Virus record (IMG/VR): IMGVR_UViG_3300028536_000014
Location: 62,001-126,000 of that record
Length of the DNA: 64,000 bases
Reading direction: 5' to 3' (one strand)
DNA from: a virus
The notes under the pieces were generated by a model. The model had not been told where the DNA came from and did no database searches. It worked only from the letters and a program-made list of their open reading frames with translations. This document shows positions 1-64,000 of the stretch, piece by piece. A program made the translations under genes and the position numbers. Positions within the stretch are counted from its first letter, which is position 1. Every line of letters starts with the position of its first letter.

Positions 1-414
1 GACGTAGCTAATAATACCACTCGGTAATACAATACTTGCACCACCATTATCTACTGTGTCATATACTTGTGAGATAATACCATGTAAACCACCGAGTGTT
101 GAGCGCTCGAAAAATTTCCTAGTATTAGCACCGCTATTAACCGTAGAAGTATTCATACTAGAAGGAGATAATGCAAGCGAATTGATATCTCCACTACCTA
201 CGAGAGATTTCGCTTGATTCCACGCAATATTTGGAATTGAATTTGATCCAGATGGAATTCCACTAAGTGGATTTGCCCAATGGTTCAATTCGACTAAAGC
301 AATACCACCTTGTTGTGGTAATATAAGATCGTAATCATCCCGCCACGGAAGAGTTGAATCAGGATCAACAGTGGAGGGAATCTTGATTCTAAGGCCGGTA
401 ATGATAGCAGTCAT
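1..414 (-). CDS. Partial tail-fibre-region protein, C-terminus outside window
   Basis: An open frame starts at ATG 414 (MTAIITGLRIKIPSTVDPDS) and runs without a stop off the left edge, giving 138 codons. An AGGA lies about 8 bases before the ATG. The Gly/Ser/Asn/Thr-rich composition and the position just downstream of the SGNH tail-fibre gene suggest a fibre or appendage protein. No catalytic motif is visible in the part present. Confidence 0.7.
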   Translation of the reverse strand, partial: MTAIITGLRIKIPSTVDPDSTLPWRDDYDLILPQQGGIALVELNHWANPLSGIPSGSNSIPNIAWNQAKSLVGSGDINSLALSPSSMNTSTVNSGANTRKFFERSTLGGLHGIISQVYDTVDNGGASIVLPSGIISYV

Positions 415-428
415 TGTTTCAATCCTAG

Positions 429-3098
429 TTAAAAGAGAGCGGGCAACGACTGCCCACTGTCGGTAGTTGCCCAGCCAAGTGTACGAATTTGGTTATAGAT
501 ACGAAGAGCGATAAATTTATCACCGAAGCTATTTGGATGTTCGAAATCATTATTAGCGTGGTCTCGCATTCCACTAGGAATTTGTCCATTAGCAAGATCA
601 ATCGCATCGGTACTTCCATTGCTGTACGCACCATAATTATCCGGAACAAAACCTATGTAAGCCATCTCAGCTGTTGTAGGTGGTGAGTTATTGACCTCAA
701 CATAAGTCAACGGACCCTGCGCTTGAATAGCTGTATTGATTGTTATCTGAGCAGCGTGATCGGTCATATTACCGGCGATGCTAATAATCGATACTCGTAA
801 CTGTTTCTGATTGTACGATTTAATATAAGCTTTACCCAATGTTAAATCTGTAGTGATAGCGGTTTGATTAGGACCATTACGACCCCATAGACAGATTTGT
901 ACAAAAGTCTGAAGAGATACACCGATATCGGTAACAAATGCTGCACCACCAGACGGTATTGTTACCGTACTTGTTGGCCCAGTAGATGGGGTAAATGTCA
1001 TACCTGTAGGTTGACCATTACCATCATAACCGGTAGCGTTTAATGTACCATGAACAGAAGTAGAAACTCCACCTACTGTACCCGTAACGGTACCTGTTAC
1101 AGTTCCAATGTTACCAGAAGTCTGATTGGTGATAAGACCAACTGTGAACCCAACAGCTAATGCTGAAGTACTTCCAGACGGGATTTGATTACTTGGAAAT
1201 GTTAACAAAGTAGGATTACCACCTTGTAATGCTACAATCTGATCAGCGGTATAACCACCAACTCCATACCGACTTGTTGTATATTTGGTTGCACCACCCG
1301 CTGCCAAAAATGTACCAAGTTGTGCCATATATGTTGTGCCAGCTGGATGCGAACTATAAGTTTCGCTATCACCAATACCAACAAAAGTACTATCAGCATT
1401 AACAGGCCATAGTTGTGTACTGGTCCCATCTGCTTTACAATACATCTCACGTCCGTCTCCATCACTCCAAAATAAGACATTATTGTTATTGTCTAATTCT
1501 GGATTACGATAAGGAGATGAACCGGAAGTTAATTGCAAACTCTGAGATGTGGTTTTGTTAAATGAATGGATTTGCAGAATTCCATTAACATCGTATCGAG
1601 ACTGTACTGTAAATGAATTATTAGCACTTGCACTACCACCTCCACCAAATCGAGTGGAAAGGTTGACTGTGGGTAAATCAGCCATTTTAGCATCACTCGG
1701 TATCATCATCCGAGATGGAGAAAACCCATTGGCTTTATCCCATTCAAATAACAACCGATTAGCCCAAGTAGCACTTAGAACCCCAGTACCATCAAACTGT
1801 TGCCCTACACCAATCAGCATAGAACTAATAATAGATGACAACAATCGCGATGTAATAGCTGATGTAACATCATCATCTATTGTTGTATTTGCTGGTAATG
1901 TTGCTTTTCGTGGATAAAATCCATTCGTGGGATCTATTGTTGCATAAAGTCGATTACTAATTAAGATATCGAGTTCTGTTCCTGGTGCGTTATATAAATT
2001 CAGTTGGTTGAAAAACCCACCAATGGCATCACTAAAGATACGTGATACAAGTGTAATAGCAGATTGATCATCCATTGTGGTATTGCTAGCAGATAATATC
2101 GCTTTATAGAGTTGGACTCCAGCGGTTGTTACTTCTGCATAGAGTCTATTACCAATTATAACTTGAAAAGAACCAGAACTTAAATAGTCGTTAAGTGCTA
2201 TAAGAGTTTTAGCCAACGGATCAAGTACGTTATGAATGATTGTATCTGCAGTAGCTCGAGCTGCTGCTTCAGCAATAGTACCTGTGGATTGTCCTGCAAA
2301 TGTAATTGCTGTCGTACCTATTGTAATTGAACCAGATGCTTGTTGACATAAATAAGTCCAACCCGTATTATTGGTTCCATCTGTTATCTGCAAACAAGCG
2401 TTACCAAGCCCGTTTGCATTATTCTCAGTACTGCGACGAGTCAATACTGCTGCAACACCTGTAGCTCCAGCGGTAGTGCAGTGATAGACACCGTTTTTAA
2501 ATTGATTTGGAGATGGTTCGTCTTTTACAACAACATCATCACTTAGTGCGACTGTCTTACCATCTACAGTCAACACACCTGTTGCTGTAACTGTTATGAT
2601 ACCAGACGAATAAGTATTGGTTGGTAATACACCATTTGTAGCAAGTCTTGCCGATGGTCTATTAGTCTCAAAAGTTGCAACAGTTTGAGCAGTATTGGCA
2701 TATGTAGCTGCATCTGTTACTGAGTTACTAATACTAGCTAATGCAGATGCAATCGTATCTAAATTTCCCTTCATGGTAACGGGTTTAGGTACGATAGAAC
2801 TAACAGCGGTCAATTTAACTTCACCATCGGTCCAAGAACTCGAACTCACTAAAATGAATTGGAATCCAACAACATCGACGAAGACGTCAGTATTAGTACC
2901 ATTTTCTAAAATAATAATGTTTCCATTTACATCGTAAAGAGTAAGTGGATATCCTTGACCAGTTTGTGCGATATAACCTTCAATGATAAGATTGGCATTA
3001 TAAACACCACCAATATTTAAACCAATACAAGCAGTACCTTCTGAAATAGGTATTCTGAGATAATCGGATGAATTAACAAGCTTCTTTCTAAAGAGCAT
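429..3098 (-). CDS. Tail fibre/tailspike protein with C-terminal SGNH (GDSL-like) esterase domain
   Basis: 889 aa. The first ~100 residues form a beta-rich domain resembling the whole of the preceding small protein (3099-3419), probably an attachment domain. The middle is repetitive, low-complexity, fibre-like sequence. Near residue 565 GIGDSETYSS matches SGNH block I (nucleophile Ser), YGVGGYT gives the block II Gly, WGRNGPN gives the G-x-N of block III, and FEHPNSFGDKF near the C-terminus gives the catalytic His. SGNH fibre domains deacetylate or de-esterify surface polysaccharides, so it probably trims host glycans during adsorption. The ATG directly follows the upstream stop (TAAATG), suggesting coupling. 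Substrate unknown. Confidence 0.8.
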   Translation of the reverse strand: MLFRKKLVNSSDYLRIPISEGTACIGLNIGGVYNANLIIEGYIAQTGQGYPLTLYDVNGNIIILENGTNTDVFVDVVGFQFILVSSSSWTDGEVKLTAVSSIVPKPVTMKGNLDTIASALASISNSVTDAATYANTAQTVATFETNRPSARLATNGVLPTNTYSSGIITVTATGVLTVDGKTVALSDDVVVKDEPSPNQFKNGVYHCTTAGATGVAAVLTRRSTENNANGLGNACLQITDGTNNTGWTYLCQQASGSITIGTTAITFAGQSTGTIAEAAARATADTIIHNVLDPLAKTLIALNDYLSSGSFQVIIGNRLYAEVTTAGVQLYKAILSASNTTMDDQSAITLVSRIFSDAIGGFFNQLNLYNAPGTELDILISNRLYATIDPTNGFYPRKATLPANTTIDDDVTSAITSRLLSSIISSMLIGVGQQFDGTGVLSATWANRLLFEWDKANGFSPSRMMIPSDAKMADLPTVNLSTRFGGGGSASANNSFTVQSRYDVNGILQIHSFNKTTSQSLQLTSGSSPYRNPELDNNNNVLFWSDGDGREMYCKADGTSTQLWPVNADSTFVGIGDSETYSSHPAGTTYMAQLGTFLAAGGATKYTTSRYGVGGYTADQIVALQGGNPTLLTFPSNQIPSGSTSALAVGFTVGLITNQTSGNIGTVTGTVTGTVGGVSTSVHGTLNATGYDGNGQPTGMTFTPSTGPTSTVTIPSGGAAFVTDIGVSLQTFVQICLWGRNGPNQTAITTDLTLGKAYIKSYNQKQLRVSIISIAGNMTDHAAQITINTAIQAQGPLTYVEVNNSPPTTAEMAYIGFVPDNYGAYSNGSTDAIDLANGQIPSGMRDHANNDFEHPNSFGDKFIALRIYNQIRTLGWATTDSGQSLPALF

Positions 3099-3419
3099 TT
3101 AATTTCTCGTTTGGTTCGATATAACTGCTATTAGTTTTACACTACCGCTCGTCCAACTCGCTGGTAAGATATTCACAAATTGAAGACCACCAACATCAAA
3201 AAAGACATCTTTCTGATCTCCAGCATTTAACACACTAGTGTTATTGTTTTCATCAAAAAGTTCAAGGTCATAACCAGTTCCAGTTGCGGCTACATAACCT
3301 TTGATTGTGAGTAGACCAGAATAAGTACCTGAAATATTCAGGCTAACTGATCCGGTATTCATTCCCACCGGTATTTTGAAAAAATCATTTGCATGGGAAA
3401 TCGTCTTACTCGTAGCCAT
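3099..3419 (-). CDS. Small beta-rich protein paralogous to the N-terminus of the SGNH fibre
   Basis: 106 aa from ATG 3419 (MATSKTISHAND). A nine-codon extension to a TTG exists but looks unlikely. Its SLNISGTYSGLLTIKGYVAATG, DLELFDENNN, DVFFDVGGLQF and SWTSGSVKLIAV segments align one-for-one with the first ~100 residues of the downstream gene. That points to duplication of a fibre-attachment or capping domain. It is co-transcribed with the fibre gene. Confidence 0.75.
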   Translation of the reverse strand: MATSKTISHANDFFKIPVGMNTGSVSLNISGTYSGLLTIKGYVAATGTGYDLELFDENNNTSVLNAGDQKDVFFDVGGLQFVNILPASWTSGSVKLIAVISNQTRN

Positions 3420-3493
3420 TATCACACCCGTTTTATTTTTAATCAAGGTCCATTAGATTTAACAAAAGAGGTCTCAATACACAAACATATAAA

Positions 3494-3527
3494 TACACAT
3501 CCGACGCTTAACTGCGTCGGATGTGTA
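3494..3527 (-). terminator. Terminator of the glycosyltransferase unit
   Basis: A perfect 14-bp stem with a 6-nt loop lies just after the stop of the gene at 3543-4505. It separates that gene from the fibre genes. Confidence 0.75.
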
Positions 3528-3542
3528 TCATAAATTCGTTAT

Positions 3543-4505
3543 TTAAATGATCAAACTATCTTCGTCACGTGTTACAAAGTATTCCAGAATACCCGTTCGT
3601 AATGTCGGATTTGCATCTGTGAATTCAATCAACCCATCTTCTCGATAATAGATATCTCGAGAAACCACATATTCAGCATCAATCAAATAACTGTTTCGAG
3701 TACGATAACCTCGAGCAGAACGACGACCGTGCCAATAATGCAAAATAAGTCCGGGAACATAACTCACTTGACCACCGACTTTTTCCAGTGCGTTAGCTTG
3801 CCAAGCATAGAGTTTTTCCTGATATTCAGGAAGTGCTTCTTCTGCCGGAATTACGATCTTACTACCTTTCTTTTCAAGTTCTTTAAAGATCGAATCTCCT
3901 AAATATCCGAAGAATGAACTGGCCATAAAAAAGTCTGCGCTTCCAAGAATAGGGAAGTCAGGAATACCACCCATGAGATCATACGCTTCACGAGTAAATG
4001 CCCACGCAAATCCTGGTGCTCCAACACTACCGTAAGATTTGCCAGGCACATACATGCCATTCAGAACCCTGTAGGTAAAGCTAGGTCCCTTAGTAGGTGT
4101 ACATGAACAATCAGGTAACAGATCTTGTACTTCTGAGAAAGTCTGAACAACTGGGAATTGTTTTAACTTCTCGATGATTTTGGTTGCAAAATTAGGATCG
4201 GCATAAATGATATCAGCATCTGTAGGAGAGAGATATTTACATCCTTTTGGAAGTCGTTTGATAACCATGTTAATTAAATTTTCTTTATGCCAAAGAATGT
4301 CGTTAGTACGGAATTGGAAATGATAAGGATTATCAGATTGCGTAATTGCAAATTCTTGATCACCTATTGCAAGTTCTGCTGTCCATAATACAACATTGAT
4401 TGCGTTCTTCATATATCGCTCAAATTGTCGATATAATTGATAACGCGATTTGAAATTTAAAGGATTAGAGATAACAGCAATCACGTGCAGTTTATCGTGA
4501 CTCAT
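3543..4505 (-). CDS. GT-A type glycosyltransferase
   Basis: 320 aa from ATG 4505 (MSHDKLHVIAVISNP), chosen because CCGGGAA sits 6 bases upstream. An 18-codon upstream extension lacks a site. The N-terminus is a nucleotide-sugar-binding-like fold. LSPTDADIIYADPNF supplies a DxD metal-binding motif, GAPGFAWAFTREAYDLMGG resembles the GT-A acceptor region, and LILHYWHGRRSARGY carries a late His. It probably moves a sugar onto phage DNA, virion protein or a host glycan. Donor and acceptor cannot be read. Monocistronic between hairpins. Confidence 0.75.
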   Translation of the reverse strand: MSHDKLHVIAVISNPLNFKSRYQLYRQFERYMKNAINVVLWTAELAIGDQEFAITQSDNPYHFQFRTNDILWHKENLINMVIKRLPKGCKYLSPTDADIIYADPNFATKIIEKLKQFPVVQTFSEVQDLLPDCSCTPTKGPSFTYRVLNGMYVPGKSYGSVGAPGFAWAFTREAYDLMGGIPDFPILGSADFFMASSFFGYLGDSIFKELEKKGSKIVIPAEEALPEYQEKLYAWQANALEKVGGQVSYVPGLILHYWHGRRSARGYRTRNSYLIDAEYVVSRDIYYREDGLIEFTDANPTLRTGILEYFVTRDEDSLII

Positions 4506-4593
4506 GAATAGTTCCCGGATAATAAACGAGTTGGAGGAGATAGTTTGCAGCCATAACATTTTACCCCCAATATAAAAAGATTACAAAATTTAT

Positions 4594-4638
4594 AGATCAC
4601 ATCCACAGACCTTTTATTGAGGTCTGTGGATGTGATCT
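4594..4638 (-). terminator. Terminator hairpin, 19-bp stem
   Basis: A perfect 19-bp inverted repeat with a 7-nt loop immediately after the stop of the small gene at 4642. Confidence 0.75.
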
Positions 4639-4641
4639 GAA

Positions 4642-4989
4642 TTATAGAATAACTTTATGAGATTTCTGTAAAATGACATACCAATGATCTTCCGATAATT
4701 CATTGTTGACGTATGCCATATATAGAGAATTAGAACATTGTCCGCAAGATCCTCCACATAAAGAACAAACAACCTCATTACCTTTCCATTTATAATCATT
4801 ACGAAGATGTACTTCTAAATCAACACCACCGTATTTAACGATAGCGGGTTTAATCTTATTTTGTTGTAAAATTGACACATATTTATTCTGTATAACCGTT
4901 TGTGTCAATTTATTTCTAAGTAGTTTTTTCTTCCATTCAACTAGTGTGGTAAAAATACCATCTGTTATTGATGTTTCATTTATCGCGGC
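4642..4989 (-). pseudogene. C-terminal part of a small gene truncated by the tnpB element
   Basis: The frame is open from about 4989 (DAAINETSITDGIF) to the stop at 4642 but has no ATG near the beginning. The only early start is a TTG at 4908 without a Shine-Dalgarno. The open frame begins right where the element's right-end repeat (4990-5000) ends. The protein carries two CxxC pairs (VVCSLCGGSCGQCSN), a possible zinc or redox site. I infer the original N-terminus lies on the far side of the insertion. Confidence 0.55.
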
Positions 4990-5000
4990 ATCTCACTGGT

Positions 5001-5146
5001 GATACTGAATAAGTTCTGTCCTGACTCTTATTCAATATCATTGTAAGTTCCTGCTTCGCAGAGAGCGCTTTCATGATGACAAGACTGACCTCTCTCCACA
5101 GGCTTCAACATTCGGCGTGCCTCGCCGTAGTGTGAAACTATAACAC
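5001..5146 (-). ncRNA. Candidate TnpB guide (omega) RNA region
   Basis: Directly downstream of tnpB lies a conserved-looking non-coding tail containing GAAGCCTGTGGAGAG and GCGAAGCAGGAACTT, typical of the scaffold 3' of IS605-type tnpB genes. It ends in the right-end hairpin. In characterised TnpB systems the omega RNA comes from this strand and region, with the guide copied from flanking DNA beyond the right end (below about 4990). Boundaries are inferred. Confidence 0.55.
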
Positions 5147-6325
5147 TTAGCGTTTGTTATTCGCTAAGAGCACGATACCTTTCGGTTCGTTCGCATTGTG
5201 ATAGGCTATCGCCGCTTCATCTCGGATGTTTATAGCAGCATTAACATCTCGATCATGGGTTTGATGACAGTGAGGACAGGTCCAAGTTCTTTCTGACAAC
5301 TTTAACTTACGATCAAGACGTTGTTGACAACTGCTACAAATATGACTTGAAGGGTAATAAGCATCCATAACGACTACAGAACAATGTCCAGATTCCTGGG
5401 CTTTATAGATCACGAAGGTCTTAAAGGTAGACCACGCTGCGTCTGAGATGTGTTTCGCTAATCGATAGTTTTTGACCATATTACTAGGCACAAGCGCTTC
5501 GAGTCCGATGACTTGGTTTTCGTCGACGAGGATTCGAGAGAGTTTGTGTAGATGGTCTTGACGTGCGTTAGCGATATGTTGGTGTATGGTAGAGACTTTA
5601 AGACAGGCTTTCTTGCGGTTATGGCTACCTTTGACTTTACGAGCTAAGGATTGTTGAGCCCGTTTAAGCTTTAAAGCGTATTTTTTAGTATGATGAGGGT
5701 TATCGATCTTGGTACCGTCTGAGAAAGTAAATAGAGACGTTAGACCTGCATCGATACCCGTAATTTTAGTACCTTTAGTAATATTAAATTCGTATTCACA
5801 AATAAAACAAACATAATACTTACCACTAGCTCTTTTAATTATAGTTAAAGAAGAAGGAGCTGATGGAAGTTCACGGTGCCATTCAATTTTAATAGGGTTA
5901 TCACATTTCGCTATGGTGAATTGACCATTTCTTATTTGAAAACCATCTCTCATTAAAGAGAATGTTTGTCGACCTTCTTTCTTTTTAAACCTAGGATACC
6001 CAATCCTCCGTCGGAAGAAATTAGAATAGGCTGTACCAAGATGTAACATCTCTTGCTGAAGGGCTGTAGCGATAGCTTCTTTTAACCATTCACAAATTGG
6101 GTCTGCTTTATAAATAGGAAGTCGTTTAACAAAATCATACCCGGTGGAGATAGGACGAGAAAGGTTAATAACCCCTTGTTCTTTTAAAGCTAGCCAGTTT
6201 TCATATTCTAGTTTAGCTTCTGATAATCCTCGATTAAAGACATATCGACAACATCCGAAGTTCTTAGCCAAGAATTCTTTCTGACTATCTGTAGGATATA
6301 TCCGAAAACAATAACCTTTTTTCAT
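5147..6325 (-). CDS. tnpB: TnpB RNA-guided nuclease
   Basis: 392 aa from MKKGYCFRIYPT, the usual TnpB start; an 11-codon upstream extension is less likely. RuvC residues are all present: Asp in GIDAGLTSLF (~192), Glu in IGLEAL (~276) and Asp in HDRDVNAAINI (~360). A CSSC...CPHC zinc ribbon precedes the last. The arginine/lysine-rich region NFFRRRIGYPRFKKKEGRQTF is typical. Length is normal for the family and no frameshift is visible, so it looks active. TnpB cuts DNA next to a short TAM, using omega RNA as guide. Confidence 0.93.
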   Translation of the reverse strand: MKKGYCFRIYPTDSQKEFLAKNFGCCRYVFNRGLSEAKLEYENWLALKEQGVINLSRPISTGYDFVKRLPIYKADPICEWLKEAIATALQQEMLHLGTAYSNFFRRRIGYPRFKKKEGRQTFSLMRDGFQIRNGQFTIAKCDNPIKIEWHRELPSAPSSLTIIKRASGKYYVCFICEYEFNITKGTKITGIDAGLTSLFTFSDGTKIDNPHHTKKYALKLKRAQQSLARKVKGSHNRKKACLKVSTIHQHIANARQDHLHKLSRILVDENQVIGLEALVPSNMVKNYRLAKHISDAAWSTFKTFVIYKAQESGHCSVVVMDAYYPSSHICSSCQQRLDRKLKLSERTWTCPHCHQTHDRDVNAAINIRDEAAIAYHNANEPKGIVLLANNKR

Positions 6326-6451
6326 AATTGACGATATCCAATGTACTTCTACATACAATATAGATACCAGTGAGATATAATTTTAGTGGTGCACTACGAT
6401 ACTCCGGAGTCCCATCCATATCGGTGGGTCGTCAGACGCACACGCGCAACG

Positions 6452-6520
6452 TCATGCTGTGTTTCCGTGTCTGACTAATGGAACTTCAGGTGATGTAAAA
6501 ACACTCATTATTGTATTCAT
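6452..6520 (-). pseudogene. Possible N-terminal fragment of the gene split by the tnpB element
   Basis: ATG 6520 opens a 22-codon frame (MNTIMSVFTSPEVP...) that ends inside the left-end hairpin. It lies at the right distance downstream of the gene at 6533-7135 to be the next gene of that operon. It could be the 5' part of the ORF whose remainder lies at 4642-4989. There is no strong ribosome-binding site, so this is tentative. Confidence 0.3.
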
Positions 6521-6532
6521 TTGATTTTAGTC

Positions 6533-7135
6533 CTAAACATGTAGAATCGAATCCTCATTCTTTATAGACGTAATCGTATTAACACGTCTAAATTTTAGAC
6601 TGTAATGATTAAATCGACCATTAAGAATCATGTTGATTAAATCATAAATCCTATTATCATTACGATTAATAATATCGCCATTCTTATCAGTGATATCTTT
6701 TACATAAAAAGAATATCCATGAACTGTTGAATGACCATTATCAATACGAATACTACCACTCATCATCACGTGACAATTCAGTTTTAGATCTTCTTTGACA
6801 ATTTGGTTAAGTGTTCCAGATAGAGGTTCACCAACAGCTGTAAGCGTATTCTTATCGATAAGAATAGAACTGTAATTAGCATTCAAACTCAATCGCATAA
6901 ATTCAGATGAATTTTTCAATACGAATTTGAACTGTGGTAGATTCTCAGTTTGAAACCACAATATTTGATTATCGATTTTCATCGAGAACTGATAAAGTTG
7001 AATATCGGGATGAAGTCTATCAGTACGACTTACACTGCCGTCTTCAATAGCTTCATTTGTCAAAGTGATATCGAGAACATCTCGCATATCGTCAAACGGT
7101 AAAATGATCTTGTAGATTTTACTTTCGTCAGTCAT
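6533..7135 (-). CDS. Hypothetical phage protein
   Basis: 200 aa, not recognised. Mostly beta-strand-like with alternating hydrophobics (HPDIQLYQFSMKIDNQILWF). No signal peptide, membrane segment or metal motif. It follows the 7148-7654 gene by 12 bases, so they form one operon. Confidence 0.7.
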   Translation of the reverse strand: MTDESKIYKIILPFDDMRDVLDITLTNEAIEDGSVSRTDRLHPDIQLYQFSMKIDNQILWFQTENLPQFKFVLKNSSEFMRLSLNANYSSILIDKNTLTAVGEPLSGTLNQIVKEDLKLNCHVMMSGSIRIDNGHSTVHGYSFYVKDITDKNGDIINRNDNRIYDLINMILNGRFNHYSLKFRRVNTITSIKNEDSILHV

Positions 7136-7147
7136 ACATTACTTTAT

Positions 7148-7654
7148 TTATTCAGGAATAAAGCGGGGTGGTTGTTTTTCTGATATACCGTCTGATGCTG
7201 TTGACCAACCATGATACCACATAAAAGCACAGAAGTTAGCAACATCAATAGGATCACCTTTTTCCATATGGTGACGAAGTTGTTCTCGATAGAGTTGTTC
7301 TCGATCAGGATTCATCCAACCTTCAGCAGGTTCTTTTCTACCTTCATACTCAACTTGAGCTTTATAAAGTTTCTTGGCCATAACAGCTGAAAACTGTAGA
7401 ACTAACTCCATAGTTTCTGAATTTAGTCCTATAGGAATTTCAACATGTCCAATGAGTCGGACAAGCTTATCTGTTCGATTGGTAAAAGTAACATCTTCAG
7501 GCCATTTTACAACAGATGACAATCTAGATGTATTTTCAACAAGACCTACAATCGGTGAAAAATCTACTATAGAAAGATCTCCTTGTACAAGTCTATCATC
7601 ATCCACATTTGTATGGTCATTTAGTTGTGATTCTGATTTTTCCGTTTCCGACAT
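7148..7654 (-). CDS. Hypothetical phage protein
   Basis: 168 aa, not recognised. Acidic N-terminus (MSETEKSESQLNDHTNVDDD), then a mixed domain and a Trp-rich C-terminus (FCAFMWYHGWSTASD). Its start overlaps the upstream gene's end by 38 bases, a common packing in this genome. Confidence 0.7.
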   Translation of the reverse strand: MSETEKSESQLNDHTNVDDDRLVQGDLSIVDFSPIVGLVENTSRLSSVVKWPEDVTFTNRTDKLVRLIGHVEIPIGLNSETMELVLQFSAVMAKKLYKAQVEYEGRKEPAEGWMNPDREQLYREQLRHHMEKGDPIDVANFCAFMWYHGWSTASDGISEKQPPRFIPE

Positions 7655-7829
7655 GTTGGGTCTCGCAAGTTTGATTCAAACCACGTCTATGACCCATTGG
7701 GTCCTTGGTATCATAAGGAACAGCAAAAGGACACCATGTACTTCCGTGATGAATCCCATTACAGTTGGTACAATACGGTGTCGAAGGAACGTAATCTTTT
7801 ACTTCTTCTGCCTTAAGCCAACGACCCAT
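7617..7829 (-). CDS. Small zinc-finger-like protein
   Basis: 70 aa from ATG 7829 (MGRWLKAEEVKDYV), preceded by AGGGG at good spacing; a 12-codon longer form has no site. CTNCNGIHHGSTWC offers Cys/His ligands for one zinc. First gene of a four-gene run. Confidence 0.65.
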   Translation of the reverse strand: MGRWLKAEEVKDYVPSTPYCTNCNGIHHGSTWCPFAVPYDTKDPMGHRRGLNQTCETQHVGNGKIRITTK

Positions 7830-7911
7830 TGATATCCCCTGATTGAGTAAAAATAAATAAATCAATATGTTACATCAAAAAATAAACGGCTAAACAAAAA
7901 AAAATAAGGAA

Positions 7912-7939
7912 TGTGAGCAAGGAATTAACCTTGCTCACA
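7912..7939 (-). terminator. Intrinsic terminator
   Basis: An 11-bp stem with a 6-nt loop, followed on the minus strand by a run of nine T. It ends the Cys-rich gene at 7956-8156. Confidence 0.85.
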
Positions 7940-7955
7940 GTTCCAAAATTTATTA

Positions 7956-8156
7956 TCAACGACGGATCAGTACTCCTCCAGCAGATCGGATATCACGGAC
8001 ACCTTTCCAAGTTGTATCCTTCTTGTTATTAGAACTGGGTGCAGATTGATCAGAAGCACGATTGGTATGCCCCTGACATTGACACGCTTGTGATTTGGGC
8101 TGAAGCACACCACAAGTGCACTCTTTTGGCCATCCAAAACAAGTTGTACAAAACAT
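7956..8156 (-). CDS. Small cysteine-rich protein
   Basis: 66 aa with AAGGAG 9 bases before the ATG. MFCTTCFGWPKECTCGV and ACQCQGH hold seven Cys and a His, so one or two zinc sites are likely. The C-terminus is basic. Not recognised. Confidence 0.7.
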   Translation of the reverse strand: MFCTTCFGWPKECTCGVLQPKSQACQCQGHTNRASDQSAPSSNNKKDTTWKGVRDIRSAGGVLIRR

Positions 8157-8182
8157 AAACTTTCTCCTTAAAACATATAAAA

Positions 8183-8212
8183 ACCACAGATAAGGAAGTC
8201 CTTATCTGTGGT
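8183..8212 (-). terminator. Terminator hairpin
   Basis: A 14-bp perfect stem with a minimal loop directly after the nucleotidyltransferase stop codon. Confidence 0.75.
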
Positions 8213-8219
8213 CGATGGA

Positions 8220-8627
8220 TTACACAACGAACTTCAGGTAATCCCAGAGTGCCTGAGCCTTCTCAGACTTTCCAAGACTCTTCAGATGTTGGTAAGCTTC
8301 CGGGTGATCGAACAACCACTGATTGATTCTTGCGAACTCATCAGCATTTCGCCTGATCTGAACATCCACATTCAGTTTCCGGAATACACTAACACCAGGG
8401 ATACCATCGTATCCTTCACCGGAACCAAGAATGACGAAACCATTCTTGATCAACCAATTACAAACATCTTCGTCTTTTTGAACGAAGAAATCGTAATCAG
8501 AGTTCAGTTTCGCATCACCGAAGTAACGCGAACCGGTTAAGGTGAAAACGAATGAAGCCGTTTTCAACAACTGGATAGGGGAACGAACATCACCCAAGTC
8601 TCTGGGTTTCGTGATGTACTTCAGCAT
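8220..8627 (-). CDS. MNT-type nucleotidyltransferase
   Basis: 135 aa from ATG 8627 (MLKYITKPRDLGD), set by CAGGAG 7 bases upstream. The nucleotidyltransferase core is clear: TGSRYFGDAKLNSDYDFFV gives GS plus DxD, and LNVDVQI gives the third Asp. Minimal nucleotidyltransferases of this size transfer NMPs to proteins, antibiotics or RNA ends, often as toxin/antitoxin halves, but no HEPN partner is adjacent. It lies next to the tRNA island, so an RNA or tRNA substrate is conceivable (inference). Confidence 0.8.
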   Translation of the reverse strand: MLKYITKPRDLGDVRSPIQLLKTASFVFTLTGSRYFGDAKLNSDYDFFVQKDEDVCNWLIKNGFVILGSGEGYDGIPGVSVFRKLNVDVQIRRNADEFARINQWLFDHPEAYQHLKSLGKSEKAQALWDYLKFVV

Positions 8628-8923
8628 GACAATCTCCTGTTGCGGGTGGGAACTGCACAAGTACAGCAATTTATATATTTACAATAACCCACGAAACAGA
8701 ACATCATCAAGCAGTAGTTTGTATTGACGCCTTCTCAGAACAGATAACTAGAATACCGTTTCTGAAAAGGACTTTCATTCTACAACCAATATTTTGTTTA
8801 TCTAGTATAGCTCACGACCGAGTGGCGAATCGTGAACATTTCTTTGTCAGCCACCGTTCACAGATATTCGAAAAGCCACACCAAGGCTCTCTGCGTAACG
8901 AGTGTTCTTTCTAAAAACATAAC

Positions 8924-8999
8924 TGGTGGACCGTGATGGACTCGAACCATCGACCGACGGATTAAAAGTCCGCTACTCTACCAACTGAGTTAACGGTCC
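8924..8999 (-). tRNA. tRNA-Lys(UUU)
   Basis: Full cloverleaf: GGACCGT/ACGGTCC acceptor, ACTC/GAGT D stem, anticodon arm GCGGA-CTTTTAA-TCCGT, and T arm GATGG-TTCGAGT-CCATC. CCA is encoded. Confidence 0.95.
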
Positions 9000-9057
9000 A
9001 TATACGACAAACATTTGTATAACCTTTGTATCCAAGAAAATCAAAACATTATGAGTA

Positions 9058-9131
9058 TGGGCGCGGTGAGATTCGAACTCACTATTTACCGATTATGAGT
9101 CGGGACCTTATACCTAATTAGGATCACGCCC
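9058..9131 (-). tRNA. tRNA-Met(CAU) (or tRNA-Ile2)
   Basis: GGGCGTG/CGCGCCC acceptor, anticodon loop CTCATAA and T arm GTGAG-TTCGAAT-CTCAC. CCA is not encoded. The outermost anticodon-stem pair is mismatched. A CAU anticodon could also be lysidine-modified tRNA-Ile. Confidence 0.88.
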
Positions 9132-9184
9132 ATTGTCGAAACGATTCATGCTTTTCTCTTGAGTAATTATACAAACTTTATACT

Positions 9185-9226
9185 CAAGAAAACTCTATCA
9201 AGATATAATTAATGAGAGTTTTCTTG
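9185..9226. repeat. 12-bp perfect inverted repeat at the edge of a non-coding block
   Basis: CAAGAAAACTCT and its exact complement are separated by 18 bases. The hairpin sits between tRNA-Met and the gene-free 9.2-10.0 kb block, and could be a processing site or terminator for that RNA. Confidence 0.5.
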
Positions 9227-10020
9227 AATACTGAGCGACAGAAAATCTGATCTTCTCCTCCAAATTACGGCACGACCACTACTCACCTCGGCCGAAGTGA
9301 AGGTGTGGTTCATCCGATTGTTGAAAGAGAAGATCGGGTCGGTTCCTCCTCACTTATGATTTTGATCCCAATCAGCAATACATCTTCCGTTAGACGGACG
9401 ACATACTGATTTACTGACAGAGTATCTCACTAAGAATATTGGATTCTTCTAACAGGACTGTAAAGACAATCCATGGTTTTTTACAACGGTGATCGTTCGC
9501 CACAGCTGTTAACAAAGTTAAATTCGCTGCCGACCTTTGGCATTTTCTGGCAAAGCCAGAGCCCCTGTACCGGATGTTCATTTACCAAGTTACCAGGCTG
9601 AATCTGATCAGGGAACCATCAGCTGAATGGCTATTGATCAGACTATGAGAACTCATTAAACAAACTGTTGGCATACTAGTCTAATCCAACATAACGATAA
9701 TAGGGCTAAATACAAACGATTGCTCGGAGCATGTGGATCTCCACTGATGTTGTCGGGCATGACCACCGAATGCATTCGGCTAAGTCTTGGGATCGTGGAT
9801 TCGTACACTTACTGCTACCACTCAGTTGGCGCAAGTTTTAGTGCACTTACCACACCGTAAAGTACAACTCGAGGTACCGCTACAGGCATCGCCTGCAGAC
9901 CCGTAGGTCTGCAGGCGATCCGACGTCTACAAGACCGAACAAGAGATCTCGTAGTTTTTAACCCTAATCCCCACACATTGTAGAAAGTAATGCGCCGGGA
10001 AAAGGGAATATTAGATAGCC
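9227..10020 (-). ncRNA. Long gene-free, structured block (~0.8 kb), candidate large RNA
   Basis: No credible CDS on either strand. The stretch is less AT-rich than nearby genes and dense in hairpins, including a 13-bp perfect stem at 9888-9919 and a GC-containing palindrome near 9765. It lies inside the tRNA island with tRNAs and genes on the minus strand, so a minus-strand structured RNA is likely. Size and tRNA context resemble phage GOLLD/ROOL-type large RNAs, but I cannot match a consensus by eye. Confidence 0.4.
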
Positions 10021-10040
10021 GAGTTATCGACTCTCCTTAA

Positions 10041-10517
10041 TTAATGTCTCACTATGCTAACAGATGCCGATTCACCAACAGGCTTGTCAATTCCGGTTGA
10101 TTTACTTCCAGATGTGTCTTTGAATGCGTTGACCGCTTGCATCAGCTGTTCATCAGACAATGAATCTTGTTCGATATTTAATGATTGGCCACTTGCAATA
10201 ATAGTAAGAAGTTCGTTTGAATTGTCGTCAATAATATCGAGACAAAATTTGAAGAAAGTGTTTCGAACAGTGGCTCTCAAACCTAGTGAGAAGTTTGCTT
10301 GATTTGTCCATATGCAGCCGATTGAAAAATCATCGGTGAGATGGTCGTCGTGATAATGTTGGAAGACCTTCTTGAAATCGAGTGCTTCCATACAGCAAAG
10401 AGGACCGCTGAAGGTACCACCACCAGCAGTGTTATGAGACCTGCCGATAAGTGCGGTCAGTTTGGCGTGATATTCCTCGAAAACCGCTACCTGAGTAGCA
10501 AAATCTTCAATGTTCAT
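10041..10517 (-). CDS. Hypothetical protein of a tRNA-island paralogue family
   Basis: 158 aa from ATG 10517 (MNIEDFATQVAVF), chosen because AAGGAG lies 7 bases upstream; seven extra codons are possible. The C-terminal part DSLSDEQLMQAVNAFKD resembles LLTDDQINAAIQEYK in the gene at 14309 and VDFIRGVAAFKSF at 24816. That suggests a divergent three-member family. Function unknown. Confidence 0.7.
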   Translation of the reverse strand: MNIEDFATQVAVFEEYHAKLTALIGRSHNTAGGGTFSGPLCCMEALDFKKVFQHYHDDHLTDDFSIGCIWTNQANFSLGLRATVRNTFFKFCLDIIDDNSNELLTIIASGQSLNIEQDSLSDEQLMQAVNAFKDTSGSKSTGIDKPVGESASVSIVRH

Positions 10518-10577
10518 CACAGACTCCTTTTTAGTCAAATATCCTTAAAACAGAAAAGATACTGGACTAAAAAAATT

Positions 10578-10652
10578 GATCCTTTCCCCCGCAACAATCA
10601 AGGCGCTGTGAGAACTCGTCTCGGGCCAGGTTGTATCTAAGAGGAAAGGATC
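10578..10652 (-). ncRNA. Covarying structured RNA motif, copy 1
   Basis: A closing stem GATCCTTTCC/GGAAAGGATC frames an internal 21-nt sequence (10609-10629) that is identical in copy 2 at 12566-12643. The closing stem differs there but stays paired. Inside, GAGA/TCTC forms a small hairpin enclosed by TGGC/GCC. Here it sits 60 bases upstream of the 10041-10517 gene start and could act in its 5' leader. Confidence 0.6.
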
Positions 10653-10895
10653 CTGTCTTTTTCATTGCTGCATTGATCCTTCACTTCTGATCTCTGCAAA
10701 CAGATGTGTGCACACACATCGTCATTTTCATTTGTTGTCAGCACGGTGCATAGGTGAGTTCACGTGCGCATATCATTTCTTCCTGTCATAAGCTACCTAC
10801 TTGTTATTTCCACAAGCCGGATTTTTCAGTAGCCCAAACGTGTTTAGTATCCCTAAAATATTAAACACAACCTTCCGCTATTGGCCCTACAAAAC
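10653..10895. other. Gene-free spacer in the RNA island
   Basis: I see no ORF with a ribosome-binding site and no clear RNA fold here apart from short GC patches. It separates the RNA motif from the tRNA-like gene. Confidence 0.5.
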
Positions 10896-11041
10896 TGGTC
10901 AGTCACGGTGTGATTCGAACACACAGCCAAATTGGTCCTTACGCCGAACACCCAATTTGGTACCAACTTTCCATTATCGATATCATGAGTCTCGATAACT
11001 TCTTTGCTAGTAACGTCTACCGTAATTCCGCCACGCGACTG
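10896..11041 (-). tRNA. Atypical 146-nt tRNA-like gene with oversized arms
   Basis: Acceptor CAGTCGC pairs with GTGACTG, followed by A and an encoded CCA. The D region GTGGCGGAATTACGGTAGACG is Leu/class-II-like, and the T arm GTGTG-TTCGAAT-CACAC is perfect. Between them are two added perfect hairpins: a 7-bp stem TTATCGA/TCGATAA with CTCATGA in its loop, and a 9-bp stem CCAAATTGG/CCAATTTGG. Normal tRNAs are 73-95 nt. It may be a tRNA with insertions, a decayed tRNA or a tRNA mimic. The anticodon is uncertain (CAT candidate). Confidence 0.5.
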
Positions 11042-11049
11042 TTTGAAAA

Positions 11050-11104
11050 TGGCGATCACTCTAGGATTCGAACCCAGCCCCTTTCCGATCGTGTTCAATA
11101 GGCT
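11050..11104 (-). tRNA. tRNA 3'-half-like sequence (T arm plus encoded CCA)
   Basis: Shows T arm CTGGG-TTCGAAT-CCTAG, acceptor strand AGTGATC, G73 and CCA. A fully complementary acceptor 5' strand (GGTCACT) exists only at 11227-11233, which would need a ~180-nt gene. No normal D arm or anticodon arm is visible. Probably a degenerate or split tRNA. Confidence 0.35.
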
Positions 11105-11241
11105 CTTTGTTTCCTATCGTTCCTATAGACCGAACTGCTTCATCCCAGTACTCGTCTTATACTCAATCAAAGATACTCTCTAGAATTCTCTCTGATCTTT
11201 CTTTGGTTTTCCTGTTCTCTTAGCTTAGTGACCATTGACTA

Positions 11242-11703
11242 TTATGCCGCTAAAGCGGCATCGATTGCATTGATGGCATATAACGTAAAATTAGTTATTT
11301 CTTTACCATCAGAACCCAATTGTGTTATTCCAGCCGTACGAAACTTAACCCTGTCTTTGAATGCATTGGGGTTTTGGTTGAATAGATTTTGTAAAACTAA
11401 CCCTTGTGGTGTTCTAAGAAGACGTATATCGGCAAATAAACTACCATCTTTAATGGTCAGTCTTTCTACGCGATGACTAACTTTGTCTTCAGGAACTTTA
11501 AGAGCGTCGTATGGATCTGGTAACGTTCTTAAATCAGGCATTCCAATTTGTCCAAATATCGGAAACTCACTATTCTTTAAAGTCCGAGACACAACGTCAG
11601 ATGAATAGATTCTGTCATTTTTATTGGGTTTATCCAACGTCATGACTTCGACATCATGTACGATAATGTCTCGTGTAATACAATCGCAATCTTCATCGTA
11701 CAT
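11242..11703 (-). CDS. Hypothetical protein, weakly prohead-protease-like
   Basis: 153 aa. NDRIYSSDVVSRTL, FGQIGMPD, VSHRVERLTIKDGSLFADIRLLRTPQG and FRTAGITQLG follow the order of motifs in gp21-like (S80) prohead proteases: NxxGRxY, G(E)LxHP, SH, I/LxTPxG and SRG. However, the key His/Ser positions are not all convincing. Treat it as an unknown protein that may share that fold. Confidence 0.55.
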   Translation of the reverse strand: MYDEDCDCITRDIIVHDVEVMTLDKPNKNDRIYSSDVVSRTLKNSEFPIFGQIGMPDLRTLPDPYDALKVPEDKVSHRVERLTIKDGSLFADIRLLRTPQGLVLQNLFNQNPNAFKDRVKFRTAGITQLGSDGKEITNFTLYAINAIDAALAA

Positions 11704-11739
11704 GATGTCTCCTTGAATTCATCACAAATTGTTTTGAAA

Positions 11740-11994
11740 CTAGTGTCCGTAATTACAACCGATCTTGGCTCTTTGACCATTCACTTCGATAATGGTATCG
11801 AAAATACCGCAACATCCTTCATCACGAGCTCTTTGATATTTATCCAAAGCAGCCTCGTCATTCAGATATGCGAATCGACGATTATCGATGCAGTGATCGT
11901 CCACATGTCTTTCCATCCACTCAAGAGCTTCTTCTTGAGTAGCAAAACTTCTTTCTTCTTCTCCGTCGGATGACGTGAAATCGACGATTGTCAT
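11740..11994 (-). CDS. Small acidic hypothetical protein
   Basis: 84 aa (MTIVDFTSSDGEEERS), rich in Glu/Asp, with RDEGCCGIF and a C-terminal CNYGH. Not recognised. It sits in the RNA island upstream of the 11242 gene. Confidence 0.65.
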   Translation of the reverse strand: MTIVDFTSSDGEEERSFATQEEALEWMERHVDDHCIDNRRFAYLNDEAALDKYQRARDEGCCGIFDTIIEVNGQRAKIGCNYGH

Positions 11995-12018
11995 ATCGGA
12001 TTCCTTGGATGATGATAG

Positions 12019-12195
12019 TTAAGCTACTTCAAAAGCTTCGATATGCTTCGAAGAAATAGTCGCGATTAACGGAAAGAAATCAGGGTCCTTCCCTTCTTTG
12101 ATCCATTGTTTGTAAAACTTCTTTTTGAACCTATAGTTCTTCCATGGAACAGATAGATTGTAAAAGAACAAATTGACTTTCTTACGAAAGGTCAT
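12019..12195 (-). CDS. Small basic hypothetical protein
   Basis: 58 aa from ATG 12195 (MTFRKKVNLFFYNLSVPWKN). It has a Lys/Arg/aromatic-rich N-terminal half with KNYRFKKKFYKQWIKEG. No strong Shine-Dalgarno, but the frame fills the space between tRNA-Gln and the 11740 gene on the same strand. Could bind nucleic acid (inference). Confidence 0.55.
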   Translation of the reverse strand: MTFRKKVNLFFYNLSVPWKNYRFKKKFYKQWIKEGKDPDFFPLIATISSKHIEAFEVA

Positions 12196-12216
12196 ACATC
12201 ATCTTTTAATGTTAAG

Positions 12217-12290
12217 TGGTTGGAGGACTAGGACTCGAACCTAGATTAATGACGTCAAAGGACACCGTCCTACCATTAGACGATCCTCCA
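12217..12290 (-). tRNA. tRNA-Gln(UUG)
   Basis: TGGAGGA/TCCTCCA acceptor with encoded CCA, D arm GTCT-AATGGT-AGGAC, anticodon loop CTTTGAC (the same loop as T4 tRNA-Gln) and T arm CTAGG-TTCGAGT-CCTAG. One mismatch in the anticodon stem. Confidence 0.88.
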
Positions 12291-12565
12291 TCATAATCAC
12301 TTAATCATTAGAAAGAAAATAGGAACAGTTCCGGTTTCCAGGTAAAAACACAAACGTGTCATTTCATACTCCAATCAATAAACCCTTAGACGAGCACACG
12401 ATCACTACGCCTGGTATCACTGGTCCGAATGGGGTTGCAGGGGGGACCCATTCAGCTGAGGCGAAGTTTAACCAAATACCTTCATAATCCATAATTGTAA
12501 CAACGACATCATTAGAATTAGAAGGTTTTCATGAACGTGTGCTCCTCTAAAGATTCACATTAGAA
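12291..12565. other. Gene-free spacer
   Basis: No supported CDS. A short inverted repeat around GAATGGGG/CCCCCATTC-type sequence at 12430-12460 is visible; otherwise unremarkable. Confidence 0.5.
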
Positions 12566-12643
12566 GACCCCTTTCATCATTAACGTCACTGGCACAATGA
12601 GAACTCGTCTCGGGCCAGCCGTCCTTATTTGACGAAAGGGGTC
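12566..12643 (-). ncRNA. Covarying structured RNA motif, copy 2
   Basis: Closing stem GACCCCTTTC/GAAAGGGGTC replaces GATCCTTTCC/GGAAAGGATC of copy 1, while the internal 21-nt sequence (12598-12618) is identical. It lies at the 3' side of the large block that begins at the hammerhead ribozyme, so it may define or process that RNA's 3' end. Confidence 0.6.
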
Positions 12644-14150
12644 ATGCCACATGCAATATTGGTTTCAACTCCCTTTGAGCGCGATGCTCTCTGCAGAGTT
12701 CCACCATCGAAAGTGTACGAACACTCTCTCTTTCTGCTTTTTCAGCGTGCGGTTAATACACAAGTTAGGACTAGTTGGTTTTGAGTGCCGTAACACTCAC
12801 CTAGGTAGTCCTTGCTGGCTTATGCCAGTAGCCGCGTAACAAACAACACGGGTTTACAAATTATGACCCATATCGTTACGCGGCTATTCGGAGCCTAACG
12901 TCTTCATGTGAGGTATCTCCTCTTGTTGGCAGGTCAAAAGACTTCTCGTAAGAAGCCTGAACATGATGTCGGTGGCGAAAGGTAAGCGGTACCCTCGCAA
13001 CCTGTGACATCACACCTTTCTTACAACGTTTGCCCGAACGAGCTTATGGATTCTCCCCATCTGGCTCGGTGATCTTTCGATCTATTGCCGAAACAGTTCG
13101 GCATAACAACACGGCGGGCAGGTGCTCCTTAACGCCTTTCGGCATACCCTATCTCGAAAGATAGATCAGTCATTCAAGAACAAGAGCGGATCCTTGAATC
13201 AAGACGTAGTGATCGCCGATACCTCGGAGTATCGGTTTAGTTACCGTTAACGTCATACTACCATGCTAAGATCAGTGAAGGATGCTATTTCAAGGACGAC
13301 TCCACCGTAATTGGCATCACGGCTTCAAAGTCTCGCATCTATCCTACACATCAAAGATCCGTTAAAGTTTCAACAGTACTAAACTAAACCGCGTGAAAGA
13401 AAACACGGGGCGTAACACCGCACCGAAAGAGGGTGAGTATGTTCGTATAGCCCCAGATCATGATCCGCATTCTGTTACCCCAGTCACGTAGGTTAGAGAA
13501 TAACACGAATCACGATTGTTTTCTTTTGTTTAGCGTTCCTGCTAACGATTGCATTGGGTTAGTCCCACGTCCACATTCTGGATGCTCATTTCCAGACTCA
13601 GTTTTCGATGGAGCTTTGGTAACATTCTTTTCGTTGACCTTACCATTTTGATAAGGCTAGAAGTAATAGCGACTTCAAAGAACATGTCTATTGATCAGTG
13701 TATCAAGCACAGACCGTTACGTTGGTCTGTGTTGAATCCCGCTCCAGTTTCCCGGCTACGGCTTCTCCCGTCGATGTTCACTTTTACGAAAAGAATTCAT
13801 TGCTTGGTATAAAGCTTGATGGTAATGGCTTCGCCAGTGTTTATACCACCTGCGCATGGACGATCTCTCCTCCACGACTCACCATTGTTACGAGGCATGC
13901 ATTTGCCCAACACCATTCTGCATTTACCAACCAATACATATATCTGACTTTTTTGATCAGATTAAACGATAATACAAGCACTCCATTAAGCACTCGCGTA
14001 GTGCTCAACAGGCTGCTTCCTCAGACGTAAATAGATCACAAGGTCTACATATCTGAATAGACAACTTGACTAGTCGTGGCCACAACCAATCCGTAGGGTT
14101 TGAATAGTTTCGAATGCCTTCGCTACTACCCCTTCGCAAATCACCCTTAG
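12644..14150 (-). ncRNA. Long structured non-coding block (~1.5 kb) between hammerhead ribozyme and RNA motif
   Basis: No credible CDS. Many strong hairpins, including a 12-bp perfect stem at 12829-12840/12875-12886, CTGGC/GCCAG near 12820 and palindromic arms at 13090-13240. It starts exactly 3' of the hammerhead ribozyme cleavage site and ends at RNA motif copy 2. I infer a large minus-strand structured RNA whose 5' end is made by self-cleavage. A relation to GOLLD/ROOL cannot be confirmed by eye. Confidence 0.45.
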
Positions 14151-14211
14151 CTGTTATACTTATTTTAATGTTAAAATAAGTTTCGTCCCTTAAAGGACTC
14201 GTCAGTAACAG
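14151..14211 (-). ncRNA. Type I hammerhead ribozyme
   Basis: On the minus strand: stem I CTGTTA, core CTGACGA, stem II GTCC/GGAC with loop TTTAAG, core GAA plus A15.1, stem III CTTATTTTA/TAAAATAAG with a 4-nt loop, U16.1, A17, then stem I TAACAG. All invariant core bases and all three helices are present. Predicted cleavage is 3' of A17, between 14157 and 14156. It lies 15 nt after the CCA of tRNA-Thr, so cleavage would separate the tRNA from the large downstream RNA. Confidence 0.93.
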
Positions 14212-14225
14212 TTTTATTCTACAAA

Positions 14226-14301
14226 TGGTGCCCCTGTCTGGTACCGAGCCAGATTCCCTGGCTTACAAAGCCAGACCTCATCCATTAAAGGCTTCAGGGG
14301 C
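14226..14301 (-). tRNA. tRNA-Thr(UGU)
   Basis: GCCCCTG/CAGGGGC acceptor with A73 and encoded CCA, anticodon arm CTGGC-TTTGTAA-GCCAG, and T stem TCTGG/CCAGA with the unusual loop CTCGGTA instead of TTCRANT. Otherwise complete. Confidence 0.85.
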
Positions 14302-14308
14302 ATGTTTG

Positions 14309-14776
14309 TCAATTGACGATATTATTTCTCGTCTTGTATTCCTGAATAGCGGCGTTGATTTGATCGTCTGTCAGAAGAAGAACATCGACAATTGAAAAAT
14401 ACATGACGAGCGTTTCATCACCTGTGATTTCTCGTATTTCTTCAACGAAAATGCTATACTTGGCTGGTTCACCAGGAAACAAACCGACAATGATTTCGAG
14501 GCTCACGTTAGAATCATCACGAATCGTACCATCATCATTGGCTGGATACCAATCCAAGCGATACTCGGAGTCCTCATGACATCCAAGATCTTCTTTACCA
14601 TCGATGATCAGATCGAACTCATGTTCACCGAGTTCGACAGAACCAAGACCGTTCGGTTCAGAACTCAAAGCTTCGGTTATCTTGGCAACATATTGAGCGA
14701 AGCGAGCTTTCTCTCGAATGTTTTTCCGAGAATCTTTCTCTACTTCTTCTTCGTACTCTTCATCAAGTTCAGTCAT
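14309..14776 (-). CDS. Acidic hypothetical protein, paralogue family member
   Basis: 155 aa from ATG 14776 (MTELDEEYEEEVEKD), with GAGGAG 9 bases upstream. Strongly acidic N-terminus. The C-terminal DVLLLTDDQINAAIQEYK resembles the ends of the 10041 and 24816 proteins. It lies directly upstream of tRNA-Thr on the same transcript. Confidence 0.72.
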   Translation of the reverse strand: MTELDEEYEEEVEKDSRKNIREKARFAQYVAKITEALSSEPNGLGSVELGEHEFDLIIDGKEDLGCHEDSEYRLDWYPANDDGTIRDDSNVSLEIIVGLFPGEPAKYSIFVEEIREITGDETLVMYFSIVDVLLLTDDQINAAIQEYKTRNNIVN

Positions 14777-14810
14777 GTTCAACTCCTCTGTTGCGTGCTA
14801 TACCTCTGAG

Positions 14811-14990
14811 TTACTTCGGTTGTTTTGGTTTCAGTTCTTTGACAGAGCCAACAAGAGGTGCGCCGTATCGGCTCCGTAGCAACATCCCACCTAAACGCAA
14901 TCGCTGACCTGGAGTGGCGTTTTTGAATCTGTCAGATGCCATCAGAGTCTCCAAATTCTTCTTGAAGGTTGTGATTCCGCTGAAGGACAT
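14811..14990 (-). CDS. Small basic hypothetical protein
   Basis: 59 aa from ATG 14990 (MSFSGITTFKKNLETL), with AAAGGA 8 bases upstream. The basic C-terminus LRSRYGAPLVGSVKELKPKQ suggests nucleic-acid contact. Not recognised. Confidence 0.6.
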   Translation of the reverse strand: MSFSGITTFKKNLETLMASDRFKNATPGQRLRLGGMLLRSRYGAPLVGSVKELKPKQPK

Positions 14991-15012
14991 ATCGTTTCCT
15001 TTTAACACAAAA

Positions 15013-15062
15013 TGGTCCCCGGAGCCGGAATCGAACCGGCACGCCTTACAGCGAGGGATTTT
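15013..15062 (-). tRNA. tRNA-Leu(UAA) 3' exon
   Basis: Sequence AAAATCCCT, then a class II variable arm (CGC...GCG), T arm GCCGG-TTCGATT-CCGGC, acceptor TCCGGGG, A73 and encoded CCA. This is the 3' half of a tRNA-Leu(UAA) beginning at anticodon position 35. It is preceded by an intron-terminal G, so the junction matches the U34/A35 site of cyanobacterial tRNA-Leu introns. Confidence 0.8.
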
Positions 15063-15706
15063 CTTACCACTATAGCTTTCGCTACCATTAAGAAGTATTC
15101 AGCCTTCACTCTTATAGAGTTATTAACTCAGAGCTATTCCTTACTAACTTCTACATGTTTGTGGTCTGGACTGTACCTTAACCTTAGTTCCAACAGAACT
15201 TTTGATGACTCAGCTACACGGTTTCCCGGCTTTTTATCGAAGTTACTTCGCTAGTCAAAGAAATGCTAATTACTAGAATTAGATCATCGCAATGAAAACT
15301 TTAGGTTGTTGCCTACCAGTCTCTACACGTTTTCTTCTCAAGAACAGTCTGTGGAGATCTAATGTTCTATCCCGGTATCATTACTCCCCAACCATTTCTG
15401 GTCACCGGCTCACATCTACCATACGGTAGCTATTGAAGAATTTCGCTCGGTATTAGCATATGAACTGCAACAGACAACTCACTTAGCTTTCACCGACTTT
15501 GACAACATTCACCCTAGCCCTTACCCCGTTGATATTATCTCTGGACGATGATATCTCTATCACCTATTTATAATGGATGCTAGTTTATACGTCTTTCGAT
15601 TGAGTTGTTTCATGAGGGTAGTGAGAGCTTCAACTCACATAAGCTTTTATTCTTCCAACTCTGTTTTACCAACTCATTTTTCGTAGGTGCTCAAATTAAA
15701 GTACTT
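15063..15706 (-). other. Group I intron in tRNA-Leu(UAA)
   Basis: 644 nt. P1: exon ...GGAACTT pairs with GAGCACC through the U.G splice-site wobble, as in the Anabaena tRNA-Leu intron. P2: GAGTTG/CAACTC. P3: TGTTGTC/GGCAACA. P4: TCGGT/ACCGA. P7: GAGACTG/CAGTCC. A terminal GTAGCGAAAGCTA hairpin just before the omega G is almost identical to that of the Anabaena intron. No ORF inside. It shares P2, P3, P7 and P9 sequences with the intron at 36.6-37.4 kb. Confidence 0.88.
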
Positions 15707-15738
15707 AAGTTCCCTTTTCTACAAACTACCAACAACAT
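15707..15738 (-). tRNA. Apparent tRNA-Leu 5' exon, truncated or overlapping the upstream tRNA
   Basis: The sequence ends GGTAG...AAAAGGGAACTT at the splice site. AGGGA would pair with TCCCT of the 3' exon, with one extra A. Only 32 bases separate the splice site from the CCA of the previous tRNA, and they do not supply a CCCCGGA acceptor strand. Either the tRNA is broken, or its acceptor overlaps the neighbour's T stem (CCCCTGG, six of seven pairs). Confidence 0.4.
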
Positions 15739-15824
15739 TGGTGCCCAGGGGGGGACTCGAACCCCCAAAAACCACGGGTTTTAAGCCCGCAAAATGTGCC
15801 ATTCTTTATTAGGTTCACCCAGGC
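15739..15824 (-). tRNA. tRNA-Leu(UAA)-like gene with long D region and short variable loop
   Basis: GCCTGGG/CCTGGGC acceptor with CCA, anticodon arm GCGGG-CTTAAAA-CCCGT, and T arm GGGGG-TTCGAGT-CCCCC. The anticodon reads UUA (Leu), but the variable loop is short (class I) and the D region is about 8 nt too long with poor pairing. Leu identity is therefore doubtful. Confidence 0.6.
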
Positions 15825-15833
15825 TAATACAAA

Positions 15834-16676
15834 TCAGAGATAACTGTATTCTAAATCAGCTATCTTTGCAAAACCTTTTCTTCTTACTTGGTGATTAACA
15901 GCATCGTAACTATGACCGGTTTCTTTGATAGCTTCAGTTAAAGAATTATATATCGTTACTAACTTCCTCACGATATCTTTAACACAAACTATTTTGCGAT
16001 ACCCACCAGTTCTATGACCGTTAACAATATTTCCTTCACCAAGCTGTGTCATTTTCTTAAGATCAAGAATTGGCCACGGATTTCCATCAGCATATTTAAA
16101 CGCGTGATAATCAACGTGATAACCAAAGTTAAGACCTTTTCTTAAACATTTAGAAACTGTTGCTGGATGAACTTCAAATCTTTCGGAGAATTCTCTCAAC
16201 GAATACATAAGAAATTCTCTTGGTTCTAAACCAAGATATTTAACTGCGATAGGTTTGTTATCGCTCATAAATCCAGACAATCGTGCATGTTCTACATTCT
16301 CTTTTCCAGTACACCATTCAAGGTTATCTGGAAGATTATGTAGTTGATTTCCATCACAATGATTAACTTCTAAATTACTAAAAGATTTATCTAGATGTCT
16401 AGATGGTCGACCAATGAAAGTTTTTGCTATCAATCGACTAAATTTATGACATACAGGTTTTTTGCCAGGGCTTGTTATAATTACACCTACCGTACCATTA
16501 CCAGAAAGTTGTGGTTTTAACAAGTTACCTGTATGTATGTTTACTATTTTTCCATCTCGACTAACACCAAGTCTTTTGTCATCAGGAAAGTAAAAGAAGT
16601 TATCGAAACCGAGTACCGGTTCAGGATGAACTTCTTCCAAATCAGAAGGATCATTCATCCTTACTACGGCACTCAT
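15834..16676 (-). CDS. HNH homing-type endonuclease
   Basis: 280 aa from ATG 16676 (MSAVVRMNDPSDLEEV), with CAGGAG upstream; a TTG-started form is seven codons longer. The N-terminus GVSRDGKIVNIHTGNLLKPQ is a NUMOD4-like DNA-binding repeat. LEVNHCDGNQLHNLPDNLEWCTGKENVEHA is the HNH core. The C-terminus has helix-turn-helix-like (FSERFEVHPATVSKCL) and NUMOD-like segments. Freestanding, immediately upstream of the intron-bearing tRNA-Leu, so it may mobilise this RNA island. Confidence 0.88.
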   Translation of the reverse strand: MSAVVRMNDPSDLEEVHPEPVLGFDNFFYFPDDKRLGVSRDGKIVNIHTGNLLKPQLSGNGTVGVIITSPGKKPVCHKFSRLIAKTFIGRPSRHLDKSFSNLEVNHCDGNQLHNLPDNLEWCTGKENVEHARLSGFMSDNKPIAVKYLGLEPREFLMYSLREFSERFEVHPATVSKCLRKGLNFGYHVDYHAFKYADGNPWPILDLKKMTQLGEGNIVNGHRTGGYRKIVCVKDIVRKLVTIYNSLTEAIKETGHSYDAVNHQVRRKGFAKIADLEYSYL

Positions 16677-16750
16677 ATCAAGACTCCTGTTGTTCAAAAT
16701 GTGTATTCCAGTTCCACCACGCTTCCACAGTCGTGTGACACATTATTGCA

Positions 16751-17080
16751 TTACTTGGAAACGATTTTCTTCTTCTTTGGTTTGCTTCTTGGTGTGTATT
16801 TGACCTTAAGCAATGGAAGATTCTTCCAAGTTGTTTCGTTATTGCTATACGACTGTCCGAAGATCAAGACATCACCGATTCTAAAACAATCAGACGTTGT
16901 CTTGATTTCAACCAACTCGGTTGTACCAATTTGACCACCTATATAAAGGTGTCGTTCTCCAACAGCGATGATTTCGATATGAGAATCACGCTTATTTGAA
17001 GCTGGTAGATGTTGAAAAGGAATCGAAAGAATGTATCCTTTCAACTTCCCTCTGGGTTTGATTGGTAATGAAGTTTTCAT
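16751..17080 (-). CDS. Hypothetical protein of a small beta-domain family
   Basis: 109 aa. IIAVGERHLYIGGQIGTTELVEIKTTSDCFRIGDVLIF parallels FVGRSGTNVLVEIETDADGVGIKDV in the 20464 protein and LLIEILDPPEPLRIHDIYKI at 22632. This suggests a shared small beta domain. Highly basic C-terminus (PRSKPKKKKIVSK). Function unknown. Confidence 0.7.
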   Translation of the reverse strand: MKTSLPIKPRGKLKGYILSIPFQHLPASNKRDSHIEIIAVGERHLYIGGQIGTTELVEIKTTSDCFRIGDVLIFGQSYSNNETTWKNLPLLKVKYTPRSKPKKKKIVSK

Positions 17081-17088
17081 GCTTCCCC

Positions 17089-17265
17089 TTATTTTGATAG
17101 ATATGAAAGTATGTCATTGAAATGTATTAACATCTCGATTAATGCAAGGAATAAAAGGTAAGGGACAAGATCAGAGATAATACCGATAATCTCGATGAAT
17201 AGATCGATTAAGTTAGATCGAATCTTTTTGTTTTCCAGTAAAGATTTACCTTTTTTCTTTTGCAT
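17089..17265 (-). CDS. Small membrane protein
   Basis: 58 aa from ATG 17265 with AGGG upstream (MQKKKGKSLLENKKIRSN). A basic N-terminus is followed by one long hydrophobic segment (LFIEIIGIISDLVPYLLFLA), so it is probably a single-pass inner-membrane protein. Co-directional with the membrane protein at 17282. Confidence 0.65.
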   Translation of the reverse strand: MQKKKGKSLLENKKIRSNLIDLFIEIIGIISDLVPYLLFLALIEMLIHFNDILSYLSK

Positions 17266-17281
17266 GACACGACCCTATTTA

Positions 17282-17563
17282 TTAGTCAGCTGACTTCCAT
17301 CGAATATCTCGATAGATGTCGAGTGCATCCGATAAAGCGTTGATCATCATCTTCTGATGGAAGCCGAACACCACCATGTAGAAAACGACAGCTAACGGGT
17401 AATTGCTCAAGCAGCTGAGATAGAGGAGACCACCGATGAAGAAGTTATAACGTTTGAATGCTTCGAAATGCGCCGTCTTCGTCGCAAAACATAGGGTTGT
17501 ATGGAGACAAAAACCAATGACATTCCACACAACAAAGATAGAAAGAATGAGGTGATAATTCAC
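17282..17563 (-). CDS. Small multi-pass membrane protein
   Basis: 93 aa. Hydrophobic segments at about residues 4-25, 42-55 and 55-70. ATG is preceded by AAAGGAG. First gene of a unit with an ATATA box 43 bases upstream. Not recognised. Confidence 0.7.
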   Translation of the reverse strand: MNYHLILSIFVVWNVIGFCLHTTLCFATKTAHFEAFKRYNFFIGGLLYLSCLSNYPLAVVFYMVVFGFHQKMMINALSDALDIYRDIRWKSAD

Positions 17564-17605
17564 TATAACACTCCTTTAATAAATAGATCGGATTGATTCT
17601 CAGCT

Positions 17606-17618
17606 AGAATATATGTGA
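17606..17618 (-). promoter_or_regulatory. ATATA-box promoter candidate
   Basis: Minus strand reads TCACATATATTCT, followed by AGCTG. It lies between the terminator at 17644-17680 and the start at 17563. The core is shared with the box at 18181-18198. Confidence 0.55.
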
Positions 17619-17643
17619 CTGAAATTTTTTAATAAGGTGAAAA

Positions 17644-17680
17644 AAAAAGACATCCAAGAATAATATCCGGATGTCTTTTT
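17644..17680 (-). terminator. Intrinsic terminator
   Basis: AAAAAGACATCC/GGATGTCTTTTT stem with poly-T on the minus strand, just after the 17687 gene stop. Confidence 0.85.
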
Positions 17681-17686
17681 ATGTTT

Positions 17687-18037
17687 TTATGTTTTAAGCA
17701 TAGCAGTAGCGTTATTGATAGCAGCTACCGTATCTTCCACACTTTCAGGATCTTTCACACCTTCTTTCTTTCTAAGCGCATCAGCAGCACGTTCAATGAT
17801 AGCCATAGCTTCAGCAGAATGTTTATCCTGCTGCTTGATCCATTCACGAAAGAAGTCTGTCTTGCGTAATGTTTCTAATGCCTGCACGATATCGGGGTGT
17901 TCTCCACTAGCGATGTCAACTTGCATTTTCTTGAGAAGATGATTAAGAACCTTAACTTCTTCATTGATGTTCTGAAGTAAAGCTAATGCTTTCTCTCTTT
18001 TTGTAAGTTGTTTCGGTACTTCTGATTTCTTATTCAT
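17687..18037 (-). CDS. Hypothetical helical protein
   Basis: 116 aa from ATG 18037 (MNKKSEVPKQLTKREK), with GGAG 7 bases upstream. Almost wholly alpha-helical with a possible coiled coil (LLQNINEEVKVLNHLLKKMQ). Not recognised. Translation is probably coupled to the overlapping small ORF. Confidence 0.7.
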   Translation of the reverse strand: MNKKSEVPKQLTKREKALALLQNINEEVKVLNHLLKKMQVDIASGEHPDIVQALETLRKTDFFREWIKQQDKHSAEAMAIIERAADALRKKEGVKDPESVEDTVAAINNATAMLKT

Positions 18038-18161
18038 AGGTAACTCCGATAGTGAAGATAAGACAGGTTGTGGCAATATCCATGATGGTGGCATCATCCA
18101 ACGTGTCTTTGATATTTTGAATGAATTGTGGATGATTATCATAGTGTGTTATTTTAGACAT
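18030..18161 (-). CDS. Small ORF upstream of the helical protein
   Basis: 43 aa (MSKITHYDNHPQFIQNIKDT) ending 8 bases inside the next gene's start. It is the first frame after the ATATA box. The ribosome-binding site is weak, so moderate support only. Confidence 0.4.
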   Translation of the reverse strand: MSKITHYDNHPQFIQNIKDTLDDATIMDIATTCLIFTIGVTYE

Positions 18162-18180
18162 GATTAACGACAGATGTCAA

Positions 18181-18198
18181 TTAGAATATATGTCATTA
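18181..18198 (-). promoter_or_regulatory. ATATA-box promoter candidate
   Basis: Minus strand TAATGACATATATTCTAA, nearly the same as the box at 17606. Sits 20 bases before the small ORF. Confidence 0.55.
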
Positions 18199-18219
18199 AG
18201 ATCTTTTCAGAACTTGATA

Positions 18220-18603
18220 TCATTTTAAAAGCTGACCAATGACCTCACCGATCTCTTTACCTGCTTCACGGATCGCTTTACCAACTTCATGAGTTAGGAA
18301 GATTTGTTCTTTCCTATTATTAACTGTTTCTTGATCATACCACAACCATCGGTGTGAACCGTTGAATCTCATAAACATAGATGTCAATTTATCACATTTA
18401 AGACAATAACAATAAGCGATGTCGATAAGCGCTTCATCATAGTTGACGATCTTGTTTTTTGTGTTGTGTGTATGAAATCCTATTCGACATAAGAATGGTT
18501 TCTTGATGGGTTCTGGTGGAGTCCATGCATCGTAAGATGGAAGATCTTCAAGTTCTTCTGGTTTGGATGTCTTATTAATGATAGCTGGTTCTGAATCATT
18601 CAT
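18220..18603 (-). CDS. Hypothetical protein with Cys pairs
   Basis: 127 aa. The central YCYCLKCDKLTSMFMRF could be half a zinc ribbon, with an upstream CRIGFHTH. The C-terminal amphipathic helix is VGKAIREAGKEIGEVIGQLL. Start overlaps the previous gene by 4 bases (ATGA). Confidence 0.7.
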   Translation of the reverse strand: MNDSEPAIINKTSKPEELEDLPSYDAWTPPEPIKKPFLCRIGFHTHNTKNKIVNYDEALIDIAYCYCLKCDKLTSMFMRFNGSHRWLWYDQETVNNRKEQIFLTHEVGKAIREAGKEIGEVIGQLLK

Positions 18604-19076
18604 GTTTTAGGTCCTTTAAACATAGGTCGCCAATGAGTAGCATGGATAACCACAACATAATCAACAGTCCCAGCTCGTATCCACTGTCTCTTATACCAAT
18701 AACCAACTGCAATAATTGGTTCTGAATTTTCCGCAACACCGTTGAGTTCTCCACTTATTTTACCATAAAGAAAAAGTGGTTTATTATCAAAAACATCGAT
18801 TAACATTCCATCGATTACATTTGATTTAACTTTAACCATTGGTGCTGTTTCAATTGGAAACCATTCATCATCTACAATAGGAACGACAACATGAGTTTCC
18901 GTATCATAGATTTTATAACGTCCATGATCGATACTGTTAATTAACGGTATAATCATTGGACCGTAGTTTACTGGAGATTCTTTTTCAAAGAGAGGTTTAA
19001 CTAACTCTCGTTTAACGAATTCAAGAATTTCCTCATGTGTTAATTGATCCAATTGAGGGAATTTAGATTTAATCAT
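18600..19076 (-). CDS. Hypothetical protein (DUF551-like C-terminus possible)
   Basis: 158 aa. The C-terminal half contains WFPIETAPM...VGYWYKRQWIRAGT...ATHWRPM, the pattern of small phage proteins in which 'W(I)PI(E/D)(T/S)APKDG...W...PTHW(M/R)PLP' recurs. An N-terminal helical region precedes it. Role unknown. ATGA overlaps both ways. Confidence 0.72.
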   Translation of the reverse strand: MIKSKFPQLDQLTHEEILEFVKRELVKPLFEKESPVNYGPMIIPLINSIDHGRYKIYDTETHVVVPIVDDEWFPIETAPMVKVKSNVIDGMLIDVFDNKPLFLYGKISGELNGVAENSEPIIAVGYWYKRQWIRAGTVDYVVVIHATHWRPMFKGPKT

Positions 19077-19144
19077 ATTTGTTTAACTCCACGAGGATAT
19101 TCTACATGTTCAGTGAAATACTGCATAAACTTTGACTGTTCCAT
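19073..19144 (-). CDS. 23-aa small protein with strong ribosome-binding site
   Basis: MEQSKFMQYFTEHVEYPRGV. AAGGAG stands 6 bases before the ATG and the stop overlaps the next start (ATGA). Translational coupling suggests a genuine mini-gene or leader peptide. Confidence 0.5.
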   Translation of the reverse strand: MEQSKFMQYFTEHVEYPRGVKQI

Positions 19145-19156
19145 GATAACTCCTTT

Positions 19157-19813
19157 TCAGTTGTAAATTTGTAATTTTGCATGAACTTCGAAATGACAAG
19201 ATAATTCATCGATTTCTGTTACAATCGCTTTTACTTGTTTCTTGATTTTTGGTGGAAATTTATTGTTTTCCACTTTCTCATCAGGATACTCATCTTGAAT
19301 TTTTTTATATTCCATTTCAAGGTCACGAATCTTCTTTAATGCCATTCCAATGTAAAGTAATCGGCCTGTATAAAATGGCATAACTTTCCAATTACAAGCT
19401 TTTAAAGCGGCTCGATAGATTTTATCAATTTCGTCATAAACAAAATAACCAGCTGTCGCAGCTGTCTCTATATCCCAATCAGAAGACCGCGTATAAAAGG
19501 AATCGTAGGCAATTGAAATAGGATTAACCGAAAGTGCACTACCATTGTTATAGAGTTCTTCTGCAAACCCATAAGGTTGTTTTATAACAGCGCCTATAGC
19601 TCCAACAGAGAGTTTATTATCCTTGAGAAAAGTACTCGTTGAGAAAGAGTTCAGCATGTGTGTACCATCTTTACCAAATGGTATCGCTAATGTTCCATTA
19701 GCTGGGTTAATAAGATCTTTCCAACCTATTTTTGTAGGCATAACATTAGGTTTCATAATGAATTGAGAAAAAGCAATTGACCCCGATCGAATAACTATTA
19801 ATCCAGTTGTCAT
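19157..19813 (-). CDS. Hypothetical protein
   Basis: 218 aa. Gly/Ser/Phe-rich first half, then a helical, charged end (LKKIRDLEMEYKKIQDEYPD; possible coiled coil). Overlaps the 19810 gene by 4 bases. Not recognised. Confidence 0.7.
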   Translation of the reverse strand: MTTGLIVIRSGSIAFSQFIMKPNVMPTKIGWKDLINPANGTLAIPFGKDGTHMLNSFSTSTFLKDNKLSVGAIGAVIKQPYGFAEELYNNGSALSVNPISIAYDSFYTRSSDWDIETAATAGYFVYDEIDKIYRAALKACNWKVMPFYTGRLLYIGMALKKIRDLEMEYKKIQDEYPDEKVENNKFPPKIKKQVKAIVTEIDELSCHFEVHAKLQIYN

Positions 19814-20406
19814 TTTCTCACTCTCTTTTTAACACTTATCTTTTTGATAGGTTGTTTAGAATTGTACCAAGGTGTATCAATGATTGTTGAAAGATCTATC
19901 TTTGTAAATTCTGAAGTTACATCCGACACACTCATCGAAATGATTTGGTAAAATCTTTCAAAATTATCGATTTTATTACTATCGATAATCACATTAGCTG
20001 CCGATTTAGCTGTACCTGCAGTGTATGGAATATCACGTCTTAAATAAGTAAGACGACATCCATGGTCTATTTCGTGTTCAATATGAACAAACAAATTTCC
20101 CATTACCATGATGATGCTGGAAGATGTTGAGCGAGTTTTCTTATAAATTTGATCGAATGCTGCAGAGGCATTTTTCTCTGCTTCTTTATTATCGTCAGTT
20201 TTATAAAGCGAGTAGACACTAAGAATCTTTCGAGCTTTTTCCCATTCTTCAGGAATAAGAATGTGACCTACAGACACTCCAGCAAAATAACGATCATCGG
20301 AAACATAGGTCTTCTGAATTGTTTCGAAGATACTAAGTTTTTCCGTATTATTGGTCGAAGATATATCGGCTGTCAAGCAGTCACGATAATACATTGTTAA
20401 ACTCAT
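19810..20406 (-). CDS. Hypothetical protein
   Basis: 198 aa. Helical N-terminal half, a strand-rich middle (IIMVMGNLFVHIEHEIDHGC) and a basic tail (KKISVKKRVRK). Not recognised. First gene of a three-to-four-gene operon. Confidence 0.7.
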   Translation of the reverse strand: MSLTMYYRDCLTADISSTNNTEKLSIFETIQKTYVSDDRYFAGVSVGHILIPEEWEKARKILSVYSLYKTDDNKEAEKNASAAFDQIYKKTRSTSSSIIMVMGNLFVHIEHEIDHGCRLTYLRRDIPYTAGTAKSAANVIIDSNKIDNFERFYQIISMSVSDVTSEFTKIDLSTIIDTPWYNSKQPIKKISVKKRVRK

Positions 20407-20416
20407 AACGTTATAG

Positions 20417-20457
20417 ATCCTCTCACATACTCCTATTGATGGAGTATGTGAGAGGAT
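20417..20457 (-). terminator. Terminator hairpin, 17-bp stem
   Basis: Perfect inverted repeat with a 7-nt loop directly after the 20464 gene. No T-run follows. Confidence 0.65.
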
Positions 20458-20463
20458 ATTCCT

Positions 20464-20775
20464 TTATCGATTATTCGGCTTCTGGGTGGAACCCTGTCGA
20501 CGAGGAGTAGGTTCTGGAGTTTTCTCTGGAAGAGGTTTTGCGTACTTGACATATCCAACGATTTTTCCATTGATATCGAAATCCATGACATCTTTGATAC
20601 CAACTCCATCAGCATCTGTTTCGATTTCGACAAGAACGTTGGTTCCAGAGCGACCTACAAAAATGGTATCATTGACTTTGGCAATGATTTCAACAGCAAA
20701 TGCGGTATCAGCCAGAACATTCAACTTCTCTGCTGGGATTTTGATCTTTGACAACTTACCTGTTAACTTAGCCAT
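20464..20775 (-). CDS. Hypothetical protein of the small beta-domain family
   Basis: 103 aa from ATG 20775 (MAKLTGKLSKIKIPAE). IFVGRSGTNVLVEIETDADG matches the motif order of the 16751 protein. Pro/Arg-rich disordered tail (PLPEKTPEPTPRRQGST). Confidence 0.7.
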   Translation of the reverse strand: MAKLTGKLSKIKIPAEKLNVLADTAFAVEIIAKVNDTIFVGRSGTNVLVEIETDADGVGIKDVMDFDINGKIVGYVKYAKPLPEKTPEPTPRRQGSTQKPNNR

Positions 20776-20851
20776 GATTTTTTTTCTCAAATTTCAAATG
20801 GAACTAAAAGTTGGTGAACATCGTTAAACTTTGAATCAATAAGAATCTGTT

Positions 20852-21199
20852 CTATTTTGTTTTGTTAGGTCCTAAAGTTTGTATCTTTTCTATTCCTAAG
20901 ACATCACGAATCTGTTCACGATCAGCATCAGATTCTGGGATTATAACGAGGACATTGTCTTCTTCATCCAATTCAAGTTTCATATTGAAATCTTCATTTT
21001 GGATAACCTTATTTAAATCATGTTTACCTTGGTCGGTTATTTTATTAAAAGACCACCACTTATCCCAACTATTGTCGTGTTTATAAAAACTGATTCCATT
21101 TTTAAATAGGGATCTGCAACTAGATGTTTCACAATCCAATCGGATTTTATCGATGTGTTCTTGAGAATCACATTTATTAACAAGAAATTCATGTTTCAT
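20852..21199 (-). CDS. Hypothetical protein, member 1 of a tandem Cys-pair family
   Basis: 115 aa from ATG 21199 (MKHEFLVNKCDSQEHID), with GGAGG 9 bases upstream inside the previous gene's end. The N-terminal half repeats the layout of the next two genes, MK...N(I)xKxx...C-4-C...W. The C-terminus is unrelated (NVLVIIPESDADREQIRDVL). Confidence 0.68.
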   Translation of the reverse strand: MKHEFLVNKCDSQEHIDKIRLDCETSSCRSLFKNGISFYKHDNSWDKWWSFNKITDQGKHDLNKVIQNEDFNMKLELDEEDNVLVIIPESDADREQIRDVLGIEKIQTLGPNKTK

Positions 21200-21431
21200 A
21201 ACCATATTCCTCCAACTGGTATTTTGAACACAAAGTTGGAGAATCAAAGAATTGATGTTTCTTCTGACTTACTTCACTGGAGTTATATGGTATAACATCA
21301 CCTTTGAAAGTTTTTGCTTCATCACACGGATGATGATAAGTCCTAATACACATCCCGCCTCGACAAGTATATTTTCGTTTATGAAAGAAGTTGTCTATAT
21401 CAGGTTTGTTAATATTCGAATAAGGTTTCAT
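21189..21431 (-). CDS. Small protein, member 2 of tandem Cys-pair family
   Basis: 80 aa. MKPYSNINKPDIDNFFHKRK then YTCRGGMCIRTYHH aligns with YPCQTGFCITTLYM of the neighbour. Overlaps neighbours on both sides. Function unknown. Confidence 0.68.
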   Translation of the reverse strand: MKPYSNINKPDIDNFFHKRKYTCRGGMCIRTYHHPCDEAKTFKGDVIPYNSSEVSQKKHQFFDSPTLCSKYQLEEYGYET

Positions 21432-21679
21432 GGAGAGTAATAACCTTGTAAATTATCATTTATTTCCATTTTTGAAAACTCATTTGCTTTTTCAAAAATT
21501 CTCCATTTATCCATGATATCTTCTTCTGATTTATAATATACAAACCCACCTTTATATGTATCTCTACTTCCACTAAACATATAAAGAGTCGTAATACAGA
21601 ATCCTGTCTGACAAGGATAATCAGATTTACTAATAAACTGAGTCAGTTCTGGTTTGGTAATATTTAATTGACGTTTCAT
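21428..21679 (-). CDS. Small protein, member 3 of tandem Cys-pair family
   Basis: 83 aa. MKRQLNITKPELTQFISKSD plus a C-4-C pair. The W-containing MDKWRIFEKA matches SWDKWWSFNKI of member 1. ATGA overlap with member 2. Confidence 0.68.
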   Translation of the reverse strand: MKRQLNITKPELTQFISKSDYPCQTGFCITTLYMFSGSRDTYKGGFVYYKSEEDIMDKWRIFEKANEFSKMEINDNLQGYYSP

Positions 21680-21682
21680 GCC

Positions 21683-22111
21683 TTAGGGTTTTATTCTACC
21701 TGACTTTAATAACTCTTGAAAAACATAAGCCCCATGGTAAGAACTTGCTTGATACCCCCATTCATACCCTTTCTTGATTTCTTCTTCTGGTAAGAGCGGA
21801 GGTGGTTTAACATATTGAGCGCACACACTCGGCATAGCTCTTCCACTGACGATGATTTTCGAACAAAGTTCTAAATCAAGAAGTGTATCTCGAGCTGATT
21901 TGGAAGGAACATCACCATCCCAAAGAGGACCAGAACGCATTAAAGCGACAAGTGTATCAAGTTCTGCACCGTTTAATTTACTAGCAGTATCTTTATACCA
22001 TTCATCCCAAGCATCAGAACGTTCATCAGAATCAGGATGAGATTCACAAGTAGGAAATGGTTTAAATCGAGGTTCTTTTTTCCTAGTCTCGATATTGGCA
22101 AACTTTGTCAT
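21683..22111 (-). CDS. Hypothetical protein
   Basis: 142 aa with AAAAGGA upstream of the ATG. Helical: LNGAELDTLVALMRSGPLWDGDVPSK resembles a winged-helix or antitoxin-like segment. Not recognised. Confidence 0.68.
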   Translation of the reverse strand: MTKFANIETRKKEPRFKPFPTCESHPDSDERSDAWDEWYKDTASKLNGAELDTLVALMRSGPLWDGDVPSKSARDTLLDLELCSKIIVSGRAMPSVCAQYVKPPPLLPEEEIKKGYEWGYQASSYHGAYVFQELLKSGRIKP

Positions 22112-22123
22112 GTTAGTTCCTTT

Positions 22124-22408
22124 TCATAAACACAAAAGAATGATTTTTGGAACGATATAACCTATTCCACTAAAGATAGAGACGAGTAAGACAAAAGCAA
22201 AAACGATTCCGTAATATAATGATTGATCAAACAACCGAATAGTAATGTTGATAACAAAATAGGTCAAACCATAAATTGGAAAACCGTAGAAGTAATCTAA
22301 GAAACTTTTCTCTTTGTCCTCTTTATCGAGGTAATGATTAAAGAAGAAAACAACTGCATTACCAACCCAAATGAACAGAGCCGCGTCTGTTATTAAGAAA
22401 ACGTACAT
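22124..22408 (-). CDS. Membrane protein with three hydrophobic segments
   Basis: 94 aa. Hydrophobic stretches at about 4-23, 43-60 and 65-92, with a charged loop (DKEDKEKS). Probably an inner-membrane protein of unknown role. Confidence 0.68.
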   Translation of the reverse strand: MYVFLITDAALFIWVGNAVVFFFNHYLDKEDKEKSFLDYFYGFPIYGLTYFVINITIRLFDQSLYYGIVFAFVLLVSIFSGIGYIVPKIILLCL

Positions 22409-22410
22409 GA

Positions 22411-22614
22411 CTATTTATTATCCTTTTTGTTGGTAATAGAAAAGCATGGGAGTACTGCAGAAGCATTCGTTTTAACCTGAACACCTATATAGGGTGTTTT
22501 ATCAATTTTTGTATTGAATTTCGTATTGAATTTTTTATCTGCTTCCAAAATGTCGTTAGCAATTATTAAAGCTAAAAACTTTTTAGTTTGATTGTTGGTA
22601 TAGAAATATAACAT
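22411..22614 (-). CDS. Small hypothetical protein
   Basis: 67 aa (MLYFYTNNQTKKFLALIIAN). Carries a short internal repeat KFNTKFNTKI. Two bases from the next gene. Not recognised. Confidence 0.6.
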   Translation of the reverse strand: MLYFYTNNQTKKFLALIIANDILEADKKFNTKFNTKIDKTPYIGVQVKTNASAVLPCFSITNKKDNK

Positions 22615-22631
22615 ATAAGGTTTCCATTTTG

Positions 22632-23261
22632 TTAAGTATTTATTTTGTTAGAAGGTATAGGTGGCATAACAGAAATATCGATTTGTTTGTAATAACCATC
22701 GATTTGAATCGTTGCAGCGATACGTCCTACTGGTTTGTTTTCCAGTTTATCAACGACACGTGCATTCATTCCTTTGGCGATATGTTCAAAGAGTTTTTCA
22801 GGTGTCACTGCTTCTTCAACCCAAGGCATCGCCACGATGTCTAAATCACGTTCTCTTGAACCATGGATACCGATAGCATAACCCACTTCTTTGGCTAATA
22901 CACGAATCTTATTGATATCTGGAAGTTTAGTGAAACTCCATCCTTCACAAGGTTTAGTTGTATCACCATTACATTTCCAACACTGTTCACCTTCACGAGG
23001 TGCATTGCATGTTTTGCAATACATCCAGGTATCAGGAACAGTGATCTTATAAATGTCATGAATTCTTAAAGGTTCTGGTGGATCTAGAATCTCGATAAGT
23101 AGATAAGGAACAGTATCGAAATTACACCCTACAAGACAAGCAACATACCACTCACTAATACCTTTTGTCAAAACCCTGACAGAAAAACTGGTATCTGGTT
23201 TTACATTCAGAAGTCCATCAGGCATTCTGATAAGACCTAGATTTGATTTGAATTCGAACAT
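22632..23261 (-). CDS. Beta-domain protein with zinc ribbon
   Basis: 209 aa. N-terminal domain (SVRVLTKGISEWYVACLVG...LLIEILDPPEPLRIHDIYKI) resembles the 16751 and 20464 family. A zinc ribbon follows (YCKTCNAPREGEQCWKCNG, about residues 80-97). The C-terminal domain has HGSRERDLDIVAMPW, which looks like a nucleotidyltransferase GS...DxD core (substrate unknown). The architecture is unusual. Confidence 0.72.
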   Translation of the reverse strand: MFEFKSNLGLIRMPDGLLNVKPDTSFSVRVLTKGISEWYVACLVGCNFDTVPYLLIEILDPPEPLRIHDIYKITVPDTWMYCKTCNAPREGEQCWKCNGDTTKPCEGWSFTKLPDINKIRVLAKEVGYAIGIHGSRERDLDIVAMPWVEEAVTPEKLFEHIAKGMNARVVDKLENKPVGRIAATIQIDGYYKQIDISVMPPIPSNKINT

Positions 23262-23277
23262 TGGAAATTAATCCCCA

Positions 23278-23466
23278 TTAAGTATTATCAGTGATATGTT
23301 TTTCTTGTGTGTTTGTTAATAGCTCTTTATCCCGAATGTCCAAACCAATAACAAGACAGTGTGGGCAACGAGCACGACCATCCTTTACCGGATGATCTGG
23401 CAACTTTGCAAATACGTGATTATGATCACAACGATCAATAACAACATCATTAATAGAAAAGTTCAT
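23278..23466 (-). CDS. Small zinc-binding protein
   Basis: 62 aa. Cys/His residues in DRCDHNHVF and ARCPHCLVIG could form one zinc site. Located directly after ndk. Not recognised. Confidence 0.62.
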   Translation of the reverse strand: MNFSINDVVIDRCDHNHVFAKLPDHPVKDGRARCPHCLVIGLDIRDKELLTNTQEKHITDNT

Positions 23467-23478
23467 ATTTATCTTTGT

Positions 23479-23916
23479 TTAAAAGATAGGAAAGAATTTA
23501 TTAATTTCTGCTTTAGCACTTTCGTTGCTGTCAGAACCATGGACAGAGTTCTCACACAACCTAGTTTCCAAAGCATATTTTCCACGAATGGTATTGGGAC
23601 CTGCTTTGGTACGATCGGTTGGTCCCATGAGTTCACGAAACTTTGACACGCAATTAGGACCATCCATCCGAAGAAGTAATAACTCAACGTCAGCTGAGAC
23701 GGTGTATTCAATTAGATCATTAAAATGAGCTCGTCCTTTGTGTTCACGATAAAGCCATTCCGCTTCTTCACGTGTCAAAAAACAAGCTTTGTACTCGATG
23801 ATTTCGAATCCGGCATTTTCGATATCTGTCTTAATAACAGCAGTAAAACCTCGAATAGTTGCATCGGGTTTGATCATTGCAAAAGTTTGCGAATAGACTG
23901 CTTGTTCTTCGTTCAT
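23479..23916 (-). CDS. ndk: Nucleoside diphosphate kinase
   Basis: 145 aa, normal family length. N-terminal TFAMIKPDATIRG, then the Kpn-loop/active-site region GPNCVSKFRELMGPTDRTKAGPNTIRG and NSVHGSDSNESAKAEI with the catalytic His. All signature residues appear intact, so it should transfer gamma-phosphate between NTPs and NDPs and supply dNTPs for phage replication. It is flanked by small genes and a 2OG-oxygenase-like gene. Its presence in a phage fits a large genome with its own nucleotide supply. Confidence 0.96.
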   Translation of the reverse strand: MNEEQAVYSQTFAMIKPDATIRGFTAVIKTDIENAGFEIIEYKACFLTREEAEWLYREHKGRAHFNDLIEYTVSADVELLLLRMDGPNCVSKFRELMGPTDRTKAGPNTIRGKYALETRLCENSVHGSDSNESAKAEINKFFPIF

Positions 23917-23925
23917 AACTAATCC

Positions 23926-24399
23926 TTAAAAAGAAATGGTGTTGAGGATAATACAGTACCTCTTCCCATGAAGAATCTCCTCAACAGAATGTAGAGGCCC
24001 TTGCACGCCATCGATTGTGCAATCTTGGATAATGATATCACCTGACTCTGCAACATAAGGCTCTTCATCACACCAAGAATAAACAGGATCGAAATTACCA
24101 AACACTGCTATAATGGTTTTACCTATATTGTTTAAAGGATCACGATGTTCTTTTACAAATGAACCTTCAGGATAACGTTGAATAAAGATCGTAGTGAATA
24201 CCTGGGTATTAAACATATCCATCAACCGTATAATCACGTCATAAATATGAAGTGGAAGATAGCGGTAGTTACGAAATTGTGAGTATTCAAAATTACCCAA
24301 GAACGTAGGAGAGGGACAATAATCGATTGTGTCGAGTTCTTTAACGATTTCTTCTTGTTGTTCTGGCGTAAATACCGCTTTAATGATAGTCGGTAACAT
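23926..24399 (-). CDS. 2OG-Fe(II) oxygenase-like (AlkB-type fold) protein
   Basis: 157 aa from ATG 24399 (MLPTIIKAVFTPEQQ), chosen for GGAG 9 bases upstream; two upstream ATG/GTG options exist. FIQRYPEGSFVKEHRDPLNN supplies HxD, and GPLHSVEEILHGKRYCIIL supplies the distal His and the Arg that binds 2-oxoglutarate. Likely an iron-dependent hydroxylase acting on DNA, nucleotide or protein; substrate unknown. Confidence 0.7.
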   Translation of the reverse strand: MLPTIIKAVFTPEQQEEIVKELDTIDYCPSPTFLGNFEYSQFRNYRYLPLHIYDVIIRLMDMFNTQVFTTIFIQRYPEGSFVKEHRDPLNNIGKTIIAVFGNFDPVYSWCDEEPYVAESGDIIIQDCTIDGVQGPLHSVEEILHGKRYCIILNTISF

Positions 24400-24416
24400 T
24401 CGCAACTTCTCCATTT

Positions 24417-24785
24417 CTAAGAGGATGTGTGTACACGCAACCATTCTCGCGTGTCCTTAAGCTGATCAGTATCAATAGATTCTAACCCTGGTTCTTTATT
24501 ATCCAGAGCAATAAAGAATTCCTTAATCTTTAATAAACTTTCATCACCCCAGTTTATAAGAATACAGACGTGTGTGTAAGGTATCTGAAAACTATAATTC
24601 TCAGAAACAGGAGTATCATTACGGGCTAGAAATATACCGTTAATAGTCCAAAATTCTGTTACCTTACGAAAAGGATCCCAATCATAACCACCGCCTTCCC
24701 AGAAAGTGCGTTGCTGTACCTCCAAAATGTTGGATAAATACTTAACTTTCACTTGTTCGGTTGACTGTTGAATAGACCCATTCAT
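24417..24785 (-). CDS. Hypothetical protein
   Basis: 122 aa, aromatic-rich (TFWEGGGYDWDPFRKVTEFW). Not recognised. Operonic with the oxygenase-like gene, with a 17-base gap. Confidence 0.65.
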   Translation of the reverse strand: MNGSIQQSTEQVKVKYLSNILEVQQRTFWEGGGYDWDPFRKVTEFWTINGIFLARNDTPVSENYSFQIPYTHVCILINWGDESLLKIKEFFIALDNKEPGLESIDTDQLKDTREWLRVHTSS

Positions 24786-24815
24786 GATTTCGTTCCTATT
24801 GATGGTTTAAGACAT

Positions 24816-25331
24816 TTAAGAAAGAATTCTAGGGATAGTACCACGTCTCTGGTTCATTTTCATCTGAACTATCATTTTTTCTGTAAACATAAAACTTTTG
24901 AATGCAGCTACGCCACGAATAAAATCTACTTCGTGAAGTTCTTCGAGGTGACGAACAATGTACTGCGGGTTCTCATAGTGAACATCACCATAACTAGTTT
25001 CGTTGACTAAAAGATCAAACGTACAATGACTTCCGTGATCGTGGTGTTGGGTTCCTTCAAACTCTAAAATTTGAGCATTGTAACCTTGCCAGAAAGCCAG
25101 TTCCAACGATACACCAGGTACTTCCCAGAAAAGCTGAACGAAGTATTGTTCCTCCGAAGTGGAATATAATTCATTTACCGCCAACTGCTCATCATCATTG
25201 ATGTCTGTCATCTTTGTATGAGACATACCGAGCATTGACGTCAAGCGATCACGATACTGCAGAAACTTTTGGTAAGCCTCAACACGTTCTGCTTCTGTAA
25301 GATTGACTGGCACTGTTTCATTATGTCTCAT
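24816..25331 (-). CDS. Hypothetical protein, paralogue family member
   Basis: 171 aa. Helical N-terminus ERVEAYQKFLQYRDRLTSML aligns in layout with FEEYHAKLTALIGRSH of the 10041 protein. The C-terminal LHEVDFIRGVAAFKSF matches that family's ending. Function unknown. Confidence 0.68.
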   Translation of the reverse strand: MRHNETVPVNLTEAERVEAYQKFLQYRDRLTSMLGMSHTKMTDINDDEQLAVNELYSTSEEQYFVQLFWEVPGVSLELAFWQGYNAQILEFEGTQHHDHGSHCTFDLLVNETSYGDVHYENPQYIVRHLEELHEVDFIRGVAAFKSFMFTEKMIVQMKMNQRRGTIPRILS

Positions 25332-25376
25332 TGTTTTTCCTTTGAAGAGATGAAATTGGTAAGTTAAATCTGTGAT

Positions 25377-25928
25377 CTAATACAACATCTCTGAATAGAG
25401 TTCATTTCCAAGATAAAGATGTCGACAATCTTCTTTTACTTTGTCTAATTGACCTGCAATCTTAGCAATAAGAAATGCTTCTTCACGAGACATGTAGATT
25501 CCATAGTTACATATGAAACCTTGCTCTTCATGAGGTCTATTCTTAAACATATCACCATCAACACGTTTACTGATCTGTTCACGCATTTCCATACTGTAGT
25601 GTCGTATACCGGTTACAATAAAACCGTTTTCTCCACGAACAGCTGCACACACCACAACGTGTTTAGTTGGATTTATATTTATCCAAATAACATCAGTCCA
25701 CCAACCATCATTAAGTTTGTCGTCACTATTAATGAGTGGTGGATTAATAGCTCCCACTGGCCATCCATTTGGATACATATCTGGATATTTATCTTTTTCA
25801 GAACCGAGAGTAAGACCTAATAAACGTAATGCAGTTAGGTATTTTAAGTTCCATTCTTCATCTCGATTTCCAGCCATTGTACTGGCTAGACGAAAACGAC
25901 GTATATATTCTTCAGGTGTTCGATTCAT
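25377..25928 (-). CDS. Hypothetical protein
   Basis: 183 aa from ATG 25928 (MNRTPEEYIRRFRLAS), with TAGGAG 7 bases upstream; the longer frame is hydrophobic run-on from another reading frame. Contains MYPNGWPVGAINPP and a strand-rich middle. Not recognised. Confidence 0.7.
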   Translation of the reverse strand: MNRTPEEYIRRFRLASTMAGNRDEEWNLKYLTALRLLGLTLGSEKDKYPDMYPNGWPVGAINPPLINSDDKLNDGWWTDVIWININPTKHVVVCAAVRGENGFIVTGIRHYSMEMREQISKRVDGDMFKNRPHEEQGFICNYGIYMSREEAFLIAKIAGQLDKVKEDCRHLYLGNELYSEMLY

Positions 25929-25938
25929 CTTTACTCTC

Positions 25939-26160
25939 CTAATCTGGTTTGTATGTAATGGTTTTGATAACAAGATGTCTAGAACCTGGAATACTTGGTT
26001 TAGAACCAGCAATAACAGGTATGATACCATCTGTATCAATAATAACATCACCTACTTTAATATCTGTAGATTCCTTCAGAGGTAAAGTTCCAAGAGATGA
26101 TCGTTTATCTTTGTTGATAAGATTATAAGCTTCTATTTGTGTTGGCGTTAATTTATTCAT
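25939..26160 (-). CDS. Small hypothetical protein
   Basis: 73 aa from ATG 26160 (MNKLTPTQIEAYNLIN), one base after the upstream stop. KVGDVIIDTDGIIPVIAGSKPSIPGS looks like a small beta-barrel. Not recognised. Confidence 0.62.
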   Translation of the reverse strand: MNKLTPTQIEAYNLINKDKRSSLGTLPLKESTDIKVGDVIIDTDGIIPVIAGSKPSIPGSRHLVIKTITYKPD

Positions 26161-26161
26161 G

Positions 26162-26923
26162 TTAGAGTTTCTGATCAAAGCGCGTCAGGACTTTTAGTAG
26201 TCTTGCCTGCACTCTGGTTTCCATTTCTTCTGGTGTTAATCGACTTTTCTCGATAGGACATTTACCTAGATGAGTTATAACTTCTTCCTTGGGATCAAAA
26301 TAAAGTTTACGACAACTCCATTTGACAACATTATCAAGAGGCCATACTTGAGTTTCGTCATCACTAACTGAAGTGAATTGGATGTGTTTACCTGGCATCC
26401 AGACATCAAATAAATAACCATCTGGTGTTCTGAGTTTATCGTTTTCTGTTTCTGATGAATGAGGTTCATCAATTTTATCAAATCGAAGATCTTTACCCAT
26501 TATTGGAAATTCTACTTGTTCTCGATTTGTCGATACCCAACTATTGTAATCGATTATGCTATCTCTTTCGGGATACATTTCATTAATAGAAATGTAGTAA
26601 TGAGGAACCTCAGATTTCCATTTTCCATTAAATAGAATAGGAACAGCACACCAAATCTTATCATCGAAAAACCAATAAGAACGATCAGTAGTACCACTAT
26701 CGCCCCATAACCAAGGCCAACATTGACTTGCAAGAACACTATTCCTATATTGGTGTAGATAGTTACTTACAAAATGTTTGAATAATTCAGGAGTATGACA
26801 CTCCAGAAATTGTTGACCGAATGAGCTTCTAGCGATCGTGTTTATATCACCGTTAGAACTAACACTACCTAACCATTCAGCTTCCTTACCTTTACCGATA
26901 TAAAAATCCGCATCAATATTCAT
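26162..26923 (-). CDS. Hypothetical protein
   Basis: 253 aa, Trp-rich (QCWPWLWGDSGTTDRSYWFFDD). Its start overlaps a 29-aa ORF's stop (TAATG). No known domain recognised. Confidence 0.7.
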   Translation of the reverse strand: MNIDADFYIGKGKEAEWLGSVSSNGDINTIARSSFGQQFLECHTPELFKHFVSNYLHQYRNSVLASQCWPWLWGDSGTTDRSYWFFDDKIWCAVPILFNGKWKSEVPHYYISINEMYPERDSIIDYNSWVSTNREQVEFPIMGKDLRFDKIDEPHSSETENDKLRTPDGYLFDVWMPGKHIQFTSVSDDETQVWPLDNVVKWSCRKLYFDPKEEVITHLGKCPIEKSRLTPEEMETRVQARLLKVLTRFDQKL

Positions 26924-27012
26924 TAATTATTATCCATCTGGTTCTGCAAAGGTGGTTGCAACCACGGTATGTGTTTACTCACGATGTTTGATTCCTGATT
27001 CTGGTGTTTCAT
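26923..27012 (-). CDS. 29-aa coupled small protein
   Basis: MKHQNQESNIVSKHIPWLQP... is joined by ATGA to the upstream gene and by TAATG to the downstream gene. IPWLQPPLQ resembles the N-terminus APWLQPQLLDW of the 27009 protein, so it may be a remnant duplicate or a real mini-gene. Confidence 0.5.
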   Translation of the reverse strand: MKHQNQESNIVSKHIPWLQPPLQNQMDNN

Positions 27013-27479
27013 TCTCTGACACGTTTATTCTCATCAGCGATAAGTTCACGAATGAATTTACGAGCATCATAGATTAAAATGAAAGAATTATTACCGTATT
27101 TTAATCTTATATCGTCATATGGTAATTGTTGGATATTGGCATAAGCTTCTGTAATCCAAAGACCACCACGATTATCCACAATCGACTTAAGTGATCGTCC
27201 GTAATATGTCCATGCGTATTCTTCATTCAAAAGACGCCATGGTATTTCTTTGAATTCTTCATCATGAACGATAGGACACATTTTCTCATTTGTTAATGCT
27301 TTGGAACGTAAACGGTTCCAAAGATCTTCGTTATCAACACCTTCTTCTTGAATGCAAATCCCGTATTTGTTGGTCATTGCAACAAATAGTCTACGTTCAC
27401 CATTCATGTGGTAATGATTCATACCAACGATTGACCAATCCAGCAATTGTGGTTGTAGCCATGGAGCATTGTTATTCAT
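27009..27479 (-). CDS. Hypothetical protein, paralogue of the next gene
   Basis: 156 aa. The C-terminal ~100 residues (EEFKEIPWRLLNEEYAWTYYGRSL...GGLWITEAYANIQ) match the whole of the 27472 protein. The N-terminal domain is extra. Function unknown. Confidence 0.7.
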   Translation of the reverse strand: MNNNAPWLQPQLLDWSIVGMNHYHMNGERRLFVAMTNKYGICIQEEGVDNEDLWNRLRSKALTNEKMCPIVHDEEFKEIPWRLLNEEYAWTYYGRSLKSIVDNRGGLWITEAYANIQQLPYDDIRLKYGNNSFILIYDARKFIRELIADENKRVRE

Positions 27480-27777
27480 AAATGCTCTTTTCTAAATTTT
27501 TGATAGATTGTAATTGACGAATATAATTACGTGCTGAAGTAATACCTTCTTCAGTTAACTTGATAGTAAATATTATCATACCTTTTTGACAAGTTGCGCG
27601 TTTAATATTAGCCCATGCTTCTACAATGTTAAGACCACCATGGTGTGCTAAATATGAAAGCGACTGACGATGATTCTTCCATGCATATTCTTCGTTTAAA
27701 AGATGCCAAGGAATTTCTTTGATTTCATCATCTTGAATGGGAAACATCTTTCCAATTGGTGCATCAGTTTCCAGCAT
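27472..27777 (-). CDS. Hypothetical protein, shorter paralogue
   Basis: 101 aa with GGAGAGAG upstream. EIKEIPWHLLNEEYAWKNHRQSL and GGLNIVEAWANIK align with the 27009 protein. Overlaps both neighbours. Confidence 0.7.
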   Translation of the reverse strand: MLETDAPIGKMFPIQDDEIKEIPWHLLNEEYAWKNHRQSLSYLAHHGGLNIVEAWANIKRATCQKGMIIFTIKLTEEGITSARNYIRQLQSIKNLEKSIYE

Positions 27778-28159
27778 ATTTCTCTCTCCAATCTCCTGGT
27801 AGATTACAATTACTCGGAGCTTTTTGGAATAAAGGACCGATCAATTCTTCTTTATGGCCGGCTAATCCGCATCCAATTTTCACTATATGAAATTTCAGTT
27901 CAGGATGTTCGTTGGCATAAATAATAAATCGATCAACATAAGGTTTAATTTCCTCAATTGTCATTGTTTCAAACTGATGACGACCATGCATGAAACCAAT
28001 ATACTTTTTGGTTGGTATAGCGAATGCTTCACCAGTACGTCCAAAACCAACACCTAGTTGTGCTCCATGTTTCTCACGAGCTGCTAAAGCACTCCCAGCG
28101 CCATGAATTCCTTTTGTGTTACTACCGAATACCATGATTTCATTATTACTGACAAACAT
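27764..28159 (-). CDS. Macro-domain-like (ADP-ribose-binding type) phage protein
   Basis: 131 aa. IMVFGSNTKGIHGAGSALAARE, then GVGFGRTGEAFAIPTK and KIGCGLAGHKEE form the signature of a phage and bacterial macro-like family (G-S/N-N, GxHGxG loop, IGCGLAG). Such folds bind or hydrolyse ADP-ribose derivatives. An ART-like gene lies 4 kb away, so the two may act on the same modification (inference). Good ribosome-binding site (CTAGGAG). Confidence 0.78.
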   Translation of the reverse strand: MFVSNNEIMVFGSNTKGIHGAGSALAAREKHGAQLGVGFGRTGEAFAIPTKKYIGFMHGRHQFETMTIEEIKPYVDRFIIYANEHPELKFHIVKIGCGLAGHKEELIGPLFQKAPSNCNLPGDWREKYAGN

Positions 28160-28194
28160 TTTGATCTCCTAGAATATCATCATAATACGTCTAC

Positions 28195-28213
28195 AAATAA
28201 AATATATATTATC
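28195..28213 (-). promoter_or_regulatory. ATATA-box promoter candidate
   Basis: Minus strand GATAATATATATTTTATTT. It sits between the 28225-28262 hairpin and the macro-like gene start at 28159. Confidence 0.5.
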
Positions 28214-28224
28214 AACATAATCTA

Positions 28225-28262
28225 AGTACACCATGATAGCATTATAGCTATCATGGTGTACT
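28225..28262 (-). terminator. Terminator hairpin, 16-bp stem
   Basis: Perfect stem with a 6-nt loop after the 28270 gene. Confidence 0.7.
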
Positions 28263-28269
28263 TATAGTT

Positions 28270-28500
28270 TTATGTGTTTAGATATATTCGAGGTGTTTTG
28301 GTTGTACGATTAGCGGTTTCACCACAATCATAACACATCTTGTATTCTTTAATAACCCTGAATCTATTACCTTGACCATCACGTATGATCTCAATGTCTT
28401 CAACAATCCATTTAGACCAGTGATGAAAGAATAGACAAGTTCGTTTTTGTTTCGAGAGACCGCTAGGACTCAGGTGGTAGAAGTTCTTGATAGTGTTCAT
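28270..28500 (-). CDS. Small hypothetical protein
   Basis: 76 aa. RTCLFFHHWSKWIVE and MCYDCGETANR supply a possible CxxC plus His zinc site. Overlaps the end of the 28463 gene by 38 bases. Confidence 0.65.
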   Translation of the reverse strand: MNTIKNFYHLSPSGLSKQKRTCLFFHHWSKWIVEDIEIIRDGQGNRFRVIKEYKMCYDCGETANRTTKTPRIYLNT

Positions 28501-29656
28501 TGTTAAGCGCTATGCTATCTTTGAACGCCAGTTCAATACTTTCCATAATACTTATAGGAGTATTATCAACATCAACAACTCTACCATCAATAATAAGACT
28601 GAATGAATCGGATATTTCGATATCAGAACTGAATATATGTCGTATTTCGTACAACTTATGCTTATTTAAATAAGCATAATAAGTAACACCAGCTTGAAGT
28701 TCACTAACTGTAATGAAACGTGGTGTTTCGATATTACCATAGAAAGGAAGTTGATGATCGCTAGTGTTCTTATTCCTGGTACTATTCCTATAGGTTGTTG
28801 AGTCTATAGGAGTAATCTTGACTTCCTTAAGAAGTTCAATAATCATCGTACCTAATGTTCTTTCGTTAACACGTGGATGTTTATTGATTTTGACTTTATC
28901 CAAAAGCCATTGGTATTCATGAATAAGATCAGTATATGGATCAAAAACACTTTTACGAAACAGAGGTTTAACAAGATGAATACCTTCTATTCGAACCCAT
29001 ACTTTTTCGATATCAACATAAATATATGTTAATGCAGTTCCATTTCTTGAAACACAAATAACATAGTTGTGGAAATTAATAACAACCACCCATTGTTTAT
29101 CTGGACTAGAATTATGCGACATATTTAATTTAGACCGATAAAAACCAGTCTTTAAACTTCTAGGATCAAAATAGACACCATTTTCTAACAATGGGTCTGG
29201 TTGATTAAAAACATATTCTCCCAATTGTTCAGGAGTTGTGTTATAGAGCCAACTACTTTGTTCCAATCTCGCATTGACTGGTAATTGCTTAAGTGTCATA
29301 TCAAGATAGTCTCGAAACATTTTGAGCTGACCCTGATCAGGTTCAATCAGTTTCGGAATACCGATATTGATATAAGTTTCCATATGTGCTTTATCAGGAA
29401 TTACATCAATAAGTTGACGAATCAATAAAGCACGTGGACCATTACCATTGATATATGCAAACGATTCATCTTTGTCCATTTCGTTGTCTACTGCATTAAG
29501 GATATCCTTAAAACCTGGTAGGAAAGAACCCATCATCGGAAAGTGTTGTTCTAACAAAAGAGTAAGTTGAACAAATTGACTTTCCATAAATTGGAGACGT
29601 CGCCGAATACCTAAATATTGATGATCGGTTAATTCAGATGTTGTTCTAAAGATCAT
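28463..29656 (-). CDS. Hypothetical protein
   Basis: 397 aa, the largest unknown of this section, with AAAGGG upstream. Helical first third; the middle has beta strands (WVVVINFHNYVICVSRNG). The C-terminus is mixed. No known domain seen. First gene after an ATATA box. Confidence 0.75.
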   Translation of the reverse strand: MIFRTTSELTDHQYLGIRRRLQFMESQFVQLTLLLEQHFPMMGSFLPGFKDILNAVDNEMDKDESFAYINGNGPRALLIRQLIDVIPDKAHMETYINIGIPKLIEPDQGQLKMFRDYLDMTLKQLPVNARLEQSSWLYNTTPEQLGEYVFNQPDPLLENGVYFDPRSLKTGFYRSKLNMSHNSSPDKQWVVVINFHNYVICVSRNGTALTYIYVDIEKVWVRIEGIHLVKPLFRKSVFDPYTDLIHEYQWLLDKVKINKHPRVNERTLGTMIIELLKEVKITPIDSTTYRNSTRNKNTSDHQLPFYGNIETPRFITVSELQAGVTYYAYLNKHKLYEIRHIFSSDIEISDSFSLIIDGRVVDVDNTPISIMESIELAFKDSIALNNEHYQELLPPES

Positions 29657-29715
29657 GATAGGATTCCCTTTAATAAGAATTGGGTTTAAGACTCGTATAA
29701 TCTACAAGTCTATCA

Positions 29716-29734
29716 GTTAAAATATATCTGATTA
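29716..29734 (-). promoter_or_regulatory. ATATA-box promoter candidate
   Basis: Minus strand TAATCAGATATATTTTAAC, 60 bases before the 29656 start and just after a terminator. Confidence 0.5.
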
Positions 29735-29756
29735 AAAACAAATGAGAACAAAAAAA

Positions 29757-29782
29757 ATAGAAGAGGCTAGTGCCTCTTCTAT
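29757..29782 (-). terminator. Intrinsic terminator
   Basis: 11-bp stem with TAGT/ACTA loop and seven T on the minus strand, after the 29797 gene. Confidence 0.85.
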
Positions 29783-29796
29783 GTTACGATTTATCA

Positions 29797-30156
29797 TTAC
29801 ATTCTAATAAATGGAATTTTGGTCAAATCTTCTTTTGATAAATAGACAGGTATAAATCTAGGAACCTTTGTGATCTTCATATCCTTGATATGATCTTTTA
29901 TGTAGTCTTCTCCAACGAGTTTGTTATAACTCTCTATTGAGGCTATAACTCCATTTGGAAGAAGATAAACATCTACTGATCCCCAGAACCGATTCAATGG
30001 TTGACAGGAACGAACCGGGGTATCGTAGAGGTTGTAATATTCAACGATTGGTTCTTGACTATCGCAGTCTCTCAGAATACCTGTGACAAGATATAGCGGA
30101 CCTTTATAGTGTCTCCATATTCCTGGTTTTAATGTTTGAATCTCTGGTTCAGCCAT
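29797..30156 (-). CDS. DUF1653-type protein
   Basis: 119 aa from ATG 30156 (MAEPEIQTLKPGIW). GIWRHYKGPLYLVTGILRD...EPIVEYYNLYDTPVRSCQPL is the DUF1653 pattern (G-x-Y-x-H-[FY]-K-G...EexVvY). A basic C-terminal extension follows. The family's role is unknown, though it occurs often in phages. Overlaps the 30149 gene. Confidence 0.8.
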   Translation of the reverse strand: MAEPEIQTLKPGIWRHYKGPLYLVTGILRDCDSQEPIVEYYNLYDTPVRSCQPLNRFWGSVDVYLLPNGVIASIESYNKLVGEDYIKDHIKDMKITKVPRFIPVYLSKEDLTKIPFIRM

Positions 30157-30724
30157 TGGTAATTTCTTCTTCTGGATGTTCGGCAAGCCAATTAGATTCT
30201 TCCTCTGTTAGAAGAAAGAATGATTTGTAGTGGTCAACAAGATTAGTACCATCTAACAATTTCTGTTTATCCCACATTTCTTTGAAAACTTCATTACTAG
30301 GAAATTTTCCTTCGAAAATATTAGTCAGATATTCATAGGTAATGATACGTTTATTCTCGATGTCGTTGGCAAACAATGTATGAGTAATAACAGCAACCAA
30401 CATAGATATGTGACTAGGATTGATTACCATGCAAGAAAGAAATATCAACGCTTTCCCAGTAAATTCAATACCGAAAATGAGAAATCGTTCAGCTATATAT
30501 TTTCTTGGGCCATTATCTCTTTCTGATAAACTAAGATAAAGATAAGTCGCTGGTATCGTATCAAACTCTGGATGTAGTGATTCATAGTCATCTTTATCAA
30601 AAGCCTTTATAATGTTTTTGATGCTATCGGTAAATGGTTCGCATTTGTCCCAGAATTCATCAACCCATTCTGTTGCAAGTGTTTTGAGTTTGATACAGGT
30701 TTTGATATCATATTCTGTGTTCAT
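30149..30724 (-). CDS. Hypothetical protein
   Basis: 191 aa, helical, with a hydrophobic middle (GKALIFLSCMVINPSHISML). Not recognised. ATGA overlap with 30721. Confidence 0.68.
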   Translation of the reverse strand: MNTEYDIKTCIKLKTLATEWVDEFWDKCEPFTDSIKNIIKAFDKDDYESLHPEFDTIPATYLYLSLSERDNGPRKYIAERFLIFGIEFTGKALIFLSCMVINPSHISMLVAVITHTLFANDIENKRIITYEYLTNIFEGKFPSNEVFKEMWDKQKLLDGTNLVDHYKSFFLLTEEESNWLAEHPEEEITNG

Positions 30725-31221
30725 GTTTTTCTCTTATTTAAATGTTGTCGTAAATGGTATTCCATCGATCTCATTTCACAGAATGATTTAGGAATTTGAA
30801 GTTTATTTCTTAAGTAGGATGCTTCTTTGTTATAACCTGTATTAACGACTTTTTGATTTAATATGAAGTGTCGTTTTAATTGTTTCCAGGCTTTTGTAAT
30901 ATAACCATTTCTACGATATTTCTTTTTAATAAAGAAAGAAGTTAATCGACTCCATACAAGAATACAACCGATTAAGTCATTTAGTTCATCGTAGATAAGA
31001 CAAACAATAAAGAAAGGTCTTTCATGTTTTTGTTTATTGAAAGTCCATTTTAATTTTTCGTTTACATAAAAAGGTTGAACATCTGTTTTCATTTTTAAGA
31101 AACGTTCACATTCTGATTTGATAAAACTACCATCTTTATCTGTAAAATGTAGTTTATCTTTTAATATTAAAGAACATGCAGCAATATATTCATAATGTGT
31201 TCTGGCTATTTTTATTTTCAC
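30721..31221 (-). CDS. GNAT-like acetyltransferase (tentative)
   Basis: 166 aa. FFIVCLIYDELNDLIGCILVW followed by SFFIKKKYRRNGYITKAWKQL has the strand-4 plus V-x-x-x-[YF]R-x-x-G helix layout of GNAT motif A. Lys-rich overall. Substrate unknown. Confidence 0.6.
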   Translation of the reverse strand: MKIKIARTHYEYIAACSLILKDKLHFTDKDGSFIKSECERFLKMKTDVQPFYVNEKLKWTFNKQKHERPFFIVCLIYDELNDLIGCILVWSRLTSFFIKKKYRRNGYITKAWKQLKRHFILNQKVVNTGYNKEASYLRNKLQIPKSFCEMRSMEYHLRQHLNKRKT

Positions 31222-31244
31222 TATTGATGACCTTTGATGGATGT

Positions 31245-31264
31245 CAATTTAAGTATATAGAATC
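31245..31264 (-). promoter_or_regulatory. ATATA-box promoter candidate
   Basis: Minus strand GATTCTATATACTTAAATTG, 24 bases before the 31221 start. Confidence 0.55.
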
Positions 31265-31292
31265 AAAAAGATTTGAAAATAAAAAAAAAATA

Positions 31293-31314
31293 GAGAGAGC
31301 CATCAGGCTCTCTC
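31293..31314 (-). terminator. Intrinsic terminator
   Basis: GAGAGAGCC/GGCTCTCTC stem with a 4-nt loop, followed by TA and ten T on the minus strand. Confidence 0.88.
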
Positions 31315-31333
31315 ATGTTTAAGTAACAATTCC

Positions 31334-31819
31334 TTATTTGATTGCTACGCCATAATTAAGAAGACCATTATTATGACTATTTGAAGAAACTTGGAATTTA
31401 AACGTTAACACACTCCCAGATTTTGTCATCAATTTTGAACCATTACGAATAAATGGGTAGAGATAAAGCGGAATCAACATAATGATCGGTTCTAACGGAC
31501 CTATGTCTTGCATCGGATCGTTTCGATCGTGATGACCGAAATCCAGCTTTTCAAATTGCCAAGGTGTCAAATCGTTGGGATCGAAGTCGGTTAATTTCGT
31601 TATCTTATTAAGAAAACCTCCGTCGAAAAACGCTATTGAATCAGTGATAACATTCACATCGAACATATCCGGGTATTCTGTATCGCCCGGTACTTTGTGA
31701 GTATGATCCAGCATGACACCAACACGCATGAGCATGTTAGAACGAATAGCTCTACAGAACTTGAATGCCTCTTCGGCTTTCCTGGCTTTGGCTGCTTTAC
31801 TGATGATTTCAGTATTCAT
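31334..31819 (-). CDS. Hypothetical protein
   Basis: 161 aa from ATG 31819 (MNTEIISKAAKARKAEE), with CGAGAAA upstream; the longer frame reads through the neighbouring hairpin. Helical N-terminus, then LYLYPFIRNGSKLMTKSGSVLTF. Not recognised. Confidence 0.68.
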   Translation of the reverse strand: MNTEIISKAAKARKAEEAFKFCRAIRSNMLMRVGVMLDHTHKVPGDTEYPDMFDVNVITDSIAFFDGGFLNKITKLTDFDPNDLTPWQFEKLDFGHHDRNDPMQDIGPLEPIIMLIPLYLYPFIRNGSKLMTKSGSVLTFKFQVSSNSHNNGLLNYGVAIK

Positions 31820-31845
31820 AAATTTCTCGATAGTAATAACATGAA

Positions 31846-31877
31846 AGATAGAGATAGCCATATGGCTATCTCTATCT
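31846..31877 (-). terminator. Palindromic terminator overlapping a stop codon
   Basis: 15-bp perfect inverted repeat centred on CATATG. It includes the stop of the ART-like gene. Confidence 0.65.
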
Positions 31878-32735
31878 AATTTGCTCAACCAAATGCTTAT
31901 TGACCCACTGTTCATCCCAGATACAAAATGCTCTGTGACGATTACCACCCATCATGATACCACCAGAATATTCAAACCCATTGTAACCATAGGGTTCTAG
32001 AACATGTCGGATCTCACGATAAATGGTTGTGAAATATTTATTCAGTGGATTTCTATCAGCTTGTTCGATATTGAACTTGATAAACAGGTCTTTATCTTTA
32101 ATGGGGCTATCAGGCCAAACAGTTCGGTAACGACCAAACTGAATTTGATTATCCCAGATCAGTTCCCAAAAAGCAGGATCGTAAACTTGATCAATTTTAA
32201 AAACGGATTGGTTAAATTCTTTTTCATCGAAAACAAATCTGGAAAGATATCCAGTTGGTTCTCCATGATGATACTCCACTTTGATAGGACGTCTTCCATG
32301 ACTGTCTTTCAAAGTACTTGTATACTCTGCAGTGATTTTTTCATCATCTTTTAACTGATCATAAAGCGCTCTATATTGTTGAAGTGCTTTTTGTTCTTTC
32401 TTGGACAACTCACCATGTCGTTTAGGATTGTCGATTTTTACCTTAAGCACGTAGACGTTAACGTCTTCAAACTTCGGAAGACCATCAACGTTAATAAATG
32501 ACATAAAGGCTCTTTCGTAAGCATCCAATCGGTTAAAAGCAGATTCGTTAAATAGAACTTCAACCCGGTGAGATTTTCTAGACCAGTTTCCTTTTTTACG
32601 ATAAGTATCTGCAATCTTCTCAGAGTTTGTGAGATATATGCCTTGTCCAACCAGACATGTAGACTTAGTCTTCTTGAACTTGAATTCATCAATTACTGTT
32701 GAATCACCACGATACAAAATGAGTTGTTTTGACAC
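31872..32735 (-). CDS. ADP-ribosyltransferase-like protein
   Basis: 287 aa. LILYRGDSTVIDEF gives the Y-R-G of ART motif 1, VGQGIYLTNSEKIADTYRKKG the G-x-G-[IV]-Y-L/F-[ST]...A..Y motif 2, and GYNGFEYSGGIMMGGNRHRAFCIWDEQWV the C-terminal block. The set matches ART domains of the polyvalent-protein/toxin kind. It could modify host proteins or nucleic acid, as Alt and Mod do in T4. The third catalytic residue (Glu in GFEYSGG or nearby) is uncertain. Confidence 0.72.
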   Translation of the reverse strand: MSKQLILYRGDSTVIDEFKFKKTKSTCLVGQGIYLTNSEKIADTYRKKGNWSRKSHRVEVLFNESAFNRLDAYERAFMSFINVDGLPKFEDVNVYVLKVKIDNPKRHGELSKKEQKALQQYRALYDQLKDDEKITAEYTSTLKDSHGRRPIKVEYHHGEPTGYLSRFVFDEKEFNQSVFKIDQVYDPAFWELIWDNQIQFGRYRTVWPDSPIKDKDLFIKFNIEQADRNPLNKYFTTIYREIRHVLEPYGYNGFEYSGGIMMGGNRHRAFCIWDEQWVNKHLVEQIR

Positions 32736-32764
32736 ATAAACTCCTAATGTTCTAGATTAAAGTA

Positions 32765-32794
32765 TCTCCCTCAGTCGTTATAGACTGAGGGAGA
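32765..32794 (-). terminator. Terminator hairpin
   Basis: 12-bp stem with a 6-nt loop between the 32814 gene and the ART-like gene. Confidence 0.7.
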
Positions 32795-32813
32795 GTTATG
32801 TTGTCTTTTTGAT

Positions 32814-33119
32814 CTATGTTCCGTAATGATGATGACGAAACTTATAGTCATGGATTTTCCATCCCATCCTTTCCAGTCTCTTAAACAGCTTGAGGATATG
32901 AGACGGATTGATATGCGGACCACGACCATCTTTGTAATTCAATTTGTCCCAGAGAATCTTGGTCTCATTAACCGAGTCGAACGGACGATCTGTAGCTACA
33001 CACCCACGACGTGATTTACCAATTGTGAATCCACTACCGGACGTCAAATCCACGGATTTACTGGTTGCCGAAATGAAGGCATTCGTTCCATGAACCGAGA
33101 AAGCGATATAGTATTGCAT
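32814..33119 (-). CDS. Small hypothetical protein
   Basis: 101 aa (MQYYIAFSVHGTNAFISATS). Beta-rich start, then LNYKDGRGPHINPSHILKLFKRLERMGWKIHDYKF. Not recognised. Four bases after the 33124 gene. Confidence 0.68.
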   Translation of the reverse strand: MQYYIAFSVHGTNAFISATSKSVDLTSGSGFTIGKSRRGCVATDRPFDSVNETKILWDKLNYKDGRGPHINPSHILKLFKRLERMGWKIHDYKFRHHHYGT

Positions 33120-33123
33120 TGTT

Positions 33124-33489
33124 TTACCCTTTTATGGCACTGTAATGTTTGAAAACAATATCGAAGAATACTTCTTCGAGAGTTTCCATTGCAGCAAAAA
33201 TAATGAATGAAGTACAATATTTTTGCTGTCGTTGAGTTATCTTCAGTGTGTAATTATTAACATCACAAGGAGTAAAATTACCCTTCAGAAGAATTTCGAT
33301 TGTCTTGTGTTCCCACCTATAGGCAAGATCATAGATGGTACCTTTGAAATATTCTTGATTTTCTTCAACCTCGATACATGTAGCTTCGAAGCCCAAGACT
33401 TCAGTGATTTTATCTCGATAGACATCGAGATGTTTCAATCTAGTCGGATCAATTCTTTTGATGATTTCTTTAAGGTTATCGATTTTCAT
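33124..33489 (-). CDS. Hypothetical protein
   Basis: 121 aa (MKIDNLKEIIKRIDPTRLKH). Helical first part, then strands. Not recognised. Confidence 0.68.
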   Translation of the reverse strand: MKIDNLKEIIKRIDPTRLKHLDVYRDKITEVLGFEATCIEVEENQEYFKGTIYDLAYRWEHKTIEILLKGNFTPCDVNNYTLKITQRQQKYCTSFIIFAAMETLEEVFFDIVFKHYSAIKG

Positions 33490-33517
33490 GTCAAACTCCG
33501 TGCTTCGATCAAAAGAA

Positions 33518-33934
33518 TTAGGTGTGTTGTGTTGGATTGGTTACAAAGGTTTCCAATCCATATTTACGTGAAAGACGATCACGAAGATATTTCGCATTCT
33601 GTTTATCACGAAAACCAATGATTTCTTTCTTGGTATTCACGATCAGTGTGTTATTGTTATCACGTAATGCAAACAGAGAATCTTCTTTCGGAATGATTCT
33701 CTGTTGATCCAGATATTGTTCCAGCGTTGTAACGACGATGACTTTAGGAGCATCGCCAGCTTTCTTCTTTTCAGACAGGAGCTTAGCAGCACGTAGCTGG
33801 TGAGTTATTGGAGATGCTTCAGCAGCTAGCGCATTAATCTCATCAGTTTGCATTTGTAACATCGCGTCATTAACACGATGCTCTTCCTCAGATTCCTCAA
33901 AACCACCACTGAGACGCCTGAATTTTCCACTCAT
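33518..33934 (-). CDS. Hypothetical protein
   Basis: 138 aa from ATG 33934 (MSGKFRRLSGGFEESEEE), with TGGAG 8 bases upstream. Helical charged N-terminus; the C-terminal part KKEIIGFRDKQNAKYLRDRLSRKYG looks nucleic-acid-binding. First gene after an ATATA box. Confidence 0.7.
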   Translation of the reverse strand: MSGKFRRLSGGFEESEEEHRVNDAMLQMQTDEINALAAEASPITHQLRAAKLLSEKKKAGDAPKVIVVTTLEQYLDQQRIIPKEDSLFALRDNNNTLIVNTKKEIIGFRDKQNAKYLRDRLSRKYGLETFVTNPTQHT

Positions 33935-34000
33935 GTTTTTCTCCATTCAAAAATAGTTGAACTTCTCGGAAATTAAATTAGTCTGTTATAGCGACTACCT

Positions 34001-34016
34001 AATGTATATATAATCG
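34001..34016 (-). promoter_or_regulatory. ATATA-box promoter candidate
   Basis: Minus strand GATTATATATACATTAGG region, about 70 bases before the 33934 start and just after a terminator. Confidence 0.55.
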
Positions 34017-34039
34017 AATAATTTTAATAATAGAACAAA

Positions 34040-34070
34040 AAAAAACACAAAATACAAATTTGTGTTTTTT
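34040..34070 (-). terminator. Intrinsic terminator
   Basis: AAAAAACACAAA/TTTGTGTTTTTT stem followed by a T tract on the minus strand. Confidence 0.85.
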
Positions 34071-34152
34071 AGAACGATCTTACAATGTCTGCATCAATAA
34101 AATCGGTATGATTCTCTAACTGATTAGATTTACTGATATGCAGTGCCATGAG

Positions 34153-34521
34153 TTATGATTCCCAAAGTTTGATATTCCACGCCCCTGTTTTTCCAAAACT
34201 ATATCTGGAATTATTGATTTGTACATTCTTCCACCCAGCATTCGTATATCTAGAAATCAACTCATTTTGAATAACTGTTGAAATCTCACGATCTGTAGTG
34301 ATAGGAATTATCCAGTAGAACATCTCTTGACTTTCATGTACGTATCTTTGTGCGTTTTTTCTCATCCAAGATGTGTTGTTCAGATACACATCGATGACTG
34401 TTTCGAAGTTTAAAAGTTTCTTCTTAATGCTGTCATCAGTTTCTGGTTGTTAGCTACTATCATTTACCTGACTCTGAGTTGGTTTTAACAACTCGATAAC
34501 ACGATTTCTTGTAGTTGGCAT
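34153..34521 (-). pseudogene. Fourth member of a tandem family, interrupted by an in-frame TAA
   Basis: From ATG 34521 (GGAGG upstream) the frame reads MPTTRNRVIELLKPTQSQVN, DSS, then TAA at 34450-34452. It then continues in the same frame (QPETDDSIKKKLLNFETVID...) to the end at 34153. The part after the stop aligns with the 34914 protein (WIIPITTDREIS, RYTNAGWKNVQINNS, WNIKLWES). Without the stop it would be a normal 122-codon member. Either a nonsense pseudogene or a site of read-through; only 78 codons follow the next ATG. Confidence 0.75.
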
Positions 34522-34538
34522 ATAAACCTCCTAAAACG

Positions 34539-34871
34539 TTAATTAAGATCCCAAAGAGAGATGTAGAACATCTCCTCGTTAGTTGATTTCCGGATGATGT
34601 TAACAGAATACCAACCCACTTGTTCGTAGCGCTCTTTCAGCGTCTTCTGATCTTCTTCAGTCAAGCCGGTCATGATCGGAATCAACCAATGTCGCTTGAT
34701 GGTTTTTGAACCATAAGTCAATTGGTTTTTTAACATCCACTCTTTATTACAAAGATGTCTGTCGATAAGAAGTTCAAGAACTTCTATGCTCGGAGTAATG
34801 GGTTTCTCATCCAGAGTGAAGTTTTCGAAACGTGCTACTAGTTCTAAAGCGATGTCAATATGGAGGGCCAT
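34539..34871 (-). CDS. Hypothetical protein, tandem family member
   Basis: 110 aa. HWLIPIMTGLTEEDQKTLKERYEQVGWYSVNI then ISLWD shows the family layout of W-hVPI...RY...(A)GWxxVxI...W. Function unknown. Confidence 0.7.
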   Translation of the reverse strand: MALHIDIALELVARFENFTLDEKPITPSIEVLELLIDRHLCNKEWMLKNQLTYGSKTIKRHWLIPIMTGLTEEDQKTLKERYEQVGWYSVNIIRKSTNEEMFYISLWDLN

Positions 34872-34913
34872 AATAAAGGTTCCTTTTAAACAAAGATGAT
34901 GAAGGGACCTTTA

Positions 34914-35234
34914 TTAAGATCCCCAGAGTGTGATATTCCAAGTCCTGATATTCTTATCATCAGGAACACTATGATTAATACGAACGTGTTTCCATCCAGC
35001 GTTTGAATACCGGAAAACAAGTTCAAGCTGAACACCAATTGGGATTTCGTCCTCAGTAATCGGAACGACCCAGTATTTGATATCTTGATAAAGAGATACG
35101 TTATCTTTGATCCATTCCGTGCTAAACAAATGAGCATCGATCCTGGATTCCAATTTCGTAACGATGTCGTTCTCAACGATAGGTGAGTTAACGGACTTGA
35201 ATGACTGAATGACATATTCTCTTGACGTAGCCAT
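34914..35234 (-). CDS. Hypothetical protein, tandem family member
   Basis: 106 aa. KYWVVPITEDEIPIGVQLELVFRYSNAGWKHVRINHS and TWNITLWGS define the family pattern best. Likely one small alpha/beta domain. Confidence 0.7.
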   Translation of the reverse strand: MATSREYVIQSFKSVNSPIVENDIVTKLESRIDAHLFSTEWIKDNVSLYQDIKYWVVPITEDEIPIGVQLELVFRYSNAGWKHVRINHSVPDDKNIRTWNITLWGS

Positions 35235-35258
35235 ATAAGGCTCCTTATGAGTGATTGT

Positions 35259-35591
35259 TTATTCCGGTATATTACAACAGAGTTCGATGGTCCAGGTTTT
35301 CATTTCTTGTTCGTCGGAATTATATATTCTAACGAAATTCCAACCACTTTCTCCATATAAAACCGCTAGAGAATTTCTGACCTCTATACTGAGTTCACCC
35401 TGGAAACATAAAGTACAAACCATTCTTCCATTCAAAATATGAACGGCATGTTCGTCCAATTGGAGATGAAGTGAAATTTTGGATAAAGCGACTTCGATCA
35501 ACTCGATTGCGTAGTTCAAACACAATTCATGAACTTTCATTCCTTGTCGAAGAGGAATAGAAGCTAGAACTGAAGTAGGTGATGTTGGCAT
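35259..35591 (-). CDS. Hypothetical protein, divergent tandem family member
   Basis: 110 aa. RNSLAVLYGESGWNFVRIYNSDEQEMKTWTIEL keeps the GWxxVRIxNS...W core of its neighbours. The N-terminal half has diverged. Confidence 0.68.
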   Translation of the reverse strand: MPTSPTSVLASIPLRQGMKVHELCLNYAIELIEVALSKISLHLQLDEHAVHILNGRMVCTLCFQGELSIEVRNSLAVLYGESGWNFVRIYNSDEQEMKTWTIELCCNIPE

Positions 35592-35654
35592 GATAATTCT
35601 CCTGGTAATTTTTGTATCAACCTAGAACCAACTAGCTTCAACACAACACGTGGT

Positions 35655-36032
35655 TTAATCTTTCCAGACAACATAACCTGGAACTGGCCAAGAATATGTA
35701 ATCTTTCGATTGTACGGAGGAAGTGCTACTTCACCACGTTTGTGGATGAGAACGACGTCTACTTCGTTTTCAATAAATTGGAAAATACTACGAGCATAAG
35801 AGATATTAGGATATGAATCTGTTGCTCCAAGCCAATCGGCACGAGGGGCCGCCATTGGGTAGTTATCCGGATATTGGGATGGATTGACAATGAAGTCTTT
35901 AGCAACAATGGTCATACCAATTTCATCTAACATCGTAAGATATACACCGGTATCTGTTTCACCCGGATTAATAATACGTGTTACTCTCATTTCTTCCAAC
36001 AATTTTTTGTAATTCTCAGGAGTCTTTTCCAT
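35655..36032 (-). CDS. Hypothetical protein
   Basis: 125 aa from ATG 36032 (MEKTPENYKKLLEEMR), with AGAGG 9 bases upstream. YPDNYPMAAPRADWLGATDSYPN is Pro/aromatic-rich. Not recognised. Last gene before the untranslated locus. Confidence 0.68.
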   Translation of the reverse strand: MEKTPENYKKLLEEMRVTRIINPGETDTGVYLTMLDEIGMTIVAKDFIVNPSQYPDNYPMAAPRADWLGATDSYPNISYARSIFQFIENEVDVVLIHKRGEVALPPYNRKITYSWPVPGYVVWKD

Positions 36033-36086
36033 AAATGTTTCCTCTTGTTGTTTCATTAAAAAGATTTATGACGAATATAAAACAAA

Positions 36087-36118
36087 ACGGAGACCTAGGC
36101 CGAAACCTAGGTCTCCGT
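36087..36118 (-). terminator. Intrinsic terminator of the 36-38 kb untranslated locus
   Basis: 13-bp stem with CCGAAA loop and TTTTGTTTT following on the minus strand. It ends whatever is transcribed across the group I intron locus. Confidence 0.85.
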
Positions 36119-36593
36119 ACTTGCCGTTGCTTAGAACAACATCGAACAAACATCTGACATATACTGATTACGACTAACGACCTATAACCACGAAAACGCA
36201 GATCGTGTCATTACAACCTTTACCAATAGGAGTCAGATATTCAAAACGCAGATCGCGTCGTTTGATCGAGTGTGATGATTTCTATACCAACTCACGGAGG
36301 TATAGCAGAACATTCATCACGATAGTGCCGATATTAACATACGAGTGAAGGATCGTTGATTTAACGCCCCAGTGCTTATATGTATCAATGAGCTAAGTTC
36401 TGTACCTTTCTATCCTACTCTAGTCCTAGTAAATCAAAGACACGGACTCTGGTTTCCCAGCTATCCCTTACCCTCGGAAGTATAACCCAATCTGCGCCTA
36501 TTAAGAGGACCAACAGCTCTAAGGGTTAACGTTTTGAAAGATTAATCAGTAGTTTTCACTACCGTCTAAGATTTTTGTTTCAAGGGAAAACAA
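36119..36593 (-). ncRNA. Untranslated 3' exon region downstream of the second group I intron
   Basis: No CDS. It contains two near-identical 20-nt direct copies (AAAACGCAGATCGTGTCATT at about 36196 and a variant at 36243). It lies between the intron's 3' splice site and the terminator. Presumably part of a structured RNA whose gene is split by the intron; identity unknown. Confidence 0.45.
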
Positions 36594-37400
36594 CTACCAC
36601 TATAGCTTTCGCTACCAATAAAAAGCGTTCAATGTTTCACTCGTATTGAGTTATTAGCTCAACGTGCTATTATTTACTAACTTTACATGTTTGTGGTCTT
36701 GACTCTTTTAAGCATATAGCTCAGCTTCATCTCGCTAGAGGTTCTATTAGTTACTTGCTAGACTTACACTTGGTCTGATTCTTAAAGATTACTTCCGTCT
36801 GTCGGGAAAGATATGACTCTTTACTCCTAAGATTTCATCTATTCAGAAATAAGACTCTTCGCTTCCCGTCATCACTTTCACGCTGTATTAGGCGCTATTT
36901 AGCTTGTTGCCATTGAGTCTCTACACGTTCTAATCCAATTACCTGTTGTGCACATTTACTGTCACAACGCGGGTATAAACACGGTATATACATCACCGCA
37001 CTCGTTTAACCGATCAGTAATTCAGATTCGTTTCGCTCGGTATTAGCGTAGGATGGACCACTCATTCATTGAAGACTTTTTGTGTTCCCTATAGCTATAA
37101 CCGACTTTGACAACATTCACCAACATCTATATTAAGACATGATCGCCATGGAGACTAGGATTTCTCCGGTATTCCATATAGCTATTATCCATATCCTTCA
37201 GCTTGCTGAAATCACATTTCTCAAAGAAGACTGAGGGTCTGCTATTCAGTAGATGTTTATACGTCCTTTCGGATTGAGTTGTTTTCGCATTTTTAGATGG
37301 GGGTTCTCATACTTCCCCGGCAGCTCAGATTTAGGCTGAGTCCCAAACTTTTACCGTGCCGATTTTACCAACTCATTTTTCGTAGGTGCCCTTACATTAC
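36594..37400 (-). other. Second group I intron, sister of the tRNA-Leu intron
   Basis: About 800 nt. It shares with 15063-15706 the 5' block GCACCTACGAAAAATGAGTT, P2 GAGTTG/CAACTC, P3 TGTTGTC/GGCAACA, P4 TCGGT/ACCGA, P7 GAGACTC/GAGTC and the terminal GTAGCGAAAGCTATAGTGGT hairpin before the omega G (about 36594). No ORF. The 5' splice site is not exact (37.39-37.42 kb). What it interrupts is unclear: no tRNA half is seen on either side. Confidence 0.8.
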
Positions 37401-37847
37401 ACGGTTAAAGAAGTATTTCTACTCCCCAGTTCCTCAGGAACTGATGTCCTTTCCTCACCGTAAGTTCTTAAACAATGGACACTTTTGGCTGGTCAAAAAT
37501 TCACTTGTTCGTCAGACCATTATGGCATATACCTCACGATCGCCTGCAATTGAGAACAAGTATAGGAGAGTTTACAGTTCAGGAAGACGCAAAAAGGCGT
37601 CTCTCGTAACTGCTACAGAGGGCGAAAGGTCGACCCCAAACTCACAAACTTTAACAAACTAAAAATCTAAGTTTCGTTCGCACGACATAGGTCACCACGA
37701 CAATTGCGATATGTCGACTATTAAGATGATTCAGGCACGAAACACCACCCTTGACACAAGAGAACCAGATCGTGTTACCGGTTACTCCGTCTGAATTTGA
37801 ATTTATCAATAGCTTTCGCTACATGATGTATTAACTAACTAAATTTT
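37401..37847 (-). ncRNA. Untranslated 5' exon region upstream of the second group I intron
   Basis: No CDS. Hairpins include CAGTTCCTGAGGAACTG near 37435 and GACGCC...GGCGTC-like arms near 37590. A short TAGCGAAAGCTAT piece at 37807-37818 resembles the 3' hairpin of the two introns and may be a remnant. Confidence 0.45.
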
Positions 37848-38030
37848 CTATTTCATTAAACGGAAGTAAGAATATTCAGCTAGCATAACTGTTACAGCAA
37901 TGAGTGCTCCAGCTGTTATACATTGACCAATTGTTAAGCTTTGCAGCTTAAATAAAATAGCTGAAAGCAAGAAGATGATTACAACACCTTGTTGGTACAT
38001 CATCAGTTTTCCTTCAATCGTTCGATCCAT
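37848..38030 (-). CDS. Small membrane protein, two hydrophobic segments
   Basis: 60 aa. Hydrophobic at about 14-27 and 34-50 (VVIIFLLSAILF, CITAGALIAVTVMLA). Holin-like in size, but nothing specific supports lysis. Confidence 0.6.
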   Translation of the reverse strand: MDRTIEGKLMMYQQGVVIIFLLSAILFKLQSLTIGQCITAGALIAVTVMLAEYSYFRLMK

Positions 38031-38085
38031 ATTGAATTATTTACTTTATTATGAAGTAAATGTTTACAATAAGTATCGTTCTAAA

Positions 38086-38481
38086 CTACTGAATCGTGCT
38101 GGGATGGAACTCACGCCCCATGATTTTGGCAACTTTTTCCATTACCAAATCCATACTTTTGTTGGCTTTGACAACTTTTGCTTTGATTCGATTGAAATCT
38201 TCCAGCCGATTCTCTTCTTCGAATTTCTTGCGAGTTGCAGGATCAGTGATGAAATAGATACACGGTCCTTTCATCATGGAAGCTTCCATGCCCTTGCTGA
38301 CGATGTGAGAATTCTGGATCATCTTCTTCGTACACAACACCCTGTTCAGAATCGGTAATGCGTATTTTTCGAGACCATTAACAGAATACTCGTAGTCATA
38401 AGCAAACTTTTCGATCTCTTTGAGAGGATCGGCATCGACAGTGATTGTTTTTCCATCCGATAATCCAATTTCAACATTCAT
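38086..38481 (-). CDS. Hypothetical protein
   Basis: 131 aa from ATG 38481 (MNVEIGLSDGKTITVD), with CAGGAAA upstream. The C-terminus is helical and basic (RIKAKVVKANKSMDLVMEKV). Preceded by an ATATA box. Confidence 0.7.
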   Translation of the reverse strand: MNVEIGLSDGKTITVDADPLKEIEKFAYDYEYSVNGLEKYALPILNRVLCTKKMIQNSHIVSKGMEASMMKGPCIYFITDPATRKKFEEENRLEDFNRIKAKVVKANKSMDLVMEKVAKIMGREFHPSTIQ

Positions 38482-38530
38482 AGAGTTTCCTGATTGATAG
38501 AGAAAGAATATAAACCACCTATGCTCAATT

Positions 38531-38545
38531 AGAGTATATATAACC
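38531..38545 (-). promoter_or_regulatory. ATATA-box promoter candidate
   Basis: Minus strand GGTTATATATACTCTAATTG, about 50 bases before the 38481 start. Confidence 0.58.
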
Positions 38546-38571
38546 AAAAACTTTTAACAAAGTGATTAGTT

Positions 38572-39012
38572 TTAAATAATGACCTGACTTGCTATTTTCA
38601 CAACATCAACAATCCGTTTTGAAACTGGATTTAAAACTAACGCAAGCATACCCATAGGAGCTATTGATGCGTTTTTATCCATATCAGAACAATCTTGAAA
38701 AGTTTGTCTATGAAAAATACATACCGTACTTGTTAGTACATTTTCACCTTGTGAGTTCATTGTGATAGATGGGAAATGAACAATAATAAAAAATTCATTT
38801 CCAAATCGTTCAACAAGTTCCATATAAAACATGTCTTTTGGAACATCTGAATAAAGTGAAAAAATCATGTTTTTAATACTTTCATAAAGATTAGCTATCC
38901 ACGAACGATAAGCAATACCAGTCATAGTGTTCATAATAAACAAAACGGCTTCATCACCAACATAGGCTTGCTTAGGTTCATTTAGTGATTGTATATTATC
39001 GAAGAAATCCAT
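38572..39012 (-). CDS. Hypothetical protein
   Basis: 146 aa from ATG 39012 (MDFFDNIQSLNEPKQAY), with TAGGAAA 8 bases upstream. Contains RFGNEFFIIVHFPSITM and a hydrophobic C-terminus. Not recognised. Confidence 0.68.
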   Translation of the reverse strand: MDFFDNIQSLNEPKQAYVGDEAVLFIMNTMTGIAYRSWIANLYESIKNMIFSLYSDVPKDMFYMELVERFGNEFFIIVHFPSITMNSQGENVLTSTVCIFHRQTFQDCSDMDKNASIAPMGMLALVLNPVSKRIVDVVKIASQVII

Positions 39013-39063
39013 GATATTATTTCCTATCAGTTCAGACAATAAGGTATTCATAACGTTTAAATT

Positions 39064-39091
39064 AGAGACTCTGGGAATTCCCAGAGTCTCT
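39064..39091 (-). terminator. Palindromic terminator
   Basis: 28-base perfect palindrome centred on GAATTC, downstream of the 39112 gene. Confidence 0.65.
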
Positions 39092-39111
39092 ATGAAATAT
39101 TCAATTAAATG

Positions 39112-39333
39112 TTATTTCTGTTTCCAGTATTTAGCTAGAACAGATTCCATTGCATCATGGATTCGATCTTCTAGTTTCTTCACTTCATCTTCAGTTAAAT
39201 CTAAATCGAACGGAATGGTAACCGAACAATTAACTTTACGAGAATGAATAGAAGTATTGTAGTACGCACCAGGAGTAAGACAAACCTTTTTAGCTCCAAG
39301 TTTATTAGCTACTTTTTGAAATTTCTTAGCCAT
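39112..39333 (-). CDS. Small hypothetical protein
   Basis: 73 aa (MAKKFQKVANKLGAKKVCLT). Basic N-terminus, acidic helical C-terminus (LTEDEVKKLEDRIHDAMESV). It abuts the helicase stop with no gap, so it may be a helicase partner. Confidence 0.68.
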   Translation of the reverse strand: MAKKFQKVANKLGAKKVCLTPGAYYNTSIHSRKVNCSVTIPFDLDLTEDEVKKLEDRIHDAMESVLAKYWKQK

Positions 39334-41355
39334 TTACCATTTCTCCAAAACTGCTGGAGCAAAAGCTATTGTGGATTTAAATGTTTCAAATTCAGGGAAA
39401 CATTCCATTGTTACAACATCATCCTCGTCCAATGTCAGAGGCTGACCAATGATCTTCTCTATTTCTACACGACAAAATTCTAAGATGTCTCCAGAACGTG
39501 TAGAAAGATTAGATTCTTCTCCAGTGTCTAAATAAAAGTTATAGATATAAACCTGTGTATCTTGACCAAGTCTATCGACACGACTAATGGCTTGTTCAAA
39601 AATATAGGGTCGAAAAGGCACATTTAACATTAAACAAACGTTAGCCATAATCAAAGGAACAGCAGTTGAAAGACTAGCATAGGTTGCTAATAGAGGATTT
39701 GCATCCTCATCTTTATCAAACTGTTGGATGATACTCGTTAGATTCTTATTGGTTTCACCATAAACGATCAAAGGTTGATAGCCTTCACCTCTGAGATAAT
39801 GTTCTGCTTTTTTAACAGCATTAACATAAGTACTGAATATCAAGACTTTCTTATCTGCTTCATCAATGAAGTCTTGAAGGTTAACATGAGGTACCATATC
39901 AACGATACATTGTTCTCTCATCTTACCTAAAATTCGACCAAGAGCTTCACCATTTATTTTTAACAAAACATATTTAATAACAGTTCTGGCATTCTTGAAA
40001 GGTTCTTTAATGTGCTGTGGAAGTGTTTGAATAATAGTTTTTAATTCAAACTGATTACAAAACTTTGCCATTTCTTTATGAGCAACTGGATCATATCCTT
40101 TCCTAATGATCGAAATATAACTCTTGTAAATATCAAAGTTATGTTTTAATTCTTTTGTTTTAATTGTTTTATCAAAAAGTGAAAGCGATGTATTATAAGT
40201 ATTCTCATACTCTTTCATATGTTTTTGATAAAATTCAATTCGTTCTGCAATAAACGCTTTCAGAACGATCTTTACTTTCGAAAGCGTATAAATATCACCA
40301 TTTGGTATTTTAACTTTGACATCTTTGGAGATAGGTTCTTCACCTTGACGAAATTGAGCTTTAGTTGTCAAATGTATAATCATTCCAACTCGATGACTCA
40401 GAATGTCAACAGCACGACTCGTTGATTTACCAAAAATGTCAGTGAATCGTTGTTGAGCATCATCATTGAAATACGGATCAATAGATCGAAGTAGAGGAAT
40501 AACTTCACGCCCCATCGCTTTGATAGGTGTTCCAGAAGCATAGATTACGTTATTTGAATGAAGTACATCAACTAGTTTCATAAACAACTGAGACCGTTCT
40601 GATGTGGGTTCATTCAAATTATGACTTTCGTCCAACCAGAGCATTGGTTTGAAAAAATGATTCTTCTTAACAAACTCAATGGCATCAATAAGACGTTCAT
40701 AATGGAAAGCATAATTTCGACAATGTTTCGGTGGTTCTTCATCCGAAGAAGAAACCCAATAACTTGTTTTCTTTTTATAAGCTTCTTCAAACGTTTTTTT
40801 CCACACTAAGTCAATTGAGTTCTTAGGAACGATAATGATATTAACATCACTGTCTAAAAGTTCTCCTAGAAACAAAGACATCATTGTCTTACCACTACCA
40901 GGGGCTGCTGCTAAAAGATAACCTTTTAGATGGAATTTCTGAGTACTTTCTTCATAATCGTTAAAGAACTCAGTTTGATGTTCTAATGGATCAAACATAA
41001 ACTTCTTTAACTTATCTCGATCTAAAATAGCAAGAGTAGGTTCAGTAGAAGCAATGAACCATGTATTTTGTTTCAGAAGTTCAATCGTCTTCTGAATGAC
41101 TCTAACATTAACCCCTCTGGGCTTTTGTTCTGCCATTACCGAGAAACTATAAACTAAATCAGGTACAAAAAACTTATTAAACGATAAAGAAGAATGATTG
41201 GTATGAGTAAAAATATTATCACCAATTTTTGATGTTTTCCAAATATTGTAAAATGCATTAATGATAGGAGCTGTAGATATTCCTTCAATATGTACAAGGT
41301 CGTCTTTTTCGTAGACCTTAACTGCCCCCAGCAGACGTCTAAGATAAGACTCCAT
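39334..41355 (-). CDS. SNF2/SF2-type DNA helicase-translocase
   Basis: 673 aa. Walker A LLAAAPGSGKT (~149-157), motif II WLDESHNLNE (DESH ~242-245), motif III YASGTPIKA (~273-277), motif V region STYVNAVKKAEHYL...LLATYASLSTAVPL, and motif VI FEQAISRVDRLGQDTQVYIYNF, which is the SNF2 'QAxxRxxRxGQ' signature. It should use ATP to move on DNA, in replication, recombination or chromatin-protein removal. Last gene of its unit is the small 39112 ORF. Confidence 0.92.
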   Translation of the reverse strand: MESYLRRLLGAVKVYEKDDLVHIEGISTAPIINAFYNIWKTSKIGDNIFTHTNHSSLSFNKFFVPDLVYSFSVMAEQKPRGVNVRVIQKTIELLKQNTWFIASTEPTLAILDRDKLKKFMFDPLEHQTEFFNDYEESTQKFHLKGYLLAAAPGSGKTMMSLFLGELLDSDVNIIIVPKNSIDLVWKKTFEEAYKKKTSYWVSSSDEEPPKHCRNYAFHYERLIDAIEFVKKNHFFKPMLWLDESHNLNEPTSERSQLFMKLVDVLHSNNVIYASGTPIKAMGREVIPLLRSIDPYFNDDAQQRFTDIFGKSTSRAVDILSHRVGMIIHLTTKAQFRQGEEPISKDVKVKIPNGDIYTLSKVKIVLKAFIAERIEFYQKHMKEYENTYNTSLSLFDKTIKTKELKHNFDIYKSYISIIRKGYDPVAHKEMAKFCNQFELKTIIQTLPQHIKEPFKNARTVIKYVLLKINGEALGRILGKMREQCIVDMVPHVNLQDFIDEADKKVLIFSTYVNAVKKAEHYLRGEGYQPLIVYGETNKNLTSIIQQFDKDEDANPLLATYASLSTAVPLIMANVCLMLNVPFRPYIFEQAISRVDRLGQDTQVYIYNFYLDTGEESNLSTRSGDILEFCRVEIEKIIGQPLTLDEDDVVTMECFPEFETFKSTIAFAPAVLEKW

Positions 41356-41391
41356 AATTAATTCTCTAAGTTAGTTTTAGATACTCAAAGG

Positions 41392-41427
41392 ATCATACGT
41401 TCTAGGAATTAACCTAGAACGTATGAT
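41392..41427 (-). terminator. Terminator hairpin, 15-bp stem
   Basis: Perfect stem with AATTAA-type loop after the 41445 gene, separating the tail-appendage cluster from the helicase. Confidence 0.75.
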
Positions 41428-41444
41428 TGTGTTTTGTTTAATGA

Positions 41445-41783
41445 TTAACCGATGATGAGCCAGCTGGTTCCATCACAACGCAGAGTGGCTTTAGAGCCAG
41501 CTGTATTGCCAACGATTGCAGTGCTGTTCGAACCGCCAGCAAGTGGTTTGACATTGGCTGATGCACTGTTCACAGCAAAGGCGGCTTGAGTGATCACCTT
41601 CAGAACACGATTGTTATTGGTCGATGGCGTTGGCAGAGTCAGGACACAAGTAGCGGCAGCTGTAACGATGATCGTTCCGTCATCGGGACCGACAGTATAA
41701 GCTGCGGCAGTGATCTTGACGAGCGTATCGGTTTCTGCTGTTTGGACATCAGCAGGAGTAAGTTTCTTGGAACTGAAAGACAT
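41445..41783 (-). CDS. Putative virion appendage protein
   Basis: 112 aa with AAGGAAA upstream. The Ala/Thr/Val-rich beta sequence (TVGPDDGTIIVTAAATCVLTLP) and NNRVLKVITQAAFAVNSA match the small C-terminal 'tip' domains of tail fibres. Slightly GC-richer than its neighbours. Position in the fibre cluster supports a structural role. Confidence 0.68.
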   Translation of the reverse strand: MSFSSKKLTPADVQTAETDTLVKITAAAYTVGPDDGTIIVTAAATCVLTLPTPSTNNNRVLKVITQAAFAVNSASANVKPLAGGSNSTAIVGNTAGSKATLRCDGTSWLIIG

Positions 41784-41832
41784 GTGAGGGTTTCCTTGAA
41801 CGTTATTTAAAAAGTTGAGTAAATGACAAAAG

Positions 41833-42192
41833 TCAGTTTTTCAGCAAATAACATTCACGACCAATCTTGACGACTCCATTAGAATCCGGAACCGTGAACG
41901 TCATCTGATCTAGAAAAACTATTTCCTCTGAAGGAGGTATTTTAATAGCACCACTAATTGTTTTTCCAATTATACCACAATCCACTTTTTGTTTATAAGT
42001 AAAAGTAATTGTGTCAGATGGAGCAACCGATTGAATAAGAGACGGAATCACTACTGGAGTTTTAACTGGAGTAACAGGTGTAGGAACCGTTGTTTTGGTA
42101 GATGGCGTTGCAGCACTAGATGAATGTCCTGGACAAGCAGTCACAAGTGCTAAAACGATCAGAGAAATGGAAAAATAAAAAAGAGCTTTCAT
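41833..42192 (-). CDS. Lipoprotein with proline/threonine linker
   Basis: 119 aa. MKALFYFSISLIVLALVTAC is a signal peptide with lipobox LVTA-C, so it is predicted to be lipid-anchored after SPase II cleavage. A Thr/Pro/Val linker is followed by a small beta domain. Could act in lysis or superinfection exclusion (inference). AGGAAG upstream. Confidence 0.75.
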   Translation of the reverse strand: MKALFYFSISLIVLALVTACPGHSSSAATPSTKTTVPTPVTPVKTPVVIPSLIQSVAPSDTITFTYKQKVDCGIIGKTISGAIKIPPSEEIVFLDQMTFTVPDSNGVVKIGRECYLLKN

Positions 42193-42201
42193 GATATCTT
42201 C

Positions 42202-42591
42202 CTATATTTTCGTGTACCGATAACCACCCGATTGTGTTTTATATACAATCGGAGTTTTGATTCCTGATGGATAAAGTTCAACTTTGATATTAGACGTCAA
42301 AGAAGAATGAGCTGCTTGGAGTTTATTGATATAAAGTCGAACATCACGATAATAGTCTTGCATCGCGATATCTGATTGTTCCAAAGTGTAATAAGTTTGA
42401 ACAACCATTTTATAGTTGTCAAGATGATAATATCGAAGTCGATTTGTTTTAGCGTCCATCAATTCAACGATGTAACTCATCTCTGGATGGAAAACAAAAC
42501 TAATTTGTCTGAGATCTCTAGTTTTAAAGGAAAGATGCGCTTGCGTTAACAAATCACTTAAAGAATAGAGATCTTGGAGTTCAAGACTCAT
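42202..42591 (-). CDS. Hypothetical protein in the fibre cluster
   Basis: 129 aa (MSLELQDLYSLSDLLTQAHL). Mixed alpha/beta, Tyr-rich. Not recognised. Confidence 0.68.
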   Translation of the reverse strand: MSLELQDLYSLSDLLTQAHLSFKTRDLRQISFVFHPEMSYIVELMDAKTNRLRYYHLDNYKMVVQTYYTLEQSDIAMQDYYRDVRLYINKLQAAHSSLTSNIKVELYPSGIKTPIVYKTQSGGYRYTKI

Positions 42592-42600
42592 AGGTTGTTA

Positions 42601-42933
42601 TTAAGGTGTGTATGTAATGATCAAAGTCCACTTCTGGGATCCACCAATACTATCATGCGGACTCTGAACATTGTTGTTGCAATCAGCAGTTGTCCAACCT
42701 GCATCAATCCACGCACCAATAATAGTAGAAATTTCTATAGCATTGAGATATCCTGAAGAAACAAAGATATATTTCAATGTCATTCCAGCAGTTTGATCTG
42801 CTACTGTTATTTTGTTATTAGCAGCAACATAAACAGGATCGAGCATATTGGCATCAATCTGATTGAACTGATCCTGAACATCATCACGAACAGCTTGACC
42901 ATTGTTACCAATCTCATTGGGTGGCATTGCCAT
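42601..42933 (-). CDS. Hypothetical protein in the fibre cluster
   Basis: 110 aa with TAGGAG upstream. IIGAWIDAGWTTADC resembles the 'AGW' core of the small family at 34-35.6 kb. Possible structural or regulatory protein. Confidence 0.66.
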   Translation of the reverse strand: MAMPPNEIGNNGQAVRDDVQDQFNQIDANMLDPVYVAANNKITVADQTAGMTLKYIFVSSGYLNAIEISTIIGAWIDAGWTTADCNNNVQSPHDSIGGSQKWTLIITYTP

Positions 42934-42949
42934 TACACTTTACTCCTAA

Positions 42950-43300
42950 TCAAAAAGTGGTAAGTAGAAAACTGGTCTTTATCTTGATATGACGTTCTTG
43001 AGGAATTGTTTTTGCATGAATCGTATTACCATCAAGAAGTTCTACAAATGTGAAAGGAAGAACTTTATCTCCATCTTGAATCATGTTATTCATTTTAAGA
43101 TGAAAAAGTTCTTCCTCAATCGCATCTGACGAATGATTACTTAGAGATACTTCTTTAATGATGGATTTATTTGTATGGTCATCATCAGATTTTGAAATAA
43201 TGAAATAATCTCGTCCTTTAATCAAAGGAAAATAATCAGCATTGTTGTTAAAATTAAATAACGGCGTATAAACGATACAACGTTGGTCAAGACTTTTCAT
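42950..43300 (-). CDS. Hypothetical protein in the fibre cluster
   Basis: 116 aa from ATG 43300 (MKSLDQRCIVYTPLFNF), with GAGGGG upstream. Beta-rich. Not recognised. Confidence 0.66.
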   Translation of the reverse strand: MKSLDQRCIVYTPLFNFNNNADYFPLIKGRDYFIISKSDDDHTNKSIIKEVSLSNHSSDAIEEELFHLKMNNMIQDGDKVLPFTFVELLDGNTIHAKTIPQERHIKIKTSFLLTTF

Positions 43301-43339
43301 ACACCCCTCTTTTTTAATATGAATCGGCATCAAAAGATA

Positions 43340-43370
43340 CTCTATCCGCCTAATAAAAAGGCGGATAGAG
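43340..43370 (-). terminator. Terminator hairpin
   Basis: CTCTATCCGCC/GGCGGATAGAG stem after the 43400 fibre gene. Confidence 0.72.
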
Positions 43371-43399
43371 ATTTTGTTTTATTAATCAACAAAATAAGG

Positions 43400-45019
43400 T
43401 TAGAATCCATCTAAATAATTTACTAATTCCCACTGTCCACCATTAATCGTAGCATCATATTCTAAGATTACTTTAGATTTCTTTCCGCTAGCAATGATAG
43501 CTGGAGAAATAAAAGTACTGGATGTGGGTACTACGATAGCTGCATCTAACGTCAGATTTCGTGCACCACCAGAAGCTGTAACCCAAATATTCAATTGAAC
43601 ACCATCAGCTGGACTAGAAGGTGGTGCTAATATCACATCGCCTGTTGCTATAATGCGACTATGCGTGTTTTGACTACCGTCTAATGTAACGGTAGATGCA
43701 TAAATTACACTACCGTAAGGTGTTGCAGGAACACCCAACATAGTTTGAACTTGCGTTGGAGTTAGGTCAAAAGTAAATGCAGTACTTCCTGTATTATTGC
43801 CTTTGATTGTATTCGAGGCACTTTGGATATCAGACGATTCCCAACGTTCCCAAACCGTTCCGTTATTGACAACTTTGTCATTCACAGCAAACGTAATGGA
43901 GCCAGCACCAAAATCATAAGATCCAGCAACCGTCACTTCGTAAAGATGACCTCCAACTCCTGTATCTGTGTTAGCTAATGTTGGAGTGTTCGTTGATGCG
44001 TTATATGTTCCAATATATTCTATCGGATTAGGAATCGCAGCAATTGCTGTACTGATTGCTGTATCTGTCTGAGTGTTAGTATAAACATCCGTAATTCCAA
44101 AACCAGAGACTGTAGTAGGTTTACTAGCTAAAGCACTCCAGCTTGTAGCAAGTGTTGCAACTGAAGAACCCCAAGCTCCAGCGGTTTTTTGACCATAAAG
44201 ATCACCGGTTGTTGTATCGATATAAACATCGCTATTATTACCAGTTCCGGAACTAGGAGCACCGCTACCTGTAATAACAGTACCACCTTGAACTCCTTGG
44301 ATACCTTGAGGACCTCTGATATTACCAGTAACAGAACCCCAGCTAGTAGTTTTGGGTCCATAAACATCACCATTAGTACCGTTAAGATAGAAATCATTAA
44401 CGAGACCAACAGAACCTGATGGTGCACCAGATCCGATACGCCAGATTGATCCAGCGGTTCCTTTCATTACAAGGATCTGAGCACCCCAAGTTCCACTGAC
44501 TTTCTTATACAGATAACCATTAGTAGTATTGATGTAATAATCACCATTGATACCATTACTGTCATTTGGTGCGATTGTACCTTGATAAATCGTACTACCT
44601 GCAGTACCTGCAACACCTTGTGGGCCTATCAATGAGTTCAAGAAATCAGTTTGAGTACCAGTATTACCATTATCTAACCAACTTTGGTAAGCGGATTCAC
44701 CAGTTGCACCGATCAAAGAAGTTAGAAACTCTGATTCGTTTCCAACGTTCCCATTAGCTAACCATTCTTGGTAAGCAGACTGTCCAGTAGCTCCAACTAG
44801 ACTATTTAAAAAATCTGTTTGATTTCCACTATGACCATTAGAAATCCAGACATCGTAAGCAGATGCACCTGCTGCACCAGCTTCGCCATCATGTCCATAG
44901 ATCGCCGTGATCGGAACACGCGCATTACGATCACTAATATTCTGAGCGTTGGGATTAAAGATAGGAACATATTCAGCACCTGTCAGAATAGACAGAATTG
45001 GCATAACTGAAATTTTCAT
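43400..45019 (-). CDS. Tail fibre/appendage protein with repeats
   Basis: 539 aa. The N-terminus (MPILSILTGAEYVPIFNPN) is shared with the next gene. It is followed by three ~26-residue repeats of the type SAYQSWLDNGNTGTQTDFLN, short collagen-like G-x-x pieces (GPQGVAG, GIQGVQG) and several IYQGT...NGDYYINTTNGYLY units. The C-terminal beta domain (~430-539) differs from its paralogue. Likely a trimeric fibre shaft with its own tip. Confidence 0.82.
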   Translation of the reverse strand: MKISVMPILSILTGAEYVPIFNPNAQNISDRNARVPITAIYGHDGEAGAAGASAYDVWISNGHSGNQTDFLNSLVGATGQSAYQEWLANGNVGNESEFLTSLIGATGESAYQSWLDNGNTGTQTDFLNSLIGPQGVAGTAGSTIYQGTIAPNDSNGINGDYYINTTNGYLYKKVSGTWGAQILVMKGTAGSIWRIGSGAPSGSVGLVNDFYLNGTNGDVYGPKTTSWGSVTGNIRGPQGIQGVQGGTVITGSGAPSSGTGNNSDVYIDTTTGDLYGQKTAGAWGSSVATLATSWSALASKPTTVSGFGITDVYTNTQTDTAISTAIAAIPNPIEYIGTYNASTNTPTLANTDTGVGGHLYEVTVAGSYDFGAGSITFAVNDKVVNNGTVWERWESSDIQSASNTIKGNNTGSTAFTFDLTPTQVQTMLGVPATPYGSVIYASTVTLDGSQNTHSRIIATGDVILAPPSSPADGVQLNIWVTASGGARNLTLDAAIVVPTSSTFISPAIIASGKKSKVILEYDATINGGQWELVNYLDGF

Positions 45020-45031
45020 AAAGTGTGTTCC

Positions 45032-47131
45032 TTAAACCTTACTAATGTTGTGTGTATAAATGTATTTACCTGCAACACTACCTGCAGCGTAAACACCTTT
45101 ATTCGTAATCGGACGAACAAGCTGTAAGCCGATTTCACTAATGGATTCAACTGTATCCCAATATGGAATAGCATTTTCTTCACCAATACGAACTGGAAGC
45201 TTCATACCTACTTTCAGTTCTGAAGACATAATTGTTGTATGATCTTCTAAACATAATGGCGTTGTTGTAGAAAATCCTAATTCTGCACCAGATGTCATTA
45301 CAATCCAGATACAAGGTTGCATCTCAGCATCACGAATAGAAACGATTGGTTTATCAAGGAATTCATAAGTATCCTCATCCATACCGTAGAGACTCATACC
45401 GACATAAGCGATATCTGCTGTTATATCAGATTTCAGATACATGTATGTCATTACACATCCACCACCATATCCGCCACCACTTGGCGGTGGTGTTGAACCA
45501 GAGAAGGTTAATGTTGTAACGGCAGCAGCAGTGATCGGTGTAGTTAAATACCCTATGACCTGCCAAGTAAAGAAGTTGTCATATGGATTACCAGACGAAC
45601 CAGAGTCTGTTTGAATCTTCACATAAACTTGACATCCTCGGCTTAACGTTGTTGGGGCTAATGCTTGACATTGAACTCCAACTTGATCACCAGATCCGTA
45701 AGCAGCAGTCGAAAGAAGAGTTTGTTGAACACTTGAAGAATCTGCACGTGCATAGACGCTACAAGGGTTTTGATGAGCTAAAATACCTGTCACTACCAAA
45801 ACAGCTGTAACTGGAATACTACTATCTACATTGGCTAGTGCAGTTGAAAAATCAGCATTCATCCAAACACCTGAGGTATTTGGGAACGTACAAATAACAG
45901 GTTGATCCAAAAGAATAAGACCAGGAGGCTCTATCCATCCAGTGTCATAATCAGCACCACTAAGTTTTACAAGAAGTTGTCCAGCTGATCCGCCAGCAGC
46001 AACACCAGCACCGGAACCAGTAGGCCCTTCAATATTACCGGTAGGACTGCCCCAGCTACCGGAGACTTTATGGTAAATGTCTCCATTATCATCATTAAGG
46101 TAATAATCACCATTGATACCAGTACCAGAACTAGGTACACCAGAACCGTTATACCAAACAGATCCAGGTGTACCAGTGCCAGTTGGACCCACAATGTTTG
46201 CGATGGGTGACCCCCAGCTACCAGAGACCTTGTGATAAACATCACCATTAGTGTCATTTAAGTAATAGTCACCATTAATACCAGTACCAGAACTAGGTAC
46301 TCCTGATCCATTGTACCAAATTGATCCAACAACACCAGAACCAGCCGGTCCTACAATATTAGCAACTGGAGAACCCCAGCTACCAGAAAGTTTCTGGTAA
46401 ACATCACCATTGGTGTCATTGAGGTAGTAATCGTTGTTAGCACCCAAACCACTACTAGGTGCACCAGCACCATTATACCAATGAGCACCAGTAGGTCCTT
46501 GAGGACCAATGGTTCCCTGAGGTCCTTGAGGTCCTGTTCCACCTGTTGCACCATTTTGACCGACAAGTGATGCAAGGAAGTCATTCTCAGTACCAGAGTT
46601 ACCAGCTTGTAACCATATCTGGTAAGCAGATAAACCTGTGATATAAGTAATAAAATCATCCTCAGTACCAGTATGTCCTGCACTGAGCCATATATCATAA
46701 TCAGAAAGTCCTTGAGGACCAGTCAATGAGTTAATGAAATCTTGACTAGAACCAGTATTACCAAGATCCAACCAAACCTGGTAAGCGGATTCTCCTTTTA
46801 GACTAGTGACGAAATCTTGTTCTGTACCTGTGTTACCAACGTCTAACCAACTCTGATAAGCGGATTCACCATTGGTACCATTAACACCATCTGTACCAGC
46901 AGCTCCTTTAATAGAGTTGATAAAATCAGTCTCGGTACCTGTATTACCGATATTCAACCAGCTCTGATAAGCAGAAAGACCCTGAAATCCACGTTCTCCC
47001 TGAAGACCTTGGAATAGTTCAACATTTACCTTACGGTTCTGCTGACTAACGGTTGATTGGTTTGGATCATAGACTGGAACGTACTCCGCTCCACTGAGCG
47101 CAGTTGAAGTAACCATACTGCTGATGCGCAT
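45032..47131 (-). CDS. Tail fibre protein with collagen-like segment and repeats
   Basis: 699 aa. Shared N-terminus (STALSGAEYVPVYDPNQ), six SAYQxWLxxGNTGTExDFxxS repeats, and a collagen-like stretch with continuous G-x-y triplets (GPQGPQGTIGPQGPTG). Three near-identical WYNGSGxPSSGTGINGDYYL units follow, then a C-terminal domain of ~300 residues with a Gly-rich SGSTPPPSGGGYGGG hinge. The 3' end (from GGGYGGGCV) resembles an intein/Hedgehog-type or baseplate-like beta domain without clear catalytic residues. Probable receptor-binding fibre. Confidence 0.82.
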   Translation of the reverse strand: MRISSMVTSTALSGAEYVPVYDPNQSTVSQQNRKVNVELFQGLQGERGFQGLSAYQSWLNIGNTGTETDFINSIKGAAGTDGVNGTNGESAYQSWLDVGNTGTEQDFVTSLKGESAYQVWLDLGNTGSSQDFINSLTGPQGLSDYDIWLSAGHTGTEDDFITYITGLSAYQIWLQAGNSGTENDFLASLVGQNGATGGTGPQGPQGTIGPQGPTGAHWYNGAGAPSSGLGANNDYYLNDTNGDVYQKLSGSWGSPVANIVGPAGSGVVGSIWYNGSGVPSSGTGINGDYYLNDTNGDVYHKVSGSWGSPIANIVGPTGTGTPGSVWYNGSGVPSSGTGINGDYYLNDDNGDIYHKVSGSWGSPTGNIEGPTGSGAGVAAGGSAGQLLVKLSGADYDTGWIEPPGLILLDQPVICTFPNTSGVWMNADFSTALANVDSSIPVTAVLVVTGILAHQNPCSVYARADSSSVQQTLLSTAAYGSGDQVGVQCQALAPTTLSRGCQVYVKIQTDSGSSGNPYDNFFTWQVIGYLTTPITAAAVTTLTFSGSTPPPSGGGYGGGCVMTYMYLKSDITADIAYVGMSLYGMDEDTYEFLDKPIVSIRDAEMQPCIWIVMTSGAELGFSTTTPLCLEDHTTIMSSELKVGMKLPVRIGEENAIPYWDTVESISEIGLQLVRPITNKGVYAAGSVAGKYIYTHNISKV

Positions 47132-47197
47132 TTTATTATCCTTGATGACCTATTGCCTTCACCTGATTTCCAAAAATACTAATTAACAACAAAAAAG

Positions 47198-47225
47198 AGA
47201 GACAGAAGCTAATGCTTCTGTCTCT
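47198..47225 (-). terminator. Intrinsic terminator
   Basis: 12-bp stem with TAAT/ATTA loop and TTTTTTGTTG following on the minus strand. Confidence 0.82.
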
Positions 47226-47232
47226 ATAGGTC

Positions 47233-48228
47233 TTATAAATAACAAATCAGATCGACTGATTGATTCGGAATGAATTCTTTATTCTGAAGATTATTGAACT
47301 CCAGCGAATGACACAGTTTATGATCATAGACCATATTGATAACTAATGCGGTACCTAATATTACGAAATAGATTTCGTAATAAGGATAGGTTACCATTTT
47401 TGTAACTTGATTTATCGTTCCATTAATATAGCCGGATATTGAATTTTCGGTCTTATTAAAAAGATCAAACCGATCCATTTGCTCGTTAATGAATTTCTGA
47501 TCAAACATGAATCCTTTCTTACGAAGGAATTCAACTAAACGCGCTTTCAATTCAGAAAACGTTTCAGTTCGATCATCTTTATCATTCAGTTCGGCAGGTC
47601 CATAATAACCATTGACAAAACCGAGACTAGCAGTAAGATCTAACTCACCATTTGGAAGTATCCAATTCCCATAGGGAATAATTTCAGGATCCCATAATTT
47701 ACAAACAAATTGTTTTCCAGCCATACCGGCTTTCAGCCAGTGATAGCCTTTTCGTTTCCGATATCGTATCGGTGGAGGCAAAATACGAAGAGTTTGTGTA
47801 TAACGTTCGTATTCAGAAAGTTCATTATACTCATCTTCATTACGAGGAAGTGCTTTCGGATTGAAGATCATTCGTCCAGCTAACTTCCGTCGATAAGCAT
47901 CCACTGCAAGAGTAATAAGATGAGCTTGAGGATAAATCAAGTAAGCACGATGAGTTTTTAGGTAAGTACGAAAATATTCGATGGTTGAAACTTCTTGACC
48001 CGCTTCGAAATCGAACACCGCATCGTCGTCTGAGATATTGACTTTGTTTTGATACAGAATACCGAACTCATTTGTTTCAAGAACGAATGCGATAACGGTC
48101 CGATCATGTCGAACCCAATATTGACCTCTCGATAATTGATAAGTATCATAATCGATCTGTTCTTTTTCAATTGTGACCGTGTTTTCTACTTCGCCTTCAA
48201 TAGGCACTAAAGAATTAGTTTCTTGCAC
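47233..48228 (-). CDS. Hypothetical protein
   Basis: 331 aa, GTG start with AAAGGAG 6 bases upstream. Strand-rich N-terminus (YWVRHDRTVIAFVLETNEFG), a basic middle (PPPIRYRKRKGYHWLKAG) and a helical C-terminal part. No domain recognised. Single-gene unit between hairpins. Confidence 0.75.
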   Translation of the reverse strand: MQETNSLVPIEGEVENTVTIEKEQIDYDTYQLSRGQYWVRHDRTVIAFVLETNEFGILYQNKVNISDDDAVFDFEAGQEVSTIEYFRTYLKTHRAYLIYPQAHLITLAVDAYRRKLAGRMIFNPKALPRNEDEYNELSEYERYTQTLRILPPPIRYRKRKGYHWLKAGMAGKQFVCKLWDPEIIPYGNWILPNGELDLTASLGFVNGYYGPAELNDKDDRTETFSELKARLVEFLRKKGFMFDQKFINEQMDRFDLFNKTENSISGYINGTINQVTKMVTYPYYEIYFVILGTALVINMVYDHKLCHSLEFNNLQNKEFIPNQSVDLICYL

Positions 48229-48277
48229 AATGAACTCCTTTAACTAGCAAAAGATAGATTGATTAATAAGAAAAAAA

Positions 48278-48312
48278 AAGATAGATCTGAGCTTTAAGCT
48301 CAGATCTATCTT
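48278..48312 (-). terminator. Intrinsic terminator
   Basis: Near-perfect 35-base palindrome with nine T following on the minus strand, after the AAA gene. Confidence 0.88.
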
Positions 48313-48329
48313 AATGTAATTCACAAATG

Positions 48330-49607
48330 TTAAGCTGAGATGAACCCAACTTGCTTTTTCGATTTCGTGTGAATGTTATTCACACTTTCGTAGTTCAATG
48401 CTTCAGCCAGAGTCAAATTACCTACGATATGGTGATCTTCCGGAAGCTCTGATAGACCGATCGCCAATCGTGCCGTACTGGCCTCAGCAACTGTCAGTTT
48501 CCTGAAATTGATCACCATGAAGGTACGACCAGAACGAATCAGCGCTTCGTCGACCTGATTCACATTCGGGAGATTGGTCGAGATAATCAACTTCCGACGT
48601 GTCTTGATGATACCATCCGACATATTGAGAAGTGCTGACATCTTGCTATTACCATTTTGTCGACAGCCAATGTAATTATCGGCATCTTCAAGGGTAACTA
48701 AAGTTCCATCACCGAAATCACCGATCCAATTGCTAATGTTAGGTGATTCCAATGCATTCTGATCATTACAAATTCCGAAATGTTCAAATTCGCATTCCAG
48801 CATGATCGTGCGAGATAAGGTTGACTTGCCAGTACCTGGAGGACCAACCAGAAGTAGGATGTTCTGCTTGGAAGCCATGAAATCTTTAACCAGTTTCTTA
48901 ATACCATCAGTGATAAACGGATAGAAACTATCATGACCAACGTCAGCACCTTCAGATTCGATCGTACGATCGATAACCTTGAAAGTTCCATCGTTAGCAA
49001 CACCGGTTAGGATATGAACCTTCTTGATGCTTGGAGCTTGGAACCGTTCTAGGAAATGCTTTTCCCAACGCTTTACTTTATCGTGGTCACCGCACACCAC
49101 GATCGAGTAAGCTTCTTTGATATTGTAATGTGTCAAATGAATGACTAGATCAGGAATGTTGGGATTGGCTTCATCAACGATATAACCGCGCCAAACCAGA
49201 TTGGAAAAGAACTGGGTTTTGAAATTATACTCTTTGAAAAGAGCCATGAAGGTTTCGATCTTCATGTTTTCAGAACCGATGATATTGTAAATGAATGTAC
49301 CAGTATTCAGACCATGAGCGGCACGATAAGCCCAGACATATTCCACAAACCGTGTAGTATCGACATCCATCGACACCATGATTTCGGGTAAATTCTCGAT
49401 GAACGGTTTTCGAAATAGTTCAATTTCACCTTTATTGGTGAAATGCATTTCGCTATCCCACATTAATCTCAGTCCATCTTTCTGAAACTTATGATCGTTA
49501 TTTTTCAGAACCTTTTTGCTGTTATTGAAATAATACAGCAAACAAGCAACAAAAAGAATCGAGACAACAATGCTGATGGCCCAAATCGTTAGATTCATAG
49601 TAATCAT
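48330..49607 (-). CDS. Membrane-anchored BCS1-like AAA+ ATPase
   Basis: 425 aa. One N-terminal membrane segment (~6-27), a sensor/BCS1_N-like domain (~60-190), then an AAA+ module: Walker A LLVGPPGTGKST (~254-262), Walker B GTLVTLEDAD (~303-310), sensor 1 IISTN (~341-345) and arginine finger LIRSGR (~356-361). BCS1 relatives translocate folded proteins or act in bacterial defence. Here it may remodel or move proteins at the membrane or phage nucleus (inference). Start overlaps the upstream gene by 4 bases. Confidence 0.85.
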   Translation of the reverse strand: MITMNLTIWAISIVVSILFVACLLYYFNNSKKVLKNNDHKFQKDGLRLMWDSEMHFTNKGEIELFRKPFIENLPEIMVSMDVDTTRFVEYVWAYRAAHGLNTGTFIYNIIGSENMKIETFMALFKEYNFKTQFFSNLVWRGYIVDEANPNIPDLVIHLTHYNIKEAYSIVVCGDHDKVKRWEKHFLERFQAPSIKKVHILTGVANDGTFKVIDRTIESEGADVGHDSFYPFITDGIKKLVKDFMASKQNILLLVGPPGTGKSTLSRTIMLECEFEHFGICNDQNALESPNISNWIGDFGDGTLVTLEDADNYIGCRQNGNSKMSALLNMSDGIIKTRRKLIISTNLPNVNQVDEALIRSGRTFMVINFRKLTVAEASTARLAIGLSELPEDHHIVGNLTLAEALNYESVNNIHTKSKKQVGFISA

Positions 49608-50035
49608 TTCTTCTTAGTGGTTGAAATTTTGGTTTCTTTTAGGAAATGCTTTTCCCAATAGGAAACACATGTTGGATCTCCAAAGATTACAATCGTGTAA
49701 GGTTCAGTAGGGTTATAGTGAGTCAAATGAATGATCAGATGTGGAACGTCGTCTGGATCTGTTTCATCAACGATATAACCGCGCCAGACCTTGTTAGATA
49801 AGAACTGGGTTTTGAAATTATACTCTTTAAAGAGTTCAATGATGGACTTGATTGTCACATTGTTAGAGAGATCGATCTCATGTTGGAATAATTTCGTATT
49901 CAAACCACGAGTGGCACGATAAGCCCAGACGTACTCTGTAAATCGACTTGTATCGATATCCATCGTAATAACGATAGCTGGGAGGGTGTCCAAGAATGGT
50001 TTATTGTGTACTTCCAAAAAGTCATTGGAATTCAT
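49604..50035 (-). CDS. Stand-alone copy of the AAA protein's sensor domain
   Basis: 143 aa with AAGGAG upstream. KPFLDTLPAIVITMDIDTSRF, TEYVWAYRATRGLNT, FKEYNFKTQFLSNKVWRGYI and LIIHLTHYNPTEPYTIVIFG align almost residue by residue with ~66-190 of the 48330 protein. It has no membrane segment and no ATPase. A tandem duplication that kept only the N-terminal domain; likely an adaptor or regulator of the ATPase, translated in coupling with it. Confidence 0.85.
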   Translation of the reverse strand: MNSNDFLEVHNKPFLDTLPAIVITMDIDTSRFTEYVWAYRATRGLNTKLFQHEIDLSNNVTIKSIIELFKEYNFKTQFLSNKVWRGYIVDETDPDDVPHLIIHLTHYNPTEPYTIVIFGDPTCVSYWEKHFLKETKISTTKKK

Positions 50036-50040
50036 GATGA

Positions 50041-50295
50041 TTAAAACTCCTTAAGTGATTTGATTTGCTTATTTATAACATGTTTTTCTACAACAGTATT
50101 TAACAGACCTTTTTTACAGACTAACGATATTGATTGTTTTACTTTTATCCTACTTTTCCGACCATGAATATAATGGTCTTCTATCGTCTTGTTGTTTAAA
50201 AGAATGATTCCGTCCTCCTCTATTGAAAGAAGAAGACGGAATTGATAATGTTTTTGTTGATAAAACTCATTACCATTTATCCTAAAGTAAATCAA
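50041..50295 (-). CDS. Small hypothetical protein, TTG start
   Basis: 84 aa. No ATG fits, but AAGGAG lies 6 bases before TTG 50295 (MIYFRINGNEFYQQKHYQFR), so the start is supported. Basic and beta-rich. Encoded directly downstream of the polymerase exon 2. Confidence 0.62.
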   Translation of the reverse strand: MIYFRINGNEFYQQKHYQFRLLLSIEEDGIILLNNKTIEDHYIHGRKSRIKVKQSISLVCKKGLLNTVVEKHVINKQIKSLKEF

Positions 50296-50309
50296 AGCTT
50301 ACTCCTTGA

Positions 50310-50492
50310 TTAATCTTCCTCAGCTAACCAAGTTCCTACTGTTGCTATGATAGGTTTTGGTAAACGGATATTTCCAGATATTCTTAAAGGCTCTTCCATG
50401 TTCCAAATATTAAATTTTGGACTTAAAGAATACCACATATCTGCCATGGCTTCATCCAGAGACAAACACAACGAGCAAGAATCTCCATCAAA
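50310..50492 (-). CDS. RNA polymerase beta-prime N-terminal subunit, exon 2
   Basis: 60 codons after the intron: FDGDSCSLCLSLDEAMAD... to the stop at 50310. With exon 1 it restores NADFDGD, the Mg-binding active-site loop, and continues SLCLSLDEAM as VPLSLEAQ does in bacterial beta-prime. It has no translation start of its own (TTG 50504 belongs to the intron). The spliced protein would be about 473 aa, ending just after the catalytic loop, as split beta-prime subunits of phiKZ-like phages do. Confidence 0.88.
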   Translation of the reverse strand, partial: FDGDSCSLCLSLDEAMADMWYSLSPKFNIWNMEEPLRISGNIRLPKPIIATVGTWLAEED

Positions 50493-50832
50493 CCTTACCT
50501 TCAAGTAGAATCGTTACTTCTACTCCGTGTTGATACACAGCTCTAACTTTCATTAGAAGAGGAGAACATATCACGATCTCTTTCGAGACCCCTTCCATTT
50601 CAGCTCACTTGAGCCTACTCCGCGCTACCGGATGTTCGTTGAACGTTTTTCTGACGGATCAGAAACTTCGCTGCGGATTATCCAATCTTCTTATTTGTTA
50701 CCATACCTGAGTGATTAGTTCAGCCATTGTTATATCACTATAACAACTTGGTATAAGAAGCTCTAAAGGACTTTCCCGACAATTAGAAAGGTGCTATTCA
50801 GATATCACTATCTGAAAGGACTAAAACTGTTA
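50493..50832 (-). other. Group I intron inside the RNA polymerase beta-prime gene
   Basis: 340 nt, no ORF. The splice sites that restore the protein are GCTGAT^TAACAG and GGTAAGG^TTTGATGG: U at the 5' exon end, G at the intron end. Core signs: AATTGTCGGGAAAG (P3-J3/4), ATAATCCGCAGCGAAG (P4/P6-J6/7), GTTCAACGAACATCC (P7 5'), GGAGTAGGCTCAAGTGAGCTGAAA (P7.1/P3-P8-like, as in T4 td) and GTGATATGTTCTCC (P7 3'). P7 pairs GAACAT with ATGTTC in place of the usual GACTA/TAGTC, a compensated change. Confidence 0.92.
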
Positions 50833-52071
50833 ATCAGCGTTCATGCTCGTTGTGATCAAAATACTGACTCCAAATGTCAGATCCTTCGGATCGTTTTTAA
50901 CTCTTGGAATATAAACCTTCTGAATGGAACCTTGAAGCAAAGATGGAAATCGATTAAACAAGACTGGATAACGCCCATCTTTAGTATCAGAGATAATTTC
51001 TTTCAGATATTGATCAAGCAGTGGATGATAAATTTCAGTATGAGATAGAAGAAGTCCCACAGCGTCATTAATCAACATTCCACTTTTCTTGATAAGCTTG
51101 TTAATGAGCATCGGTCTGAAAATCGTTAAACCAACACCCCAAGGTATTTCAATTTCATCATATCGATGTGCGTCTGTTATCGAAGAGATAACAGCTCGTG
51201 CGGAATAATCGAATCGAGATCCACCGATATAATGTCGAAAGAGTCCAGACTTCTTAGCAACGATCGTCTTGAAATAACTGTCATAAAACTTACAGCTAAG
51301 AAGATACATCGCTCTAGCTGTACGATTTTCTTTAACAGAAACTGTTTGATTATGAAAATCTTTATCGATCGATACCAACATTTCGATAGCTTCAAGTGCT
51401 AACGGAACGGTACTGTCGATATAAGTGGCCAGAGATGTTTTCTCGATAACCAAGAGAGACTTATTCAGTAAAGGAATATAATCCGAGAACAAAATATCTT
51501 TCTTAACTGTTAAAAGATCAGCAAGATAATCTCGTCCTATTCCTTTGATTTTAAAATCTTTCAGACTCATCAAGAATTCGATGATCGATTGAAAATTCTG
51601 AACGAAGTAATTATATCCACGTTGAATACCAGCTTGTTCAATTTTATCTACGACATCAGGACGATTGATCTGAGGTGAATATGTTGTATCAGTTAACCAT
51701 CTCAAGATGCTAAATTTTGATTTGCTAAATCGATAATCCAACATAATCCAGATTATTGGTGACATCAATTTCTCAACACCAATAGGTTTTCGAAACCAAA
51801 CCAACGGTTCAATGGTGTTTTCAATCGCTGCACTGACGAGTGTGTCGCAGTGTTCACAAATCGTATTCTTACTGAATTCTCCTTTTGTCATTCCACATCG
51901 ACACGAAGGAAGAATTGTCACCATGTCACTTGAATAAGTTGTGGTGATTAATTGTTCAATACGTTCACGATCTTTCGTGGTAGTGTTAAGCAAGTCGTTT
52001 ATGATAATCGGAGGGTTCTTGAGCCCCTCGAACATCATATTGTTATCGATCAAACTCTGGATAATAGGCAC
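50833..52071 (-). CDS. RNA polymerase beta-prime N-terminal subunit, exon 1
   Basis: 413 codons from ATG 52071 (MPIIQSLIDNNMMFEGL). Zinc ribbon LPSCRCGMTKGEFSKNTICEHC (~58-79); GGSRFDYSARAVISS matches beta-prime GKRVDYSGRSVI; VLFNRFPSLLQGSIQ matches VLLNRAPTLHRLGIQ. The exon ends SMNAD and is followed by an intron-encoded stop. It is one piece of a multisubunit phage RNA polymerase (phiKZ type); other beta/beta-prime subunits are not in this window. Confidence 0.92.
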
Positions 52072-52084
52072 TTAAATACTCTTT

Positions 52085-52375
52085 TTAATTATCTTCATTA
52101 ATTATCAGAGCATCGACCTGATGATTATAAATCGGATCATCCTTTTTAAATCCATACATCTTTCTTTTCTTTTGTTCTTCTATTTCTTTCTTCTGCTCGA
52201 TGTCACGCAGTTCACGTGCACGTTTTGCATGTTCTTCAGAGAAGACGACACCCTGACGAGCTGTTTGAGATTCAGGATGTTCTCGACAAGCACGTCCTTT
52301 TCCTGGTACAGCATAGGACTTAGGTTTCGTGGTAGGTTTACCACAAACACAACAATTGAACGTCGAAAAGCTCAT
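52085..52375 (-). CDS. Small zinc-finger protein
   Basis: 96 aa with AAGGAG upstream. NCCVCGKPTTKPKSY...GRACREHPE is a Cys4/His-type finger, followed by a charged coiled-coil helix (KKEIEEQKKRKMYGFKK). Upstream partner of the polymerase gene, so a transcription role is possible (inference). Confidence 0.7.
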   Translation of the reverse strand: MSFSTFNCCVCGKPTTKPKSYAVPGKGRACREHPESQTARQGVVFSEEHAKRARELRDIEQKKEIEEQKKRKMYGFKKDDPIYNHQVDALIINEDN

Positions 52376-52420
52376 GTTAGAAGAACTCCTTTTGAGGAAA
52401 TCGGGTGTGACATCAAATAG

Positions 52421-52438
52421 AGTATGTAGTATTGAAAA
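52421..52438 (-). promoter_or_regulatory. ATATA-box-like promoter candidate (variant)
   Basis: Minus strand CAATACTACATACTCTATTTG keeps the ATACTCTA end of the motif seen at 53352 and 56301. It lies 46 bases before the zinc-finger/polymerase operon. Confidence 0.45.
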
Positions 52439-52460
52439 TATTATAGAATAGGTTTATTAT

Positions 52461-52688
52461 TCAATAATTATGTTTTGGTTTTCTAGTTGTTTTATAACGC
52501 TTACCTGTATTAATTATTTTCATGGCTTCAGATTTATCTAAAGTGTTATCTGATTCTTTACCAGTAACATTTTCCATCAATAATTGTTTTTCGAATGCTG
52601 AACTCGTACCATAGAAAAGATCTTTGAATAGAATAACAGATCCGTGTGATAATGATTTATTTTTTCTAAATTGTGCTATCGGGTTCAT
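52461..52688 (-). CDS. Small hypothetical protein
   Basis: 75 aa (MNPIAQFRKNKSLSHGSVIL), basic C-terminus (KRYKTTRKPKHN). Not recognised. Confidence 0.58.
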   Translation of the reverse strand: MNPIAQFRKNKSLSHGSVILFKDLFYGTSSAFEKQLLMENVTGKESDNTLDKSEAMKIINTGKRYKTTRKPKHNY

Positions 52689-52853
52689 TTATATCACTTT
52701 TATAATGTTTAATTTATAGAACAATAAAGTATTTATTTAGTGATGAGAAATCTGTTCCACTTTAATATTTCCAATAATCATTCTTATCATGGTTACTTTT
52801 ATTAAAATAATTGATAGTAGAATTAAAATAATGTTGTTTTCTAAATACTAAAT

Positions 52854-53117
52854 TTATAACGTTTTTCTTATGAAATAGTCAGAATCATCTTTATGAGTTA
52901 CACTACACAATGCTCTAGGTTTATTACCATTAATAAACCTTCCACTGAATAGTTTTTCATTAATTATCGGTTGATCAAATAAGAAAAGTTTCTGTTCATA
53001 ACCAAGATGTTCAACCTGATTAAGAGATTTAAAATAAGAATTAACACCTAGATAACTTTTATCAAATGTTTTAACAATAGATTGATGTTGTATTTCTCTC
53101 TGAAGTGAAAGACTCAT
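52854..53117 (-). CDS. Small hypothetical protein
   Basis: 87 aa (MSLSLQREIQHQSIVKTFDK). Not recognised. Two bases from the 53120 gene. Confidence 0.6.
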   Translation of the reverse strand: MSLSLQREIQHQSIVKTFDKSYLGVNSYFKSLNQVEHLGYEQKLFLFDQPIINEKLFSGRFINGNKPRALCSVTHKDDSDYFIRKTL

Positions 53118-53119
53118 TC

Positions 53120-53329
53120 TTATTCCTTCAATATGCTAATAGACTTACAAGATGGAAATCTATTATTTAATGATATATTTTTCATATCAACAATATCATC
53201 ATTAAGATATTTTATTAAATTACGTTTATACATTGAAATAAAACCACCGATAACGATTGGTGATTTATTCATATATTGTCTGGATTCTTTTATTAGATTA
53301 ACTAATATTCGTTTTATGGATTTAATCAT
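53120..53329 (-). CDS. Small basic hypothetical protein
   Basis: 69 aa from ATG 53329 (MIKSIKRILVNLIKESRQYM). The longer frame would cross the terminator at 53383-53421, so the shorter start is preferred. Contains a short hydrophobic PIVIGGFISMY. Follows an ATATA box. Confidence 0.58.
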   Translation of the reverse strand: MIKSIKRILVNLIKESRQYMNKSPIVIGGFISMYKRNLIKYLNDDIVDMKNISLNNRFPSCKSISILKE

Positions 53330-53351
53330 TACTAATCTCAATAATAACTCA

Positions 53352-53370
53352 CATAGAGTATATAATATTG
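53352..53370 (-). promoter_or_regulatory. ATATA-box promoter candidate
   Basis: Minus strand CAATATTATATACTCTATG, about 25 bases before the 53329 start and after the terminator of the upstream gene. Confidence 0.6.
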
Positions 53371-53382
53371 AAACAAAATAGA

Positions 53383-53421
53383 CAGTCTTCTCAGAACCAT
53401 CAATAGGTTCTGAGAAGACTG
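53383..53421 (-). terminator. Terminator hairpin, 16-bp stem
   Basis: Perfect stem with a 7-nt loop directly after the 53427 gene; the minus strand continues TCTATTTTGTTT. Confidence 0.82.
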
Positions 53422-53426
53422 ATTTG

Positions 53427-53909
53427 TTACTGACTAGAACCAGCATATTGGAAATACGTTGTCACTGCAGTTTGTAAGGTAGCTAACTGAGTTGTATATG
53501 TTGTATAATTCGGATCATTCGAAAGTGCAGTAATCGACGTTGTAATCGCTTGCATGATATCATTGACAGTTCCATCTCTATCAAAAATAGTCTGTGGATC
53601 AGTGGTATAAGCATTGTAAGTTGTCATCGCTGTAATCAATAGTGGTTTCTGAGTTGCAAGAACCGCTGCTTGATCAGTTTGAGACACCATGGAATTACTT
53701 AACATATAGAAAGCGTTAGAAATGTCTTCACCATAACAACCTAACTGAGCTTGTTTTACATAAGACATTCCAGTTGCAGATGGATTACAAGGACCTAGGT
53801 CTGGTGGTATTTGACCAAACTGATTACAAACCCAAGGTTGATAAGAAGAAGAAGCGTAGCTGAAATATCTTGGGTATCCGTTATTACTACAACTACTATC
53901 TCCGCTCAT
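53427..53909 (-). CDS. Hypothetical, possibly virion protein
   Basis: 160 aa. Ser/Tyr/Pro-rich N-terminus with four Cys (SGDSSCSNNGYPRYFSYAS, WVCNQFG, LGPCNPS), then a long Thr/Ala-rich helix. Composition suggests an extracellular or structural protein. Downstream of a small RNA and upstream of the polymerase region. Confidence 0.65.
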   Translation of the reverse strand: MSGDSSCSNNGYPRYFSYASSSYQPWVCNQFGQIPPDLGPCNPSATGMSYVKQAQLGCYGEDISNAFYMLSNSMVSQTDQAAVLATQKPLLITAMTTYNAYTTDPQTIFDRDGTVNDIMQAITTSITALSNDPNYTTYTTQLATLQTAVTTYFQYAGSSQ

Positions 53910-53972
53910 GACTTTTCCTTAGGAAAGAAATAGATTCCACAAGATCAAACAAAAAAAAATAACAAAGTAAAA

Positions 53973-54007
53973 CATCACAGACCGACGTAGTTAGTCGGTC
54001 TGTGATG
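53973..54007 (-). terminator. Intrinsic terminator of a small RNA
   Basis: 14-bp perfect stem, 7-nt loop, then TTTTACTTTGTTATTTTTTTTT on the minus strand. Confidence 0.88.
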
Positions 54008-54245
54008 CCTGGCGTGATCAACACGCCATCTGTGTGTTTATGGATAACACATACCCAGAGTGATCTATACTTCTAGATCAAACGTCGAAAGCAGCTTGTG
54101 TACCCACCTTCCAGAAATTCCGACTTTTATGAAAGTTTAATTCTTTGCCCCTTAATACGTCTATTAAGTTCTTAAGAATATGGGTGCCAGTCCTTAAACG
54201 ATGGAAATCAGGTCTCTGAAATTCATCGTTTTATATTAAGAACCA
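54008..54245 (-). ncRNA. Discrete untranslated transcript, ~240-280 nt
   Basis: Lies between an ATATA box (54259-54275) and a strong terminator, with no ORF. Hairpins on the minus strand include CGATGAATTTC...GATTTCCATCG at the 5' end, GATCTA...TAGATC and TGGCGTG...CACGCCA near the 3' end. The next gene upstream is the chimallin candidate with its own terminator, so this is an independent small RNA. Class not recognised. Confidence 0.65.
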
Positions 54246-54258
54246 GCTAGTCATCAGA

Positions 54259-54275
54259 TTAAGTATATGTGATTA
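54259..54275 (-). promoter_or_regulatory. ATATA-box promoter candidate for the small RNA
   Basis: Minus strand TAATCACATATACTTAATCTG, between the terminator of the 54368 gene and the untranslated transcript. Confidence 0.6.
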
Positions 54276-54306
54276 AAATATTTTAAGAATGGTATTCAAT
54301 AAAAAA

Positions 54307-54340
54307 AGATACATCCGAGCTTTTAGGCTCGGATGTATCT
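54307..54340 (-). terminator. Intrinsic terminator of the chimallin candidate
   Basis: 14-bp stem, 6-nt loop and seven T following on the minus strand. Confidence 0.88.
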
Positions 54341-54367
54341 AATTGATTCTTATTGAAACCTATTTTC

Positions 54368-56230
54368 TTACCAACGAGCCTGGAAATAAGCTGATGCCGC
54401 AGCCGGTGTTGAACCATAACCACCCTGACGCATGTAGCTCTGACCAGTACCCAGCAATGCCTGCTGAGCATAAGTTGCCACACCACGTGCGTTGTAGAAG
54501 TCGTTGCCAGACATCGGTGTCCGGATATTGACCTGTAGGTTCTGAGTAGCGATAGCCGCGTCAAGCGCCGATAAGAAAGCACCAGTAAAAGTCACACGCT
54601 GATAGTAGCCCGTAAACTTCGCGGTATCGTTAGAAAGTTGCATAAGCATCTTCCGACGCGCTTCCAGTCGCAGATTCTCCGGATATTCCAAACGCAGGAA
54701 GGTATCAGACCATTCACGAATCATGGCCGGATTGCGTTGTCCGACGATATTCGCTACAGCAGCGTAGTCGAAATCACGCAGGTCACGCTTGTTGCCCTGG
54801 TTGTCTACCCAAGTACCAGCATGGATACGTTCCGATTGTGTTGCGAACAACGGAGTACCCATTTGGAAATGCTTGGCGTACTCACCATTGGTCAGTTCAT
54901 TGGCAGACTGGATGATGCGCTTGTAAGCACCATCGACGCCACGGGCCGCAGCCATGAAGACACTGAGATAATGGGTCTGCGGACCATACTCTGGAATATC
55001 CATCGAAATCATGAGATCGCTATTGAACAGAGCGGCAATATACATGCCGAGCTGTTCTGATTTGAAATCGTCAGACTTGGTGTCGATTGGCAAACCAAAC
55101 CCGCTTGTGTTGGTTGCCAGAATACCGCTAGGTTGCGGTACTGGCAAATTGCCTTCGTAGTTGTAGGCGCCAGGATCTGTGATGTCAAGCTCCTTCTTGG
55201 AGACAGCCATCGGACGAAACGCTTGGATCCAGTTTGACGATGGACGTAGTGCCAGTGCCGTCGAGAGTGCCAGCAGAACCGATGCTGTTGTTTGAGCAAC
55301 GTTGGCGGTAATGTCGGTGATCACTTGACGAGCGACAAATTTCCGAGTTTGAGCCATCTGCTGAGGCGCAAATGCCTGACCAAGTCCGCCGTTCGGATCT
55401 TGTGCAGGAAACCAGACCGCATCCACGAAACTGGAAAGAGTGGAGAAGTTCGCATTACGATCGCCAGTGTTCATCTGACGACTATCGCGATCTACGACCT
55501 TACGATCGGAGAAATTGATAAGCACGTCACTACGATAGACATTGCCAGCTGCATCTTCGAGTGTCTGACGAGCAAATGTCACATCGACCTGAGCCTGACC
55601 ACGCTTGTTCAGATTGGCGAGGTTGAGATCTTTGAAACCAGGTGTCCGAGAATTGAGTTCGGTAACACCAGCCATTGCAGCAGTCAGAGCCAGACGATGA
55701 ACCTGGGTCTTGTTAACTGGATTGAAGTTGCTATTGACGACTGTGCCGTCAACGAAGAGCACCTTGTTTGTGTTGTAAGCGGTCTCGATAATCCGCCGAG
55801 CTTTGCGAACCAGAATGTCGTTGATCGCATCGGACGGAACGCGATAGATCATTACGGTACGATCGTAGATCTGGTCCGAATACGGTTGGATTTCTTCACC
55901 GGTTTCGGCGAGAAGGATGATGTAAACAGCGACACCCAGTTCCGGCATGTTCTGCAATCGCGTGGCCACGAGAATGCAAGAGAAGTCGAGCGCTGGATCG
56001 GTTGCCCGACTCAATTCGACCACACCGATATCGACACTGCGGTCAGCGAGCTTGTAAATCTCGATCAGAGCCGTCTTGACACTATTGTAATACTCCGAAC
56101 CCATTCCACGCGGAATCGGGGCATTGAAGAGACCACCGTCATGCATGTTCCAACCGTTCTGACCTGCGGATGCGGCTGCTGCACGCGGATCACCATTGCT
56201 TGCACCACTACCTTCGTTAACAATACTCAC
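54368..56230 (-). CDS. chmA: Candidate phage-nucleus shell protein (chimallin, ChmA)
   Basis: 620 aa, GTG start with AAGGAG 6 bases upstream. Length fits ChmA (about 600-660 aa). Flexible N-terminal tail, two globular domains and a Gly/Ala-rich C-terminal tail (GQSYMRQGGYGSTPAAASAY) fit its self-assembly arms. Segments such as DGTVVNSNFNPVNK, DLMISMDIPEYGP and DFDYAAVANIVG...REWSDTF look like this family from memory. It lies near an RNA polymerase subunit gene, as gp54/gp55 do in phiKZ. Markedly GC-richer codons than all neighbours point to very high expression. The alternative is an abundant virion protein. Confidence 0.62.
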   Translation of the reverse strand: MSIVNEGSGASNGDPRAAAASAGQNGWNMHDGGLFNAPIPRGMGSEYYNSVKTALIEIYKLADRSVDIGVVELSRATDPALDFSCILVATRLQNMPELGVAVYIILLAETGEEIQPYSDQIYDRTVMIYRVPSDAINDILVRKARRIIETAYNTNKVLFVDGTVVNSNFNPVNKTQVHRLALTAAMAGVTELNSRTPGFKDLNLANLNKRGQAQVDVTFARQTLEDAAGNVYRSDVLINFSDRKVVDRDSRQMNTGDRNANFSTLSSFVDAVWFPAQDPNGGLGQAFAPQQMAQTRKFVARQVITDITANVAQTTASVLLALSTALALRPSSNWIQAFRPMAVSKKELDITDPGAYNYEGNLPVPQPSGILATNTSGFGLPIDTKSDDFKSEQLGMYIAALFNSDLMISMDIPEYGPQTHYLSVFMAAARGVDGAYKRIIQSANELTNGEYAKHFQMGTPLFATQSERIHAGTWVDNQGNKRDLRDFDYAAVANIVGQRNPAMIREWSDTFLRLEYPENLRLEARRKMLMQLSNDTAKFTGYYQRVTFTGAFLSALDAAIATQNLQVNIRTPMSGNDFYNARGVATYAQQALLGTGQSYMRQGGYGSTPAAASAYFQARW

Positions 56231-56300
56231 ATAAACTCCTTGGTTTTTTTAAAACGTTTTAAATCAGCGCTGATGAGAACAAATGGAGAGTAAGTCCTCA

Positions 56301-56318
56301 CATAGAGTATATCTACTC
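56301..56318 (-). promoter_or_regulatory. ATATA-box promoter candidate for the chimallin candidate
   Basis: Minus strand GAGTAGATATACTCTATG, about 70 bases before the GTG start at 56230. Shares ATATACTCTATG with the box at 53352. Confidence 0.6.
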
Positions 56319-56556
56319 AAAGATTTTTAGAAAAGGCTCTCCACACTCTGTTAAGGTATTCCGATACTTCCTCTTCTTGAAAAACATCTGGGGTACAGTT
56401 CCTGAACTCCTCCCTCAGCTTACACTGAAGAAGAAGTACTGGTTCAGATAATTGATATATGCAAAGAATTTTTTCATACAAACATTTTCTTATATCCTAT
56501 CAGGTCAGTCTGATGTTATGAAGATGTTTCTCCGTTATACTAATAAGGAGGGTTCG
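56319..56556 (+). promoter_or_regulatory. Divergent intergenic region and 5' leader of plus-strand genes
   Basis: 238 bases without a CDS between the minus-strand chimallin candidate and the plus-strand pair. It contains CTTCTTC/GAAGAAG-type arms at 56370-56440 and an AT-rich stretch (TGATATATGC near 56455, TTATATCC near 56490) that could hold the plus-strand promoter. A structured leader is possible. Confidence 0.4.
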
Positions 56557-56598
56557 ATGTTTGTATTTCGCAAACCCTTCAACAAGGGTCGCCTCTAA
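56557..56598 (+). CDS. 13-aa leader ORF with strong ribosome-binding site
   Basis: MFVFRKPFNKGRL, with AAGGAGG 7 bases before ATG. Its stop overlaps the next start (TAATG). The main gene has no site of its own, so the leader peptide probably serves to load ribosomes onto it. Confidence 0.6.
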   Translation: MFVFRKPFNKGRL

Positions 56599-57722
56599 TG
56601 TTCCAACTCTTTCAACCAAGAACCCGATTCATCAAAGGTATTGTTCGACCTAGTCAGTCTGATTATATTAAACAGACTTATTTATATCGATTATCTAAAC
56701 TTCGTCATTACTATCAAGAACGAACGTTCTATTTAAAGAACGATCATATCTTGGTTAGATTACTGAATATAGGATTAGGCTCACTACGCACTAGTTATGA
56801 GACTTTTGTCTGGACATCAATGGATCGAACAGATGCTTTGATTCGTCATTTCCAATTTACAGGCTCTGCCAGTTATGGTAAAATCTGGTATGGAACTTTT
56901 TATGGAGAAGGAAGTTACGAAATTATCATTGGTGATGATGCTGAATTTGATATCAGAGATATTATTCAAAATTGGAAAACAGCAACACCTGTTAAAGTTT
57001 TAACACATCCCATCAGTGATTTCGGTTTAACAATACCAAATGGTAAAACAAATCATTACATAGATGGATTATCCGTTATCTACATTAACATTCCTATGTT
57101 AATGTTACAATATCGAATGTTTATCGAAGAACAATTAAAGAAACAGAAAGATGGAGAAGGAGATGGAATTATCTCTCCTAAACTTTTTCTATATCGATAT
57201 GTATTACCAGGAATGATGGTTTCTCATCTTGATCACGTCTTTGTAAACCGCATTATCAATCTGGAAGAAGGTGTTCCGATGTCAGAATCATTGACGAGGT
57301 CTCCTTTCTTTCAGGCAGAAGCAGGTAATGAAGAAGGTTCTGGAATTATTAATAGTGTTAATCGTGCTCAAGAAGCTGTTCTAGTGAAGTTGACACAAAG
57401 TCAAGTGAACTACGATCAGATGTTAGCAAACATCTTTGTTGTAACTGAAGAAGATGCTTTAAATCTTTTATCAATGCCAGCTATTGCACCTACTCGACAA
57501 GTTTGGTGGGCATTTCTGATGGCGCGATTAAAACATATGAAATTCTTATTGAAGATCGGAAGTGGTAATATCGCAGGTCAAAATCGACTTTACCAGAATC
57601 GAATCATTATCGATCTATCACGGTTACTCGATAGTCATGTTCTTGAACGAATGTTAACTGCTGAGTTACTGGAAATTGCGATTGAAGATATCAATGAAAC
57701 ATTAGCTCTGGCTCGATCATGA
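56598..57722 (+). CDS. Conserved-looking jumbo-phage protein of unknown role (virion candidate)
   Basis: 374 aa, plus strand. Aromatic and Arg-rich N-terminus, then mixed alpha/beta; helical C-terminal third (VWWAFLMARLKHMKFLLKIG). No domain recognised. Divergent from the chimallin candidate and followed 10 bases later by a second gene, forming a two-gene operon. Confidence 0.72.
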   Translation: MFQLFQPRTRFIKGIVRPSQSDYIKQTYLYRLSKLRHYYQERTFYLKNDHILVRLLNIGLGSLRTSYETFVWTSMDRTDALIRHFQFTGSASYGKIWYGTFYGEGSYEIIIGDDAEFDIRDIIQNWKTATPVKVLTHPISDFGLTIPNGKTNHYIDGLSVIYINIPMLMLQYRMFIEEQLKKQKDGEGDGIISPKLFLYRYVLPGMMVSHLDHVFVNRIINLEEGVPMSESLTRSPFFQAEAGNEEGSGIINSVNRAQEAVLVKLTQSQVNYDQMLANIFVVTEEDALNLLSMPAIAPTRQVWWAFLMARLKHMKFLLKIGSGNIAGQNRLYQNRIIIDLSRLLDSHVLERMLTAELLEIAIEDINETLALARS

Positions 57723-57732
57723 GGATTACAAG

Positions 57733-58560
57733 ATGATGAACCCTGTATCGAACGCGATTCGTGAGATCGAGAATGTGATACCTTCTCAGATCCTCACAGC
57801 AGTTTTTGGACATGAAGATTATAGAAACTGGCGTCGGCAAGCACCAGCTTCGATCGATGAGATGATTCGCAGTAAAGTTATTCGACCACGAGTTCTGAAA
57901 GATTGTAACCTCGTAGGTGGGAGACTTGTTTATGTCTCAACAGAAGGTCTAGAAGGTTATTCCGAAGATCCATTCTCTGTCATGTACACTATTCCACCTC
58001 AAAAAACAGGAAATAGAGAAATTATTTCTGTGATGGGAGTGAATTATCTTCCTCATAGTTCGGCTATGGGAACAATGGGAACTCCTTACGGTTCAGTAAA
58101 TCCAGTTACGCAATCTGATGTAGAAACTGTAGGACAGCGTGTAATGGACAGTTATGCTAACGTTCCACATATCTCGTCTGCACACGCAGAGTTGGTTGGT
58201 TACAATACTGTTATTATTCGAGACCAGATGCGCTCTACGGTTATTTATGAACTGAGATGTGTTTTAGCGAATGAAGAAAATCTTTCGAATATTTCACCTA
58301 GAAGCTATCCTATTCTAGCTAAAGCATGTATCTTGGCTGTTAAGTCCTATATCTATAACAATCTGATTATTAGGATCGATCAAGGTGTTCTTGAGCAAGG
58401 ACAAGCGTTGGGTGAATTCAAAACTATCGTCGATAAATACGACGATGCTGAAGAGCAATATCAAAATTATCTTGAGACAAAAGTCAAGAAAACGTTATTT
58501 ATGAATGATATCGAATCTTACGATCGATTCATCAACATTCAGATTAATCCTGGCTTGTAA
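57733..58560 (+). CDS. Conserved-looking jumbo-phage protein of unknown role (virion candidate)
   Basis: 275 aa with GAGGA upstream of ATGATG. PHSSAMGTMGTPYGSVNPVTQ lies in a flexible middle. The C-terminus is helical with YDDAEEQYQNYLETKVKKTL. Second gene of the plus-strand operon. Function not recognised. Confidence 0.72.
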   Translation: MMNPVSNAIREIENVIPSQILTAVFGHEDYRNWRRQAPASIDEMIRSKVIRPRVLKDCNLVGGRLVYVSTEGLEGYSEDPFSVMYTIPPQKTGNREIISVMGVNYLPHSSAMGTMGTPYGSVNPVTQSDVETVGQRVMDSYANVPHISSAHAELVGYNTVIIRDQMRSTVIYELRCVLANEENLSNISPRSYPILAKACILAVKSYIYNNLIIRIDQGVLEQGQALGEFKTIVDKYDDAEEQYQNYLETKVKKTLFMNDIESYDRFINIQINPGL

Positions 58561-58581
58561 AACCAAAAAGAAATAAATATA

Positions 58582-58614
58582 AGACTCCACAGTCCAATGC
58601 GGACTGTGGAGTCT
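58582..58614. terminator. Bidirectional terminator
   Basis: 14-bp perfect stem with a 5-nt loop between convergent genes (57733 on plus, 58623 on minus). ATTTTGTTTT follows on plus and TTATATTTATTTCTTTTT on minus. Confidence 0.85.
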
Positions 58615-58622
58615 ATTTTGTT

Positions 58623-59015
58623 TTAATCAACAAATGTGAAGTTAACACCCAAATGAGCCAGTGCCGTTTGAATATTAGTACGATCAGTCGAAGTCGCATT
58701 CACGATATTGATTGTGAAATTCTGATTAGTTACAACAACCAGGGATGAACCATCAATCCATGGTTCAGCAATAAAAATCTTTTGACCCGATTCAGAAGTG
58801 AAACGGTAGAAAAGAACTCCTGTAGGAGATTGTGGACTTCCTGACGGAAGTGCTGGATAAATCTGCTCATACAACACTGCGACATTTTCGAACTTAGTAG
58901 CTGTTTCGAAATCAAGGACCGCATTGAGAACAGCATTTTTGATTACAGCACCTAAAAGCGCTGGAGCCAAAGTATTAAAAGTATACGTGCTATTGATCTG
59001 AAGATTCAGGCTCAT
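58623..59015 (-). CDS. Hypothetical, possibly structural protein
   Basis: 130 aa (MSLNLQINSTYTFNTLAPAL), beta-rich with Asn/Thr/Val strands (SLVVVTNQNFTINIVNAT). Could be a small virion or fibre-tip protein. Not recognised. Confidence 0.66.
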   Translation of the reverse strand: MSLNLQINSTYTFNTLAPALLGAVIKNAVLNAVLDFETATKFENVAVLYEQIYPALPSGSPQSPTGVLFYRFTSESGQKIFIAEPWIDGSSLVVVTNQNFTINIVNATSTDRTNIQTALAHLGVNFTFVD

Positions 59016-59055
59016 ATTGGCTCTCAGAGGAATGGAGATGTATCATTCAATACCA

Positions 59056-59472
59056 CTATACTTTAGGAAAAGGTATCGGCATTTTACGATCATATTTAAA
59101 AATGTACTGATTATTAATTTTGTATTTGTTTAAAATTGATGAAGACAATACTTTATCATCAAAATGTGATAACCCAAAATCGATACCAAAAAGAATTTCT
59201 TCATTATCTAGTTCTTTATGATATTCGTTTGCGTAAGAATTTAAAACAATGTTTTCAAATGAACATTCTTTAACTGCTCTTTGTATATTCTCAACATATG
59301 GTTTGTCTTCATTATAATCTGTTACGTTTACGGATGTGTAAACATATATAGGTTTTATATTATCATCGAATAACGAAACAATATCGAATAATAATGGTTT
59401 TTCACAAAGAATTAACCAATCCATGTTTCTCTTAGAGGTATTGATTAACATTGAGTCATAAACCTTTTTCAT
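59056..59472 (-). CDS. Hypothetical protein, tandem MKK family member
   Basis: 138 aa. MKKVYDSMLIN, PLLFDIVSLFDDNIKPIYVYTS and LNKYKINNQYIF align with MKKVIETKLIH, PMVLINISVYFDYFKPIYTFDS and VDKYKLFKQEQL of the next gene. Function unknown; very AT-rich. Confidence 0.68.
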   Translation of the reverse strand: MKKVYDSMLINTSKRNMDWLILCEKPLLFDIVSLFDDNIKPIYVYTSVNVTDYNEDKPYVENIQRAVKECSFENIVLNSYANEYHKELDNEEILFGIDFGLSHFDDKVLSSSILNKYKINNQYIFKYDRKMPIPFPKV

Positions 59473-59843
59473 GTTTTAACCATTGGAAGTGGAGAATCTG
59501 AAAAATGATGAAGTTGTTCTTGTTTGAACAGTTTATATTTATCAACAATAATTAAAGTATGATATTTGTCGTCATATCGTTCAAGACCGTTATCGACGTA
59601 TTGTTCTTCGATAAACTCAATGTCTCTTGAAGCTTCATAAGGTTTGAAATAACTTTGAACACAATCTGATTCTTTATATCTATTATGCTCAGTTATATCA
59701 ATAGAATCAAAGGTATAAATTGGTTTAAAGTAATCAAAGTAAACACTGATGTTGATAAGAACCATAGGTCTATCTAGAATACTTTTTGTAAACCCACGAT
59801 TCTTATCTCGATGAATTAATTTTGTTTCAATAACTTTTTTCAT
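59469..59843 (-). CDS. Hypothetical protein, tandem MKK family member
   Basis: 124 aa. Same layout as 59056 (DNGLERYDDKYHTLIIVDKYKLF). Overlaps it by 4 bases (ATGA). Confidence 0.68.
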   Translation of the reverse strand: MKKVIETKLIHRDKNRGFTKSILDRPMVLINISVYFDYFKPIYTFDSIDITEHNRYKESDCVQSYFKPYEASRDIEFIEEQYVDNGLERYDDKYHTLIIVDKYKLFKQEQLHHFSDSPLPMVKT

Positions 59844-59862
59844 TTATATTTTAACACACTTA

Positions 59863-60159
59863 TTACAAATGACTTTGAAGGAATAAAATACATTTATAAG
59901 GAATAACATAAACGCTATTTTTATCCTCATTTAGAAAATAATAGAGTAATAATTCGTTATTTTCTAAATTAATAGGAATGGGATAACTTGTCTTTTTACT
60001 TAAAGATACAATCGATAATACTATGTTTTTAGGTATACAAACAGAAATATGAATATATTTATTTCTCATAATCTGATTATTTACTATCTTTGTATCGAAC
60101 GTATCTTCATCCAAATTACTGAACTTATATCTATTTATAGTGTCTGTAATCTTTTTCAT
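59863..60159 (-). CDS. Hypothetical protein, tandem MKK family member
   Basis: 98 aa (MKKITDTINRYKFSNLDEDT). SVYVIPYKCILFLQSHL matches the family's C-terminal 'KxKLFxQS' ending. Function unknown. Confidence 0.64.
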   Translation of the reverse strand: MKKITDTINRYKFSNLDEDTFDTKIVNNQIMRNKYIHISVCIPKNIVLSIVSLSKKTSYPIPINLENNELLLYYFLNEDKNSVYVIPYKCILFLQSHL

Positions 60160-60162
60160 TTG

Positions 60163-60537
60163 TTATAAATTTCCTGCATCACGATAACATGATTGTTTAA
60201 ACATTTTACACTTATCTTTAATTATACCTGATTTGGTTTTATCCATTGTAAGAATATAACCAATTGGATAACGAAAACAATCATCTACAAAATTAGTCTT
60301 CTCAGAAGCAGGAAAAATAAGGTAATTAAAAACACCTGTTATTATTCCATCAAGTTCTGTTTTGAGTTCTTCTTGATCTTGTTCAAACATCTTTTCAGAC
60401 TGGAAATGAGTTGTATCTTCTATCCACTCTCTTTTAGAATACAGTTTATCTCGTTGATGTAGATTCTTATTTTTATATACTTTTCTATCTGCATGAGCAT
60501 GTTTATATTGATTATTAGTGAAACTAACTATTTTCAT
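60163..60537 (-). CDS. Hypothetical protein, tandem family member
   Basis: 124 aa from ATG 60537 (MKIVSFTNNQYKHAHAD), with TAGGAAG upstream. IIKDKCKMFKQSCYRDAG is the family ending, and YLIFPASEKTNF has the P-x-x-x-x-TNF seen in the 62245 protein (PPTERTNF). Confidence 0.66.
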   Translation of the reverse strand: MKIVSFTNNQYKHAHADRKVYKNKNLHQRDKLYSKREWIEDTTHFQSEKMFEQDQEELKTELDGIITGVFNYLIFPASEKTNFVDDCFRYPIGYILTMDKTKSGIIKDKCKMFKQSCYRDAGNL

Positions 60538-60719
60538 AATCTTCCTAAAAGATATTTTCTTGATTATTAATGGTACACTCACGGTGTACCATAGCCGGTG
60601 TTTCCATTTTCGTGATTTGACCAAAGCACATATTCTTTTTCACCAACATCTTTTCCACCAACATATAGTTGGATTCTTTATTTTCATAAGCTAAAATAAA
60701 GATACCCCCCAAGATTAAC
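60538..60719. other. Gene-free spacer with hairpin
   Basis: ATGGTACAC/GTGTACCAT stem at 60570-60592; nothing else supported. Confidence 0.5.
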
Positions 60720-60897
60720 TTATTTAATCCGTATGAATGATGTTTTTTGTTTTTTAAGTTCTATGTCAAATTGACAGGATTGTTTGTGTTCAATATTATC
60801 AGTTAAAACATGATGATAATTATTATCGTCAAACTTATAATTATCATAACGAATATCTTTATAAATCGAAATAGTGTTATGGACTTGTTTTAACATA
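60720..60897 (-). pseudogene. Frameshifted member of the tandem small-protein family
   Basis: ATG 60897 reads MLKQVHNTISIYKDIRYDN, then stops. The +1 frame continues from about 60840 (YKFDDNNYHHVLTDNIEHKQ...IRIK) to the stop at 60720. Together they look like one ~58-aa family member broken by a single extra base in ATTTA. The start overlaps the end of the 60890 gene. Confidence 0.55.
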
Positions 60898-61252
60898 AAT
60901 CAGTGCTCTGAATAAATAGTTCTGATTTATTTTTAATAACACCACTATTAAACTTATCCACAGATGGATAACAAGCAAACATGCGTCCAGAATCATTATG
61001 ATGCATAAAGTATTCAACATCACTCCACTCATGGATATTGATGTAATCTTCTACTATTGTTATTTTATCTTCATCAACCACTGATTCTAATGTTATAACA
61101 TATTTATCGTCAGGAGTATTGATGCAGTTGAATTTATTATCATCATAATGTTCAAGACCTATCGGAATAAAAAGAGGTTTTTCTTGTTGATGGAAAAATT
61201 GATCGATGTCCTTATTGTGTTTATAAGTTAAATGAATAGATGAAATTTCCAT
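60890..61252 (-). CDS. Hypothetical protein, tandem family member
   Basis: 120 aa. KPLFIPIGLEHYDDNKFNCINTPDDKYVI and the ending GVIKNKSELFIQSTD match the family at 59-60.5 kb. First gene after the 61263 hairpin. Confidence 0.68.
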   Translation of the reverse strand: MEISSIHLTYKHNKDIDQFFHQQEKPLFIPIGLEHYDDNKFNCINTPDDKYVITLESVVDEDKITIVEDYINIHEWSDVEYFMHHNDSGRMFACYPSVDKFNSGVIKNKSELFIQSTDLC

Positions 61253-61262
61253 AAAACTCCTA

Positions 61263-61300
61263 CATCACAAGAGACAAGTCTAGACTTGTCTCTTGTGATG
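61263..61300 (-). terminator. 38-base perfect palindrome, terminator
   Basis: Fully self-complementary sequence centred on TCTAGA between the 61318 gene stop and the 61252 start. Confidence 0.65.
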
Positions 61301-61317
61301 TGTTGTTAGATATCGAA

Positions 61318-61782
61318 TTAATCTCCATTGGTATATGAAGATAGTTTTCTTGCTTGACTTACAACAACATAATCAATACCTAATTGAATTGGAATATAAC
61401 AAACATCATTCGGTATTTCCTGAAATTGAAACTTCAAATGAAGATAAATCTTAAGACCGTACTCTTGACAAACGATGGCTACTTCATCGTAAGATTCATG
61501 TTCAATGAAAGACCAAACATCTGTCAAACTGTCTGATCGTGGAAAGTATTTCAACCTTTCCACAACTTCACTAGGATGCAGATGTAAAATTCTAATAAGA
61601 TCATTGATTGTAGTTTCATAAATCAATTTAACAGCCCAGGTGAATTCTTGATGATAGTTTTGAACACCTGCAACGATCTCATTAAGTTTTTGATAAAAAT
61701 CATGCCCACAACGTCCAAGATCAAGGATAACGTTATCCCCTAATTCATAATAGGGTACGTTATTCCGCATTAATGTTTCCAT
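61318..61782 (-). CDS. Hypothetical protein, paralogue of 61770
   Basis: 154 aa. VILDLGRCGHDFYQKL, INDLIRILHLHPSEVVERL and IQLGIDYVVVSQARKLSSYT match VLDLGVESIRFYDSIG, MSDLIRMLNLPPAEAIEHL and NIGMDYVVVREIMMSYV of the upstream gene. Overlaps it by 13 bases. Confidence 0.7.
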   Translation of the reverse strand: METLMRNNVPYYELGDNVILDLGRCGHDFYQKLNEIVAGVQNYHQEFTWAVKLIYETTINDLIRILHLHPSEVVERLKYFPRSDSLTDVWSFIEHESYDEVAIVCQEYGLKIYLHLKFQFQEIPNDVCYIPIQLGIDYVVVSQARKLSSYTNGD

Positions 61783-62243
61783 AATGAATTACGGATTTTG
61801 TTATGATGAGTTGCAGTCATAGGAACATAACTCATCATAATCTCTCTTACCACTACATAATCCATTCCAATGTTCTGTGAGGTATATTGAACATTCATTT
61901 TAATCTCTAATTGTGACCGCATCTTGATGTAAAGATTTAATAAACTCTCTTTACATATTTCTGAAAACAGATCTTGTTCGTGACAAAGAATACATTTAAG
62001 GAATTGAGGAATATAGTCTGTTGTATTATCTTTACTTAAATGTTCTATTGCCTCAGCTGGAGGAAGATTAAGCATTCTGATAAGATCGCTCATAACAACA
62101 CGATATACAATGTCAGCAACTGAATCAAAATTGACTTTTTCATCAGTAATCTTACGAACATAGTCACCAATGCTATCGTAAAATCGAATAGATTCAACTC
62201 CCAAGTCAAGGACAATTATTAATCCACCTTCTTGAAGTTCCAT
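61770..62243 (-). CDS. Hypothetical protein, paralogue of 61318
   Basis: 157 aa from ATG 62243 (MELQEGGLIIVLDLG), with GGGAGA upstream, two bases past the previous stop. The longer frame is out-of-context hydrophobic sequence. Function unknown. Confidence 0.7.
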   Translation of the reverse strand: MELQEGGLIIVLDLGVESIRFYDSIGDYVRKITDEKVNFDSVADIVYRVVMSDLIRMLNLPPAEAIEHLSKDNTTDYIPQFLKCILCHEQDLFSEICKESLLNLYIKMRSQLEIKMNVQYTSQNIGMDYVVVREIMMSYVPMTATHHNKIRNSLWKH

Positions 62244-62244
62244 T

Positions 62245-62763
62245 TTAATTATCTCCCAAAATAAAGGTTTTACCCATTGGAAGAATGTCTTTTTCAAGAC
62301 ATAGACAAATTGAAATAGGATCAACCCATTTATAGAAAACATAATGACCAGAGCAAAAATAGTCTGGTGACTTACGTGCGATCTCGAGTTCCAATTCTTG
62401 TGTGAGACCTTCAAAGAAGATGAAAAGGCTATCAATATCGATTTTTTCCATCATCGATCCCATTCGCTCTTCGACATAAAACAATAAGCGATCAGTAAGT
62501 CCTGGAATTTCTGCATTCTTAATACTGACTGATAACAACATTTCTATCATGTCGTGTAACGGAAACACCTGATAAAGTCTTACCATGTTATTGAAACGCA
62601 TATATCGACCTATCGTACTCGATACATCCGTAATCATAAATGGTTGAATAATCGATGGTGTATCTGGAAATGGTGGGGTACTATAATCTATATACTCAAT
62701 GAAATTGGTTCGTTCAGTTGGAGGGTATAGATGCTTATAGATTGCAGAACGTTCTTGTACCAT
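62245..62763 (-). CDS. Hypothetical protein
   Basis: 172 aa (MVQERSAIYKHLYPPTERTN). Helical; VDPISICLCLEKDILPMGKTFILGDN at the end. Shares PPTERTNF with the 60163 protein. Not recognised. Confidence 0.68.
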   Translation of the reverse strand: MVQERSAIYKHLYPPTERTNFIEYIDYSTPPFPDTPSIIQPFMITDVSSTIGRYMRFNNMVRLYQVFPLHDMIEMLLSVSIKNAEIPGLTDRLLFYVEERMGSMMEKIDIDSLFIFFEGLTQELELEIARKSPDYFCSGHYVFYKWVDPISICLCLEKDILPMGKTFILGDN

Positions 62764-62772
62764 AATGGCTCA

Positions 62773-63501
62773 TCAGCGTTTTAATTCAATAGGAATGAAA
62801 CTTTCCGAGATACCTCCAAGGTCATGATCATAACCATCTGAATTCTTGATCTGACTCATATGCCAATCTACGATTCTGAAATCAAGACCTTTTTCAATTA
62901 TAAGTGTAGTTCCCAGTACCCTATAAAAATATAAGTTCCAGGAATCACGTCCTACGAAATCTCTAACTTCAAGGAAGAGTTCATCAAACGCTATTTCATA
63001 ACTCTCTTGATCGAGTAAGTAATGAGATTCTTCTTTAACCAATAAAGGAAGTTGATAGTTATAAGCAGCAACGTTTGTGTGTGGTGATAGTGTATTCAGA
63101 TACCCTACAACTGTTGCGATTGCAACTTCACACCCCTTAACTGGAATGTTTGGATTCGTAATGAAATATGGTTTAACCCGTTCATATTGAGAACGTCTTA
63201 ATCTAAATTTCATCTTCTCATGAAAGAAATCACCACCAGGAAGACGTTTGTCATTAATGAAATCTTTCATAATGTCATCAAATGTAATTTGAATAACACC
63301 TCTCTTTTGAATAAGTGTGTAAACCTCACCCTTTTCAAAAATCGGTTGAATTGAACCTGGCATATAAAGACCTGGTCGAGGATCATTTAAGGCGGCTAAT
63401 AAATTTGGAGCAATACCAACAGCATGAGGAATGAGATCGATAATCTTACATTCCACAATCTCATTATAAAGATCCATAATGCTGGTATATATTTTACTCA
63501 T
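62773..63501 (-). CDS. Hypothetical protein
   Basis: 242 aa. VYTLIQKRGVIQITFDDIMKDF, and a C-terminal TTLIIEKGLDFRIVDWHMSQ. No domain recognised. ATGA overlap with the 63498 gene. Confidence 0.7.
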   Translation of the reverse strand: MSKIYTSIMDLYNEIVECKIIDLIPHAVGIAPNLLAALNDPRPGLYMPGSIQPIFEKGEVYTLIQKRGVIQITFDDIMKDFINDKRLPGGDFFHEKMKFRLRRSQYERVKPYFITNPNIPVKGCEVAIATVVGYLNTLSPHTNVAAYNYQLPLLVKEESHYLLDQESYEIAFDELFLEVRDFVGRDSWNLYFYRVLGTTLIIEKGLDFRIVDWHMSQIKNSDGYDHDLGGISESFIPIELKR

Positions 63502-63938
63502 TTCTCATGATCCTGCTTTTGAATAACATCTGGACTGAAAACTAACGTTTCTCTCAAATTTCCATCACTGTCTATAAATGGTAAATCCAAATCAGACGAT
63601 GTAGTTTTTACTATCATTTTAAATCCCGGTTCATTTAAATTACCTATGAAGGAGATTTCATCTACTGGAGGTGGAGAAGTTAGTTTGGATATTGCATCAG
63701 TTGTTAAGGCATTATTTTCTTCTTCGAGAGTTTCTATCCATGAATGGATATCTTTCATTGCAAATGTTTGTATTTCGTATTTAGCTATATCGAAAGCAAC
63801 AAGAAACCATTGCGGTTTAGTATGATATTCCGTTGTTCCGTGGAAAATACTCATCGGTATAACAGAGCGTTTATGTCTTTCACTTTTATAGTCAGTATAG
63901 TCGATGACTATTTTTTTAATTACGTCTGTATTACTCAT
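63498..63938 (-). CDS. Hypothetical protein (WYL/HTH-like or RIIB-type unknown)
   Basis: 146 aa with AAGGAG 4 bases before ATG. IVIDYTDYKSERHKRSVIPMSIFHGTTEYH...WFLVAFDIAKYEIQTFAMKDIHSW has the 'IxYTxxKGE...RxVxPxxL...YLxAxDxxxxxxRTFxLdrI' layout of a WYL-type domain. A ligand-sensing role is possible. Confidence in the family is modest. Confidence 0.72.
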   Translation of the reverse strand: MSNTDVIKKIVIDYTDYKSERHKRSVIPMSIFHGTTEYHTKPQWFLVAFDIAKYEIQTFAMKDIHSWIETLEEENNALTTDAISKLTSPPPVDEISFIGNLNEPGFKMIVKTTSSDLDLPFIDSDGNLRETLVFSPDVIQKQDHEK

Positions 63939-63946
63939 ATAGCTCC

Positions 63947-64000
63947 TTAAAATTCGAACAACATTCCAACAACAAGAATATTTCCAACCGTCATCATCTT
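63947..64000 (-). CDS. C-terminal end of a gene running off the right edge
   Basis: An open frame from the window edge reads KMMTVGNILVVGMLFEF and stops at 63947-63949, 9 bases before the next start. Too short to identify. Confidence 0.5.
   Translation of the reverse strand, partial: KMMTVGNILVVGMLFEF

Follow-up and report, generated by a model that had tools for sequence, protein, structure and literature searches.

The DNA analysed here, a 64,000-nt window within a virus contig of 244,725 bp, carries on its minus strand a long gene-free stretch between two tRNA genes, with a hammerhead ribozyme predicted at its head. What does this ribozyme separate, and what is the RNA behind the cut? The source of the window is, judged by its gene content, a nucleus-forming jumbo phage. 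The window encodes a chimallin (PF25677, E = 1.7e-24; 54368-56230), of which the best relative in GenBank is from Burkholderia phage FLC9 with 33% identity, and an Rpb1-domain RNA polymerase protein (50830-52071). No close relatives of the window were found in IMG/VR or GenBank with the ribozyme pattern, helicase peptide patterns or blastn. A group I intron (50541-50852, minus strand; 59.5 bits) adjoins the Rpb1-domain ORF, and an IS605 OrfB/TnpB-type protein with a Cas12f1-like TNB domain is encoded at 5147-6358 (minus strand) in this nucleus-forming phage.

All features of the locus are on the minus strand. A 157-aa ORF (14309..14782), without a match to Pfam or PHROG, is followed by a tRNA-Thr(UGU) called by ARAGORN (14226..14301), which has an encoded CCA and, as read from the sequence, an unusual T-loop, CUCGGUA. 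This tRNA is below the Rfam tRNA cut-off despite perfect acceptor, anticodon and T stems. The stop codon of the ORF is only 7 nt upstream of tRNA-Thr, suggesting that the ORF, tRNA-Thr and the RNA behind them are co-transcribed. The hammerhead (14151..14211) comes next, and between its predicted cut and the 5′ end of a tRNA-Gln(UUG) (12217..12290; ARAGORN and Rfam) lies a structured stretch free of ORFs of 60 aa or more on this strand (12291..14156), here taken as a non-coding RNA (ncRNA) of at most 1866 nt. The initial annotation had the ribozyme 15 nt behind the encoded CCA and directly before a 1.5-kb RNA. The close adjacency on both sides was found, but the gap to the CCA is 14 nt and the gene-free stretch is longer than claimed.

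Read from 14211 to 14151, the ribozyme is CUGUUA CUGACGA GUCCU-UUAA-GGGAC GAA ACUUAUUUUAACAUUAAAAUAAGU A^UAACAG, where the caret marks the predicted cut between 14157 and 14156. Stem I is formed by CUGUUA (14211-14206) and UAACAG (14156-14151), stem II by GUCCU-UUAA-GGGAC (14198-14185), and stem III runs from A15.1 to U16.1 (14181-14158). The core elements are CUGACGA (14205-14199) and GAA (14184-14182, with 14184 as G12); H17 is an A at 14157, and the pairs G10.1-C11.1 and A15.1-U16.1 are both present. Stem I, the open-ended one of the three helices, has 6 bp, stem II 5 bp and stem III at least 10 bp. When the 1500 nt 3′ of the tRNA were folded without constraints, the canonical three-way junction formed; in an 86-nt fold, stems II and III were unchanged and the register of stem I was shifted. 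The base-by-base reading, which supplied these coordinates, and the folds agree exactly with the coordinates first given for the ribozyme, and with what had been claimed for the invariant bases (CUGACGA, GAA, A15.1-U16.1 and H17), the three helices and the type I topology.

The statistical evidence was consistent with this reading. With a hammerhead descriptor, the site scored 23, far beyond chance: 2000 simulated 64-kb Markov windows gave 48 matches, the best of which scored 16. The RAGATH-1-hammerhead model (RF03152) gave a full-length match, UAUAAAA-like flank included, with 34.8 bits (E = 0.0017), below its gathering threshold of 56.3; when this model alone was run against the genome, the E-value was 4.7e-5. 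The flank in question, AAUAAAA (14212..14218), is aligned in RF03152 with the conserved UAUAAAA of RAGATH-1 hammerheads and could pair with loop II (UUUA) of the ribozyme in a putative loop-loop contact. A search with RF00163 (Hammerhead_1), proposed earlier as a check, did return the site (23.4 bits, E = 0.012), but under the 34-bit gathering threshold. All phage hammerheads that were searched with RF00163 fall short of this threshold, which is thus not discriminating here.

The scores below the Rfam cut-offs and the A at H17 might indicate a decayed or inactive relic. Cleavage with A at H17 is usually slower than with C. The core bases and all three helices are intact, however, and the RF00163 shortfall is shared by every phage hammerhead searched; a relic is therefore quite improbable. 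At the level of sequence, we consider the type I hammerhead confirmed.

Its position for cutting between tRNA-Thr and the long structured RNA is well supported, and other phages show this layout too. Cleavage had been expected to release the tRNA and also to give the large RNA a defined 5′-OH end, and the first of these would hold only in part. Since a type I hammerhead cut 3′ of stem III remains joined to the tRNA, the clean product would be the 5′-OH end of the large RNA and not a mature tRNA. The predicted tRNA-Thr product has a trailer of about 69 nt that includes the ribozyme; removal of this trailer is left to other enzymes, and tRNA 3′ processing must still take place. The predicted downstream product begins with a 5′-OH and UAACAGCUAAGG..., and obtains from the ribozyme only UAACAG.... 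RNA ends with a 5′-OH resist the 5′-monophosphate-dependent RNase E.

The ribozyme is only 14 nt past tRNA-Thr, so it might instead serve mainly in tRNA-Thr maturation, the downstream RNA being incidental. Other phage loci bear on this. We searched for a tRNA T-arm followed within 48 nt by a hammerhead core; apart from isolated or named phages, the loci compared (L numbers) are metagenomic contigs. The pattern occurred in 15 viral contigs, 11 of them with intact stems (two of the 11 sharing one sequence), so that about 10 phage contigs other than the present one have an intact arrangement. Bacterial and archaeal genomes totalling 257 Gb yielded 10 matches, nearly all without the stems. L014, L021, L024 and L019 did not fit the strict hammerhead descriptor. 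A 347-kb phage, L015, shows that hammerheads can serve tRNA processing: two type I hammerheads (6478-6529 and 6628-6678, plus strand) have their predicted cuts exactly at the 5′ ends of two tRNAs, and since the acceptor strand is also used by stem I, the ribozymes could take the place of RNase P for both tRNAs.

In other loci, it is the RNA downstream of the cut that stands out. It is a GOLLD RNA in L016 and a YrlA-like RNA in L013. In two small phage contigs, L010 (from 3337 onward, plus strand) and L022 (minus strand, after its hammerhead), the same structured small RNA of about 140 nt (GCCCCAG..CGGGGAAUAAC), without a match in Rfam, is behind a tRNA-Gly hammerhead. A gene-free stretch of the size of an RNA follows the hammerhead in L010/L022, L012/L020 and L016. 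The GOLLD RNAs of two isolated phages, Xanthomonas phage XacN1 (L047:1436-1526) and Stenotrophomonas phage CM1 (L048:1430-1516), also bear a hammerhead at their 5′ end, with 1 or 2 nt inserted before stem II. A TTGACA/TATAAT-like box is immediately upstream of both, and no upstream tRNA was called in the stretch of XacN1 examined. The RNA predicted to result from the cut starts with UGGUUU in XacN1 and CM1, as it does in L016. The occurrence of hammerheads at the head of GOLLD in these phages indicates that the ribozyme belongs with the RNA that follows it. Together with the retention of the ribozyme on the tRNA side, these cases make a primary role in tRNA-Thr maturation unlikely. No hammerhead core precedes the GOLLD RNAs of L051 and L052, which suggests that the ribozyme is facultative. 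From these comparisons, the hammerhead appears to be a facultative maker of 5′ ends for structured phage RNAs, through predicted cleavage.

A hammerhead-like core (CUGAUGAGUCGCC...GCGACGAAA) was also seen in a 595-nt gene-free gap of Salmonella phage SA002 (L060:1480-1640; 178868), a nucleus-forming phage, and a similar one in L019.

The predicted downstream product is a densely structured RNA. Between 14200 and 12800, most of its 200-nt tiles folded better than shuffled sequences (five of the seven with z of about -2.5 to -4), and the excess over shuffles in this interval was larger on the ncRNA strand than on the opposite strand. The most informative feature of the locus, absent from the initial annotation, is a module of the L1 stalk of 23S rRNA. 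The bacterial large-subunit model RF02541 matched the ncRNA at 13359-13270 with 63.6 bits (E = 2e-16; cut-off 50), the counterpart in 23S being positions 2126-2215, and our own covariance model of the stalk gave 95.8 bits for this module. It comprises helices H76, H77 and H78 (13270..13359). In the unconstrained minimum-free-energy fold of the full 1866-nt RNA, all three were formed, with pair probabilities of 0.62-1.0. A 160-nt arm (GGUUUAGUU.../...AACUAAACC; 13232..13391), present in local and full-length folds, carries the module at its tip. In H76, GGUGG/CCACC is replaced by GAUGC/GCAUC, a change seen only in the window.

Is the ncRNA then a member of a known family? The idea of a complete, divergent 23S rRNA was rejected: the match is confined to the stalk, blastn and nhmmer found no other 23S sequence in the ncRNA, and the stalk is the sole 23S stretch in the genome. 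GOLLD, ROOL and other Rfam families were rejected for lack of a match. For GOLLD (RF02032; conserved 3′ domain, 416 positions), there was none in the window at the gathering threshold, nor in 12200-14320 up to E = 10; the ROOL model of Rfam was unmatched in the window, including 12200-14320. Unlike the uL1 mRNA operator, the module is not placed 5′ of rplK or rplA; its context is a tRNA and an ncRNA.

To judge whether the stalk is peculiar to this phage, we searched 2.9 million viral contigs with degenerate patterns. Isolated stalks were found in L025 (194 kb), L007 (46 kb), the pair L008/L009 (105 kb), the near-identical L036/L038, L037 (45 kb), L039 (222 kb) and L040 (412 kb); counting the window, at least eight phage lineages carry the module. 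Three contigs were left out of this count: L003 and L006, where the stalk is at a contig end, and L004, which has a true 23S gene. Matches in GenBank records labelled as phage were not counted either, being in annotated 23S genes or in short unannotated records resembling host contamination. The covariance model, trained on six phage and two bacterial stalks, recovered the three outside its training set, L037 (E = 1.2e-13), L039 (E = 9e-16) and L040 (E = 1.5e-12). Among five named nucleus-forming relatives, none had a significant L1 stalk.

The excluded contigs could be taken in favour of another reading, in which the stalk copy is a host 23S fragment captured without function or a chimera of the assembly. 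Several observations argue against this for the copies counted. The window copy is internal to its 244.7-kb contig. The module has identical boundaries in all eight lineages, without other 23S sequence, and it shows compensatory change: in an 11-sequence alignment, 94% of cells were paired, 11 of 16 pairs had changed on both sides, doubly changed cells numbered 34 compared with 11.0 in shuffles, and the covariation score was 0.641 compared with 0.216. The signal was lost when the partner was slid by 1-3 columns. The alignment thus indicates that the stalk module is under selection for its fold. The RNAs around the stalk are mostly dissimilar between phages. One scaffold is shared by L008/L009 and L040 (77% over 209 nt) and bears the stalk at different places, which favours repeated acquisition under selection. 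Taken together, these points make capture or chimerism very improbable.

The homologous scaffold RNA, with GGAACGUACAGCA repeats, is at L040:5430-6100, L008:4673-5090 and L009:337-828, upstream of tRNA-Arg(ACG) in the 412-kb phage and the two 105-kb phages. In L036 (2484-2566, plus strand), the stalk is a free-standing hairpin right after the stop codon of an ORF, followed by a T-rich run, and it could be a 3′-UTR uL1 site or a terminator.

The hammerhead and the stalk thus both recur in unrelated phages. They were joined in one RNA only in the window phage among the loci compared: no RF03152 hammerhead was found in the other L1-stalk phages at E = 0.01, and the covariance model found no significant stalk in the hammerhead-only and GOLLD loci.

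What would the stalk bind? H76-H78 is the binding site of ribosomal protein uL1, which also recognises an mRNA mimic of these helices (PMC10931766). No uL1 gene was found in any of the eight phage records checked, the window phage among them (seven of the eight carry the stalk); a phage-encoded uL1 partner was therefore rejected, and any uL1 bound would be that of the host. The head of the L1 stalk also uses a double T-loop module to stack on the tRNA elbow, and this module contacts the elbow in RNase P and T-boxes as well (PMC5309774). The stalk might accordingly bind tRNA elbows without uL1, as a chaperone, store or tether for phage tRNAs. The segments joining and flanking H76-H78 are the best conserved part of the module, and most stalks are between or beside tRNA genes and on their strand, the majority in or beside tRNA arrays; the exceptions are L007, with the stalk on the opposite strand, L039, where the nearest tRNA is 1.6 kb away, and the free-standing hairpin of L036. 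However, H76-H78 are kept together as a complete uL1 site, and in the ribosome, the RNA head meets the tRNA in the ribosome context. Contact with tRNA is also compatible with uL1 binding rather than exclusive of it. Binding of tRNA elbows without uL1 is in our opinion a rather doubtful alternative.

Our main reading is that the hammerhead sets the 5′ end of a phage ncRNA that displays a mimic of the L1 stalk, and that this mimic binds host uL1, tRNA elbows or both. Given the sequence comparisons above, we regard it as fairly probable. The 157-aa ORF, tRNA-Thr and the ncRNA would be expressed as a polycistronic transcript. The type I hammerhead would cleave itself at 14157/14156, between tRNA-Thr and the 1.9-kb ncRNA, which would thereby gain a fixed 5′-OH end with no host enzyme needed; the 3′ end would probably be set by RNase P at the 5′ end of tRNA-Gln. 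The ncRNA would act as a scaffold and present the 23S L1 stalk, faithfully copied, at the tip of its long arm, most likely to host uL1 and/or tRNA elbows, and the phage might benefit from tethering or titrating translation components during infection. Self-cutting without a host RNase may matter if the phage nucleus excludes host RNases. A broader reading is that of a widespread device, in which large phage RNAs with an authentic L1 stalk capture host uL1 or uL1-tRNA, the present one being freed by its own hammerhead and nascent transcripts perhaps being shielded from host RNases by the nucleus-like compartment. We put this forward tentatively, at somewhat less than an even chance.

If the main reading is true, phages imitate a ribosomal domain with RNA. 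The recurrence of both features points to a little-known phage route for RNA processing and for engaging host ribosome parts. With a hammerhead setting 5′ ends, including those of GOLLD in two isolated phages, the boundaries and processing of such RNAs become directly testable; through the L1-stalk module, uL1 and the tRNA elbow become concrete candidates for tests of a binding partner.

Two parts of this system are of known kinds, namely hammerheads and large tRNA-linked phage RNAs. The mimic of an rRNA domain may be a categorically new part. Within the open-access papers covered by our search, subscription journals lying outside it, none described GOLLD-type RNAs headed by a hammerhead or phage RNAs with an L1-stalk module. 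With type I hammerheads, including RAGATH-1 (RF03152), the ribozyme shares the core CUGANGA...GAA...UH, the three helices and the UAUAAAA-like 5′ flank. It differs from RAGATH-1-hammerhead in its score (34.8 bits, where 56.3 are required) and in heading a 1.9-kb phage RNA after a tRNA; it would work like a RAGATH-1-hammerhead, by predicted cleavage, and is not classed as one.

GOLLD and ROOL are large phage ncRNAs near tRNAs that form RNA nanocages (PMC12286853). The window ncRNA resembles them in size class, phage origin, location in a tRNA array and dense structure, and it has a 5′ hammerhead like the GOLLD RNAs of L016, XacN1 and CM1. It matches neither model, however, and has an L1-stalk module that is absent from the GOLLD loci compared. 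GOLLD has been reported to pull down ribosomes (PMC12286853), and the L1-stalk reading agrees with this report. The uL1 operator in rplK-rplA mRNA (PMC10931766) is likewise a mimic of the 23S L1-binding site outside rRNA, whereas the phage module is the full H76-H78 head in an ncRNA or tRNA spacer and is not upstream of rplK/rplA. In sequence and structure, its H76-H78 are those of the 23S L1 stalk (RF02541 positions 2126-2215); in contrast to 23S rRNA, the module stands isolated in phages, without the remaining 97% of the molecule.

Follow-up and report, generated by a model that had tools for sequence, protein, structure and literature searches.

The window analysed here comprises 64,000 nt (positions 62001–126000 of the 244,725-base virus record IMGVR_UViG_3300028536_000014) and carries on its minus strand a gene for a phiKZ gp55-type nvRNAP beta′ subunit, divided into two open reading frames by a 340-nt insert (Table 1). 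Exon 1 closes with the codons ATG AAC GCT GAT (MNAD) and runs directly into TAA, an in-frame stop supplied by the first bases of the insert; exon 2 opens with FDGDSCSLCLSLDEAM... and its frame is closed by TAA at 50310. Beyond exon 2, two adjacent ORFs of 143 and 425 aa (48330–50035, minus) resemble each other at their N termini, which suggests a tandem duplication; the larger carries an ATPase motif, GPPGTGKST.

Table 1 Features of the interrupted polymerase locus and its ribozyme, in window coordinates
Feature	Position	Strand	Description
Chimallin (phage nuclear shell), 620 aa	54368..56230	-	PF25677 E=1.7e-24; PHROG 4795 E=2.5e-79
Exon 1	50833..52071	-	ORF with GTG start, 413 codons (aa), ending ...SMNAD; N half of phiKZ gp55-type nvRNAP beta′
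Group I intron, 340 nt, no own ORF	50493..50832	-	Starts TAACAG, ends ...GGTAAGG; RF00028, covariation, junction alignment
P1 (putative)	50819..50835	-	Exon GAU (50835-50833) with internal guide GUC (50821-50819); pairing inferred from sequence
P2 hairpin	50797..50816	-	UUCAGAUA-GUGA-UAUCUGAA
P3 5′ strand	50786..50791	-	CCUUUC; partner GGAAGG 50591-50596
P4 5′ strand, P motif	50775..50782	-	UUGUCGGG; partner Q motif UCCGCA 50672-50677
P6a hairpin	50648..50665	-	UUUCUGA-UCCG-UCAGAAA
P7 5′ strand	50632..50637	-	GAACAU; partner AUGUUC 50564-50569
Two extra hairpins between P7 and P3′	50603..50631	-	CCG..CGG and GCUCA..UGAGC (P7.1/P7.2 position)
P8 hairpin	50575..50590	-	GGUCUC-GAAA-GAGAUC
P9, P9.1 and P9.2 hairpins	50505..50557	-	5′ of the 3′ splice site; sequence fold
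Exon 2	50310..50492	-	FDGDSCSLCL...WLAEED, 60 codons + stop; aligned with intact homologues

Joining AACGCTGAT to TTTGATGGAGAT, which gives GCTGATTTTGATGGAG across the junction, restores NADFDGD without a gap relative to intact homologues. A first-pass annotation made from the letters alone had placed the split between NAD and FDGD and the length of the insert correctly to the base. It had also held that the product lacks FDGD unless splicing occurs, as follows from the stop immediately after exon 1 and the encoding of FDGD in exon 2 only. Shifting the splice point by one T leaves the exon sequence unchanged but deprives the intron of its final G, and this alternative was set aside. Both exons are open and alignable across the 473 codons of the joined protein. 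Adding exon 2 raises the score for Pfam Rpb1 domain 2 from 30.2 bits (exon 1 alone) to 48.2 bits, a gain of 18, and the product of exon 1 matches the PHROG 2987 RNA polymerase beta subunit (E=9e-112). A tblastn comparison to about 300 phage records gave homologues of the polymerase, including an uninterrupted one in FLC9 (40% identity across 99% of the joined protein); those of PhiPA3, Eowyn and Moabite are likewise uninterrupted and align with no gap at the junction. The phiKZ gp55 PDB chain aligns end to end with residues 6–471 (E=5.8e-73), and the joined exons carry the DxDGD motif, placing the product among phiKZ gp55-type nvRNAP beta′ subunits. Elsewhere in the 244.7-kb record there is no uninterrupted DFDGD-coding stretch of DNA, and Rpb1 domain 2 is matched once only, although parts of the genome may be missing from the record and a further polymerase gene might be among them.

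The Rfam search that the first-pass annotation had put forward as a check of its group I reading returned a match to the full RF00028 model (1–253) at 50541–50852 (minus) with 59.5 bits and E=1.4e-12, above the gathering score of 50 and thus far beyond chance. The reading had rested on P3, P4, P7 and a terminal G, all of which are present, and the three helices covary. Across 18 aligned phage introns, 96.6% of P3/P4/P7 cells are paired (98% in P4) and 10 of the 18 pairs are changed on both sides, among them all six pairs of P3. Such two-sided changes number 37 cells, compared with a mean of 8.2 in shuffles, none of 500 of which reached 37. When the partner strands were slid by 1–3 columns, pairing fell to 34–51%, a comparison that somewhat favours the unslid version because the tested structure was derived from the studied intron itself. 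P7 had been singled out early as altered in a compensated way. It reads GAACAU/AUGUUC here, doubly compensated relative to the GACUA/UAGUC of most introns, and others have GGCCA/UGGUC or GAAUAC/GUAUUC; because these variants keep their pairing, the compensation is genuine.

Group I introns require a U at the end of exon 1 and a G at the end of the intron. Both were found in 21 of 21 introns compared (as T in the DNA), with the proviso that the relatives' boundaries were set by us to fit the reading frame and that the T/G rule helped to place some of them. The putative P1 sets the splice-site U opposite G and is extended by UAA/UUA (three intron pairs); with only three exonic pairs it is weak, and no convincing candidate for P10 was found in the intron. 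Folding of the whole insert gives just a modest advantage over shuffled sequence (minimum free energy z-score −1.98), which is no surprise for a ribozyme whose pseudoknots are left out of the score, and the case for a ribozyme is carried by covariation and the covariance model rather than by folding energy. Extra hairpins of the kind seen in subgroup IA introns lie between P7 and P3′, and by this feature we take the intron to be IA-like. Within the 340 nt there is no ORF of endonuclease size, so the intron does not qualify as a mobile (homing) intron as it stands. The AVP1 intron at the same site contains an HNH gene, and the studied intron looks like a former mobile intron whose endonuclease has been lost or accompanied it in trans.

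Other RNA-like elements lie on the minus strand elsewhere in the window. A 90-nt stretch (13270–13359) matches the L1-stalk part of bacterial 23S rRNA (63.6 bits, E=2e-16), is about 75–81% identical to the 23S rRNA sequences found, and is possibly a mimic of the binding site of ribosomal protein L1. A hammerhead-like RAGATH-1 match (14152–14226, 34.8 bits, below gathering) lies directly downstream of a tRNA-Thr gene (14226–14301). A third, weak group I match (15151–15571, 43.3 bits, below gathering) lies downstream of an HNH gene (15834–16697) and a tRNA-Leu gene and is followed by a tRNA-like 3′ half near 15015–15063; this region may be a split tRNA gene.

The polymerase gene is preceded on the same strand by a gene for chimallin (26% identity to phiKZ gp54, E=2e-16), the gp54–gp55 order of phiKZ but for small ORFs in between; the chimallin gene marks the virus as a nucleus-forming phage. 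In such phages transcription is separated from translation (PMC12908238), and this separation would allow a ribozyme to fold ahead of any ribosome. Outside the window, the genome has another group I intron that contains no ORF (record positions 160841–161130; 454 nt from splice to splice); it splits the gene of a vRNAP-type beta subunit just behind AMHDD. The PhiPA3 gp210 intron follows a pair of conserved aspartates, of which the second corresponds to D675 of E. coli RpoB (PMC11620839), and the site of the second intron appears to match that description; if so, both polymerases of the phage depend on splicing.

The first-pass annotation had noted introns in polymerase genes of phiKZ-like phages, and those of phiKZ gp55, Goslar, PA7, EL and others indeed fall in the same seven-codon motif. 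With boundaries worked out in the relatives, about nine or ten insertion points lie within about 30 bases, in or beside NADFDGD: before N (LucasX and the first intron of IMG/VR contig L134, at two different bases), at N|A (phiKZ, KpGz_1), A|D (EL, Salmonella phage 1252) and D|F (the studied phage, L131, the second intron of L134, PDCC-1, AVP1), inside F (first intron of Goslar), at D|G (Yong MS32) and G|D (BUCT660, L108, L128, Miami), after the last D (PS119XW, PA7, fnug, the third intron of L134) and one codon past it (second intron of Goslar). The only other site met was RN|P, some 35–40 codons upstream (fnug, L068, L128). In an even-step sample of close homologues, the matches that stopped early ended near query 363 or 410–418, the same two places. 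Relatives were picked for inspection because their matches broke at the loop, so the count of insertion points is not an unbiased survey. In scans of viral contigs, one of which used the intact motif as its search pattern, the motif was whole at about 100 loci, some of them counted in more than one scan, and split at only a handful, so the intron-free state is the usual one in the contigs scanned. Single-protein scans of viral and genome collections gave no close relative; relatives were found with alignment queries.

Some genes hold several introns in the loop. Contig L134 (IMGVR_UViG_3300037323_000212, 4630–5860) has three group I introns in an nvRNAP beta′ gene (83.6, 58.6 and 64.5 bits by Rfam), separated by micro-exons of 11 nt (TCAACGCTGAT) and 12 nt (TTCGATGGTGAT). 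In Goslar (4140–6000), the loop appears, as judged from inferred boundaries, to have two group I introns on either side of a 13-nt exon, CGACGGTGACGCT; the first of the two contains a NUMOD1/HNH gene. The guide changes from site to site, being GCCGUC at G|D and GUCUCC at NADFDGD|, so that each intron suits its own exon. The loop is a striking intron hotspot, and the hotspot with its micro-exons is of more interest than the single intron.

A tree built from 26 cores over 252 columns places the studied intron with those of MT835481, VRE9_1 nrdD, PhiPA3 near gp085, VCO139 and L108 (support 82/87), and the first intron of Goslar forms the adjoining branch (90/76). Common descent of the five NAD|FDGD introns was rejected (AU test on the 252-column core alignment, p-AU 1.5e-7). 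This speaks for introns having reached that base more than once, within the bounds set by short cores and possible recombination.

Retention of the intron might be explained by protection, a tentative proposal in which an occupied site, having no intact NADFDGD sequence, is shielded from HNH endonucleases that rival phages encode. The vRNAP gene of phiKZ, which has no intron, is nicked by PhiPA3 gp210 (PMC11620839), the NADFDGD-loop introns of phiKZ, AVP1 and Goslar contain HNH genes, and the second ORF-less intron of the same genome sits after HDD in a vRNAP-type beta gene, the PhiPA3 gp210 type of site; however, an ORF-less intron may persist merely because exact loss is rare. A broader reading, which we likewise hold to be possible rather than probable, makes NADFDGD an intron trap, reached repeatedly by different lineages at about nine points, stacking up to three introns around exons of 11–13 nt and keeping ORF-less occupants through endonuclease immunity; with immunity gained by occupying the loop, an essential polymerase would come to depend on ribozymes.

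For the studied locus, we consider the insert almost certainly an ORF-less, subgroup IA-like self-splicing group I intron in the phiKZ gp55-type nvRNAP beta′ gene of a nucleus-forming jumbo phage, and we infer that it splices in infected cells by its own catalysis. On folding of the transcript, the internal guide GUC would pair with the last exon codon, GAU, and a guanosine bound at P7 would cut 3′ of the exon-terminal U, after which the freed 3′ OH of exon 1 would attack behind the terminal G and join the exons. The joined message would encode an uninterrupted NADFDGD, the three aspartates of which would hold the catalytic Mg2+; unspliced mRNA would yield only an inactive fragment, because translation halts at the first intron codon.

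A decayed intron that has lost the ability to splice, belonging to a dead gene or produced by faulty assembly, might be suspected from the short P1 and from a core scoring 59.5 bits compared with 109 for L131 (some relatives score higher); however, the core helices are all complete with P7 doubly compensated, both exons are open and alignable throughout, and the gene is probably one that the phage cannot do without, since plaque formation was strongly affected when phiKZ055 was knocked down (PMC12571901), all of which makes this reading very improbable. Still less credible is an arrangement without splicing, in which each ORF is a gene of its own and the two proteins come together as a split beta′, a reading that we rejected even though phiKZ-like beta and beta′ are divided into several chains (PMC7598289), because it would cut the Mg2+ loop itself whereas the known beta′ split of the family falls after the catalytic barrel domain (PMC7598289), exon 2 has no proper start (just a TTG 12 nt upstream of its first codon), the gap between the ORFs is filled by a complete ribozyme with covariation, and in most homologues the motif is unbroken.

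Under the preferred reading of a self-splicing intron, production of active polymerase is made to depend on a ribozyme that excises itself from the message for the catalytic loop. The wider pattern, in which mobile introns gather again and again in the best-conserved stretch of an essential gene, is testable. It also carries a warning for annotation, as such genes usually appear as truncated or hypothetical pieces; the list of five RNA polymerase genes in the LucasX paper omits both halves of the split one.

Among known systems, the phiKZ gp55 intron is alike in gene, NADFDGD loop, group I core, preceding U and final G. It differs in position (N|ADFDGD, two codons upstream), in size and content (1372 nt with the HNH gene gp56) and in its core, which groups with the second intron of the studied phage (support 97/99) and not with the NAD|FDGD one. 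The phiKZ gp55 PDB chain is named PHIKZ055 + PHIKZ056.1 and contains DFDGD, numbered 417-DFDGD-421 in the structure (PMC8287921). The nvRNAP purified from infected cells contains gp55, listed at 56 kDa (PMC4666361), a figure that may have been calculated; it fits the spliced form (55.7 kDa computed) and not the unspliced one (47.9 kDa). In the portions of these two papers that were searched, the word "intron" is absent. The Goslar record annotates Intron_gpI beside its homologous polymerase gene. The PhiPA3 gp210 intron in vRNAP beta (Birkholz 2024, PMC11620839) is likewise of group I and likewise falls at active-site residues in a multisubunit polymerase of a jumbo phage, but it lies in the other polymerase and another subunit, bears an endonuclease and has been tested experimentally (PMC11620839). 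By sequence the closest cores are those of MT835481 (69% over the core), VRE9_1 nrdD, PhiPA3 near gp085 and VCO139, which occupy other genes in unrelated phages.

As to the NAD|FDGD codon itself, for which the first-pass annotation knew of no described intron, our search, confined largely to open literature, found no paper on one, and that part of the claim stood; in deposited sequences, however, Aeromonas phage AVP1 and Photobacterium phage PDCC-1, as well as the IMG/VR contigs L131 and L134 (the second intron of the latter), have introns at the identical site, with a guide GUC that can pair with exon GAU. They differ in belonging to other ribozyme lineages, and that of AVP1 encodes an HNH protein whereas the studied intron has no ORF. 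The NAD|FDGD intron is thus not the first of its kind, its exact codon being apparently undescribed in the papers available but already occupied in deposited genomes.
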